Assembly: GCA_947448795.1 (NCBI GenBank)
Contig: CANFOZ010000014.1
Location: 1-46,966, forward strand
Reading direction: 5' to 3'
DNA: 46,966 bases
DNA from: Bacteroidota bacterium
GTDB taxonomy: Bacteria > Bacteroidota > Bacteroidia > AKYH767-A > JAHEYN01
Part shown: positions 1 through 46,966 of the stretch, one piece after another
Position numbering within the stretch: the stretch's first letter is position 1
Layout: every line of letters begins with the position of its first letter
Made by a program: the position numbers and the translations under genes
The notes under the pieces: model-generated
What the model saw: only the letters and a program-made list of their open reading frames with translations
Told to the model about the DNA's origin: nothing
The model's database searches: none

Positions 1-624
1 AAGATCTGCAACTACCGATTGGAGCGGAAATACGGGATGATTCACATAATAGTCAGATCCCTTCAAGCCTTTTTCCTCGCCTGCATTCGCCAAAAAAACC
101 ACGCTGCGTTCAGGACCTTTCCCGTCTTTGTAGGCCTTTGAAAAAGCGTTTGCTAAAATCAACAGCGCAGTGGTGCCCGAGCCGTCGTCATCGGCGCCAT
201 AATAGATTTTCCCATCACGAACGCCTAAATGGTCGTAGTGGGCGGTGATAAAAACGTATTCATCTGGCTTGCTTTTTCCAGGAATATACCCCAGTACATT
301 TTCAGCATGTATGTTTTTCTCGCGAGCAAAAGGGCCCTTCTTTTTCGAACGTGCCTGTGCAAATTGGAATGGAAGCAGAAAACTCGGCCCCGTTGATGGC
401 TTCAAGCCAAAGGAACGAAAGAGCGAATCAATATATAAAGCGGCTCTATGTTGGCCCGGCTGACCTGTTTCGCGGCCCTCCATCTCGTCGGAGGCAAGGC
501 GATACAACACCGCCTTCATGGGCTCTGGCGCTAACGTGGATGCATAGTTGCTTGGGTCGACAGATTGAGCGCGAGCGAAACAACAAAGAAACACGAAAGA
601 GCCAAAAAACAGGCGTTTAATCAC
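1..624 (-). CDS. M28 family peptidase (partial, C-terminus off the left edge)
   Basis: Reverse-strand translation begins VIKRLFFGSFVFLCCFARAQ (signal peptide) and contains ITAHYDHLG and YYGADDDGSGTTALLILANAF, typical M28 metal-ligand motifs. The GTG start at 624-622 overlaps the rpiB stop (GTGA). Confidence 0.85.
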   Translation of the reverse strand, partial: MIKRLFFGSFVFLCCFARAQSVDPSNYASTLAPEPMKAVLYRLASDEMEGRETGQPGQHRAALYIDSLFRSFGLKPSTGPSFLLPFQFAQARSKKKGPFAREKNIHAENVLGYIPGKSKPDEYVFITAHYDHLGVRDGKIYYGADDDGSGTTALLILANAFSKAYKDGKGPERSVVFLANAGEEKGLKGSDYYVNHPVFPLQSVVADL

Positions 625-1067
625 GGATTGATTTTATTTATTCGGTTTTGGTGTCTACCACCATCAAACGCCTCGTTTAGAAAAACAGTGCCTATTTCTC
701 GGGCTGTTTCAACATCAATGTAACGAGCCGGGATGCATAACACGTTTGCGTCGTTGTGCTTGCGAGCCATCGAGGCAAGCTCGCGGTTCCAGCAAAGCGC
801 AGCACGAATGCCTTGGTGTTTATTAGCTGCCATAGCTACGCCGTTTCCACTGCCACAAACAAGGATTCCGAAATTTACCTCTTTGCTCTCTACGGCATTG
901 GCAACAGGGTGCGCAAAGTCAGGATAGTCAACAGATTCAGCAGAATGTGTGCCGAAGTCGCGGACCTCGAAACCCGCCTGTTGAAAAAATTGTTTTAACT
1001 GCTCTTTCATTTCGAAGCCGGCATGATCGGCTCCAAGGGCTATCAACAGGTTGGTTTTGTTAGTCAT
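621..1067 (-). CDS. rpiB: Ribose-5-phosphate isomerase B
   Basis: ALGADHAGFEMKEQLK, VDYPDFAHPVA, GILVCGSGNGVAMAANKHQGIRAALC and ARKHNDANVLCIPAR match the RpiB/LacAB family. Confidence 0.95.
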   Translation of the reverse strand: MTNKTNLLIALGADHAGFEMKEQLKQFFQQAGFEVRDFGTHSAESVDYPDFAHPVANAVESKEVNFGILVCGSGNGVAMAANKHQGIRAALCWNRELASMARKHNDANVLCIPARYIDVETAREIGTVFLNEAFDGGRHQNRINKINP

Positions 1068-1598
1068 TGGCGTATTTTAAAGAGTTAGTAAAACAAAGAT
1101 ACCGATTCTGATACAATGCCTTGTGGGGCTTTAAAACAAAGAAAAACGGGTTATACACGGCTTTTTTGTAATTCCGTTAATAAAATGTTAACAAAATTCG
1201 AAAAGTAAAATTGCGAATATGAAAGCTGATCTTGGTTGAATAAAAATTTCTATAAACCTAATTTCTGCTTCACGAGTTAATGGTTTTTAATTAACATTTT
1301 ATCAGCAAAAAGCCGTTGTTGATAGCCCTGTTTTTTTTAACGAAGCGCATTATTAACATCGTGTTGATAGCGATTAAAAAGCCACTCTATATTGAGTTTC
1401 AAAGATTGTAAACTGTTAATTAGTTGTTCATATTTTCTTAATAACCCAATATCCTAAAGAATTCGAAAAAGGTATCAACAGTATCAACACCACATTAATA
1501 GTATATTTTTTTTTAATTTAAAAAAGAAAAATAAGATATATAGGGGCAGCGGGGATTGAGAAAAAATCTTTTTGAATTGCCGATATTTGAGGAACGAA

Positions 1599-3188
1599 AT
1601 GAAAACCTGTCTCCGCTTTCTTTTTTTCCTTTGTTTGATCAATTGCTCCAGCTTGTTAAAAGCACAGGAGCTGAAAGATGGTTTTACCCGGTTTTTATAT
1701 CCTACCGGTCAGGTTTCGAGTGAAGGTACGTTACGAAATGGAAAACCCGATGGATATTGGAAAACTTTTTATTCGAACGGTGTTTTAAAATCAGAAGGAA
1801 ATAGAAAAGCTTTTAAATTGGATAGTATTTGGATTTTTTATTCAGATTCAGGGGCAGTAAAAAGTCGGCTCCGTTACCAAGATGGATTGAAAGAAGGTGT
1901 TCAAACGTATTTCAGCGATAGCGCAGTAAAAATACTGGAAGAAGCCTATCACCAGGATAAAAAACAAGGTTTAACGAGCTATTTCGACGAACAAGGTAAG
2001 CTTCAAAAAACGATTCCTTTTGAAGAGGGATCAGAACAAGGAATTGGTCTTGAATACGCCAACGATGGACGGATTACAGCTGTTATCGAGTATAAAAAAG
2101 GATATGTTGTAAAAGAAGAAAAAATCAATAGAAAAGATAAAGCGGGTTTGAAGCAAGGACGCTGGAGAGATTTTTATAACGATTCCTTAAAAGTGAAAGT
2201 GGAGGGTATTTACAAAGACAATAAAAAACAACAAAAATGGCTGAATTACGATGAATTTGGTCGTGTAAGCAAAGAAGAAATGTTTATAAACGGTGAATTA
2301 GTCCAAAAAGAAGAGGAGAAAGATTCGCCTAAATTGGATATTAAAAAAGAGTATTACCCAGGTGGAAAAGTCAAGTCAAGTGGTACATACAACAAAGGAG
2401 TGCCCGAGGGTGTTTTTCGAGAATATACTGCTGATGGAAAAATATACGATGCTAAAATTTACAAAGCCGGTAAATTGCAGCGTCAAGGTATATTAGGAGA
2501 AGATGGCTTGGAACAAGGTTTATGGAAAGAATATTACGACAGTGGAAAACTGAAAGGTTCGGGCTCTTACATCGCTGGAAAGAAAAATGGAAAATGGGAA
2601 TATTACTATGAAAATGGTTCCTTAGAACAAGCTGGAAATTATGCACAAGGCAAGCCAGATGGTAAATGGAACTGGTATTATCTGAGTAAAAAACTACTGC
2701 GAGAAGAGAATTTTATCAATGGAAAAGAAGAAGGTTTAGTAAAGGAATATACCGACAACGATCCTGCTGCTGTTGATTGGAATGTGTTGGTTGAAGGCAA
2801 TTACACCGATGGTCAAAAGAACGGCATTTGGACATACCATTCCGACGAATTGATCATTCGTGGTAATTACACCGATGGAAAAGAAGATGGTGAATGGAAG
2901 CAATATTATTACGAAGCAGGTAAGTCAGAAGCAGACATGCAATTGAATTTCGTTGGTTCGTACTCGAACGGCGATGAAAATGGCCTGCATCGTTTTTGGT
3001 ATGCCAATGGAAAATCGCGCGAAGAAAAAAACTATCGTTTAGGCGTTCGAGATGGTGTTTGGAAGCGCTGGGATACAGAAGGAAATCTTATCATCACGAT
3101 TACTTACCAAGACGGAAAAGAACTCCGTTACGATGGCTTTAAAATCGAAGACATAAGAGACGAAGACGCGAAGAAAGAAGAAAACTAG
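1599..3188 (+). CDS. Secreted MORN-repeat / YwqK-like repeat protein
   Basis: Signal peptide (MKTCLRFLFFLCLINCSSLLKAQ), then many repeats of the type G.YxxGKxxGxWxxYYxxGxLxxxG. The track start at 1572 is TTG; the ATG at 1599 is more likely. Confidence 0.85.
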   Translation: MKTCLRFLFFLCLINCSSLLKAQELKDGFTRFLYPTGQVSSEGTLRNGKPDGYWKTFYSNGVLKSEGNRKAFKLDSIWIFYSDSGAVKSRLRYQDGLKEGVQTYFSDSAVKILEEAYHQDKKQGLTSYFDEQGKLQKTIPFEEGSEQGIGLEYANDGRITAVIEYKKGYVVKEEKINRKDKAGLKQGRWRDFYNDSLKVKVEGIYKDNKKQQKWLNYDEFGRVSKEEMFINGELVQKEEEKDSPKLDIKKEYYPGGKVKSSGTYNKGVPEGVFREYTADGKIYDAKIYKAGKLQRQGILGEDGLEQGLWKEYYDSGKLKGSGSYIAGKKNGKWEYYYENGSLEQAGNYAQGKPDGKWNWYYLSKKLLREENFINGKEEGLVKEYTDNDPAAVDWNVLVEGNYTDGQKNGIWTYHSDELIIRGNYTDGKEDGEWKQYYYEAGKSEADMQLNFVGSYSNGDENGLHRFWYANGKSREEKNYRLGVRDGVWKRWDTEGNLIITITYQDGKELRYDGFKIEDIRDEDAKKEEN

Positions 3189-3191
3189 TTT

Positions 3192-4187
3192 TTAAAAACT
3201 TCTGAAACCAATTATTTCGCGAACTTCTTTAATCGTTTTTGATGCACTTTCTCGGGCTTTTTCTTTACCAGCCAGCGCAATTTTCTTTAAATACGCATCG
3301 TCGTTAATCAAGGTCTTTATTTTTTCGCGATACGGCGTGGTGAAAATAATCATGTCCTCGGCCAATTGTTTCTTCATATCACCATAGCGAATGCTACAAG
3401 CATCGTATTGTTCATTGAAGAATTGAATGGTTTCAGGTTGAGAAACCAGATTCATCAGATCAAAGATATTCTGTATGGATGCGGCTTTTGGTTGATTTGG
3501 TTCTGTTGGACCTGAATCAGTCACGGCTTTTTTAACTTTCTTTAAAATTGCTTCCGGTTCGTCGAAAAGAAAAACGGCATTGCCCTCTCCTTCTGATTTT
3601 CCCATTTTTCCGCTGCCGTCCAAACCGGGTACTTTCACCAATTCATTTCCGAAATTATACGCTTCCGGCTCAGGAAAAACATCGGTTTCGTAAATGCGAT
3701 TGAAGCGGTTGGCAAACTGACGCGTCATCTCCAAATGTTGTTGTTGGTCTTTACCAACAGGTACTTTACTGGCTTTATGTATTAAAATATCGGCAGCCAT
3801 AAGCACCGGATAAGTAAATAATCCGGCATTGATATTATCGGGTTGTTGGCGGATTTTATCTTTAAAGGAGGTGCACCGTTCGAGCTCTCCAACATAGGCA
3901 TTCATGCCCAGCAGCATGTACAATTCTGCTGTTTCAGGTAGGTCGCTTTGAATAAAAAGAGTGCATTTTTCAGGATCTAAACCACAGGCCAGGTATTCTG
4001 CCAGCACTTGTCGCACTTGCTTATGCAGGTTATCGGGATGTGGATGGGTGGTTAGGGAGTGATAATCGGCTATGAAAAAATAGCAATTTGCTTGCTCCTG
4101 CAAGCGAACGAAATTTTTTACTGCCCCAAAATAATTACCTAAATGTAGGTTACCTGTTGGCCTGATTCCACTGACAATTGTTTCCAT
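3192..4187 (-). CDS. trpS: Tryptophanyl-tRNA synthetase
   Basis: SGIRPTGNLHLGNYFGAV (HIGH-type motif) and DGSGKMGKSEGEGNAVFL (KMSKS variant), about 331 aa. Confidence 0.95.
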   Translation of the reverse strand: METIVSGIRPTGNLHLGNYFGAVKNFVRLQEQANCYFFIADYHSLTTHPHPDNLHKQVRQVLAEYLACGLDPEKCTLFIQSDLPETAELYMLLGMNAYVGELERCTSFKDKIRQQPDNINAGLFTYPVLMAADILIHKASKVPVGKDQQQHLEMTRQFANRFNRIYETDVFPEPEAYNFGNELVKVPGLDGSGKMGKSEGEGNAVFLFDEPEAILKKVKKAVTDSGPTEPNQPKAASIQNIFDLMNLVSQPETIQFFNEQYDACSIRYGDMKKQLAEDMIIFTTPYREKIKTLINDDAYLKKIALAGKEKARESASKTIKEVREIIGFRSF

Positions 4188-4236
4188 TTTACAAAAGTAT
4201 AAAAAGCAGCACTACTTATTTTTGTATTTTCGAACC

Positions 4237-4983
4237 GTGATTCACTTGACAAAACTAACAAGAAACCTATGGAGAATTTATTTTTTCTTCATGGCAATCC
4301 TTTTGTTTATAGCGTTTTGCCCCTTATTTTACTACTACTGCACGAATGAAAAGCGCTTTAAAACCGCTTTCTACTTCAAGAAATTATATTGTCGCATTCT
4401 TTTTGTTATCGTTGGTATTCGTCCTGAGGTGCATTTTGAAGAGGCTTTGGATCTGAATCAGCCGTATGTTATTTGCGCCAATCACTCGTCTTATTTAGAC
4501 ATCTTTATAACGTTCGGCATGATTCCAGCCTATTTTCACATGATGGCAAAGGCAGAACTAAAGAAAGTGCCTTTATTCAATGTCTTTTTCATCATGCAAG
4601 ATATCGCCGTGGATCGCAGTAGCATGAAGGCATCACACCGTGCCTTTGTTCGATCTGGTGATGATATCGACAAAGGGTACAGCATCGCAATATTCCCGGA
4701 AGCAACTATTCCCGACCACACGCCACGCTTGGCGCGGTTCAAAAACGGCCCTTTCAGATTGGCGATTGATAAACAGGTTCCTGTTTTACCCGTAACCATC
4801 TTAGATAATTGGAGAATCCTTCCAGATGGACGCAAATCAGGTCATGGCGGTAGACCGGGTAAGGCCAGGATTATTATTCATAAGCCAATAATAACGGCCG
4901 GAATGAAGGATGACGATCTGGAAAATTTAAAAAACCAGACCTTTAAAACCATCGACCAAACGATACGAAAAGAATACGCATGA
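4237..4983 (+). CDS. 1-acyl-sn-glycerol-3-phosphate acyltransferase (PlsC family)
   Basis: NHSSYLDIF (HX4D), VDRSSMKAS and IFPEATIP blocks; N-terminal TM segment. Start could be 4222 (TTG) or 4237 (GTG). Confidence 0.85.
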   Translation: MIHLTKLTRNLWRIYFFFMAILLFIAFCPLFYYYCTNEKRFKTAFYFKKLYCRILFVIVGIRPEVHFEEALDLNQPYVICANHSSYLDIFITFGMIPAYFHMMAKAELKKVPLFNVFFIMQDIAVDRSSMKASHRAFVRSGDDIDKGYSIAIFPEATIPDHTPRLARFKNGPFRLAIDKQVPVLPVTILDNWRILPDGRKSGHGGRPGKARIIIHKPIITAGMKDDDLENLKNQTFKTIDQTIRKEYA

Positions 4984-5025
4984 GTGGCAGTTTTGTATCT
5001 TCGCCAACGTTTTCAGTAAAAAACC

Positions 5026-5313
5026 ATGACACCAGACCTTGCAACCATCAGCCGCCTTGCCGAATTGGCGAAGCTCGAATTCGATGACGCTCAAACGACA
5101 GAAATAGCCAAAGATCTTGGTCGAATGCTTGCTTTTGTGGAGAAGCTTAATGAGCTTGATACAAAAGGAGTGGAACCCTTGATTTACATGAGCGACGAGG
5201 TGAATGTGTTGCGCGATGACGAGTCTAAAACAGACATCACGCGCGAAGAAGCGCTTTCCAATGCACCGAAACGCGATTCGGATTATTTCAAAGTCCCAAA
5301 AGTGCTCGAATAA
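5026..5313 (+). CDS. gatC: Asp-tRNA(Asn)/Glu-tRNA(Gln) amidotransferase subunit C
   Basis: 95 aa; ISRLAELAKLEFDD, LGRMLAFVEKLNELDTKGVEPLIYM and LRDDE are GatC signatures. Confidence 0.9.
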   Translation: MTPDLATISRLAELAKLEFDDAQTTEIAKDLGRMLAFVEKLNELDTKGVEPLIYMSDEVNVLRDDESKTDITREEALSNAPKRDSDYFKVPKVLE

Positions 5314-5341
5314 TACGTTTTTCTTTAAAATATTTTTTTTC

Positions 5342-6055
5342 ATGGCTTGGACTAAATGGGTTTTTGGAGGCTTGGGGTGGGCTATGGGTGGCCCTGTTGG
5401 CGGTATTATTGGCTTTGCTATGGGCGCCGCACTAGACTCCTCATCGGGTAAAAAAACAACACAATTAGCAGCTACTCAGCCGGGTGATTTTGCGGCATCG
5501 CTGCTCGTGCTTTGTGCTGCTGTGATGAAGTCGGATAACAAGATTCTCCGTTCTGAATTGGATTTTGTTAAGCGGTTTTTTGTAAGTCAGTTTGGAGAAC
5601 AAAAAGCATCGGAACTGATTCTTGTTTTGCGCGATATCATCAAGCAAGACATTCCTGTACAAGATGTGTCTATGCAAATAAAAATGCATCTTGACGAACC
5701 TTCGCGCTTACAGCTTTTACACCTGCTTTTCGGCATCGCGAATGCCGATGGAGAAGTACATCCGGCCGAGGTGGAAATCATTTGTAATATAGCGCATTGG
5801 ATGGGTGTTTCATCCCGCGATTTTGATTCTATCAAAGGGATGTTTGTAAAAAACACAACCTCGATTTATAAAGTTTTAGAGGTTGATCCATCGGCTACCA
5901 ACGACGAGGTAAAAAAGGCCTACCGTAGCATGGCTGCCAAGCACCACCCCGATAAGGTTCATCACTTGGGGCCCGATTATCAGAAAGCAGCACAGGAGAA
6001 GATACAAGCAATTAATGCGGCCTACGAGCAGGTTCGCAAAGAAAGGAATATGTAA
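5342..6055 (+). CDS. TerB/DjlA-like protein with C-terminal J domain
   Basis: Gly-rich hydrophobic N-terminus (GGLGWAMGGPVGGIIGFAMGAAL), TerB-like helical middle, and C-terminal YKVLEVDPSATNDEVKKAYRSMAAKHHPDKV with the HPD motif. Confidence 0.85.
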   Translation: MAWTKWVFGGLGWAMGGPVGGIIGFAMGAALDSSSGKKTTQLAATQPGDFAASLLVLCAAVMKSDNKILRSELDFVKRFFVSQFGEQKASELILVLRDIIKQDIPVQDVSMQIKMHLDEPSRLQLLHLLFGIANADGEVHPAEVEIICNIAHWMGVSSRDFDSIKGMFVKNTTSIYKVLEVDPSATNDEVKKAYRSMAAKHHPDKVHHLGPDYQKAAQEKIQAINAAYEQVRKERNM

Positions 6056-6056
6056 C

Positions 6057-7766
6057 ATGAAGGAGGCGAAAATGAACATCAACAAACACAAATTGCCTCT
6101 AACCAATAAGGTGCTGGCTATTTTTCTGCTTCTGCTTTCTTGTTCTGCTTTTGGTCAAGCAGCTGATACCAAGTTGGTTAAAAACGTAAAGAGCCACATT
6201 AGCATACTTGCTGCAGATAGCTTTCTGGGTCGCGAAACAGGCACACCGGGCGAAAAAATGGCTTCTGACTATATCGTTAAACAGTTCAAAGACATAGGCC
6301 TAAAGCCCCTGGGCGACATGAATACCTATTTGCAGGCCTTCGATTTCAACGACGGCGTTCGCTATGGAAAGACCAATACAATGCGTGTTTCTAAGACCGA
6401 TCTTGTTTTAGATTCAGCGTTTTATCCGCTTCCCTTTGCAGCGAACGGAAAGGCCGCTGGCATGGCTGTGGATGTTCTTTATGGCATCTCTGCTGACTCA
6501 CTTGGCCGCAACGACTACACAGGCCGTAGCGATTTAGCAGGTAAGATTTTCGTCATCGAGTCAGGTACTCCTGACGGTAACAATCCACATGCTCGCTTTG
6601 GTGAATACACCGATCTTCGCGCCCGTATCGACACCGCCATTGCGAAGGGTGCTCTTGCGGTTGTTTTTGTAAATTCCGATACCGCTCAAACAGGCCCCGA
6701 CAAACACGATTTTCACCATAAAATAACACCCGGAAGCGTTCCTGTCGTGTTTTATATGGGCGATAAAAAAAACCTGTTAAGCGGTGATGTCCTAGAGATT
6801 GAGGTTGAATTGGAGAAGGTTGCTCGCATCGGGCACAACATCGTGGGTTTTATCGACAACAAAGCCCAAAACACCATCGTCATTGGTGCGCATTACGATC
6901 ACCTGGGCATGGGTGGCGAAGGATCGCTGTATCGCGGCGCGCCTGCAGTGCATAACGGCGCCGACGACAATGCGAGCGGCACAGCTGCTTTGATTGAGCT
7001 TGCCCGCATCATAAAAGATAAAAAATACAAAGGGCACAACTTTCTTTTTCTCGCCTTTTCAGGGGAAGAAAAAGGACTCTATGGCTCGGCTTATTTCACT
7101 AAAAGCCCAGTACTAAAACTCGCTACCATAAGCTATATGTTGAATATGGATATGGTGGGTCGCCTCAACGAAGAAAAGGTCCTTTTAGTATATGGCGTGG
7201 GCACCTCACCAGAGTGGATGCCGGCTTTGAACAAACTTAATGTCGATGGGATAAAAATTAAAACGACGGATTCCGGTATCGGCCCCTCAGACCATACCTC
7301 TTTTTATCTCAAAGACATCCCCGTGCTGCATTTCTTCACGGGTACTCACTCCGACTATCACAAACCCTCGGACGATGCCGATAAAGTTAATTACACCGGT
7401 GAGGCTTCTGTTGTAAATTACATCCTAGCCTTGGTGGAAGGGCTTAATAGTCAAGACAAGCTGGCCTTCTCGAAAACCAAGGATGATAAAAACGAGGATA
7501 CACCACGATTTAAAGTTACCTTAGGCGTTGTACCTGATTATGCATACGACGGCGAAGGCTTGCGAATCGATGGTATTTCGGAAGGAAAAGCCGCCGCAAA
7601 GGCAGGTTTGAAAGCGGGTGATGTGGTTATTCAGATGGGCGACAACAAGGTGTTAGACATGATGTCTTACATGAAGGCCTTAAGCAAGTTCACCAAGGGT
7701 GCCGAAACCATTGTGAAAGTGAAGCGCGACAAGGAGATAGTAGAATACAAGGTGCTTTTTCAATAG
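6057..7766 (+). CDS. M28 family aminopeptidase with PA-like insert and C-terminal PDZ domain
   Basis: IGAHYDHLGMGG, HNGADDNASGTAALIELAR, FSGEEKGLYGSAYF; PDZ-like AKAGLKAGDVVIQMGDNKVLDMMSYMKAL at the C-terminus. Confidence 0.9.
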   Translation: MKEAKMNINKHKLPLTNKVLAIFLLLLSCSAFGQAADTKLVKNVKSHISILAADSFLGRETGTPGEKMASDYIVKQFKDIGLKPLGDMNTYLQAFDFNDGVRYGKTNTMRVSKTDLVLDSAFYPLPFAANGKAAGMAVDVLYGISADSLGRNDYTGRSDLAGKIFVIESGTPDGNNPHARFGEYTDLRARIDTAIAKGALAVVFVNSDTAQTGPDKHDFHHKITPGSVPVVFYMGDKKNLLSGDVLEIEVELEKVARIGHNIVGFIDNKAQNTIVIGAHYDHLGMGGEGSLYRGAPAVHNGADDNASGTAALIELARIIKDKKYKGHNFLFLAFSGEEKGLYGSAYFTKSPVLKLATISYMLNMDMVGRLNEEKVLLVYGVGTSPEWMPALNKLNVDGIKIKTTDSGIGPSDHTSFYLKDIPVLHFFTGTHSDYHKPSDDADKVNYTGEASVVNYILALVEGLNSQDKLAFSKTKDDKNEDTPRFKVTLGVVPDYAYDGEGLRIDGISEGKAAAKAGLKAGDVVIQMGDNKVLDMMSYMKALSKFTKGAETIVKVKRDKEIVEYKVLFQ

Positions 7767-7775
7767 GAATAAACC

Positions 7776-9473
7776 ATGAGCACCAGCGATAAAAAGGCAA
7801 GCTACGACCCTTTAATGCCCGACCTGAACAGCTGGCCGGTGGTGCAACTTAGTCGCAATCGGCTCGATTTCCGCAAACAGGTAGAAGAAGAGGCAAAGGC
7901 CCGTATTCACGAGTCATTGCAAGGCTCTTTGCGCGATGAACTGGAACGCGCCTTGTTCCGCGAGTCCATTCGGATGAAAGAAAAACGCTGGAGCACCGAC
8001 CCCAAGGACGAGTCTGCCTTCTGGCAAGGCATCAAGGATGAGCTGATTCATACCTCCAAGCTGGCAGAGGCGAATAGCAGTAAAGAGGCCGATGAGAAGG
8101 CTCTTTCTGAAATCGTTTCGCGCTATGCAAAGGAGATTTCGGGTAAATTCAACATCTCGGTTTATAAGTTCGTGCAGCGATTAATGCCAGTTGGTTTTTA
8201 TCCATTGCTGAAGTCGCCGGTAAACTTCAATTTTTTAGATAATAAAGTTTCGGCTCAGGTTCGGAAACGCATACAATTTACTGGCGATATCGATAAAATA
8301 CGGGCGCTTTCGAAGGATTGCACCGTTGTCATGGTACCCACTCATTTCAGTAATTTAGATTCTGTTATTGCCGGTTGGTCGATCGGTACCATGGGCCTAC
8401 CTGCCTTTCTATACGGCGCCGGCCAGAACCTTTTCGGCATCAAGCTTTTCGCCTTCTTTATGAACTATCTAGGCTCCTATAAAGTAGACCGGAGAAAGAA
8501 GAATATGCTTTATTTAGAGACGCTGAAAACCTATTCAACACTGGCTTTGAGCAGGGGTTGCCACAGTCTTTTCTTTCCTGGTGGAAGGCGATCGCGAAGC
8601 GGCAGTATCGAAACCAAGCTCAAGCTCGGATTGCTAGGTACCGCCATTGATGCGCAGTATCGAAACCTGTTGCTTGCCAATGCCGAAGCCCCCGCCAAGA
8701 AAATCATCGTGGTGCCTGTGGTAATTAATTATCACTTTGTAATGGAGGCGCCGGTATTGATTGATGATTATCTAAAAACCACTGGAAAAGAAAGTTATCT
8801 GATTGACGAGAAAGACAAGTACTCGTCGTCGTATGAGCTGTTTAAAATTGTTTTTAAGCTGTTTACGAAAGGGTCGGAGTTCTCCTTGTCTTTTGGTGAG
8901 CCGATGGATGTATTTGGAAATACGGTCGACAATGCGGGTGCGAGTTTTAGCCACAAACAAGCTCCACTGAACATCCGCGATTATTTTGTTTCGCATGGCG
9001 AATTGAGGCACGATCGGCAGCGCAACACAGAATATGTGCGGATGCTAGGTGAAAAGATTACCACTAGTTTTAAGCGCGAAAACACTGTTTTTTCGTCCCA
9101 TTTGGTGGCCTTTGCTGCTTTTGAGATGCTGCGTAGGCGTTTTCCAAAGATGGATATTTACGATCTCATCCGCCTTTCGGATGACGAGCGTGTTTTACCT
9201 AAACAATTGTTTTTTGATACCGTTAGTGTGCTTTACGACGCCGTTCGTAAAATGGCCGATGCAGGTACAATTCGCATGGCTGAACACCTGCTCGATGAGT
9301 GCAAAGGCGATATTCATAAAATTATTGAACATGGCGTTCATAATGTGGGCATTTACCATTCAAAAAAGGTGCTTCTCCTGAATAAAAAAGGGGATATTAC
9401 ATCAGAAGATTTGAAGTTGTTGTATTACTACCATAACCGCTTGGAGGGCTATTCGCTTGCAAAATACATCTAA
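7776..9473 (+). CDS. Glycerol-3-phosphate / lysophosphatidate acyltransferase-like protein (large, 565 aa)
   Basis: VPTHFSNLDSV (HX4D) and FFPGGRRSRSG (block III variant); immediately upstream of gpsA. Confidence 0.75.
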   Translation: MSTSDKKASYDPLMPDLNSWPVVQLSRNRLDFRKQVEEEAKARIHESLQGSLRDELERALFRESIRMKEKRWSTDPKDESAFWQGIKDELIHTSKLAEANSSKEADEKALSEIVSRYAKEISGKFNISVYKFVQRLMPVGFYPLLKSPVNFNFLDNKVSAQVRKRIQFTGDIDKIRALSKDCTVVMVPTHFSNLDSVIAGWSIGTMGLPAFLYGAGQNLFGIKLFAFFMNYLGSYKVDRRKKNMLYLETLKTYSTLALSRGCHSLFFPGGRRSRSGSIETKLKLGLLGTAIDAQYRNLLLANAEAPAKKIIVVPVVINYHFVMEAPVLIDDYLKTTGKESYLIDEKDKYSSSYELFKIVFKLFTKGSEFSLSFGEPMDVFGNTVDNAGASFSHKQAPLNIRDYFVSHGELRHDRQRNTEYVRMLGEKITTSFKRENTVFSSHLVAFAAFEMLRRRFPKMDIYDLIRLSDDERVLPKQLFFDTVSVLYDAVRKMADAGTIRMAEHLLDECKGDIHKIIEHGVHNVGIYHSKKVLLLNKKGDITSEDLKLLYYYHNRLEGYSLAKYI

Positions 9474-10527
9474 CGATAGAGTGGCCGTTATCGGCTCGGG
9501 CAGTTTTGGATCCGTTATTGCCAATGTGCTAGCTGAAAACCGCGAGGTGCTTTTATTCACCCGCCGAACCGAAGTGGCCGACGCCATTCTTTTGCGTCGC
9601 GAGCACAATGGCCAAAAGATGCATGAACGCATTCGTCCGGTTATGGATCCAGCTGAGATTGCCGATAGCTGCAATTTGATTTTCCCCATCGTCCCATCGG
9701 CTAATTTCCGTGAAATGACGCGGCTTTTCGCGCCTTTTCTAAGCCCTGCACATATCCTTATTCATGGAACCAAAGGCATGGATGTGATCTTACCGCCCGG
9801 CATGACTTTCTCGCGCAAAGACACCGATATGGGCGAGCAGATAGAGTTGAATCGATCCATGGTGCGAACGATGAGCGAGGTAATTGCCGAAGAAACCGCA
9901 GTGGTGCGTATCGGTTGCCTTTCTGGGCCGAATTTGGTGGGGGAGATTTCGAGCTTTCAACCCGCTGCAACAGTGGTGGCTAGTCGCTTCGATGAGGTTA
10001 TCGCTGAAGGACAGAAAGCGCTTAAAAGCAGTCGATTTAAAGTTTTTGGCACGCACGATGTAATCGGTGTGGAGTTTGCCGGTGTACTTAAAAATGTCAT
10101 GGCCATTGCTTCTGGAATCTTAAGCGGTTTGGGTTATGGCGACAATGCGCGGGCGATGTTGATCACTCGTGGATTGGCTGAAATGACCTATATCGGTGGT
10201 CGATTAGGAGCCGAAAAATCGGCTTTTTTTGGTCTTTCAGGATTAGGCGATCTGATTGCGACTTGCTCCAGTAAATTAAGCCGCAACTATTCTGTGGGTT
10301 ATCGCTTGGCGAGTGGTGAGAAATTGCCCGACATCCTGGATAGCATGACACAGGTGGCCGAAGGTTTAAATACATTAAAGGTTACCAAGGCCTTGGTGGA
10401 TCATTACAAGATCCGCGCCCCTATAACCCAAACGCTGTATCGTATTGTTTACCAGGGTACTACGGTAGAGGCCGGTATGAAGTTTTTGATGGACTATCCC
10501 TTCAATGTGGATGTTGACTTCTTATAG
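9457..10527 (+). CDS. gpsA: NAD(P)H-dependent glycerol-3-phosphate dehydrogenase
   Basis: VAVIGSGSFGSVIANVLAEN Rossmann motif, GTKGM, SGPNLVGEI, GVLKNVMAIASGILSGLGYGDNARAMLITRGLAEM. TTG start overlapping the upstream gene. Confidence 0.93.
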   Translation: MQNTSNDRVAVIGSGSFGSVIANVLAENREVLLFTRRTEVADAILLRREHNGQKMHERIRPVMDPAEIADSCNLIFPIVPSANFREMTRLFAPFLSPAHILIHGTKGMDVILPPGMTFSRKDTDMGEQIELNRSMVRTMSEVIAEETAVVRIGCLSGPNLVGEISSFQPAATVVASRFDEVIAEGQKALKSSRFKVFGTHDVIGVEFAGVLKNVMAIASGILSGLGYGDNARAMLITRGLAEMTYIGGRLGAEKSAFFGLSGLGDLIATCSSKLSRNYSVGYRLASGEKLPDILDSMTQVAEGLNTLKVTKALVDHYKIRAPITQTLYRIVYQGTTVEAGMKFLMDYPFNVDVDFL

Positions 10528-10633
10528 AAGCACGCAAAACCCGCCCTTTCTTTGCATTAGGCAGACTTTCTTGTGCGGCTAGTATATGGTTGCCGACTCT
10601 TTCTTTTTTAAGCCTAGCGAAGAAAAAAGGCAT

Positions 10634-10667
10634 AAAAAAACCCGTCCATTGCTGGGCGGGTTTTTTT
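10634..10667. terminator. Rho-independent, probably bidirectional terminator between convergent genes
   Basis: aaaaaaacccgtccattgctgggcgggttttttt: GC-rich stem, short loop, A-tract/T-tract on either side. Confidence 0.85.
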
Positions 10668-10706
10668 CTAAGTTATAAACAGCAACCTAAAAAAGGTTGA
10701 GTGAGA

Positions 10707-10922
10707 TTACTTAGTCGCAGGAGCTTCAGCAGCTGGAGTTGCTTCAGCAGCTGGAGTTGCTTCAGCAGCCGGAGCAGCAGCAGCAGAATCAGCTGGAGCA
10801 GCAGTTTCAGTTGCAGCAGGAGCTTCAGTAGCAGCTTCTTTGTTGCCACAAGCGGTAAAAGAAAGGATTCCTGCAGCTACGATCATTGAAGCAAACAGAG
10901 CTTTTGTTGTGTTGGTTTTCAT
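10707..10922 (-). CDS. Small Ala/Pro/Glu-rich lipoprotein
   Basis: MKTNTTKALFASMIVAAGILSFTACGNKE lipobox-like signal, then low-complexity AEATPAAEATPAAEAP repeats. Confidence 0.7.
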   Translation of the reverse strand: MKTNTTKALFASMIVAAGILSFTACGNKEAATEAPAATETAAPADSAAAAPAAEATPAAEATPAAEAPATK

Positions 10923-10972
10923 GGTTTTGATTAGGTTATAAAATTATAAAAAACAAAATTACGAATAAATAC

Positions 10973-12286
10973 TTATTTAACAATCGAGAATTTTTTTGTG
11001 CTGATGATTCCGCCGTTTATATCGGTCATTTCTAGCAGATAAAGTCCCGGTGAAAGACTTTGGATATCCAGCATGTTGTCAACACCAGTATAGGTTTGAC
11101 GCATCATCGTGTTGCCGAGCAGGTCAAGCACAATCAATTGGTTTGCTGTGGAGGCGCTGCTGCGTACCGTCAAAAAATGGTGTGCTGGATTCGGGAAAAG
11201 GGCCAAATTGACATTTGTTGCTGCAATCGTGCTTGTACCAACGGTGCTTATAACAGCGATATCGCGACTGTTGATATTGCTTTGGTCTGCTCCATCTGCA
11301 ATGGAATAACTCACCGTGCGGATCGACGTGTTTGGGTTGGCCGAGTTGTTTTTGTAACCCACGGCACGCAAGGCGCTTCGGTAGCTGTTTATACTGGCGT
11401 TTCCGCTCAATGAAAGAATTCCTGTAGCTGCATCGAACGTGCCAGTGATGCCTCCAATAGTGGCGTAAACAAGCACATCTTCGCCGCTTTGGTAGTTGTC
11501 GCTAATCCAAACTTTAGCACTGCTGAGTGTGGTTGCATCATTCCAAGGCAACACGCTATCAGATACAGCTACGGCCACGCTTGATGGACCGGCTACATAG
11601 TCCAAAGCCATCGTTTCGGCTTGTGAAACCGTTGGCAGGGTGTTGTTGAAATACACATCGTCGATAGTCAGCTGGCTTCCTGGAATAGCAATGGTTGCAG
11701 AGCTAGGAGAGAAAAAGATTTGAAGCGTGTCTGGCACTTCCGATGATTGGTAGGTCAAAGGAATGGCCTGCAGGGTATAGTCTACAGTGGTTGAATCTAC
11801 CAGCCAAAATCCACTAGCTACAGTTATTTGGTTGCCATTTAAAGTGCGGGTTAGCGTAACGAAGCCACCAGAGGTGTCGCCAGGCATTGGATCGCTTTTG
11901 AAATAAAAATAAAGCGTGTCTGGGCGTCCGTTGTAGTTGGTGCCGAAGATGACGTTGTTAGAGGTCATTGTGCCAATAGCGAGAATGCCAAGCGTGTCGG
12001 ACGGCAGCGTGATAGGCGGGTTGTTTGCTTCAATGGTTTCCACCACAGCGCCATAGGTTCCTGCGTGTGCATTAGGGCCTGTTCCCTGAGAGACAGAAAG
12101 CGGGCTACCACCTAGCAAGGGGGATGAAAGGATGTTCAGTGTCACCCAGCCATCTGGATCATCGTAGCCGAAGCTCGCGGTGGTCCAGTTTTCAAAGCCT
12201 GGGTTGGGGATGTTTTGGCTGAAGCCAAAGGCTCCTAACAAAACGAATAAGCTGCTTAGAAAGAGTGCTTTTTTCATGGTTTTCAA
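10973..12286 (-). CDS. T9SS type A sorting-domain secreted protein
   Basis: Signal peptide; IPNPGFENW N-terminal motif; a cadherin-like stretch (LSGNASINSYRSALRAVGYKNNSANPNTSIRTVSYSIADG); C-terminal LALFPNPAHHFLTVRSS...LDIQSLSPGLYLLEM...KKFSIVK. Confidence 0.88.
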   Translation of the reverse strand: MKTMKKALFLSSLFVLLGAFGFSQNIPNPGFENWTTASFGYDDPDGWVTLNILSSPLLGGSPLSVSQGTGPNAHAGTYGAVVETIEANNPPITLPSDTLGILAIGTMTSNNVIFGTNYNGRPDTLYFYFKSDPMPGDTSGGFVTLTRTLNGNQITVASGFWLVDSTTVDYTLQAIPLTYQSSEVPDTLQIFFSPSSATIAIPGSQLTIDDVYFNNTLPTVSQAETMALDYVAGPSSVAVAVSDSVLPWNDATTLSSAKVWISDNYQSGEDVLVYATIGGITGTFDAATGILSLSGNASINSYRSALRAVGYKNNSANPNTSIRTVSYSIADGADQSNINSRDIAVISTVGTSTIAATNVNLALFPNPAHHFLTVRSSASTANQLIVLDLLGNTMMRQTYTGVDNMLDIQSLSPGLYLLEMTDINGGIISTKKFSIVK

Positions 12287-12310
12287 TTCCTTTTGATGGA
12301 ATGGCTTGAA

Positions 12311-13273
12311 TTACTTGTTTATAACGATACGGCCAGTCGTTTCTTTAACACCTTCTTGGCTTATAAGTTGATAAAGATAAACGCCATTCTGCATGTCTGA
12401 AACATCAACGCGCTGCTCTTTGCTTGTAAGAACAACCGTTTTAACAGCTTGTCCGAGCATGTTCATGAATACAACACGATTGCCCATAGCTGCATTGCTT
12501 TGGATGGTAATGCTGTTTCCGGCTGGGTTTGGAAATAAAGAAAGACTTGTTTTTACAGCACTCACAGCCATGCCGCTTGGTGAAGGGAAGGTGGTGTTGT
12601 CTATGCCTGCAAAGCTTAAATCATCTACATACAACATGCTAGTAAGGTCAATAGCCGGGAATGATGTGCTCGACATTATCACAATCATACAGGTATCGGG
12701 AGGTGTTGCTGTGAAGTAGTGCAGGGTGTCGGCGAAAGCTGCAAAAGCTGCAGAGGTGCGGATTTTGCGAACCGCGATAGCGATGGTGTCGCGCTTGTTT
12801 AAAGTGGTGTTCCATTTAGAGAGCACAACAGAAATTGCTGCTGTGTCTGTACCTGCGCCAGCCGTGTATCCAAAGAAGCCTTTCAAACTATCTGGGCGAT
12901 CGGTGAAGGGGTATCCACCGCTGAATGAGAACGCATTGGTCACCGGGTTGATGGTGATGGTGGAGTTGGCTCCAGAAACGGCAACACCTGGAACTTTAAC
13001 CGCTGTGGTAAGTGGAGTGTACGATTTGCTGAACACTTGCAGCGATGGAGACGTGATGAAGAACGATCCGTTTGAATTGTTCTCGTATACGTTTCCTGCC
13101 TGCCCAAGCAGGTTATTGATGGTGTCGTTGGAGAGCTTCCAGTTGGCACACTTTTCAAAGCCTGATGCCGCAACGCCTGTCCATGTTGTGAAGCCGCCGT
13201 TTGGAATTACGCCTTGCGCAAATGCGCCGAAGCCAAGAATCGCTAAACTGATAGTAGTAATGATTTTTTTCAT
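12311..13273 (-). CDS. T9SS type A sorting-domain secreted protein
   Basis: Signal peptide; IPNGGFTTW; C-terminal LSLFPNPAGNSITIQSN...VDVSDMQNGVYLYQL...GRIVINK. Confidence 0.88.
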   Translation of the reverse strand: MKKIITTISLAILGFGAFAQGVIPNGGFTTWTGVAASGFEKCANWKLSNDTINNLLGQAGNVYENNSNGSFFITSPSLQVFSKSYTPLTTAVKVPGVAVSGANSTITINPVTNAFSFSGGYPFTDRPDSLKGFFGYTAGAGTDTAAISVVLSKWNTTLNKRDTIAIAVRKIRTSAAFAAFADTLHYFTATPPDTCMIVIMSSTSFPAIDLTSMLYVDDLSFAGIDNTTFPSPSGMAVSAVKTSLSLFPNPAGNSITIQSNAAMGNRVVFMNMLGQAVKTVVLTSKEQRVDVSDMQNGVYLYQLISQEGVKETTGRIVINK

Positions 13274-13287
13274 GATGGTGATATGAA

Positions 13288-14172
13288 TTAGTTTTTAATA
13301 ATGAATTTCAAGCTTTTTTGAACAAGTCCTTGCGGGTTGATTACATGACAAAAATACAATCCGTCTGGTAATCGATGAATATCGCAAACACAATCGCCGG
13401 TATTTGCAGTGGTTTTTAACACGCATTGTCCAAGCAAGTTGGTGATGCGGATGCTGTGAAGCGTTGTCAGTTCGTCTCCAACAACATGCAAGAGATTGGC
13501 TGCTGGGTTTGGATATACGCTGATTGCACTTGCTGCTTGCTCCTCTATTCCCGCTGTCGTAGTGAAGAATTCTAAATCGTCTAAAAACAACTTGCTGCCT
13601 GCTGTTGGATTTGATTGCGAGCTTGAATACACCGTGATGCGCGCCGTGTCTGGACTAGCTGTTGCATCCAACACAAGAGGCACGCTAAATAGTTTGTAGC
13701 TGCCGATGGCGTCGCGGAAAATCTTTTTGCCATAACCCACAGTATCGCGTTTGCCAAGGTCGGTGTTCCATCGGGTGAGAATCGCTTCCACGCTGGCCGT
13801 GTCGGCGCCTACCGGTTGGTACTTGTAATACCCTTTGATGGCATTGGGGCGGAGTGTAAAAGGAAAACCACCGCTGCTCTGAAAAGTCAGCTGGTTGAGC
13901 GTTCCGGTTGCTGCTGCGCCAGGTATCGCTAGGTTAATCAATGGAATGTTGATGGATTCTAAGGCCAAAGCAAAATCGCCGGTATGACTATCGGTGGACT
14001 TGCTTGCACTGGCAAAATCACCTAGCAAAGGAATAGAAAAGCTCAAGGTGCCCCAAGAAGCTGGCTCTTCGGGTGTGCCCGACCAGGATTCAAAACCGCC
14101 ATTAGGAATCTCCTGGGCCTTAGATAGACCTCCAATTAGGATAAAAAACAGAAGAAATAATGTCTTGTTCAT
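13288..14172 (-). CDS. T9SS type A sorting-domain secreted protein
   Basis: Likely start MNKTLFLLFFILIGGLSKAQ (ATG at 14172-14170); IPNGGFESW; C-terminal ISVYPNPAANLLHVVG...LPDGLYFCHVINPQGLVQKSLKFIIKN. Confidence 0.88.
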   Translation of the reverse strand: MNKTLFLLFFILIGGLSKAQEIPNGGFESWSGTPEEPASWGTLSFSIPLLGDFASASKSTDSHTGDFALALESINIPLINLAIPGAAATGTLNQLTFQSSGGFPFTLRPNAIKGYYKYQPVGADTASVEAILTRWNTDLGKRDTVGYGKKIFRDAIGSYKLFSVPLVLDATASPDTARITVYSSSQSNPTAGSKLFLDDLEFFTTTAGIEEQAASAISVYPNPAANLLHVVGDELTTLHSIRITNLLGQCVLKTTANTGDCVCDIHRLPDGLYFCHVINPQGLVQKSLKFIIKN

Positions 14173-14209
14173 GCAATGGTATGGTGAATCAAAGATATAT
14201 CTTTTTATT

Positions 14210-16051
14210 TCAACTGAAAGATTGCATGTCACAAAGTTTTCGATACACGCCATTGGCTGCATGTAGCTCCGCATGTTTGCCGCGTTCCGCGATCTTTCCT
14301 TGATGCATAACGATGATCTCGTCGGCATGCTGTATAGTGGATAAACGGTGCGCTATCACTAGCGAAGTGCGATTTTCTAAAAGCTTGTTGAGGGCGTCTT
14401 GAACAAGTCGTTCCGACTCAATGTCGAGGGCGGATGTGGCTTCGTCAAGAATTAAAATAGGTGGGTTTTTCAACACCGCTCTAGCGATGCTTAAGCGTTG
14501 ACGCTGTCCTCCGGAAAGCTTACCGCCGCGGTCGCCGATGTTGGTTTGGTACCCCTGTTCCATCTGCATGATAAAGTCGTGCGCATTGGCCACTTTAGCG
14601 GCGCGAATAACAGCTTCTTCTGTGGCGTTTTCCATGCCGAAGGCGATGTTGCCAAAAACAGTGTCGTTGAATAAAATGGATTCTTGGGTAACGATGCCCA
14701 TTTGTTGGCGCAGGTTCTTAAGGCCGATGTCTTTTATTGGCAGTCCGTCAATCAAGATAGCGCCCGCTGTGCAATCATAAAAGCGCGGCAGCAGGTCGGC
14801 CAAGGTTGATTTTCCAGCTCCCGATTGGCCAACCAAGGCGATGGTTTTTCCTTTTTTAATCGCTAAATTAATACCCGAAAGCACCTCCACGCCATTGCTG
14901 TAGCTGAACGTCACATTTTTGTATTCAATCTTATACTTAAACCCATCCAAAGGACTTGGGTTTGGGTTTTCGATGATGCTTAGATCGGCCTGCAGTATCT
15001 TGTTGATGCGCTCGCCGGATGCAAGGCCTTTCATGATGTTGTAATAGGCTACAGTGACTGATTTTACAGGAGGAATCAACTGGGAGAAGATCGCAATATA
15101 GGTTATAAACACCGCGCCGGTTAAGGATGCTTTTTCTCCCAACACCAATTGGCCGCCAAAATACATGATGATGACCAATACAGCTACGCCTAGGAATTCG
15201 CTGATAGGCGATGCCAAATCTGCTTTGCGATAAGCACGAATGGATAATACATTGTAACGTTCGTTTTCGGCATAAAATTTCTCCTCGGCCTTCTCCTGAC
15301 CGTTAAATGCCGTGATGATGCGAAGCCCGCTTAGTGTTTCTTCCATGAGCGACAGCAGCACGCCCATGCTTTCTTTGCCTTTGAACGAAGTGCGCTTCAA
15401 GCTTTTGCCCACCTTGCCAATGATGAGTCCTGTTACAGGCAGCAAAATTAAAACAAGCAGCGTGAGCTGAGGACTAAGAAAAATCAGGGTTCCTAAAAAG
15501 GCAATGATGTTTAAAGGGTCGCGAAAAAACATTTCTAAACTTTGCATCACCGACCATTCGATATCCATCACGTCGTTGGTCATGCGCGAAAGGATATCGC
15601 CTTTTTTTTCTTCGTTGTAATAGGATAATGGAAGTCGTAAAACCTTGCTGTATATGGCGTTGCGTAAGTCTTTTACGACCCCGTTACGAATGGGTGAAAT
15701 GTAATAGAGCGCCGCGTATCGAAAAATATTTTTGAGGAAAATAACCGTAACAACAATTATACAGATTAAAATAAGCGCCTGCATTTTCCCTTGTGTCACC
15801 ACCATGTTGGTGAGGTAGTAATTGAAATTGTCGATAAGCGACTGCACCGACATTTTAACTTCGGGCACGCCTTTGGCCAATTGCTCATGGTACTCGTTGT
15901 CGTTTTTCAAAAACAACAAATTGAGAAAGGGTGCCAACATGGTTAGGGAGAACAAGGAAAACACCACCGAAAGCATGTTGAACACGATGTTGAGAACCCC
16001 GTATTTCCAATACCCTTTCAGGTAGGAGAAGATCTTGGTCAGTTTGTTCAT
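14210..16051 (-). CDS. ABC transporter, fused permease-ATPase (MsbA-like lipid/multidrug exporter)
   Basis: TM region plus Walker A GQSGAGKSTL, signature LSGGQRQRLSIARAVLK, Walker B ILILDEATSALD. Confidence 0.92.
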   Translation of the reverse strand: MNKLTKIFSYLKGYWKYGVLNIVFNMLSVVFSLFSLTMLAPFLNLLFLKNDNEYHEQLAKGVPEVKMSVQSLIDNFNYYLTNMVVTQGKMQALILICIIVVTVIFLKNIFRYAALYYISPIRNGVVKDLRNAIYSKVLRLPLSYYNEEKKGDILSRMTNDVMDIEWSVMQSLEMFFRDPLNIIAFLGTLIFLSPQLTLLVLILLPVTGLIIGKVGKSLKRTSFKGKESMGVLLSLMEETLSGLRIITAFNGQEKAEEKFYAENERYNVLSIRAYRKADLASPISEFLGVAVLVIIMYFGGQLVLGEKASLTGAVFITYIAIFSQLIPPVKSVTVAYYNIMKGLASGERINKILQADLSIIENPNPSPLDGFKYKIEYKNVTFSYSNGVEVLSGINLAIKKGKTIALVGQSGAGKSTLADLLPRFYDCTAGAILIDGLPIKDIGLKNLRQQMGIVTQESILFNDTVFGNIAFGMENATEEAVIRAAKVANAHDFIMQMEQGYQTNIGDRGGKLSGGQRQRLSIARAVLKNPPILILDEATSALDIESERLVQDALNKLLENRTSLVIAHRLSTIQHADEIIVMHQGKIAERGKHAELHAANGVYRKLCDMQSFS

Positions 16052-16142
16052 GCCGCAAATGTAGTGCTTTGCTCGACATCACACATGCAATACTGCTCGA
16101 TTTGGTCGAAGAGCCGCATTCTTAAAAGGTGCGTATTTTTCG

Positions 16143-16150
16143 TACCTTTG
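16143..16150 (+). promoter_or_regulatory. Bacteroidota-type -7 element (TACCTTTG) upstream of rbfA
   Basis: Matches the TAnnTTTG consensus just before the rbfA ATG at 16155; a very short leader would result. Confidence 0.5.
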
Positions 16151-16154
16151 CGGC

Positions 16155-16523
16155 ATGGAATCCACCCGGCAGCAAAAATTTGCAAGACTGATACAGAAAG
16201 AGTTAAGTCAGCTATTTCTTCACGACGGCCCATCCATTTATGGGAAAGCGTTTGTGACCATCACGAATGTAAAAGCCACCCCCGATCTGTCCATTGCACG
16301 CGTTTATCTAAGTATTTTGGCTGTGCCTGATCGCGAGAAGGCGGTGGACGAAATCAACGAGGCAACGCACAAGATTCGCGGTTTGCTCGGTTTACGCATT
16401 AAACAGCAGGTGCGCCACATTCCTCAGCTTGTGTTTTTTCTCGATGATTCCTTGGACTACGCCGAGAAAATTGAGCGCCTGCTTAAAGAAGCGAATGTTG
16501 GCAAGGACACTTCGAATTCCTAA
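16155..16523 (+). CDS. rbfA: 30S ribosome-binding factor A
   Basis: RQQKFARLIQKELSQLF, VTITNVKATPDLSIARVYLSIL, LRIKQQVRHIPQLVFFLDDSLDYAEKIERLL. Confidence 0.92.
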   Translation: MESTRQQKFARLIQKELSQLFLHDGPSIYGKAFVTITNVKATPDLSIARVYLSILAVPDREKAVDEINEATHKIRGLLGLRIKQQVRHIPQLVFFLDDSLDYAEKIERLLKEANVGKDTSNS

Positions 16524-16536
16524 TGCCCTTCTTTTA

Positions 16537-16544
16537 TATCTTTG
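16537..16544 (+). promoter_or_regulatory. Bacteroidota-type -7 element (TATCTTTG) upstream of the methyltransferase
   Basis: TAnnTTTG match 38 bp before the ATG at 16582. Confidence 0.45.
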
Positions 16545-16581
16545 CGCTTTGCAAAGGCTAGTCTATTAACCATCTGTTGAC

Positions 16582-17388
16582 ATGAATTACGATCCAATAA
16601 AAAACACCCTTGGCGGCTTTTTCAACCGCTCTCCGTTTTGGCGCAAGACATTTTATCGGTTGCTTGATTTGTTGCTGCTCCGTACCTGGCACATACACCG
16701 CGAGGTTCGCGACTGGAAGCGCAAAGCACCTGCTAACGCACAAATCCTAGATGCAGGAATGGGCTTTGGACAATACAGCTATTTCTTGCATCGGTTGCAG
16801 CCGGATTGGAATATCTTAGCGGTCGATGTTAAAGAAGAGCAGGTGGCTGATTGCACCCAGTTTTTCAATAAGCTCGATGCCAAGAATGTTAAATTTGAGA
16901 TCGCTGACCTTACCTCCTTTGTGCGTAAAGAGTCCTTTGATTTTGCTCTGTCGGTGGATGTAATGGAGCATATTTTAGAAGACGAATTGGTGTTTCGAAA
17001 CATCCACCAATCTTTGAAGAAAGGAGGCATGCTGCTTATCTCTACCCCTTCCGACCAAGGTGGCTCGGATGCTGGTGATGAGCACGAAGAATCGTTTATT
17101 GGCGAGCATGTTAGAAACGGTTACAACATCCAAGAGATTGAAGATAAGCTGCGCCGTTCGGGCTTTTCTAAAGTAGAAGCTCAATATGCCTACGGTGCGC
17201 CGGGTAAAATTTCTTGGAAGTTATCCATGAAATACCCTATCAAGGCTTTGGGTGTAACGAAGGCGTTTTTTATTCTGTTGCCTTTTTATTACCTCCTTAC
17301 CTTTCCTTTCTGCTACCTGTTAAATTATCTCGATTCAACCTCGCATCACGCTACAGGAACAGGTTTGATTGTGAGGGCTTGGAAATAA
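16582..17388 (+). CDS. Class I SAM-dependent methyltransferase
   Basis: ILDAGMGFGQYSYFL (motif I), SVDVMEHILEDE, LKKGGMLLISTPS. Confidence 0.85.
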   Translation: MNYDPIKNTLGGFFNRSPFWRKTFYRLLDLLLLRTWHIHREVRDWKRKAPANAQILDAGMGFGQYSYFLHRLQPDWNILAVDVKEEQVADCTQFFNKLDAKNVKFEIADLTSFVRKESFDFALSVDVMEHILEDELVFRNIHQSLKKGGMLLISTPSDQGGSDAGDEHEESFIGEHVRNGYNIQEIEDKLRRSGFSKVEAQYAYGAPGKISWKLSMKYPIKALGVTKAFFILLPFYYLLTFPFCYLLNYLDSTSHHATGTGLIVRAWK

Positions 17389-17423
17389 AAAGCGGGATAG
17401 CGTCCATCTAAACGGCATAAAAA

Positions 17424-18656
17424 ATGAACCTCTCTTTTTTTATTGCACGTCGCTATTTTGCATCCAAAAAATCAACCAATTTTATAAACATCATTTCTGG
17501 CATCTCCGTAATCGGAGTAGCTGTTGGTACAGCTGCGCTCATTATTGTTCTATCTGTTTTCAATGGTTTTGAAGGACTCGTTGTTTCGCTTTACAACTCT
17601 TTTGACCCCAACATCAAAATAACGGCTCAGCAGGGCAAAACATTTCTTCCTGAACAGCTTCCTAAAAGCCGTATTCTTCATATACCTGGCGTTCGTTTTT
17701 ATTCAGAAACGCTAGAGGATAACGCCTTGTTGAAATACCGCGACAAGCAGTATATAGCAACTATAAAAGGGGTCGATAGCGTGTTCACCGTAATGAAGCC
17801 ACTGCAGGACCAGATTACCGACGGGGAGATGCTTTTACAGAAGGGCGACACGGATTTTGCAGTGATCGGGCAGGGTGTTCGTTATTTTCTATCGGTTAAT
17901 TTAGACGACCTTTTCAGCAGTATTTCTGTATTTGTGCCTAAACGAGGCAGGCAGATGGAGCTGAATCCGGAGGATGCGTTTATACGAAAATCAATCGTGC
18001 CAGCTGGCGTATTTTCCATTCAACAAGACTTCGATTCCAAGTATGTTTTGGTGCCAATTCGTTTTGCAAGAGCGCTTTACCAATACGAAAAAGAAGTATC
18101 CGCCATAGAAATAGGATTAAGCCAGGATGCCGATATGGAGGTTGTTCAAAAGGAAGTTGAGAAGCTTGTAGGGCCTGGATTTGTAGTTCAAAATCGCTTT
18201 CAGCAACACGAATTGCTGTACAAAATTATGAAGTCGGAAAAGTGGGCTGTGTTTCTTATTCTCTCGTTTATACTGCTTATTGCAACATTCAATATCGTTG
18301 GCTCCTTAACCATGTTGATTATTGAGAAAAAGAAGGACATTGCAATTCTACATGCCCTGGGTGCAGATGTTCCTTTGGTGCGCCGTATATTTTTATTGGA
18401 AGGATCCCTGATCTCTTTAATAGGCGCCCTTGCTGGTCTGTTAGCTGGCTTTTTGATTTGCTTGCTTCAGCAGCGTTTCGGAATAATAAAACTGCAAGGA
18501 AGCGGCTCCTTTGTGATTGATGCCTATCCCGTGCACATGCAGGGCTTGGATTTTGTGTATGTGCTTGTTACGGTCCTTTTTATAGGACTCTTAGCAGCAT
18601 GGCTGCCAGCAGGTCAATTGACTAAGAAGTTGCTGAAAGGCAGAATCAATCAATAG
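17424..18656 (+). CDS. ABC transporter permease, FtsX/LolC-LolE family
   Basis: FIARRYFASKKSTNFINIISGISVIGVAVGTAALIIVLSVFNGFE; C-terminal FtsX-type TM region with IEKKKDIAILHALGA. Confidence 0.85.
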   Translation: MNLSFFIARRYFASKKSTNFINIISGISVIGVAVGTAALIIVLSVFNGFEGLVVSLYNSFDPNIKITAQQGKTFLPEQLPKSRILHIPGVRFYSETLEDNALLKYRDKQYIATIKGVDSVFTVMKPLQDQITDGEMLLQKGDTDFAVIGQGVRYFLSVNLDDLFSSISVFVPKRGRQMELNPEDAFIRKSIVPAGVFSIQQDFDSKYVLVPIRFARALYQYEKEVSAIEIGLSQDADMEVVQKEVEKLVGPGFVVQNRFQQHELLYKIMKSEKWAVFLILSFILLIATFNIVGSLTMLIIEKKKDIAILHALGADVPLVRRIFLLEGSLISLIGALAGLLAGFLICLLQQRFGIIKLQGSGSFVIDAYPVHMQGLDFVYVLVTVLFIGLLAAWLPAGQLTKKLLKGRINQ

Positions 18657-18657
18657 A

Positions 18658-20157
18658 TTAACTGCCTGCTATTACTTTTAACTTACTACCCGGCCTAAGA
18701 ATGTTTGGGTTCCCGCCTAAAACCTCTTTATTGAGGTCCTTCAGTTGCTCGATCGTCATTTTGGGATATTTGCGAGAGATGGAGTAAAGCGTATCGTTTT
18801 TCTGCACCTCGTAAAGCGCCATTTTAGGTTCGCTGATCACTGCAATAGCTATTGTGCTGGTAGTGTCAGGCGCTGCAGGATTTATACTGTCGTTTGGTGA
18901 TGGAATAGTTGATGCGACCAAAGTTTTTTGAACCTCCGTTACATAAATCGTGAGCTTTTGGCCTGGATACACAGCGTTCTTCTTCAGCTTGTTCCACTGT
19001 TTGATGTCGGTTGCCATGCAGTCGTTTTTCCGAGCAACGGTGGTTAGCGTCTCGCCTTTTCGAACCACATAGGTCTTTTTCTTTTCAACGGTTGTGTACT
19101 GGTATTTTAAGCCGGATTTTTCGGCTTCGGAATCGGCCATGCCGTAAATCTTGTCGCTGTTGGTGATAAATGCGGAAATTTTATTGGAAGGAAGCGTCAG
19201 GAATTTGCTGTCTTCGTTTACTGGAATAAAATTGCCTTTGTAAACCGGATTCAAATAGTGCAGTTGTTGCAAAGGGATATTAAGCGCTGAAGAGATGCTT
19301 TCAAAGCTAACATGTTGCGTAATTGCAATCGTATCTGTTTCGAAAAAGGTAATTGCAGGTGGCGTAACCGTTATGTTGTAGTCGGCATAATAGTTCATCA
19401 CATAGCTTACGGCAATAAACGCCGGCACGTAACCCTGCGTCTCTTTTGGCAGGTATTTTTTTATTTGCCAAAAATTGGTCTTGCCACCTGAACGAAGAAT
19501 AGCTTTGTTAACATTGCGCGCTCCGCAATTATAAGCAGCAATTACCAACAGCCAATCTTGGTAGATTTCATACATGTCTTTGAAATACTTGCAGGCTGCC
19601 TGTGTTGATTTGTATGGATCGCGACGCTCGTCGATCATCGAGTTTACCTTTAGGTCGTACATTTTGCCAGTCTGATACATAAACTGCCAAATGCCTGTTG
19701 CCCCTGCAGGCGAAACAGCAATCGGGTTTAGAGCCGATTCTACAATAGCAAGGTATTTAAACTCGAGAGGAAGTTGTTGTTGGTCGAACACCTGTTCGAA
19801 CATCGGAAAGTATAACTGCGAAAGGCCAAGCACGCGTGAGGTTAAAACGGGGCGGCGGTTGGCATACAGCTCGATGTAATTGCGAACATATTCATTGTAA
19901 TCGAGCGGGATAGGGGAATTGAGTTTCTTTAGCTTCGTCTTGTATTCATAATCGCTGAATTGCTTGCATTCGTGCGGCAGGTTACAATCGTTGCGTTGTT
20001 CCGAAAAGTTCACTTTCGACAAAAAATTCAGGCTAACCAAGCTGTCAAGCATGGCTACAATAGGATCGTTATCCAAGCTGTCGGGGGCCGATTTTGTTTG
20101 GCCTTGCCCGATAGCAAGTTGCAAGAACAAGAAAAGTGTGAGGGAGAAATACTTCAT
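18658..20157 (-). CDS. Membrane-bound lytic transglycosylase (MltD-like, SLT domain plus LysM)
   Basis: KYLAIVESALNPIAVSPAGATGIWQFMYQTGKMYDLKVNSMIDERRDPYKSTQAACKYFKDMY; LysM-like TYVVRKGETLTTVARKNDCMATDIKQWN and LYEVQKNDTLYSISRKYPKMTIEQLKDLN. Confidence 0.92.
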   Translation of the reverse strand: MKYFSLTLFLFLQLAIGQGQTKSAPDSLDNDPIVAMLDSLVSLNFLSKVNFSEQRNDCNLPHECKQFSDYEYKTKLKKLNSPIPLDYNEYVRNYIELYANRRPVLTSRVLGLSQLYFPMFEQVFDQQQLPLEFKYLAIVESALNPIAVSPAGATGIWQFMYQTGKMYDLKVNSMIDERRDPYKSTQAACKYFKDMYEIYQDWLLVIAAYNCGARNVNKAILRSGGKTNFWQIKKYLPKETQGYVPAFIAVSYVMNYYADYNITVTPPAITFFETDTIAITQHVSFESISSALNIPLQQLHYLNPVYKGNFIPVNEDSKFLTLPSNKISAFITNSDKIYGMADSEAEKSGLKYQYTTVEKKKTYVVRKGETLTTVARKNDCMATDIKQWNKLKKNAVYPGQKLTIYVTEVQKTLVASTIPSPNDSINPAAPDTTSTIAIAVISEPKMALYEVQKNDTLYSISRKYPKMTIEQLKDLNKEVLGGNPNILRPGSKLKVIAGS

Positions 20158-20202
20158 TTTAGAGGGGGTGTAAAGATATACATTATTTCAACAGATTTGA
20201 TG

Positions 20203-20210
20203 TACTTTTG
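20203..20210 (+). promoter_or_regulatory. Bacteroidota-type -7 element (TACTTTTG)
   Basis: TAnnTTTG match about 70 bp upstream of the ATG at 20282. Confidence 0.4.
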
Positions 20211-20281
20211 CAAGGGATTTGCAGCAAAAGAGCGTCAAAATCCAAGAATCTGAGTATAGATTCTATTAAAATCAACGAGCT

Positions 20282-21253
20282 ATGGAAACAAAAAAGTATG
20301 TATCAAGAATCACTTGGTTTCCTAAAAGACTACTACTTAGCCTCGGCCTTGTATCTTTTTTTATATTGCTATCAACTTCATCAATGGCGCAGTGTGCTTG
20401 TTGTGCCGGTGCTGGAATGGGTGCTTCAGGCGACCCGTCTATGATTTTTAGTACGCCCATGAAGCGGCAGTTTATTGTAGATGCTGCGCTAGATTATCGA
20501 TCGGTTCAAGAAGGACTCATGAGTCATGCTATGGTTATGTCGGAAACAACTTTGCAAAGCATGTTTATCAGTAGTCTTGCATTGCGATACGGCATAAGCG
20601 ATCGCTTTGCTGTTTCTGTGCAGCAGCCCTATTTGTTTATAAAAACAGCGCTAGGCAACGATCGCGGACTTGGGGATATGCAGCTCAATGGTCAATGGAG
20701 ATTGTTTTCTCAAGCTCGCTTAAATGTGGTTTTAAACGGAGGGATTGAGTTGCCTGTTGGTATTCAAAAAGCGGCTAGTTTCGAACAATCGACATCGGTG
20801 ATTGGCTCAGGCTCCTTTGATCCGGTCCTAGGTATTTCTTTTGGATGGAAGCACGATCGCCTAGCTTTCAGCGGTGCGGGTGTTTTTAAAAAAACAACAA
20901 ACGGCTTCCAGCATAACAATTATGGGAGCAGCTCTCTCCAAAGTTTAGGAATAAGCTACCAAGCATTTGGCGAGCCAAGTTCGTGTAATACAGACTCCTT
21001 GAAAGAAAAAGCAAAGCCTTCCGTTGTACTTCACATTGCCTATTTGGGCGAATGGTTGGATAAGCTTGTAGAAGACGATACCAAGGATGATGATTCGGGC
21101 TATTACGTTGGCTATATTGCTGGTGGGGTATCCACTTCTTTCGGTAAGTGGTCTCTCCCAATGAATGTCGGTTATCCCGTTTTGTGCAACATGAACGGTA
21201 TGCAAAACAACCCAGGCATTCGTTTTCGAATTGGTTTAACGCGGGCTTTTTAG
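20282..21253 (+). CDS. Putative outer-membrane beta-barrel/transporter-like protein with N-terminal Cys cluster
   Basis: Signal peptide ending SSMAQ, then CACCAGAGMG; alternating amphipathic segments (ISDRFAVSVQQPYLF, ARLNVVLNGGIELPVG) and C-terminal aromatic end (RIGLTRAF). Confidence 0.55.
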   Translation: METKKYVSRITWFPKRLLLSLGLVSFFILLSTSSMAQCACCAGAGMGASGDPSMIFSTPMKRQFIVDAALDYRSVQEGLMSHAMVMSETTLQSMFISSLALRYGISDRFAVSVQQPYLFIKTALGNDRGLGDMQLNGQWRLFSQARLNVVLNGGIELPVGIQKAASFEQSTSVIGSGSFDPVLGISFGWKHDRLAFSGAGVFKKTTNGFQHNNYGSSSLQSLGISYQAFGEPSSCNTDSLKEKAKPSVVLHIAYLGEWLDKLVEDDTKDDDSGYYVGYIAGGVSTSFGKWSLPMNVGYPVLCNMNGMQNNPGIRFRIGLTRAF

Positions 21254-21318
21254 CTCATTATCGCCCTCGTTATTGCTTTTCTTCTTGGGTATTTCTAAAA
21301 GCCGTATTTTTACTTTAA

Positions 21319-24300
21319 ATGAAGTCGTATTGGATTAAAAACATACCCGGGATTCTCCTGGTGCTCTTGCTTGTCTTCTCAGGCTATTCATCCATTGCAC
21401 AGGAGACAAGCAACAAAGGCACCGAATTTTGGCTCGCCTTTATGGGGCATGACAATACCACCTCTACCGAAATGAGTCTGTATATCACATCGGATGTGAA
21501 TACAACAGGCACAGTATCTGTTCCGCTAGCGGGCTGGAGCACGGCTTTCACGGTGATAGCAAATACAACCACGATTGTAGCTGTGCCGAATGCAACGGCG
21601 TATGTAAACAGCAGCGAGGCAATTGAGAATAAGGGGATTCGGATTCAGTCTGTTTTGCCGGTTGTGGCCTATTCCCATATCCACTTTGGTACGCGTTCTG
21701 ATGCCTCTTTGGTTCTTCCCGTTCCTACGCTTGGTAAGGAGTATTATGCGATGAGTTACACGCAAAATCCTACCGGCCCAACGCGCAATTCGGAATTTAT
21801 CATTGCCGCCGTGGAAGACAGCACCACTATCGAGATTACACCCAAGGCAACGACTACCGGAGGTCATGTTGCTGGTGCGGCATTCTCCATCCAGCTTAAT
21901 CAAGGTCAAGTATACCAAGTGCGCGCAACAGCCGATCTTACGGGCAGCTATATCAGATCCATCAGCCCAAGCACCACAGGATGTAAACGGATCGCTGTTT
22001 TTTCTGGTAACTCCTATGCTTATCTTGGTTGCGCCACCGCGTCTTCCGGGGATAATTTGTATCAGCAGTTGTATCCTAAAAATGCCTGGGGAAGCAATTT
22101 TGTAACAGCTCCTTTTCTTACCCGCACAGGTGATTATTACCGCGTTATGGCCGGCACCGATGGCACCGTGGTCACCTTCAATAATAGCGTTACTTGGAAC
22201 TTAAACGCCGGTCAATTTCACGACACCCTTTCTTCTGTGTCTAACTTTTTCTCGGCAACACATCCGATTACATTGGCTCAATATCAACGCTCGCAGAATT
22301 GCGATGGCGTTACCGCCGGCGACCCTTCGATGACTATTTTGAACCCGGTGGAGCAAACCTTGGACACGATTACTTTGTATTCCTCGCCCTGGGTTAATAT
22401 CACCGGTGAATACATCAACGTTATCATGAAGTCAGCGGACACCGCCCTTTTCAGGCTTGATGGAAACCATACGCCTTTCACAATTGCTCCTTTTAACTCC
22501 GTTTATTCCTATTCTAGAAACACCGTAACTTCTGGAAACCATACCCTTAGGGCCGACAGCGGTTTTAATGCAATCGCCTACGGATTTGGTAGCTTCGAAT
22601 CGTATGGCTACTCGGCAGGCGCAAATGTGAAAAGCCTAGAGCAATACATATCATTGAGTAGCAATGGAGTGGGAAATATATCGAGCTCCTGCGTGGGTTC
22701 GCAAGTAAACTTCAATGCTGTAACCGACTATACCCCAAATTCCTGGCTTTGGTATTTTGGTGATGGCGACACGTCTTCCTTGCAAAGCCCAACGCATACC
22801 TATCTCAGCACGGGTGTATTTACGGTTTCGTTGCTTACCGAAAGGCCTGTCAACAACAGCTGTAGCGCCTTCGATTCGAGCGCTGTTGTTCTTACCATTG
22901 TGCCCTCACCAATTGCGGGTTTCACCTATAACAATGTCTGTCTCGGCGACACCGTTTTCTTTCACGATAGTTCCACCGCGCCTACTAGCTTGGTGGCTTC
23001 TCGATTGTGGCATTTTGGTGATGGAGATACCTCCACTGCCCTTAATCCCTTCCATGTTTATACCGCCCTTGGAAGCTATACAGCAACGCTATTAATCCGT
23101 TCAGCCGGCGGGTGTTTAGATAGTGTTTCGCATGTTGTGCAAGTGACAAGTCTTACAGCGGCCACTGCCGGAAACGACACTTCTTTTTGTATTGGCGGCT
23201 CGGTTAACTTGGCTGCAAGTGGCGGCACCTCTTATCTTTGGAGCCCCGCTAATGGCTTGAGCGCTACAAACACAGCCACGCCCACCGCATCCGCTTCTTC
23301 TACAACGGATTACCATGTCTTAATAACTAGCGGTGGCTGCTCTAAGCTCGATACGGTTCACGTGGCCGTAAATGCCCTGCCCACAGTGGATGCTGGCAAT
23401 AACCAAAGCATCTGTGTAGGCGGAAATGCAAACCTGCTTGCTACTGGCGGCGTGAGTTATGCTTGGATGCCAGGCGCATCGCTTAATGATGCGTTTATCG
23501 CCAATCCAATTGCAGCACCAAGTGTTACGCAAACCTATACAGTTACTGCAACCGATTTGCATGGGTGCGTCAATGTCGACTCTGTGCATGTTGCCTTTTT
23601 TAGCTTGCCAACCGCCGGGAATGATACAACGCTCTGTCTTGGGGCTTCCGCTACCTTGTCGGTTACGGGCGGTGCTTCTTACGCTTGGTCGCCTGCTGCG
23701 GGCTTGTCTGCAACAAACATCGCCAACCCGTCTGCCTCGCCTGCATCCACTACAACCTATACCGTTAGTATTACCGATGTTAACGCATGTGTTACCAACC
23801 GTCAAGTGCATGTTGCTATCAATGCCTTGCCGCCAGTTGCTGCAGGTAGTGATATCGCTTACTGCATCGGGGCTTCCGACAGCCTGCATGCCACAGGTGC
23901 AATCAGCTATCTCTGGACTCCTGCAACAGGCCTTAGTAGCGTTACTGCTGCTAATACGCAGGTAAACATCGCAGGTAATCAGCAGTATATTCTTACAGGA
24001 GTCGGCCTTAATTCCTGTGTTAATACAGACACCGTTATGGTTGTTGTAAATGCGCTGCCAAGCGCTGATGCAGGGCCTAGTTTGAGTATCTGTGTAGGGG
24101 CTTCTACTACCCTAGCTGCTAGTGGAGGCGTAACGTATGCATGGTCGCCAGCAACAAATCTCAGCGCTACCGGCATCTATAACCCGATAGCAAGTCCGAG
24201 TGCCACGCAAACCTATTCGGTTCTCGTTACGGATGTTAACGGTTGTTCCAAAACAGATTCTTTAACCATCGCTTTTTTTCCGCAGCCAACCGCCGGGAAT

Positions 24301-27300
24301 GATACAACGCTCTGTCTTGGAGCTTCCGCTACCTTGTCGGTTACAGGCGGTGCCTCTTACGCTTGGTTGCCTGCTGCGGGCTTGTCTGCAACAAACATCG
24401 CCAACCCGTCTGCCTCGCCAGCATCCACTACAACCTATACCGTTAGTATCACCGATGTTAACGCATGTGTTACCAACCGCCAAGTGCATGTTGCTATCAA
24501 TGCCTTGCCGCCAGTTGCTGCCGGTAGTGATATCGCTTACTGCATCGGGGCTTCCGACAGTCTGCATGCCACAGGTGCAATCAGCTATCTCTGGACTCCT
24601 GCGCTTGGATTGGGTAGCACAACGGATGCAAATATCCTCGTAACAACCGCACTTACGCAGGATTATATCCTTGCCGGAACAGATGCGAATGCATGCGTGA
24701 ATACAGATACCGTAAATGTTCAAGTGTATGCGCTCCCCCCTGCAAATGCAGGGCTTGACGATTCAATCTGTATGGGAAACGCTGCTCAATTGGTTGCGAC
24801 AGGCGGTGTAGCGTATCAATGGTCGCCGGCATCTCCGCTTAATGCATCGGCGGTGGCTAATCCGCTTGCAACACCGCTAGACACAACAACCTTTTCTGTT
24901 CTTGTTACCGATGTGCACGGTTGTCAAGCAAGCGACAGCATGGTCGTCTTTGTGCATGCCATCCCTGTTGTTAACATCGGTCAGGATGTATGGATTTGTC
25001 CGGGTGATAGTATACAACTAAGCATCGCGGGTACAGGATCTTTTTCCTGGTCTCCAGCTATCCTTACAAGCAATCCAACCGCTTCTAATGTGATGGTAAG
25101 TCCATCGGATACAACCGATTTTATTGTTTCTTTTACCAATATCCACAGCTGTGTAAACAGCGACACAGTCCAGGTAGCCGTGAATGCGGCTGTGCCTGTT
25201 AATGCGGGTCCTGACCAAGTAATTTGTTTTGGTGATACCGTCATGCTTGGCACTGCGCCAACAGCGCCTAGTGGATCCACGTTTTTATGGAATCCGGGCT
25301 TAAGTGTAAACGACTCCTTGCTTGGTAATCCGCAAGTTTATCCAACCGTATTTACCACCTACGTGGTTTTTGTTACCAACGACACCTGTCATGGCCGCGA
25401 TACCGTCATTGTTCAAGTTAATCCGCTCCCAACGCCTGTTTTTGCTGGAAACGATACCGCTGTTTGCATTGGACAGCCCGTCTTGCTTGGCGCAGATTCC
25501 GTGCTTGGCCACAATTATAGCTGGACGGATATAAACGGCGTTTTTTCTTCAAATCAAGCAACGCCAACGGTTTCGCCTTCCGATTCAACAAGCTACCTTC
25601 TTGTACAAACCAGCATAGCAACAGGCTGTTCGGATAAAGACACGATTCGAGTTGCGGTGAACCCCTTGCCAGCTATTAATGCGGGCTCAGATACCGTGCT
25701 TTGTTTTCAGCAGCTCGCACTTCTTGGCTCTCCTGCTTTGCTTGGCAATAGCTACAGTTGGACATCGGTGCCAGCAGGCTTCTCGGCGTCGCTTGCCGAC
25801 ACCCTGGTTTCTCCTAGTGATTCAACCGCTTTTGTGCTTTTGCAAACAATCGATGCCACGGGCTGCACCGCGCGCGACACCATGCGTATTGCGGTCAATC
25901 CATTACCAACAAGTGTTGCAGGTACAGATACTGTTATTTGCGCAGGCATCAGTGTTTTACTAGGAACAGATTCTATTTCGGGAAACAGTTATGCCTGGTC
26001 CTCCGTGCCGGCTGGCTTTAACGCAAGCACATCCGATTCGCTAGTAACGCCTGCCGATAGTACGTTGTTTATCCTCCATCAAACCATACTAGCCACCGGT
26101 TGTTATCAAGTCGATTCGGTGAAGGTTAATGTGAACGATCGACCTATAATTTATGCCGGAACAGATACAACCTTTTGTATTGGCGGTACATTCACACTCG
26201 GTTCGGATTCTACTGCCGGCATAGTTTACGGCTGGACCTCCATACCATCAAGCTTGGCCACTGATCAAGCTACGCCTGTGATTCAGCCTGCTCAAACGAC
26301 AAGCTACTATCTTATCGGTTCATATCCCGCCACTTCGTGCTCTTCCTTGGATTCTATAAAAGTTACCATAAACCCGCTTCCGACAGTGCTTCTATCCAAC
26401 GATACTACTATTTGTGCTGGCGAGTCGGTAGTGCTGAATGCAAGCGGGGGGCAAACTTACAGTTGGTTGCCAATCGTCTCATTAAGTAGCAACACCAGTC
26501 CTTCGACTGTTGCATCTCCAGTAGCTTCTGTAACCTATACGGTTACGGTAGTCGATGCCAACGCTTGTATATCGACAGATTCTGTTGCATTCTTGGTTCA
26601 CCCTGCCGCTATTGCTGCTGCTGGTCCCGACAATGTGGTTTGCCCAGGCGCACAAGCTGTTTTAAAGGGTAGCGGAGGTGTTTCCTATGCTTGGAGCCCA
26701 GCTGCAGGGTTGAGCAGCACGACGAGTCAGGAGGTTATAGCCGGTCCTGCTAATATTACTGCTTATGAACTGCTGGTTACCGATGCAAATGGATGCACCG
26801 ATCGAGATACCGTCATTGTGGATGTCGAAAACCAACTGCAGGCGGACTTCACCGTTGGGCCCATAGAAGGTACAGCACCTGCTTTTATTGACTTTACAAA
26901 CAACTCCCAAGCAGCAGCATATTACCGATGGGATTTTGGCGATGGCATCAGCGACTCGCTCTTTTCGCCAAATCATTTGTATACCGATTCGGGCACATAC
27001 CGCGTGGTGCTCTATGCTATCTCAAACAATGGATGCCGCGACACTGCATTCTATGAATTCATCCATTTGGATCAGCATGTGTACGCTTTTATCCCCAATA
27101 TTTTCACCCCAAACGCCGATGGCCTCAACGAGCTTTTTGTAATCAATTCCATGGGTTTTGTGAGTATGACCGGGCAGATTTTCAACCGCTGGGGCAGACG
27201 TATGAGCACTGTTGATTTTGTTGCTTCGGGATGGGATGGTAAAACAAGCACGGGAGTTGAGGTTTCGCCGGGAACTTATTTCTACACCATCGATGCGCTC

Positions 27301-27354
27301 GATTATTATGGCGAAAAACATCGATTTAATGGCTTTGTGGAGCTTATCAGGTAG
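21319..27354 (+). CDS. Giant (2011 aa) secreted repeat protein: IgGFc-binding-like N-terminus, PKD domains, many Ig-like/SprB-type repeats, gliding-motility (T9SS type B) C-terminal domain
   Basis: N-terminal NKGTEFWLAFMGHDN; PKD motifs (WYFGDGDTSSLQSPTHTY, RWDFGDGISDSLFSPNHLY); repeated AGNDTTLCLGASATLSVTGGASYAWSPAAGL modules; C-terminal AFIPNIFTPNADGLNELFVI...FNRWGRRM...GWDGKTSTGVEVSPGTYFYTIDALDYYGEKHRFNGFVELIR. Confidence 0.92.
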   Translation: MKSYWIKNIPGILLVLLLVFSGYSSIAQETSNKGTEFWLAFMGHDNTTSTEMSLYITSDVNTTGTVSVPLAGWSTAFTVIANTTTIVAVPNATAYVNSSEAIENKGIRIQSVLPVVAYSHIHFGTRSDASLVLPVPTLGKEYYAMSYTQNPTGPTRNSEFIIAAVEDSTTIEITPKATTTGGHVAGAAFSIQLNQGQVYQVRATADLTGSYIRSISPSTTGCKRIAVFSGNSYAYLGCATASSGDNLYQQLYPKNAWGSNFVTAPFLTRTGDYYRVMAGTDGTVVTFNNSVTWNLNAGQFHDTLSSVSNFFSATHPITLAQYQRSQNCDGVTAGDPSMTILNPVEQTLDTITLYSSPWVNITGEYINVIMKSADTALFRLDGNHTPFTIAPFNSVYSYSRNTVTSGNHTLRADSGFNAIAYGFGSFESYGYSAGANVKSLEQYISLSSNGVGNISSSCVGSQVNFNAVTDYTPNSWLWYFGDGDTSSLQSPTHTYLSTGVFTVSLLTERPVNNSCSAFDSSAVVLTIVPSPIAGFTYNNVCLGDTVFFHDSSTAPTSLVASRLWHFGDGDTSTALNPFHVYTALGSYTATLLIRSAGGCLDSVSHVVQVTSLTAATAGNDTSFCIGGSVNLAASGGTSYLWSPANGLSATNTATPTASASSTTDYHVLITSGGCSKLDTVHVAVNALPTVDAGNNQSICVGGNANLLATGGVSYAWMPGASLNDAFIANPIAAPSVTQTYTVTATDLHGCVNVDSVHVAFFSLPTAGNDTTLCLGASATLSVTGGASYAWSPAAGLSATNIANPSASPASTTTYTVSITDVNACVTNRQVHVAINALPPVAAGSDIAYCIGASDSLHATGAISYLWTPATGLSSVTAANTQVNIAGNQQYILTGVGLNSCVNTDTVMVVVNALPSADAGPSLSICVGASTTLAASGGVTYAWSPATNLSATGIYNPIASPSATQTYSVLVTDVNGCSKTDSLTIAFFPQPTAGNDTTLCLGASATLSVTGGASYAWLPAAGLSATNIANPSASPASTTTYTVSITDVNACVTNRQVHVAINALPPVAAGSDIAYCIGASDSLHATGAISYLWTPALGLGSTTDANILVTTALTQDYILAGTDANACVNTDTVNVQVYALPPANAGLDDSICMGNAAQLVATGGVAYQWSPASPLNASAVANPLATPLDTTTFSVLVTDVHGCQASDSMVVFVHAIPVVNIGQDVWICPGDSIQLSIAGTGSFSWSPAILTSNPTASNVMVSPSDTTDFIVSFTNIHSCVNSDTVQVAVNAAVPVNAGPDQVICFGDTVMLGTAPTAPSGSTFLWNPGLSVNDSLLGNPQVYPTVFTTYVVFVTNDTCHGRDTVIVQVNPLPTPVFAGNDTAVCIGQPVLLGADSVLGHNYSWTDINGVFSSNQATPTVSPSDSTSYLLVQTSIATGCSDKDTIRVAVNPLPAINAGSDTVLCFQQLALLGSPALLGNSYSWTSVPAGFSASLADTLVSPSDSTAFVLLQTIDATGCTARDTMRIAVNPLPTSVAGTDTVICAGISVLLGTDSISGNSYAWSSVPAGFNASTSDSLVTPADSTLFILHQTILATGCYQVDSVKVNVNDRPIIYAGTDTTFCIGGTFTLGSDSTAGIVYGWTSIPSSLATDQATPVIQPAQTTSYYLIGSYPATSCSSLDSIKVTINPLPTVLLSNDTTICAGESVVLNASGGQTYSWLPIVSLSSNTSPSTVASPVASVTYTVTVVDANACISTDSVAFLVHPAAIAAAGPDNVVCPGAQAVLKGSGGVSYAWSPAAGLSSTTSQEVIAGPANITAYELLVTDANGCTDRDTVIVDVENQLQADFTVGPIEGTAPAFIDFTNNSQAAAYYRWDFGDGISDSLFSPNHLYTDSGTYRVVLYAISNNGCRDTAFYEFIHLDQHVYAFIPNIFTPNADGLNELFVINSMGFVSMTGQIFNRWGRRMSTVDFVASGWDGKTSTGVEVSPGTYFYTIDALDYYGEKHRFNGFVELIR
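23608..23924 (+). repeat. Copy 1 of a 317-bp internal near-identical duplication
   Basis: Aligns without gaps to 24286-24602 (offset 678 bp = 226 codons) with about 9 mismatches. Confidence 0.95.
24286..24602 (+). repeat. Copy 2 of the 317-bp internal near-identical duplication
   Basis: See copy 1; only one observed difference changes an amino acid (TCG Ser to TTG Leu). Confidence 0.95.
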
Positions 27355-27361
27355 TTTGTGG
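27354..27361 (+). repeat. 8-bp direct repeat GTTTGTGG, left boundary of the putative cassette
   Basis: GTTTGTGG overlaps the stop codon of the giant protein gene; same 8-mer at 28157-28164. Confidence 0.6.
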
Positions 27362-27415
27362 CTGCGAGTACCCGCATGAGAATTCATTACAATAATTTCT
27401 TAGATTTGCCATGAA

Positions 27416-27859
27416 ATGAAATTTGAAAAATACCAACTCGAATCAGATAGAAAATTACTCCTGCTTGAATTTACAAGTATTGGGCCTAAAGGAAGGATCA
27501 AAAAAGTTGTTCAGTATGCGGAGACAAATTTGAACAACTATTACAACCTTGGATTTGGTGACAAGGACGAAAGGACCGGTGAAATAGACGACATCGTCAT
27601 TACAAATAATGGTGACAGTCAAAAAATATTAGCTACGGTAGCCTCAACTGTGTATGCATTTACAGACAAGTACAAAGACGCGATGATTTATGCGAAAGGC
27701 AGTACCAATGTTCGTACTAGGCTTTATAGAATTGGAATCACAAATGATTTACTTGAAAGCAGGAAGGACTTTCATATCTTTGGACTAATCGACAATCAAT
27801 GGCACGAGTTTCGAAAGCATTCTGAATATGAAGCCTTTTTAATAATCAGAAAAAAATAG
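27416..27859 (+). CDS. DUF6934-like hypothetical protein
   Basis: 147-aa soluble ORF (MKFEKYQLESDRKLLLLEFTSIGPKGRIKKVVQYAETNLNNYYNLGFGDKDERTGEIDD...GDSQKILATVASTVYAFT...); resembles the family as I recall it. AT-richer than its neighbours by eye. Confidence 0.7.
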   Translation: MKFEKYQLESDRKLLLLEFTSIGPKGRIKKVVQYAETNLNNYYNLGFGDKDERTGEIDDIVITNNGDSQKILATVASTVYAFTDKYKDAMIYAKGSTNVRTRLYRIGITNDLLESRKDFHIFGLIDNQWHEFRKHSEYEAFLIIRKK

Positions 27860-27871
27860 TACTTTTTAATT

Positions 27872-28039
27872 ATGACAGTCACAATAAAACAACTCAATAA
27901 ATCAAAGACGCCTATTGTCAAAATCAATAAAGATTTAGACAAGTATGCAAAAAAGATTCTTTTTCCAGAGAAGTTAAAAGAGGCGAATCGTATTCTGAAG
28001 GAAGTCGGGCTACCGAAGCTTAAAGCGCACCACCGCTAA
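27872..28039 (+). CDS. Small (55 aa) basic hypothetical protein paired with the DUF6934-like gene (absent from the ORF track)
   Basis: MTVTIKQLNKSKTPIVKINKDLDKYAKKILFPEKLKEANRILKEVGLPKLKAHHR*; starts 12 bp after the upstream stop, same strand; its stop lies inside the palindrome's left arm. Confidence 0.6.
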   Translation: MTVTIKQLNKSKTPIVKINKDLDKYAKKILFPEKLKEANRILKEVGLPKLKAHHR

Positions 28040-28164
28040 CAGCGCCTTGGCTACAGCGGGGGCTTTCTGCTGTTTGAAAATCACATGAATTGTTTTATAT
28101 TTGTTGAACTATTTAAGAAACACCTCGCCCACCCCGCCGGCGCCAAGCCGCCAAACGTTTGTGG
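28030..28164. repeat. Imperfect long inverted repeat (attC-like) at the 3' end of the putative cassette
   Basis: Left arm 28030-28061 ccaccgctaacagcgccttggctacagcgggg versus reverse complement of 28132-28164 ccacaaacgtttggcggcttggcgccggcgggg; an inner AACAGC/GCTGTT pair at 28038-28043/28069-28074. Confidence 0.65.
28157..28164 (+). repeat. 8-bp direct repeat GTTTGTGG, right boundary of the putative cassette
   Basis: Same 8-mer as 27354-27361. Confidence 0.6.
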
Positions 28165-28195
28165 TATATCAACATTAAAAAGCAGTGATGCTGTC

Positions 28196-28612
28196 TTAGG
28201 CAAAGCAATTTTTATGTTGCTTATTGGCTGCTTCTTTTTGCGCGCTCTTCATGTGATGGCGGACCATTTTAAGAAGGTCGCGCATTTCAAAAGGCATAAC
28301 CAAATAGTCGTCGGCTCCCAAAGCAATCGCTTCTTGTATGTCTTTTTTTTCGGAATGCCCTGAAAAAATAAGAAAAGGGATCGCTCTATATTCGGGAGTG
28401 CTTTTGACATGTTTTAAAATGGAGAAATCATCTAGTTGAGGTCTGCGCATGTCACACAGGATAAGGCCAGGCCGCATTTTTTCAAGAACGGAAAGACCTT
28501 CTTGACAAAACGAGGCGATAGCCGTTGAATAGCCATGAAGTTCTAAAAGTTCCCGTGTGTTGTCGAGTAAAGCTAGGTTTTCTTCGATTACAAGGATTGT
28601 TTTATTATTCAT
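28196..28612 (-). CDS. Single-domain response regulator receiver protein (divergent active site)
   Basis: KTILVIEENLALLDNTRELLELHGY, LILCDMRRPQLDDFSILKHVK, IPFLIFSGHSE, ALGADDYLVMPFEMRDLL: receiver fold. Internal ATG at 28612 preferred over the track start at 28657. Confidence 0.85.
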   Translation of the reverse strand: MNNKTILVIEENLALLDNTRELLELHGYSTAIASFCQEGLSVLEKMRPGLILCDMRRPQLDDFSILKHVKSTPEYRAIPFLIFSGHSEKKDIQEAIALGADDYLVMPFEMRDLLKMVRHHMKSAQKEAANKQHKNCFA

Positions 28613-28825
28613 AAGTCTTTTCGCTAATGTTTGTAAAGAAGAGCAATAATGCGTCATAATTGTGTGATTTAAATTACATTATAGACTTCCGGCTTTGCAT
28701 CATTTATTGGCTATTAGCTAAAATCTTTTGTGCTTTTTTCAAGCGCTAATTATCGGGTTTAATCGAATACCCTGTTTAATGCGCTCAAATGCAGGGTATC
28801 ATTGGCCGACCAATTCGAGAGCCGA

Positions 28826-31800
28826 ATGCGCAAGAAGGAAATTTGTGTAGCAGTAAAACCACCAACGCGTTTGGAGCAATTCACCATGCGCCTGTTGATT
28901 TTTTGCGGGCTATGTTGGATGCTCTTTTTTTTGATCTGGTTCTTTAAGCCAGCGCATATCGGCTTTGCTCCTTTGTGGGTTCTGCTAACGCTTGCTTTGC
29001 TTTTTAAGCTTTTAAAGATGCTCCACGAATGGTACCATTACTGGGATTTGAGCACCACGCCTCCACCGGTATTGAAAAAAGCATGGACCGTAGATGTGTT
29101 TACAACGGCCTGCTCGGGTGAGCCATTCAGTATGATTGATCGAACATTACGGGCCATTCAGGCGATTACGTATCCACACAAAGCCTACCTGTGCGACGAA
29201 TCGAACAATCCTGCTTTGCGGTCCCTGTGTGAGTCGCTTGGTGTAATACATGTTACTAGACTCGAAAAGACGGACGCTAAAGCAGGCAATATTAACAATG
29301 CTTTGAAAAGGGCTGTGGGCGAGGTCTGCGTGATCCTCGACCCAGATCACGAGCCTGTTCCTCACATGCTCGATCGTTTATTGCCCTATTTTGAGGATGG
29401 CGGTGTTGGTTTTGTGCAATCGGTACAAGCGTATAGCAATCAAGGGGAAAGTCTTGTAGCCCGCGGCGCCGCCGAACAAACCTATCATTTCTACGGACCC
29501 ATGATGATGTGCATGAACAGCTATGGCACCGTGCAGGCCATAGGCGCCAATTGTGCTTTTCGTCGTGCGGCCTTGGATTCAATAGGTGGCCACGCACCGG
29601 GTTTGGCCGAGGACATGCATACCGCCATGCAATTGCATGCGAAGGGATGGACCTCGGTGTATGTGCCCGAGATATTAACCCGCGGACTCGTACCTGCGTC
29701 CTTGTCTGCATACTATGCGCAGCAACTAAAATGGTCGCGTGGCACCTTCGAATTGCTGTTTCGGGTTTACCCTTTATTAAGAAAGCAGTTTACCTGGCGC
29801 CAGCAACTGCATTATTTTCTTTTGCCGGTTTATTTTCTCTTTGGTTTAATAACGTTGATCGATTTGTCTATTCCTGTGGCAGCGCTGCTTTTGGCGCGCA
29901 CGCCTTGGTCGCTCGACATGGGGCGCATGGCGCTGATTTATTTGCCTCTACTAGCTTTGTCAATAGGTATTAGACGATTTTCGCAACGTTGGCTGCTAGA
30001 GCCGCACGAGCAAGGTTTTCACTTGCCTGGTGGTATGTTGCGAACCGCAACGTGGTGGGTCTATTTGCTGGGTTTCGTATATGCTGTATTCCGTGTGAAG
30101 GTGCCCTATATTCCAACGCCAAAACAAGACGAACACCGCAACCATTGGTTGCTTAGTGTGCCCAATATGCTTGCTGTTTTTATTAGTTTATCAGCCATTG
30201 TGTATGGCTTGTCACTCGATTGGAGTCCGTATAGCCTCAGCATGGCTGGCTTTGCACTTTTGAATGCTGCTCTTTTGTCGGTCGTTGTTATATCCAGCCA
30301 GCAGCAGTTAGGAAGTGATATCCAAGCGAAGATTCCTTGGAAGCGCGTCCTTACTCCACTTCTGGAAACATGGTATCGCACGCACCGCGGTCTTCGCTAT
30401 AGTTCTATGTTTGTGCTGTTGCTTATTTCGCTGGTTTTTTGGGGATATAAAGCAAAAGACGATTCCGACCAAAGCCCAACAACGAATGCCCTTGCAAAGC
30501 GAGGCGGTTTCTATATCGGAATTCAGTCTTCGACTCAGCAAAAACAGCAGCTACCTGGCATGCATCCACAAAATGCTAACCCTTTTGATATTGTGTCTTT
30601 TGAGGATAACGCAGCGCCAAATGCGCTATCTAAGCGCCTAGATAGCATTCGAAAAAGGGCTTCTCTTCCCTTTTTTACTTGGCATCCGAGTGATCGCTGT
30701 AGTGATTTTTGTGCGGCTGTTTTGCGCGGCAAAAAAGATGAATTTTTAGGATTGTATGCTAAAGCATTTCTTGATTTTGGTGATCCTATCATGCTTTCCT
30801 TTGCTCTAGATAGTACTAATACAAGCACGCAAACGCCTATGGATCCTGCTTTGTATCGAAAGGCATGGCAGTACATCTATCTCTTTTTCCTTCGGCAAGG
30901 TGTATCTAATGTCACTTGGGTTTGGGCGCCATCGCTACCAATTAACATGGCCTTTTATCCAGGCGATGATGTAGTGGATTGGATTGCTCCTTGCTGTTTC
31001 GACTCCCACGAGGAACCCCTGGCTTTTGCTTTTTTTAGGAGCCGATACGCTGCTGCGCGAGTCGCTCTTTCTAGCGTTCAAAAACCGATACTGCTGGCCT
31101 TACCCAATGCGCAAGAATCAGCTCCTGATCTAACGGACTTTGTCAATAGCAATGCGGAGCTTGGGGGATTGCTGTTTCCGGCATCGGCCACTAATGCTGT
31201 CGTTTATGATTCGCTTAGGGAGAGCATACGAGCACAGTCGATGCATCAAAAGCCCTACCTCTATCCAACCGCTCTGTTTTTAGAAAAAAAGCATCCTCCA
31301 ACCAACCAGCCATACCTTCAAAAAACACCGCAGGGCTTTGCGTTATTGGTTGATGGAAAGCCTTTCTACATGCGGGGTGTGGCTTATAATCCAGCGCATG
31401 ATTGGCGGGATGGAAACACACCGCTGACACGACAGCAATTGGAGCACGATTTTAAGGCTATCAAAGAAATGGGTGCCAACACATTGAGGCGGTATGGGCC
31501 AGGTTTTTACGACAGGAATATTTTAAATATCGCCAAAGAGTATGATTTGAAAGTGCTTTATGGCTTTAATTTTGACCCGAAAAAGGACTATGCCTGCGAT
31601 ACCTTGCAGCTGCTTGAATATAGGAAACAAGTTATTGATCAGGTGCTTCGCTACCGCGATTATCCAGCCGTTTTAGGATGGGTGTTAGGGAATGAAACAT
31701 GGGGCCTTTTAAAGCAGCAATTCGGCGCTCCATATCTTACCGTTGTTCGCAGAAATTACCTGCGAATGATTGAGCACTTGGCGCAAGAAATCCATAAGCT

Positions 31801-32554
31801 CGATCCTAATCATCCGGTGTTTACCTGTATGGAGCACGCGGGGTATCAGCTGGGTGCAGAGCTTACCGCGCTTCGCCTTGACGCTCCTTCGCTGGATGCT
31901 GTGGGTATCAATTCCTACTATAAACCATTAATTTCCGATTTGCACGAAACCGTTCAAAAAATGGCTCCTGAACGCCCTTATTTTGTTTCTGAGTTTGGTC
32001 CGAATGGATATTGGGACAAGGATTACAACCTGCTTGCCGAAGGGCGTTTACACGAGCAAAGCGAGTTGGAAAAAGCCGATTGGTACCAACGCCAATGGCT
32101 TGCATATATTCTTCCTTACCGCGGGGATAACCTTGGCGGAGTGGCCTATTGCTGGAGCGATCGTTACGAAGGAAGCGAAACTTGGTTTGGCCTCACTGAT
32201 TTCAAGGGAAGGCGAAAGCCAAGCTATTATAGCTTAAAAGCCTGTTGGACCGGTAATAAAGCCAACTTTATGCCAAGCTATTCCATACTAATGCCTCCTA
32301 AGATGCGGCGTGGCGGGCGTTATTTAATTCAGGCAAAAGGGCTTGCTTCAATATCTGAAAACACGGATTTTACTTGGTCTTTGCTTGCCGACGAATACAT
32401 GCAGCCTGTGGATGCATTGACTTCACAAAACCCGGGCGAAGTTTTGTTGACAGTGCCCGCAAAAGGGAAGAATCTACGCCTGTACCTCTATGCCGACGAC
32501 AAGTTAGGACGCGTGTCAACAGCCTCTGCTCCCATTATCATTAACGAAAAATAA
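28826..32554 (+). CDS. GT2 (cellulose synthase-like) membrane glycosyltransferase fused to a GH26/GH17-like domain and a C-terminal GH2-type TIM-barrel domain
   Basis: GT2: KTDAKAGNINNALKRA, ILDPDHEP, LAEDMHTAMQLHAKGW, QQLKWSRGTFELL plus TM helices. GH2-like: GKPFYMRGVAYNPAHDW, GWVLGNETWG (NE), YFVSEFGPNGYW (E). The track start at 28802 is TTG; ATG at 28826. Confidence 0.85.
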   Translation: MRKKEICVAVKPPTRLEQFTMRLLIFCGLCWMLFFLIWFFKPAHIGFAPLWVLLTLALLFKLLKMLHEWYHYWDLSTTPPPVLKKAWTVDVFTTACSGEPFSMIDRTLRAIQAITYPHKAYLCDESNNPALRSLCESLGVIHVTRLEKTDAKAGNINNALKRAVGEVCVILDPDHEPVPHMLDRLLPYFEDGGVGFVQSVQAYSNQGESLVARGAAEQTYHFYGPMMMCMNSYGTVQAIGANCAFRRAALDSIGGHAPGLAEDMHTAMQLHAKGWTSVYVPEILTRGLVPASLSAYYAQQLKWSRGTFELLFRVYPLLRKQFTWRQQLHYFLLPVYFLFGLITLIDLSIPVAALLLARTPWSLDMGRMALIYLPLLALSIGIRRFSQRWLLEPHEQGFHLPGGMLRTATWWVYLLGFVYAVFRVKVPYIPTPKQDEHRNHWLLSVPNMLAVFISLSAIVYGLSLDWSPYSLSMAGFALLNAALLSVVVISSQQQLGSDIQAKIPWKRVLTPLLETWYRTHRGLRYSSMFVLLLISLVFWGYKAKDDSDQSPTTNALAKRGGFYIGIQSSTQQKQQLPGMHPQNANPFDIVSFEDNAAPNALSKRLDSIRKRASLPFFTWHPSDRCSDFCAAVLRGKKDEFLGLYAKAFLDFGDPIMLSFALDSTNTSTQTPMDPALYRKAWQYIYLFFLRQGVSNVTWVWAPSLPINMAFYPGDDVVDWIAPCCFDSHEEPLAFAFFRSRYAAARVALSSVQKPILLALPNAQESAPDLTDFVNSNAELGGLLFPASATNAVVYDSLRESIRAQSMHQKPYLYPTALFLEKKHPPTNQPYLQKTPQGFALLVDGKPFYMRGVAYNPAHDWRDGNTPLTRQQLEHDFKAIKEMGANTLRRYGPGFYDRNILNIAKEYDLKVLYGFNFDPKKDYACDTLQLLEYRKQVIDQVLRYRDYPAVLGWVLGNETWGLLKQQFGAPYLTVVRRNYLRMIEHLAQEIHKLDPNHPVFTCMEHAGYQLGAELTALRLDAPSLDAVGINSYYKPLISDLHETVQKMAPERPYFVSEFGPNGYWDKDYNLLAEGRLHEQSELEKADWYQRQWLAYILPYRGDNLGGVAYCWSDRYEGSETWFGLTDFKGRRKPSYYSLKACWTGNKANFMPSYSILMPPKMRRGGRYLIQAKGLASISENTDFTWSLLADEYMQPVDALTSQNPGEVLLTVPAKGKNLRLYLYADDKLGRVSTASAPIIINEK

Positions 32555-32560
32555 TACGCT

Positions 32561-34996
32561 ATGCGCCTAAAACTACTCGTGCTTTTTATATTTTTCTGCT
32601 CCTTGCATGCATCGGCTAATGAAGTGGCGCGCATTGATTACCAAGCCGCAGAAGCTGGAGAGGTTTGGCTTGTGTGGGGTATATCAAACTGGCAAACGCC
32701 GGCACCCGAGCTTTGGCCCGATGGCAGTTATCAAAAAGAGAAGCTTGTATACAGTCCGATGCGGCTTGTAGGGGATGCTTTTGAAGTATCGCTGAGCTTG
32801 CCAAAGGGCACATTGGTCGACTATGTTTTTTGGATCAGCAAATCGCCATTTAATAAACCGTTCGATCGATGGGATGTGAATCGCGCACCGCTTAAAGATT
32901 ACCATCTGGTGGTAACCGGCGAGCAGCATGTGCACATACGCCCAACGATAAGCATCCACCCCAGTGCGTCTTTGTCCATCTTGGATATCGCACTGCCCTG
33001 GCTAGTGTTAGTCCAAGCTCTCTTGCTGCTTTTTGCGTGGTTTAGACGCAAGGAAATAGCAGCTCAATTTAGGCACGTAGCAAGCCCTGTTGTAATCCTT
33101 GCTGCTGCGCTGGTTTTATGGGCTTTGTTTTTTGTTAGCAGAGCAACTATTGCGGGTCTTAGCTGGGGACTGTATTTTAATCCTCGAAACTACCTTTCAG
33201 CTTGGCTTGCTGCTGGGTATGAGGACTTTGTGTTTGTGCTTTTATTGGTGCTTATCTTCTTAAGCATCGCCCTATTCCTTCGTCGATTCACGCGTATAAC
33301 CAAGGCTGCGCTTGCTGTCTATTTTTTGCTCGTTATTGCTTGTATGGTAATATCCTTGTTAAACATTCGTGTTGTGGAGTTGCTTGGAAGGCCTTTCAAT
33401 TACCGTTGGTTTTATTATTCAGATTACTTGCAGAGCAGCGATGCTAAAGCAGCTTTAGGCGCTAACATTGAACCTGGTTTTGTGTATTCAGTGCTTTTGG
33501 TTTGCGGTATTTCGATATTGATTTTTTGGCTTTTTGTGTATGCCTTGAGCTTTGTTTTAGAGCGGGCTCGCATGACGGCTTTAGCTCTCACTAGCCTTTT
33601 GTTTTTAGGTGTTACCTACTACTCTTTTGCTAAGTCGCATGTGCTCGAGTTAAAAATCAAACCCGAGCTGATGGCTAATCCAGTAAGTGATTTTATTCGT
33701 TCTGTAAACCCTTTCGCAGCGGAGCCTGATCTGTTCACCATGCCTGTTGATTCATCAGCGAGTTATGTAAATCAAGATAAGGAGCCCTTCGTAAAAAGTC
33801 CCTTGCCTCCTTTTCGGAATATCCTGTTGTTAGTTTTAGAATCAACACCCGCTGAGTATCTGACTTGTTACGGTGGTGCTTATGGTGTTAGCCCGGCCCT
33901 CGATTTAGCAGCAAAGCATGCCGTTCTTTTTGATTGTGTTTATGCCCACGCTCCTGCCACGAACAACTCCATGTTTTCAATGCTTTGCTCCTCTTATCCT
34001 TGGATTTCTTACAACAGCATCACGAAAGAGCATCCTGATATTCCCTTGCCTAGTATCTCATCTGTGCTTGGACAGCAGGGTTATCGGACCGCTTTTTTTA
34101 ATGCAGGCGACAACCGTTTTCAGCAGGCAGGCTTGTTTTTGAGCAATCAGGGATTTGAAAAAGTCAGCGATTATGCTGAAATGAACTGTTCAGCTAAAGA
34201 GTTCGAGGTAGATGATAAAAAGTGGCAATTTTTGAATGGAAAAGACGATGCGTGTTCAACCCAAGAATTGCTGAATTGGGTTGAAAGGGATCCCAAAAAA
34301 CCGTTTTTCGCTATGTTATGGACCTATCAAACGCATTATCCGTATTTCTTTCAAGGACCCGAAGAACACTATGTTTCGGATGACCCTTTTTTCAATCGAT
34401 ACCTCAATGCCGTGCATCATAGCGACGAACTTATTGGGACAATTCTAGCGAAATTAGCGTCTTTGCATTTGTCCGAATCCACCTTGGTTGTTGTAGTTGG
34501 TGATCACGGCGAAGCCTTTGGCCAACATGGCCAAACGACCCATGCCTCCGGAATTTATGAGGAAAACATTCATGTACCCTGTCTTTTTATCAATCCTCAA
34601 ATTAGTGCTGAACGAAGGCAAGGTGCAGGTGGCTTGGTCGATTTAGCGCCTACCCTTTTAGAAGGTCTTGGCAAAGATGTTCCGGCCACTTGGCAAGGTC
34701 GCAGTCTTTTTCAGAAAAAGAAGGATGATTATGTGTTTTTCTTCTCTCCTTGGTCTGATTATTTATTTGGGTACCGCAATGGAAATAAAAAATACATCTA
34801 CAACGCAAGTCGAAATACAACCCAGTTTTTTGATTTGAAGAAGGACCCCAAGGAGCTAAATACAACCCATACTTTAACCAACGAAGAGCTTTTGTTGGTG
34901 CATAAGCGCTTGGCCTTTTGGGTACAGGAAAACGAGCACAGAATGACCTCCATTTTAAACTCAACGAACGCTTCTCCGGGCTCAATGGATCGCTGA
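32561..34996 (+). CDS. Membrane sulfatase / LTA-synthase / phosphoglycerol-transferase-like protein (alkaline phosphatase superfamily) with N-terminal CBM-like domain
   Basis: Signal peptide, beta-rich N-terminus ([20 protein letters not shown]...[20 protein letters not shown]), several TM helices, then [73 protein letters not shown]. Confidence 0.85.
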
Positions 34997-35009
34997 TAAG
35001 CGTTTTACT

Positions 35010-35017
35010 TACCTTTG
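35010..35017 (+). promoter_or_regulatory. Bacteroidota-type -7 element (TACCTTTG) upstream of mnmG
   Basis: TAnnTTTG match 24 bp before the ATG at 35041. Confidence 0.45.
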
Positions 35018-35040
35018 CGGATCTAGATAAAAAGATTCGC

Positions 35041-36921
35041 ATGCTACCAGAATATGATTTGATTGTGGTTGGCGCAGGTCACGCCGGTTGTGAAGCTGCT
35101 GCCGCTGCTGCCAACATGGGTTCCAAGGTTTTGTTGATTACCATGGACATGGCTAAAATAGCTCAAATGAGCTGTAATCCAGCTATGGGTGGTATCGCAA
35201 AAGGACAGATTGTTCGGGAGATAGACGCACTTGGCGGCTACTCTGGGATTGTTTCCGATAAAAGCGCCATCCAGTTTCGAATGTTAAATCGAAGCAAAGG
35301 GCCAGCGATGTGGTCGCCACGTACCCAAAACGACCGCGTTATTTTCACCTTAGCTTGGCGAAAAATACTCGAAGACACCAAGAATGTCGATTTCTGGCAA
35401 GACATGGTTAAATCGCTCCTAATAACGGCTGACGGCCAAGGCGTGGCTGGGGTTATTACCGGTATGGGATTGGAAATTAGATCCAAAGCTGTTGTTCTAA
35501 CTAACGGGACTTTTTTAAACGGGTTGATCCATATTGGCGCAAAGCAGTTTGGTGGAGGTCGTGTTGGTGAAAAAGCCTCATCTGGTATTACGGAGCAACT
35601 TCTAGATTTAGGTCTTGAAAGTGGTCGTATGAAAACGGGAACGCCGCCACGTGTTGATGGTCGCTCCCTCGACTATTCGAAAATGGAGGAACAACCAGGC
35701 GATGAGGATCCACAAAAATTTAGTTACAGTCCTACCGAGGCGTTAAAGAAGCAGCTTAGCTGCCACATCACCTATACCAATGCCGAGGTGCATGATATTT
35801 TAAAAACAGGTTTTGATCAAAGTCCAATGTTTACAGGTCGTATTCAGGGACTTGGACCTCGTTACTGCCCATCTATCGAAGATAAAATTAACCGTTTCGC
35901 GGATAAAGAGCGTCACCAGATCTTTGTTGAGCCAGAAGGTTGGGACACAGTAGAGATTTACGTAAACGGATTCTCCACTTCATTGCCGGAAAGTGTTCAG
36001 TATCAGGCGCTTAAGGCGATGAAAGGCTTTGAAAACGTGAAAATGTTTAGACCGGGCTATGCCATTGAGTACGATTACTTCCCGCCTACGCAATTGAAGC
36101 TCACGCTGGAAACTAAGAAGCTGGCTAATTTATATTTTGCTGGTCAGATTAACGGTACTACCGGATATGAAGAAGCAGCTTGTCAAGGATTGATGGCAGG
36201 AATTAATGCGCATCTTAAAAACGAAGGAAAGGATCCGTTTATCCTTCGTCGTGACGAAGCGTATATCGGCGTTTTAATTGACGACCTGATTACCAAAGGA
36301 ACGGATGAGCCGTATCGGATGTTTACCTCCAGAGCTGAATACCGTATTCTCCTTCGTCAAGATAATGCCGATGTTCGGCTTACTCATCTATCCTACAACA
36401 TGGGTTTGGCTAGCGCATCTCGAATGCGTCGCGTGGAAGAAAAGAATATGAAGGTGGAGCAAATAATACATTTTTTTAAAACTGGAAAGGCGGAGCCTGT
36501 TCAAGTAAACGAGATGCTCGAATTAGCCGGAACCGATACTGTTAAAATTAAGACAAAACTTTTTGCGCTGCTCTCCAGACCTCAAATTAATTTACCGATG
36601 ATGCGTAAAGCGGTTCCTGAAGTTGATGCTTTTTTGACGAGCTTGTCAGAGGATAATATTAGGCAAGAAATTGACCAGGCGGAGATACTAATGAAGTACG
36701 AAGGATATATCGGAAAAGAGAAGGAGTTGGCTGATAAATTTACGCGCTTTGAACACATTAAATTATACGATGATTTTGACTACCACCGCCTAACTTCTTT
36801 GTCTTCAGAAGCCCGAGAAAAACTGTCTAAAATAAAGCCCGAAACACTGGGTCAGGCATCGCGCATTAGCGGTGTAAATCCTTCAGATATCTCTGTTTTG
36901 ATGGTTTATCTCGGAAAATAG
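35041..36921 (+). CDS. mnmG: tRNA uridine-5-carboxymethylaminomethyl modification enzyme MnmG (GidA)
   Basis: [92 protein letters not shown]. The track start at 34918 is an in-frame extension overlapping the upstream gene. Confidence 0.96.
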
Positions 36922-36927
36922 TACCGT

Positions 36928-36943
36928 TGTTTCATGTGAAACA
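36928..36943. promoter_or_regulatory. parS-like palindrome TGTTTCATGTGAAACA
   Basis: One mismatch to the bacterial chromosomal parS consensus TGTTTCACGTGAAACA; within the extended palindrome TTGTTTCATGTGAAACAA. Confidence 0.65.
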
Positions 36944-36979
36944 ATTTTAAAAAAATACTTAAAAACAATCTCTTTTATC

Positions 36980-37870
36980 GTGGAAAAACTAAGCCAATGC
37001 CCGGTCTGTAAGGAAGGTAAATTTGAAGCCTTTTTACAAGTAAAAGACAACGTTGTTTCACATGAAACATTCACCATAAATGCCTGCGAAAAATGCGGCT
37101 TTAAGTTTACAAACCCACGTCCAGACGAACAGGAAATTGGTCGCTATTACGAGTCGGAAGAATACATTTATCACTCCAATAAAAAGAAAGGAATCTTCCT
37201 ATCGGCCTTCCATTTTGTGCGCGATATTGCAATCCGAAACAAACTAAAATGGATCAATACCTTAACACCGGGCAATTCAAAAAGCATGCTTGATTACGGT
37301 TGCGGAACAGGCGAATTTCTGTCTGCGTGTAAGCGAAATGGATGGCAAACGAAGGGTGTCGAAACCAGTCCATCGGCAAGAAAACATGCCATAGAAAAGT
37401 TTGGTTTGGATGTAGAAGATCTACCGGCTTTCTCTTCTTTACCTAAAAACAGTTACGATATAATCACCCTTTGGCATGTCTTAGAACATGTTCATCGCTT
37501 GGATGAGGCGCTCGTAACATTGGCCTCTTTGCTAAAAACAAACGGACATTTACTAATTGCAGTTCCCAATTGCTCTTCTTTAGACGCTGCGCATTATGGA
37601 GCCAATTGGGCTGCGTATGATCCCCCGCGACACCTTTATCATTTTACGCCAAAAGATATGGACGCCCTTTTGGATAAACACGGTATGAAGGTTGTGAAAC
37701 ACATTCCCTTGCCTTTCGACGCGTTTTATGTTTCCTTATTAAGCGAGCGTTTCAAGTCTGGAAAAATGAATTATCTATCCGGACTCCTAACCGGACTTCG
37801 CTCAAATTGGTCGAAAGGCAAGGATTCAAAGAAATGCAGCAGCATTACCTATCTAATATCGAAAAAATAG
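36980..37870 (+). CDS. Class I SAM-dependent methyltransferase with N-terminal zinc-ribbon-like CxxC pairs
   Basis: CPVCKEGKFEAF...CEKCGFKFTNPRP; motif I MLDYGCGTGEFLSACKRNGW; ITLWHVLEHVHRLDEAL. GTG start. Confidence 0.85.
   Translation: MEKLSQCPVCKEGKFEAFLQVKDNVVSHETFTINACEKCGFKFTNPRPDEQEIGRYYESEEYIYHSNKKKGIFLSAFHFVRDIAIRNKLKWINTLTPGNSKSMLDYGCGTGEFLSACKRNGWQTKGVETSPSARKHAIEKFGLDVEDLPAFSSLPKNSYDIITLWHVLEHVHRLDEALVTLASLLKTNGHLLIAVPNCSSLDAAHYGANWAAYDPPRHLYHFTPKDMDALLDKHGMKVVKHIPLPFDAFYVSLLSERFKSGKMNYLSGLLTGLRSNWSKGKDSKKCSSITYLISKK
37054..37069. promoter_or_regulatory. parS-like palindrome TGTTTCACATGAAACA
   Basis: Exact reverse complement of the 16-mer at 36928-36943; one mismatch to the parS consensus; inside the methyltransferase CDS. 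Confidence 0.65.
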
Positions 37871-38171
37871 CATTTTGGCCCTTCTGGCGCATCCAGGTGC
37901 ATTTTGGCTAGCTCGTGCTGTTTGGTCCGAAAAAGCGCCTTAGATGTAAAATTACAAGACCGAGCTTTGAAAGCCTTGTCAGCAAAGGGTTTCAGCAGTA
38001 CGGATGCGGTTCAGAGACTTGTTTTTTTACACAAAATCGATTTGTGGGCTTTTTTCAAAAAGATTTTATCACACTACACTATATTTTATTAAACGTGAAA
38101 ATCGCTAGGCGCTTTGAATTATCAGTAAAAATAAATTTAATCATCGTTTCTTCATTTGGAGTTAAAATCTC

Positions 38172-38179
38172 TACCTTTG
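38172..38179 (+). promoter_or_regulatory. Bacteroidota-type -7 element (TACCTTTG) upstream of the atp cluster
   Basis: TAnnTTTG match 40 bp before the atpB ATG at 38219. Confidence 0.5.
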
Positions 38180-38218
38180 CGCCCGAATTCAATAAACCTA
38201 CTCTCACAGATCCACGCA

Positions 38219-39394
38219 ATGCACTGTAATATCAAGGGTTTCAGACTATTTCCAGCATTCATTTTAGCATTCGCTATACTTTTTTCTAGTCCTCTCGTGA
38301 AGGCAGATAGCCTCTCCACCAGTGTGGCTGCGCCAGATTCAGCAAGTGTTGCAGCAGTTCAAGGCGAAGCAATGCCTAAGACTGAACATCCCGCTGAAAA
38401 GTCGGAAAAGTTTAATGCGGGCGAAATGATTATCGAGCACATTAGCGACTCACACGAGTGGCATATCGTAGGTCATCTTGCTATCCCGCTTCCAATTATT
38501 ATTTACAATACACAGAGTGGATTTTCTGTTTTTTCTTCAGCGCATTTTGAGGAAGGCGATTATGCTGGATACCGTCTTGTTAAAAATGAAATCGTTGCTG
38601 TTAATGAAGACGGAACGATTAACGAAGCCCGCACCAAATCAAGCTTTGACATCAGCATCACGAAAAATGTAGCTGCATTACTGATCAGTGTTTCGTTGTT
38701 GCTCTTTATCTTCTTATCGGTTGCGTCAGCGTATAAAAAACGTGCTGGCATGGCCCCGAAGGGAATGCAATCGTTTATGGAGCCAATCATTATGTTTATC
38801 CGTGATGATATTGCAAAGGCGAGCATCGGTCCGAAATACGAACGCTTCATGCCTTTTTTGCTGACGGTTTTCTTTTTCATTCTGATTAATAATTTAATGG
38901 GTTTAATTCCCTTCTTACCAGGAGGAGCTAACCTTACCGGAAATATCGCAGTGACTATGGTTTTGGCGCTTTTCACCTTTGTCATCACCAGTTACAGCGC
39001 AACAGGCAGCTACTGGCGCCACGTAATTGCGATGCCAGGTGTTCCACCGTGGGTGTTGCTCATTCTCACACCAATTGAGATTCTTGGCGTATTCCTTCGT
39101 CCGTTTGTATTGATGGTGCGACTTTTTGCAAACATCACGGGTGGTCACATCATTATCCTGTCTTTCATCAGTCTTATTTTCATCTTCGGAGAAATGAGTA
39201 CTGGCCTTGGTTTGGGAGCATCTCCCGTTTCTTTGTTCTTCGCTATCTTCATGTCTTGCCTTGAGTTGCTCGTAGCATTCTTGCAAGCCTATGTGTTTAC
39301 CTTGCTTTCTGCTATATACTTCGGTTCTGCTGTCGAAGAGCATCATCACGAAGAGCATCATCACGAAGAGCATGCTGAAGGCGCTCATCACTAA
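38219..39394 (+). CDS. atpB: F0F1 ATP synthase subunit a
   Basis: Signal-like N-terminus; FMPFLLTVFFFILINNLMGLIPFLPGGANLTGNIAVTMVLAL; LRPFVLMVRLFANITGGHIIIL; His/Glu-rich C-terminal tail. Confidence 0.95.
   Translation: MHCNIKGFRLFPAFILAFAILFSSPLVKADSLSTSVAAPDSASVAAVQGEAMPKTEHPAEKSEKFNAGEMIIEHISDSHEWHIVGHLAIPLPIIIYNTQSGFSVFSSAHFEEGDYAGYRLVKNEIVAVNEDGTINEARTKSSFDISITKNVAALLISVSLLLFIFLSVASAYKKRAGMAPKGMQSFMEPIIMFIRDDIAKASIGPKYERFMPFLLTVFFFILINNLMGLIPFLPGGANLTGNIAVTMVLALFTFVITSYSATGSYWRHVIAMPGVPPWVLLILTPIEILGVFLRPFVLMVRLFANITGGHIIILSFISLIFIFGEMSTGLGLGASPVSLFFAIFMSCLELLVAFLQAYVFTLLSAIYFGSAVEEHHHEEHHHEEHAEGAHH
39335..39373 (+). repeat. 15-bp tandem repeat (gaagagcatcatcac) encoding the His/Glu-rich AtpB tail
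   Basis: gaagagcatcatcac gaagagcatcatcac gaagagcat, translating to EEHHHEEHHHEEH. Confidence 0.85.
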
Positions 39395-39433
39395 TTGTCT
39401 GTTTATATTTTATTAACTTAAAACCAATACATT

Positions 39434-39703
39434 ATGTTATCATCAGTTTTACTTCAGGAAGCAGCTAACGCAGCATCCAACATCGGAATCGGTTATGGTC
39501 TTGCAGCAATGGGTGGCGGAATCGCTGCACTTGGTGCTGGCATCGGTATCGGACGCATCGGCGGAACTGCCCTTGAGTCTATCGCTCGTCAACCAGAGGC
39601 TATCAGCGACATCCGTGCAAACATGATCCTGGCAGCTGCCCTTGTAGAAGGCGCGGCGTTCTTCGCCATGGTTGTGGGTCTGCTTGTGATCTTCTTGAAG
39701 TAG
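39434..39703 (+). CDS. atpE: F0F1 ATP synthase subunit c
   Basis: Two-helix hairpin GGGIAALGAGIGIGRIGGTALESIARQPEA...LAAALVEGAAFFAMVVGLLVIF with the carboxylate Glu. Confidence 0.96.
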   Translation: MLSSVLLQEAANAASNIGIGYGLAAMGGGIAALGAGIGIGRIGGTALESIARQPEAISDIRANMILAAALVEGAAFFAMVVGLLVIFLK

Positions 39704-39787
39704 TAAGAACAGCGTTAAATGCCCCCGGACGGTTGGTCCGGGAGCATCTACGCAAATCATGTATTCTAACAACAATCAACATACGAA

Positions 39788-40282
39788 ATGGAATTAGTAA
39801 AACCCGCGATAGGATTGCTTTTCTGGATGGTGCTGGCCTTCAGTACCCTGCTGTTTCTTCTAGCCAAGTTCGCTTGGAAGCCGATTCTCCAGTCACTGAA
39901 AGAGCGTGAAGACAGCATTGACGGCGCACTTGAGACTGCCCGCAAAACCAAGGAAGAGATGGCGCAGCTTCGCTCTGGACACGAGAAGCTAATGGCTGAG
40001 GCCCGTGCTGATCGCGACACCATCTTAAAAGAGGCCCGTGAAATAAAGGACCAAATTATTGCTGAAGCCAAAACCAAAGCCAGCAGCGAAGCGAATGATA
40101 TCGTAGCGCGTGCGAAAGAAGAGATTAACACGCAGAAGCGTGCGGCTATGGCGGAGATTCAAAAGCAAGTGGCTACTTTCTCTGTAGAGATCGCCGAAAA
40201 ACTTATCCGTCACGAGCTCAGTAACGACGACAAGCAAAAGGCCCTTATTGCTGGCTTTTTGAAAGATGTTAACCAGAACTGA
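39788..40282 (+). CDS. atpF: F0F1 ATP synthase subunit b
   Basis: N-terminal TM helix plus long charged coiled coil; between atpE and atpH. Confidence 0.93.
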   Translation: MELVKPAIGLLFWMVLAFSTLLFLLAKFAWKPILQSLKEREDSIDGALETARKTKEEMAQLRSGHEKLMAEARADRDTILKEAREIKDQIIAEAKTKASSEANDIVARAKEEINTQKRAAMAEIQKQVATFSVEIAEKLIRHELSNDDKQKALIAGFLKDVNQN

Positions 40283-40306
40283 TTCGGCATATCCTAACGA
40301 ACAACG

Positions 40307-40864
40307 ATGCAAGAACTAAAAGTTTCCAAACGCTACGCAAAGTCCATCCTCGATCTAGCGCAAGAGCGAAATGTCCTGGAAGAGACACGTGGCGATATGC
40401 AGCAATTGCTGAACGCCTGTCGTCAGAATCCAGAGCTGAGTCGCATGCTCAAGAATCCGCTGATCAAGCCCGATAAAAAATACACCATACTCAAGGCTCT
40501 TTTTGCTAGCCGCATCGCCGAGTTATGCATGAATTTTATCCAGATTATTGTGCGTAAACGCAGAGAACAATTTCTGGAAGAGATCGCTGCTGAATTCATC
40601 GCACAATACGAAGCCATTAAAGGCATCACGTCTGCTGTGGTTGTTTCTGCTGTGTCGCTCAACGATGCACTGCGTGCAGAAGTAACCGCCCTGTTGAAGA
40701 AGCTCTCCAAGATGGAGATTTCGCTTCAAGAGAAAGTCGATCCAGCCCTTATCGGTGGCTTTGTACTTCGCTTCGGCGATGTGCAATACGATGCAAGCAT
40801 CGCAAAAAGCCTGAACGATATCCGCATGGGATTCAATTCGAATTTGTATCAAAAGAAAGCTTAA
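40307..40864 (+). CDS. atpH: F0F1 ATP synthase subunit delta
   Basis: KVSKRYAKSILDLAQE...VDPALIGGFVLRFGDVQYDASIAKSLNDIR. Confidence 0.94.
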   Translation: MQELKVSKRYAKSILDLAQERNVLEETRGDMQQLLNACRQNPELSRMLKNPLIKPDKKYTILKALFASRIAELCMNFIQIIVRKRREQFLEEIAAEFIAQYEAIKGITSAVVVSAVSLNDALRAEVTALLKKLSKMEISLQEKVDPALIGGFVLRFGDVQYDASIAKSLNDIRMGFNSNLYQKKA

Positions 40865-40893
40865 TTAATAAAACCAATTTCAGATAAATCAAA

Positions 40894-42477
40894 ATGGCAG
40901 AAATTAAACCGGATGAAGTTTCCGCAATCCTTCGCGAACAGCTTGCAGGATTTAAGACAGAAGCCCAGCTCGAAGAAGTAGGAACCGTATTACAGGTGGG
41001 TGATGGTATCGCTCGACTGTATGGTCTAACAAAAGTGCAATCGGGTGAGCTCATCGAGTTCGAAAACGGCCTGAAAGGCATCGTTCTTAACCTCGAGGAA
41101 GATAACGTAGGTGTTGTAATTCTTGGAAGTTCGAACACCATCAAAGAGGGTGACACTGCTAAGCGTACCGGCAAAATCGCGTCCATCAATGTGGGCGAAG
41201 GCATGCTTGGTCGTGTGGTGGATACCTTGGGTCAGCCAATCGATGGCAAAGGTCCTATGGGTGGTCAGATGTACGAGATGCCGCTCGAGCGTAAAGCGCC
41301 AGGGGTAATCTTCCGTCAGCCAGTAAATGAGCCGATGCAAACCGGTATCAAGGCAATCGATGCCATGATTCCAATTGGTCGTGGTCAGCGTGAGCTTATT
41401 ATCGGCGATCGTCAGACGGGTAAAACCGCTGTGGCCATTGACACCATCATCAACCAAAAAGAATTTTACGCAAAAGGCGAGCCTGTTTTTTGTATCTATG
41501 TGGCTATTGGCCAAAAGGGTTCAACCGTTGCGAACATACACAAAACACTTGAAGAAGCGGGTGCGATGCCGTACACGGTTATCGTTTCAGCAACGGCCTC
41601 AGATCCTGCACCAATGCAGTTCTTTGCTCCTTTGGCTGGCGCTGCTATCGGCGAATTTTTCCGCGACTCAGGTCGTCCGGCTTTAATCGTGTTTGATGAT
41701 CTTTCGAAACAAGCGGTGGCCTATCGCGAGGTTTCTTTATTGCTTCGCCGTCCTCCAGGACGTGAGGCATATCCAGGAGACGTGTTTTATCTTCACTCCC
41801 GTTTGCTCGAGCGTGCTGCTAAAATCAACAGCTCCGATGCGATTGCTAAAAACATGAACGATTTGCCTGAATCCATTCGCGGCATCGTGAAAGGGGGCGG
41901 CTCACTCACAGCGCTACCAATCATCGAGACCCAAGCGGGTGACGTTTCTGCATACATTCCAACCAATGTGATCTCGATCACCGATGGTCAGATATTCCTC
42001 GAAGCCAACTTGTTTAACGCAGGTGTTCGTCCAGCGATCAACGTTGGTATCTCCGTATCTCGTGTAGGTGGTAATGCGCAGATCAAATCGATGAAGAAGG
42101 TAGCAGGTACCTTAAAGCTCGATCAAGCGCAATACCGCGAGTTGGAGGCCTTCTCCAAATTCGGTTCGGACTTAGATGCAACCACCAAGGCGGTGCTCGA
42201 CAAAGGTTCTCGCAACGTGGAAATCCTCAAGCAAGGCCAGTATGCGCCATTGCGCGTGGAACAACAGGTGGCTATTCTCTATTGCGGTACAAAAGGGCTG
42301 CTAAGAGATGTTCCTGTGAAACGTGTGCGTGAGTTCGAGGCAGAATTCCACGGACTAATGGATGCTAAGCATGCCGATGTATTGAAAAACTTCGCTGCTG
42401 GGAAACTTGAGAACGCAGACCTTGCGCTGGTTGAAAAACTCGCCCTGGAATTGTCCGCTAAATACAAACAAAACTAA
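40894..42477 (+). CDS. atpA: F0F1 ATP synthase subunit alpha
   Basis: [20 protein letters not shown]-loop, [61 protein letters not shown]. Confidence 0.98.
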
Positions 42478-42501
42478 GAGAAGTTCCTCTAGAATAAAGC
42501 A

Positions 42502-43386
42502 ATGGCAAGTTTAAAGGAAGTACGCTTAAGGATCGTTTCTGTTGGTTCAACCCAACAAATCACCAAAGCCATGAAGATGGTATCGGCTGCTAAGTTGCGC
42601 CGTGCCCAAGACGCTATCCTCGCGTTGAGGCCGTATGCTCAAAAACTGCAGGAGATTCTAGAGAATCTATCGCAGAGCATGGGCGATGCAGGAGGCAAGT
42701 ATGCGCGTGTGCGTCCAGCGGAGAAGGTGTTGCTGATCGCAATCACCAGCAACCGTGGATTGTGCGGGGCGTTTAACTCGAATGTTATCCGCACCGTTAA
42801 CCGCCTGCTCGCCGACAAATACGCTACTCAAAACAAGGCCGGCAATGTGAAAATCCTTTGTATTGGTAAAAAAGCATCCGACTTTTACGGTAAAAATGCA
42901 GCGGTGTATGCGGGCAACCACAACACGCTTTTCGCAGGTATTACCTTCGATGCTGTAGCCAAGATCGCCGAATCGGTAATGGCTGATTTCGCCAACGAGC
43001 AGTACGACCGCGTCGAGATTATCTACAACCAGTTTAAAAATGCGGCTACACAGCTCATCACCATCGAACAGATGTTGCCTATCCAACCGGCAGCAAAAGC
43101 GGCGGATAAAGCAAAGAAAATGGTGTCTGATTACATTTTTGAGCCTGGGCAGACAGAGATTGTATTGGAGTTGATTCCAAAATCACTGAAAACGCAGCTT
43201 TTTAAAGCGGTGCTCGATTCGCATGCTTCCGAACATGGTGCGCGTATGACCTCGATGAATAAAGCGACAGATAACGCAGAGGAACTTATTAAACAGCTTA
43301 AGCTTTCTTACAACAAAGCCCGTCAGGCAGCGATTACCAACGAAATCCTTGAGATCGTTGGCGGTGCAGAAGCGCTTAACGGTTAA
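42502..43386 (+). CDS. atpG: F0F1 ATP synthase subunit gamma
   Basis: LKEVRLRIVSVGSTQQITKAMKMVSAAKLRRAQ; ITSNRGLCGAFNSNV; C-terminal ASEHGARMTSMNKATDNAEELI...LSYNKARQAAITNEILEIVGGAEAL. Confidence 0.97.
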   Translation: MASLKEVRLRIVSVGSTQQITKAMKMVSAAKLRRAQDAILALRPYAQKLQEILENLSQSMGDAGGKYARVRPAEKVLLIAITSNRGLCGAFNSNVIRTVNRLLADKYATQNKAGNVKILCIGKKASDFYGKNAAVYAGNHNTLFAGITFDAVAKIAESVMADFANEQYDRVEIIYNQFKNAATQLITIEQMLPIQPAAKAADKAKKMVSDYIFEPGQTEIVLELIPKSLKTQLFKAVLDSHASEHGARMTSMNKATDNAEELIKQLKLSYNKARQAAITNEILEIVGGAEALNG

Positions 43387-43408
43387 GTCAAAGTATATTC
43401 TTTGTTAG

Positions 43409-43436
43409 AAAAACCCGCTCCAACGAGTGGGTTTTT
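43409..43436 (+). terminator. Rho-independent terminator after atpG
   Basis: aaaaacccgctc-caac-gagtgggtttttttat stem-loop followed by a T-tract. Confidence 0.85.
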
Positions 43437-43536
43437 TTATGCGTCCTGCCCTGATTAGATTTGTATTGGTAATCACCGAAATTTTTTTTGTTCAATAAAT
43501 TTGAGTTAACTTCGGAGGAGTCATTAACCGCTTGAA

Positions 43537-45264
43537 GTGCAAAAAAGTATTAAATCGATAGCCGCATCAACTAGTAAGCAAAGCCATTATAGCTTTTGCC
43601 TCGGCCTTTTTTTGCTTTCTGCCATGGCGCTCTTTGCGCCCTCTAAGTCGCTAGCCCAGCTCTTTACCGACGCGGGCAGCATGGTCCATCTTAATACAGG
43701 AGCCTTGCTTCATGTGAACGGCGATGTCGAAGTGAATGGTGGTGGTTTTTTTGAAAACAACGGAACCATACAGCTTACTGGAAACTGGACCAATAACTCC
43801 GGCAATACGGGCTTTGTGCCAGGACTTCCAGGCATTGTTCGACTCCTTGGTGGTCCACAACAAATTGGTGGAACATCAAGTACCTTGTTCTATGATCTAG
43901 ACTTGGCTGGAACCGGCATTAAATCTACGGTTGTGAATACGCGCAACGAAGGGGTCTTGTCGTTAAACAATCACGAGTTAGCCCTAAATACATTTCGATT
44001 CACCGTCCAAAATACAGCACTTACGGCAATCACGCGTACCACCGGCTTCGTGAGTTGTGTTCCGGGAAGCACCGCTGCACTTACAAGGGCTACCGACCAA
44101 ACTGCGGCCTATCTTTTTCCGATCGGCTCTTCCATTGGTACTTCGCGCTATAGGCCTGTTGAAATAAAACCAACATCCACCAGTGCAAATCAATTCGATG
44201 CGGGTCTGATGAATGTTTCTCCAACAGGTGCAGGATACTCAGAAAATGCCATAGACACCTCCGTGTGTATGGTTAACAATGCATTTTATTACATCCTTGG
44301 TCATGGATTAGGCAGCGATGTGCCCACGATAACATTCTATTACGATACCCTTGTTGATGGTGCATACAATGCCGCAGCGCATTGGAGTGGGTTGAATAAC
44401 CTATGGACAGGCACGGGAAACAACGTTTCGATTATCAATCCTGCGCCTGCTTTTTGCAGTGTGGCTATGTCGGGTTGGAGCGATTTTAATCCGAAGCCAT
44501 TTACCTTAGCGCACCGACGCCCTCTGGTGGAGCTGGTTTCTTTGCCTGGCTATTGTAAAAACGATACGGCAATTATTCATGCAACACCTGGCTTCAATAG
44601 CTACGATTGGTATCTCAATGGCACCTTGGTGCACAGCGGTCCTGATAGTTTGTATGCAGTAAATGGCCTTGCAGCTAACTCCAGCATGCAAGTCGTTGGT
44701 CATAAAATAGTAGCTTGTGACGGATACAGCAGCACAATTCCATTGCTCGTGTATCCTGGAGGTGGTGTTAGTGCCGGGCCGGACGTGAGCATGCTATTTG
44801 GCGATGGCGTTGAACTTATTGCTTCGGGCGGAACAAACTACCAGTGGTATCCGCCGCTCGGCTTATCCTGCGATACCTGTTCTTCCACCATGGCAAACCC
44901 TACGGCATCACAAGGATATACAGTGACTACCTACGATAGCCACAATTGCCGCCTGATTGACTCGGTGCTTGTAACTGTTAATTTCAATAGCTCGGTGTAT
45001 ATCCCGAATATATTTTCTCCCAATGGCGATGGCGTGAATGATGTGCTTTTTGTGATGGGACACGGCATCCGTACGATGGAGCTCGTGGTCTTCGACCGCT
45101 GGGGCGAAAAGGTGTTTGAAACAACCGATCAAAGTCAAGGGTGGGATGGAACTTTCCGCGGGCAACTGCTTAATCCGGCCGTTTTTGTGTATCAATTCAC
45201 GGCAGAGCTCGACGATGTTGTTCAGCCAGTAGTAAGCAAGGGGAATATTACAATAGTGCGTTAA
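43537..45264 (+). CDS. Secreted protein with gliding-motility-associated (T9SS type B) C-terminal domain
   Basis: Signal peptide; C-terminal SSVYIPNIFSPNGDGVNDVLFVMG...LVVFDRWGEKVFETTDQSQGWDGTFRGQLLNPAVFVYQFTAELDDVVQPVVSKGNITIVR. Confidence 0.88.
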   Translation: MQKSIKSIAASTSKQSHYSFCLGLFLLSAMALFAPSKSLAQLFTDAGSMVHLNTGALLHVNGDVEVNGGGFFENNGTIQLTGNWTNNSGNTGFVPGLPGIVRLLGGPQQIGGTSSTLFYDLDLAGTGIKSTVVNTRNEGVLSLNNHELALNTFRFTVQNTALTAITRTTGFVSCVPGSTAALTRATDQTAAYLFPIGSSIGTSRYRPVEIKPTSTSANQFDAGLMNVSPTGAGYSENAIDTSVCMVNNAFYYILGHGLGSDVPTITFYYDTLVDGAYNAAAHWSGLNNLWTGTGNNVSIINPAPAFCSVAMSGWSDFNPKPFTLAHRRPLVELVSLPGYCKNDTAIIHATPGFNSYDWYLNGTLVHSGPDSLYAVNGLAANSSMQVVGHKIVACDGYSSTIPLLVYPGGGVSAGPDVSMLFGDGVELIASGGTNYQWYPPLGLSCDTCSSTMANPTASQGYTVTTYDSHNCRLIDSVLVTVNFNSSVYIPNIFSPNGDGVNDVLFVMGHGIRTMELVVFDRWGEKVFETTDQSQGWDGTFRGQLLNPAVFVYQFTAELDDVVQPVVSKGNITIVR

Positions 45265-45279
45265 ATCGAATAAAAAGCA

Positions 45280-46338
45280 GTGAAAAAGAGATTTTTTAAT
45301 TGGACAAGTAGCGCTCCCGGGATTTTACAATCCCGCTGCATGCTCTTGCTCACCCTCTTGCTCACCCTTTCTTCGCCTCTATTAGCCCAAGACATCCATT
45401 TTTCGCAACTCAACCGCATGCCCGTGCTGATTAATCCTGCTTTGGCCGGGCCGCTTGATGATCAGTTTCGACTGATGGTTTCAAACCGTCAGCAATGGGC
45501 GAGTGTTGCTAATCCATACAAAACAACAGCAGCATCCTTCGACTTTAAGCTGTCGAAGAAGAAGGCGCGTGGCGGATTTTTGGGTGTGGCTATGAGCTTT
45601 TTCAGTGATAAGGCGGGGGATGTGCAGATGGGGACTACGAAAGGCGATTTTTCCATAGCCTATCATTCCATCATTGATCGCAAAAACACCTTTAGCGGCG
45701 GACTTCAACTCGGCTTTCGCCAAAGCTCCATCAACTTGGCCAACATGAAATGGGGTACCCAATTCAATGGCGATCAATACGATGCCACGATGCCAACCGG
45801 TGAATATTTGCAGCAATCCTTTACAGCCTTTGATTTAGGAGAAGGTGTGTGTTGGCACAGCCGTCCATTGTCAAGTCTTCGTTTTAATGCAGGCATCGCG
45901 TTGTTGCACTCTTTTAAACCTAGCTACTCTTTTTACGATGCCGAATTTGTGCGTCAATACCGCAAGGTGGTTATCCATGCGGATGCGTTGATAAAAGTGC
46001 AAGGAACCAATTTTGCGATCTTGCCAGAGTTGATGTATGTGAACCAAGGACCGAATCATGAGATCACTATAGGCGCCCTGCAGATGATCGGTGTTAAGCC
46101 AGCAGCTCAAATTACCGGTTTTATTAAAGGGACCAATTTTTTATACGGACTGCATTACAGAGTAGGGGATGCCGTTATCGCCTCTATAGGACTTGATCAC
46201 GCTAGCTATTCCCTTCGCTTTAGTTACGACTTAAACGCGTCAAAATTAAAGGCATCTAGCAATTACAAAGGAGGCTATGAACTCTCCTTGCGCTTCACTA
46301 ATTTCAAGAGTTTCTATTATTCCAAAGCCAAATTCTGA
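45280..46338 (+). CDS. PorP/SprF family type IX secretion system membrane protein
   Basis: [55 protein letters not shown] is the PorP/SprF N-terminal signature. Confidence 0.92.
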
Positions 46339-46340
46339 CC

Positions 46341-46966
46341 ATGAGAAAATCCATACTGCTGCTTTTGCTCCTTCTTGTTGCCCGATTCACGCCTTCTTTG
46401 GCGCAGAACAATGTGGGTATTGGAACACCAACACCCGATCCTTCGGCGGTGCTGGAGATAATGTCAAATACACAGGGCTTATTAATCCCTCGAATGACAA
46501 CGGCCGAGCGCCTTGCTATACCTGCGCCGGCAAATGGCTTGATGCTATTTGATGTTACGGTTAACTGTATTTTTTATTATGTGAATCCGACAGGCTGGGT
46601 TTCGCTTTGTTTGAATAGCGGCCCAACGGGACCGCAAGGCACAGCCGGTGTCGCTGGTCCACAAGGTCCATCGGGTGTTGCTGGACCACAAGGCCCATCG
46701 GGTGTTGCCGGAGCAGTTGGCGCAGTTGGACCACAAGGCGCAGCAGGTGTTGCCGGAGCAGCAGGCGCAGTTGGTCCACAAGGCCCATCGGGTGTTGCCG
46801 GAGCAGTTGGCGCAGTTGGACCGCAAGGCGCAGCAGGTGTTGCCGGAGCAGCAGGCGCTCCCGGTGTTACGGGTCCAACAGGCCCAGCCGGTTCTGGTGG
46901 AGGAGGTTCGGGTGTTACGGGCCCAACAGGTCCAACAGGCAGTGGCGGCGGTGGCAGCGGGGTTAC
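46341..46966 (+). CDS. Secreted collagen-like (Gly-X-Y) repeat protein, partial (3' end beyond window; absent from the ORF track)
   Basis: ATG at 46341: [115 protein letters not shown]...; open to the window end. Confidence 0.88.
46701..46855 (+). repeat. 90-bp-period tandem repeat within the collagen-like coding region
   Basis: ggtgttgccggagcagttggcgcagttggacc... begins at 46701 and again at 46791, near-identical through to ...gcagcaggcgc. Confidence 0.8.

Follow-up and report, generated by a model that had tools for sequence, protein, structure and literature searches.

An imperfect palindrome in a Bacteroidota genome is probably the attC-type site of an orphan integron cassette

The window, i.e., the whole 46,966-nt stretch of DNA analyzed here (contig CANFOZ010000014.1 of a Bacteroidota bacterium), carries an imperfect palindrome at 28029-28165 (+ strand). 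At a probability of roughly 0.88, this palindrome is an attC-type recombination site that belongs to a single orphan cassette from an integron system of Bacteroidota. A divergent attC class was one of the options raised in the first-pass annotation, and it is supported by covarying hairpins at the ends of codirectional cassettes, by arrays, by an integrase and by an attI-like boundary. The site family, its arrays, the junction pattern, the platform and the co-occurrence with the integrase are all shown at the sequence level.

The two arms of the palindrome were found exactly where they had first been described, CCACCGCTAACAGCGCCTTGGCTACAGCGGGG at 28030-28061 and CCCCGCCGGCGCCAAGCCGCCAAACGTTTGTGG at 28132-28164. 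Folding of each strand alone, which had been proposed as a check, gave –25.3 kcal/mol for the bottom strand (z –1.55, 8 of 200 shuffles as good), i.e., modestly above chance, and –17.6 kcal/mol for the top strand (z 0.19), i.e., chance level. Because the one fold was modest and the other at chance, a single sequence cannot carry the claim of a hairpin, and single-sequence folding was dropped as proof, being too weak to decide. The palindrome was instead confirmed through its homologues, by near copies and covariation. BLASTN within the own genome, a 2.72-Mb metagenome-assembled genome of 119 contigs (93.7% complete), returned five further stretches related to the window site, and a motif scan located more sites in the same contigs. 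A covariance model (R1) built from 11 own-genome sites gave 18 sites at E<0.01 in this genome, with arrays in contigs C6 and C18 (motif scan and R1). The window site, itself a member of the R1 training set, scored 83.4 bits (E=2.6e-19 for the genome). Among the 11 sites, 17 of the 25 base pairs showed changes on both sides (0/500 shuffles). In an alignment of 99 sites (A6), 86.7% of cells were paired, vs 61.4% when shuffled and 30-40% when slid, with 571 double-changed cells (0/500 shuffles). The related sites share one covarying hairpin; a conserved hairpin and compensatory changes, whose absence had been named beforehand as counting against the site, were both present.

From the 5' end, the family layout comprises a left core ending in TAAC, one unpaired A, an L stem of 10 bp, 4x4 mismatched bases, a distal stem with 6 bp or more and a variable loop; the 3' side ends with five unpaired bases, mostly AAAAC or AAACC, followed by GTT. 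In the window copy (all on the + strand), the left core R'' TAAC (28037-28040) and the 1-nt 5' spacer A occupy 28037-28041, this A being kept in 98 of the 99 sites. They are followed by the L stem, with its arms GCGCCTTGGC (28042-28051) and GCCAAGCCGC (28142-28151), the mismatch block, with TACA (28052-28055) facing CGGC (28138-28141), and the distal stem, GCGGGG (28056-28061) pairing with CCCCGC (28132-28137). The 3' spacer CAAAC (28152-28156) has the length of 5 nt found in 93/99 sites, and the right core R' reads G^TTTGTGG (28157-28164), the crossover mark being taken from the junctions described below. The L stem (helix 2, 90.5% of cells paired) covaries at all 10 pairs of the 99-site alignment, and the distal stem (helix 3, 97.3% of cells paired) is the GCGGGG/CCCCGC block already noticed at first pass, as was the loop of about 70 nt, which corresponds to a variable terminal region of 70 nt (28062-28131). 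Two other pairings seen at that stage were rejected: CCAC/GTGG, taken as the outermost register, is not conserved among related sites and gives way to TAAC (28037-28040) and GTT (28157-28159), and the inner AACAGC/GCTGTT pair, not conserved either, lies outside the conserved structure, GCTGTT being part of the variable loop.

At its last position, the mismatch block has a top-strand A·C (a G·T wobble when read on the bottom strand) in 83 of 90 sites, and the bottom strand was predicted to be the more stable one in 75 of the 99 sites. Across these 99 sites, the 10 bp of the L stem showed no conserved extrahelical base or bulge; the mismatch block present instead is symmetric. Therefore, of the two attC features that were to be looked for, the unpaired central spacers are present (1 nt vs 5 nt) and conserved extrahelical bases are not. 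A poor fit of GTTTGTG to GTTRRRY had been noted at first pass. Compared with the canonical RYYYAAC and GTTRRRY, the family reads NNNYAAC and GTTR with covarying outer bases; the window cores CCGCTAAC and GTTTGTGG deviate, and the R' GTTT of the window copy is unusual in the family. The misfit would be explained if the 3' core of this solitary copy derived from the chromosomal target and not from a neighbouring cassette; the outer bases of the window right core are probably of chromosomal origin.

Sites of this family were found in 151 of 297 Bacteroidota genomes, with at most 10 candidates scored per genome under strict filters; the site and profile models being home-built, their E-values are rough. 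The 70 intervals between neighbouring sites had a median length of 706 bp, and the longest ORF was directed to the downstream site in 64 of 69 intervals, with its stop at a median of 8 nt before the site. Cassettes of the own genome encode a ParE toxin and an HpaII-type methylase/endonuclease pair, while HNH, cupin, cytochrome b561, cation efflux, DUF2130 and NERD proteins and many unknown proteins were found elsewhere. In the contig C6 array (L029:1-17100), the ParE-type toxin cassette stands together with a cassette that holds the complete HpaII-type restriction-modification pair. The junctions were compared in 29 neighbouring pairs of sites, treated as independent. The six bases after GTT matched the core of the next site perfectly in 19/29 pairs and the site's own core in 0/29; at a match of at least 5/6, the counts were 23 for the next core and 4 for the own core, and 7% for random cores. 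Since the bases after GTT match the next core and not the own one, this pattern is what marks the insertion of cassettes as circles at G^TT, which, as judged from the junctions, is the crossover point of the site family.

Some arrays also contain other elements. In the plasmid of Chryseobacterium sp. SNU WT5 (L215:18000-22700), two array sites have altered left cores, and downstream of them stands a repeat rich in hairpins, its copies being 96% identical, with an IS110 transposase and a group II intron nearby, as known for attC-site parasites. In genome G021, a repeated element with the left end CGTCAGACTGTGCAAAAACC and the right end GGGGTTTAGTGCAACA is located at the cores of many attC-type sites (L115:8375; L116:3592, 16170-16297; L117:1136; L118:7219; L120:6274-6400; L121:6056; L122:7145-7271, 12765; L123:7271). 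It often adjoins a multicopy tyrosine recombinase of 332-341 aa and looks like a transposable element targeting attC cores.

The relatives carry a tyrosine recombinase, an attI-like boundary and then the array. A scan of named genomes yielded 80 relatives of the recombinase, the best ones mainly from Bacteroidota, and the site model placed nearly all arrays around them on the integrase strand, downstream. Among the 25 integrase-array pairs listed in the phylum sample, the geometry was fixed in 24, 19 being codirectional with the array downstream and 5 divergent with the array upstream, with 1 exception (the geometry and co-occurrence lists were compiled by hand). The second layout, in which, as in class 1 integrons, transcription of the integrase leads away from the array, was seen in L127, L128, L129, G274, G234, G077, G058 and G046. 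In 19 of 21 platforms, the first cassette, as identified from its own left core, starts downstream of the integrase stop, mostly at a distance of 37-323 bp, vs 0.7% when cores were swapped between platforms; by its position and junction, this boundary would mark an attI-like site. Integrase, attI-like boundary and attC array occur together in relatives and in named isolates such as Flavobacterium aciduliphilum (L143) and Algoriphagus ornithinivorans (L141), and the Chryseobacterium plasmid NZ_CP041688.1 has a platform with six sites. Outside Bacteroidota, relatives of the integrase were met in Spirochaetota, DPANN archaea, Patescibacteria, Bacillota, and Alpha- and Betaproteobacteria (L169, L170, L180, L183, L184, L192, L195, L205, L206, L208), with weak site matches beside L169 and L183.

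A dispersed hairpin that does not recombine, e.g., a transcription terminator, a REP-like element or a regulatory RNA element downstream of genes, would likewise be palindromic and often located just after stop codons, and solitary copies do exist. However, such an element would not account for the swapping of cores between neighbours, the attI-like boundary, the linkage to an integrase in a fixed orientation or the conserved unpaired spacers with AAC/GTT cores. A search of Rfam with the window site gave no family match either, and we regard this explanation as very improbable.

Both its fold and its phylogeny place the integrase nearest to IntI. It matches TIGR02249 in two pieces, profile positions of about 180-238 being skipped, and shares with IntI the C-terminal SPLDxL/SPFDxL motif. 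It does not reach the TIGR02249 cut-off of 265 bits (204.8, 217.0 and 195.3 bits; none over the cut-off in 40 relatives). The best NCBIfam model was NF040815 recomb_XerA_Arch (in the two clearest cases, 220.8-225.5 bits, the cut-off being 220), whose name, 'site-specific tyrosine recombinase/integron integrase', gives no platform, attI or attC sites. An identity as XerC or XerD was rejected, with 168-190 bits vs equivalog cut-offs of 330-335 and a separate branch (support 100). Nearly all of these proteins have 58-59 residues between the catalytic K region and HxxR, vs 100-102 in canonical IntI and 65-68 in Xer, and the part without counterpart falls within residues 180-242 of VchIntIA (2a3v), where about 20 residues are found here. 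According to these alignments, the IntI-specific additional domain of about 41 residues is missing from this integrase. The AlphaFold model (pLDDT 84) had the integron integrase 2a3v as its best structural match in the PDB (E=4e-19, TM 0.74). In a quick tree, these proteins and IntI were set apart from Xer (support 100), canonical IntI forming one clade (99) among lineages lacking the domain. This fits a later gain of the additional domain, in a tree with an insecure root and weak support for many inner branches. A plasmid search with IntI1 for diverse IntI references returned near-identical IntI1 only. Besides, many of the integrases have an N-terminal alpha/beta extension of about 90 residues (L141:9701-9990, residues 1-90), mostly modeled with high confidence.

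In the 297 Bacteroidota genomes, the domain-lacking integrase was found in 94 (A3 profile, E<1e-75) and canonical IntI over the cut-off in 85. Sites were present in 62/69 genomes with the domain-lacking integrase only and in 22/25 with both, vs 12/60 with canonical IntI only and 55/143 with neither (domain-lacking only vs neither, p=2e-13); 67 of the 151 site-bearing genomes had no strong integrase match. The sites therefore track the domain-lacking integrase and not canonical IntI. These numbers bear on another explanation, according to which the palindrome is an ordinary attC site of a canonical integron, whose IntI has the additional domain, missed as existing models under-represent Bacteroidota. 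The G^TT junctions, hairpin polarity and cassette layout are common to both, and canonical IntI does occur in the phylum at the frequency just given. Yet genomes with canonical IntI only carry sites at a rate below that of genomes with neither integrase. Besides, model R2 gave no site (E<=1) in the surroundings of 15 canonical intI genes, a region with a class 1 integron had none at E<=0.1, and canonical IntI was seen in only 1/74 genomes of the window's own class, vs 85/297 phylum-wide. An ordinary canonical attC site is thus improbable, and the attC-type site of a distinct Bacteroidota system remains the preferred reading.

In the window, the site closes a cassette of about 0.8 kb, predicted to be solitary, which contains a DUF6934 gene and a small ORF and is located directly after the TAG stop of a 2011-aa gene and before a convergent response-regulator gene. 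The DUF6934 gene (27416-27859, +, 147 aa) matches Pfam PF22028 at E=6.3e-55. The second ORF (27872-28039, +, 55 aa), whose TAA stop overlaps the left core TAAC, had no family match in profile searches. DUF6934 as a regular cassette gene was rejected, a site being nearby in only 2 of the 10 loci searched, window included. Because GTTTGTGG stands both at 27354-27361, at the stop of the upstream gene, and at 28157-28164, as the right core, the cassette (TTTGTGGC ... G) probably spans 27355-28157 (+ strand), with G^TT taken from the array junctions. At this putative left boundary (27355), the six bases that follow GTT agree with the cassette's own R'' at only 3 positions; placing the boundary exactly by core matching was dropped, no good upstream match being available. 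The expected empty target would be ...CAGGTAGTTTGTGGTATATC..., i.e., ...CAGGTAG|TTTGTGGTATATC. In the data compared, no close relative had the empty site and no usable relative kept synteny.

An integrase of the domain-lacking type is absent from the window's own genome (94% complete, 119 contigs), where only Xer-like matches were obtained and IntI was rejected. This genome thus has sites and arrays and no such integrase, so that the complete platform was not found there and the window copy was considered an orphan cassette. Since the left end fits poorly (3/6) and the data compared hold no relative with an empty site, the mode of insertion of the window copy is a matter of inference, as is its continued mobility. 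In line with the missing integrase, the poor match of the left boundary and the unusual R' GTTT, the window copy might be a dead relic of a lost array rather than one cassette inserted separately outside an array. However, the site is well preserved (83.4 bits) and sits cleanly between two convergent genes with GTTTGTGG on both flanks, so a relic is possible but the less likely of the two.

For catalysis, single-strand folding, strand choice and the arrival of the window copy, we infer the following scheme. Where the system is complete, a tyrosine recombinase of the integron-integrase lineage, without the additional domain, lies beside an attI-like site. This enzyme would probably recognise the bottom strand of attC folded as a hairpin and exchange it, at the step between G and TT, with attI or a second attC. 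Cassettes would leave as circles and, on insertion, each cassette start would be paired with its own left core. The strand would probably be chosen through the fixed A·C/G·T position together with the asymmetry of the spacers (1 nt vs 5 nt), replacing the canonical extrahelical bases. The window cassette itself would probably have been inserted alone at a GTT between the two convergent genes.

Insertion of cassettes at attG was reportedly described by Loot and colleagues in 2024. As in such insertions, or in CALIN and solitary attC sites, the window cassette is away from any integrase and has a GTT target, whereas its site is of a different family. Integron attC sites are bottom-strand hairpins with R and L boxes, UCS, EHB and VTS (PMC2727003). 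The present family resembles them in its AAC/GTT cores, G^TT junction, unpaired spacer, variable loop, top-strand C preceding GTT (a G following AAC on the bottom strand), predicted higher stability of the bottom strand and location at the end of the cassette gene. In contrast, it has no conserved extrahelical bases, was not found near canonical IntI, almost always has spacers of 1 nt and 5 nt of conserved sequence (A and AAAAC or AAACC) and has a fixed A·C/G·T position. The mechanism would thus be integron-like, with two classical features failing at the sequence level, the additional domain of IntI and the extrahelical bases.

In its passages on the subject, a previous study reports incomplete conservation of the insertion among integron-like recombinases, calls the insertion essential for integron function and draws no link between such members and cassette arrays (Smyshlyaev et al., 2021, PMC8138268). 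Following Messier and Roy (2001), as cited in PMC9668308 and PMC2426708, the additional domain is regarded as the mark of integron integrases and as necessary for activity, and survey work has picked intI genes by this domain (PMC2426708). For Bacteroidetes proper, IntegronFinder 2.0 named just one complete integron, that of Salinibacter (PMC9024848), and no Bacteroidota are among the 11 taxon models of attC sites (PMC8352920). In the open PubMed Central literature, the scope of our search, no paper on such sites in Bacteroidetes was found; this Bacteroidota integron kind is apparently undescribed, priority not being established. It is reasonably likely that a second kind of integron exists phylum-wide, with an integrase lineage that never had or lost the additional domain, its own attC class, and strand choice by spacer asymmetry and a fixed wobble, not by extrahelical bases. 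Such a system may stand as an intermediate between Xer recombinases and classical IntI. If about half of the sampled Bacteroidota species carry such sites, they would constitute a large uncounted reservoir of mobile gene cassettes. Domain-lacking integrases would show how recombination of folded strands can proceed without the additional domain and would bear on the origin of integrons from Xer-like enzymes.
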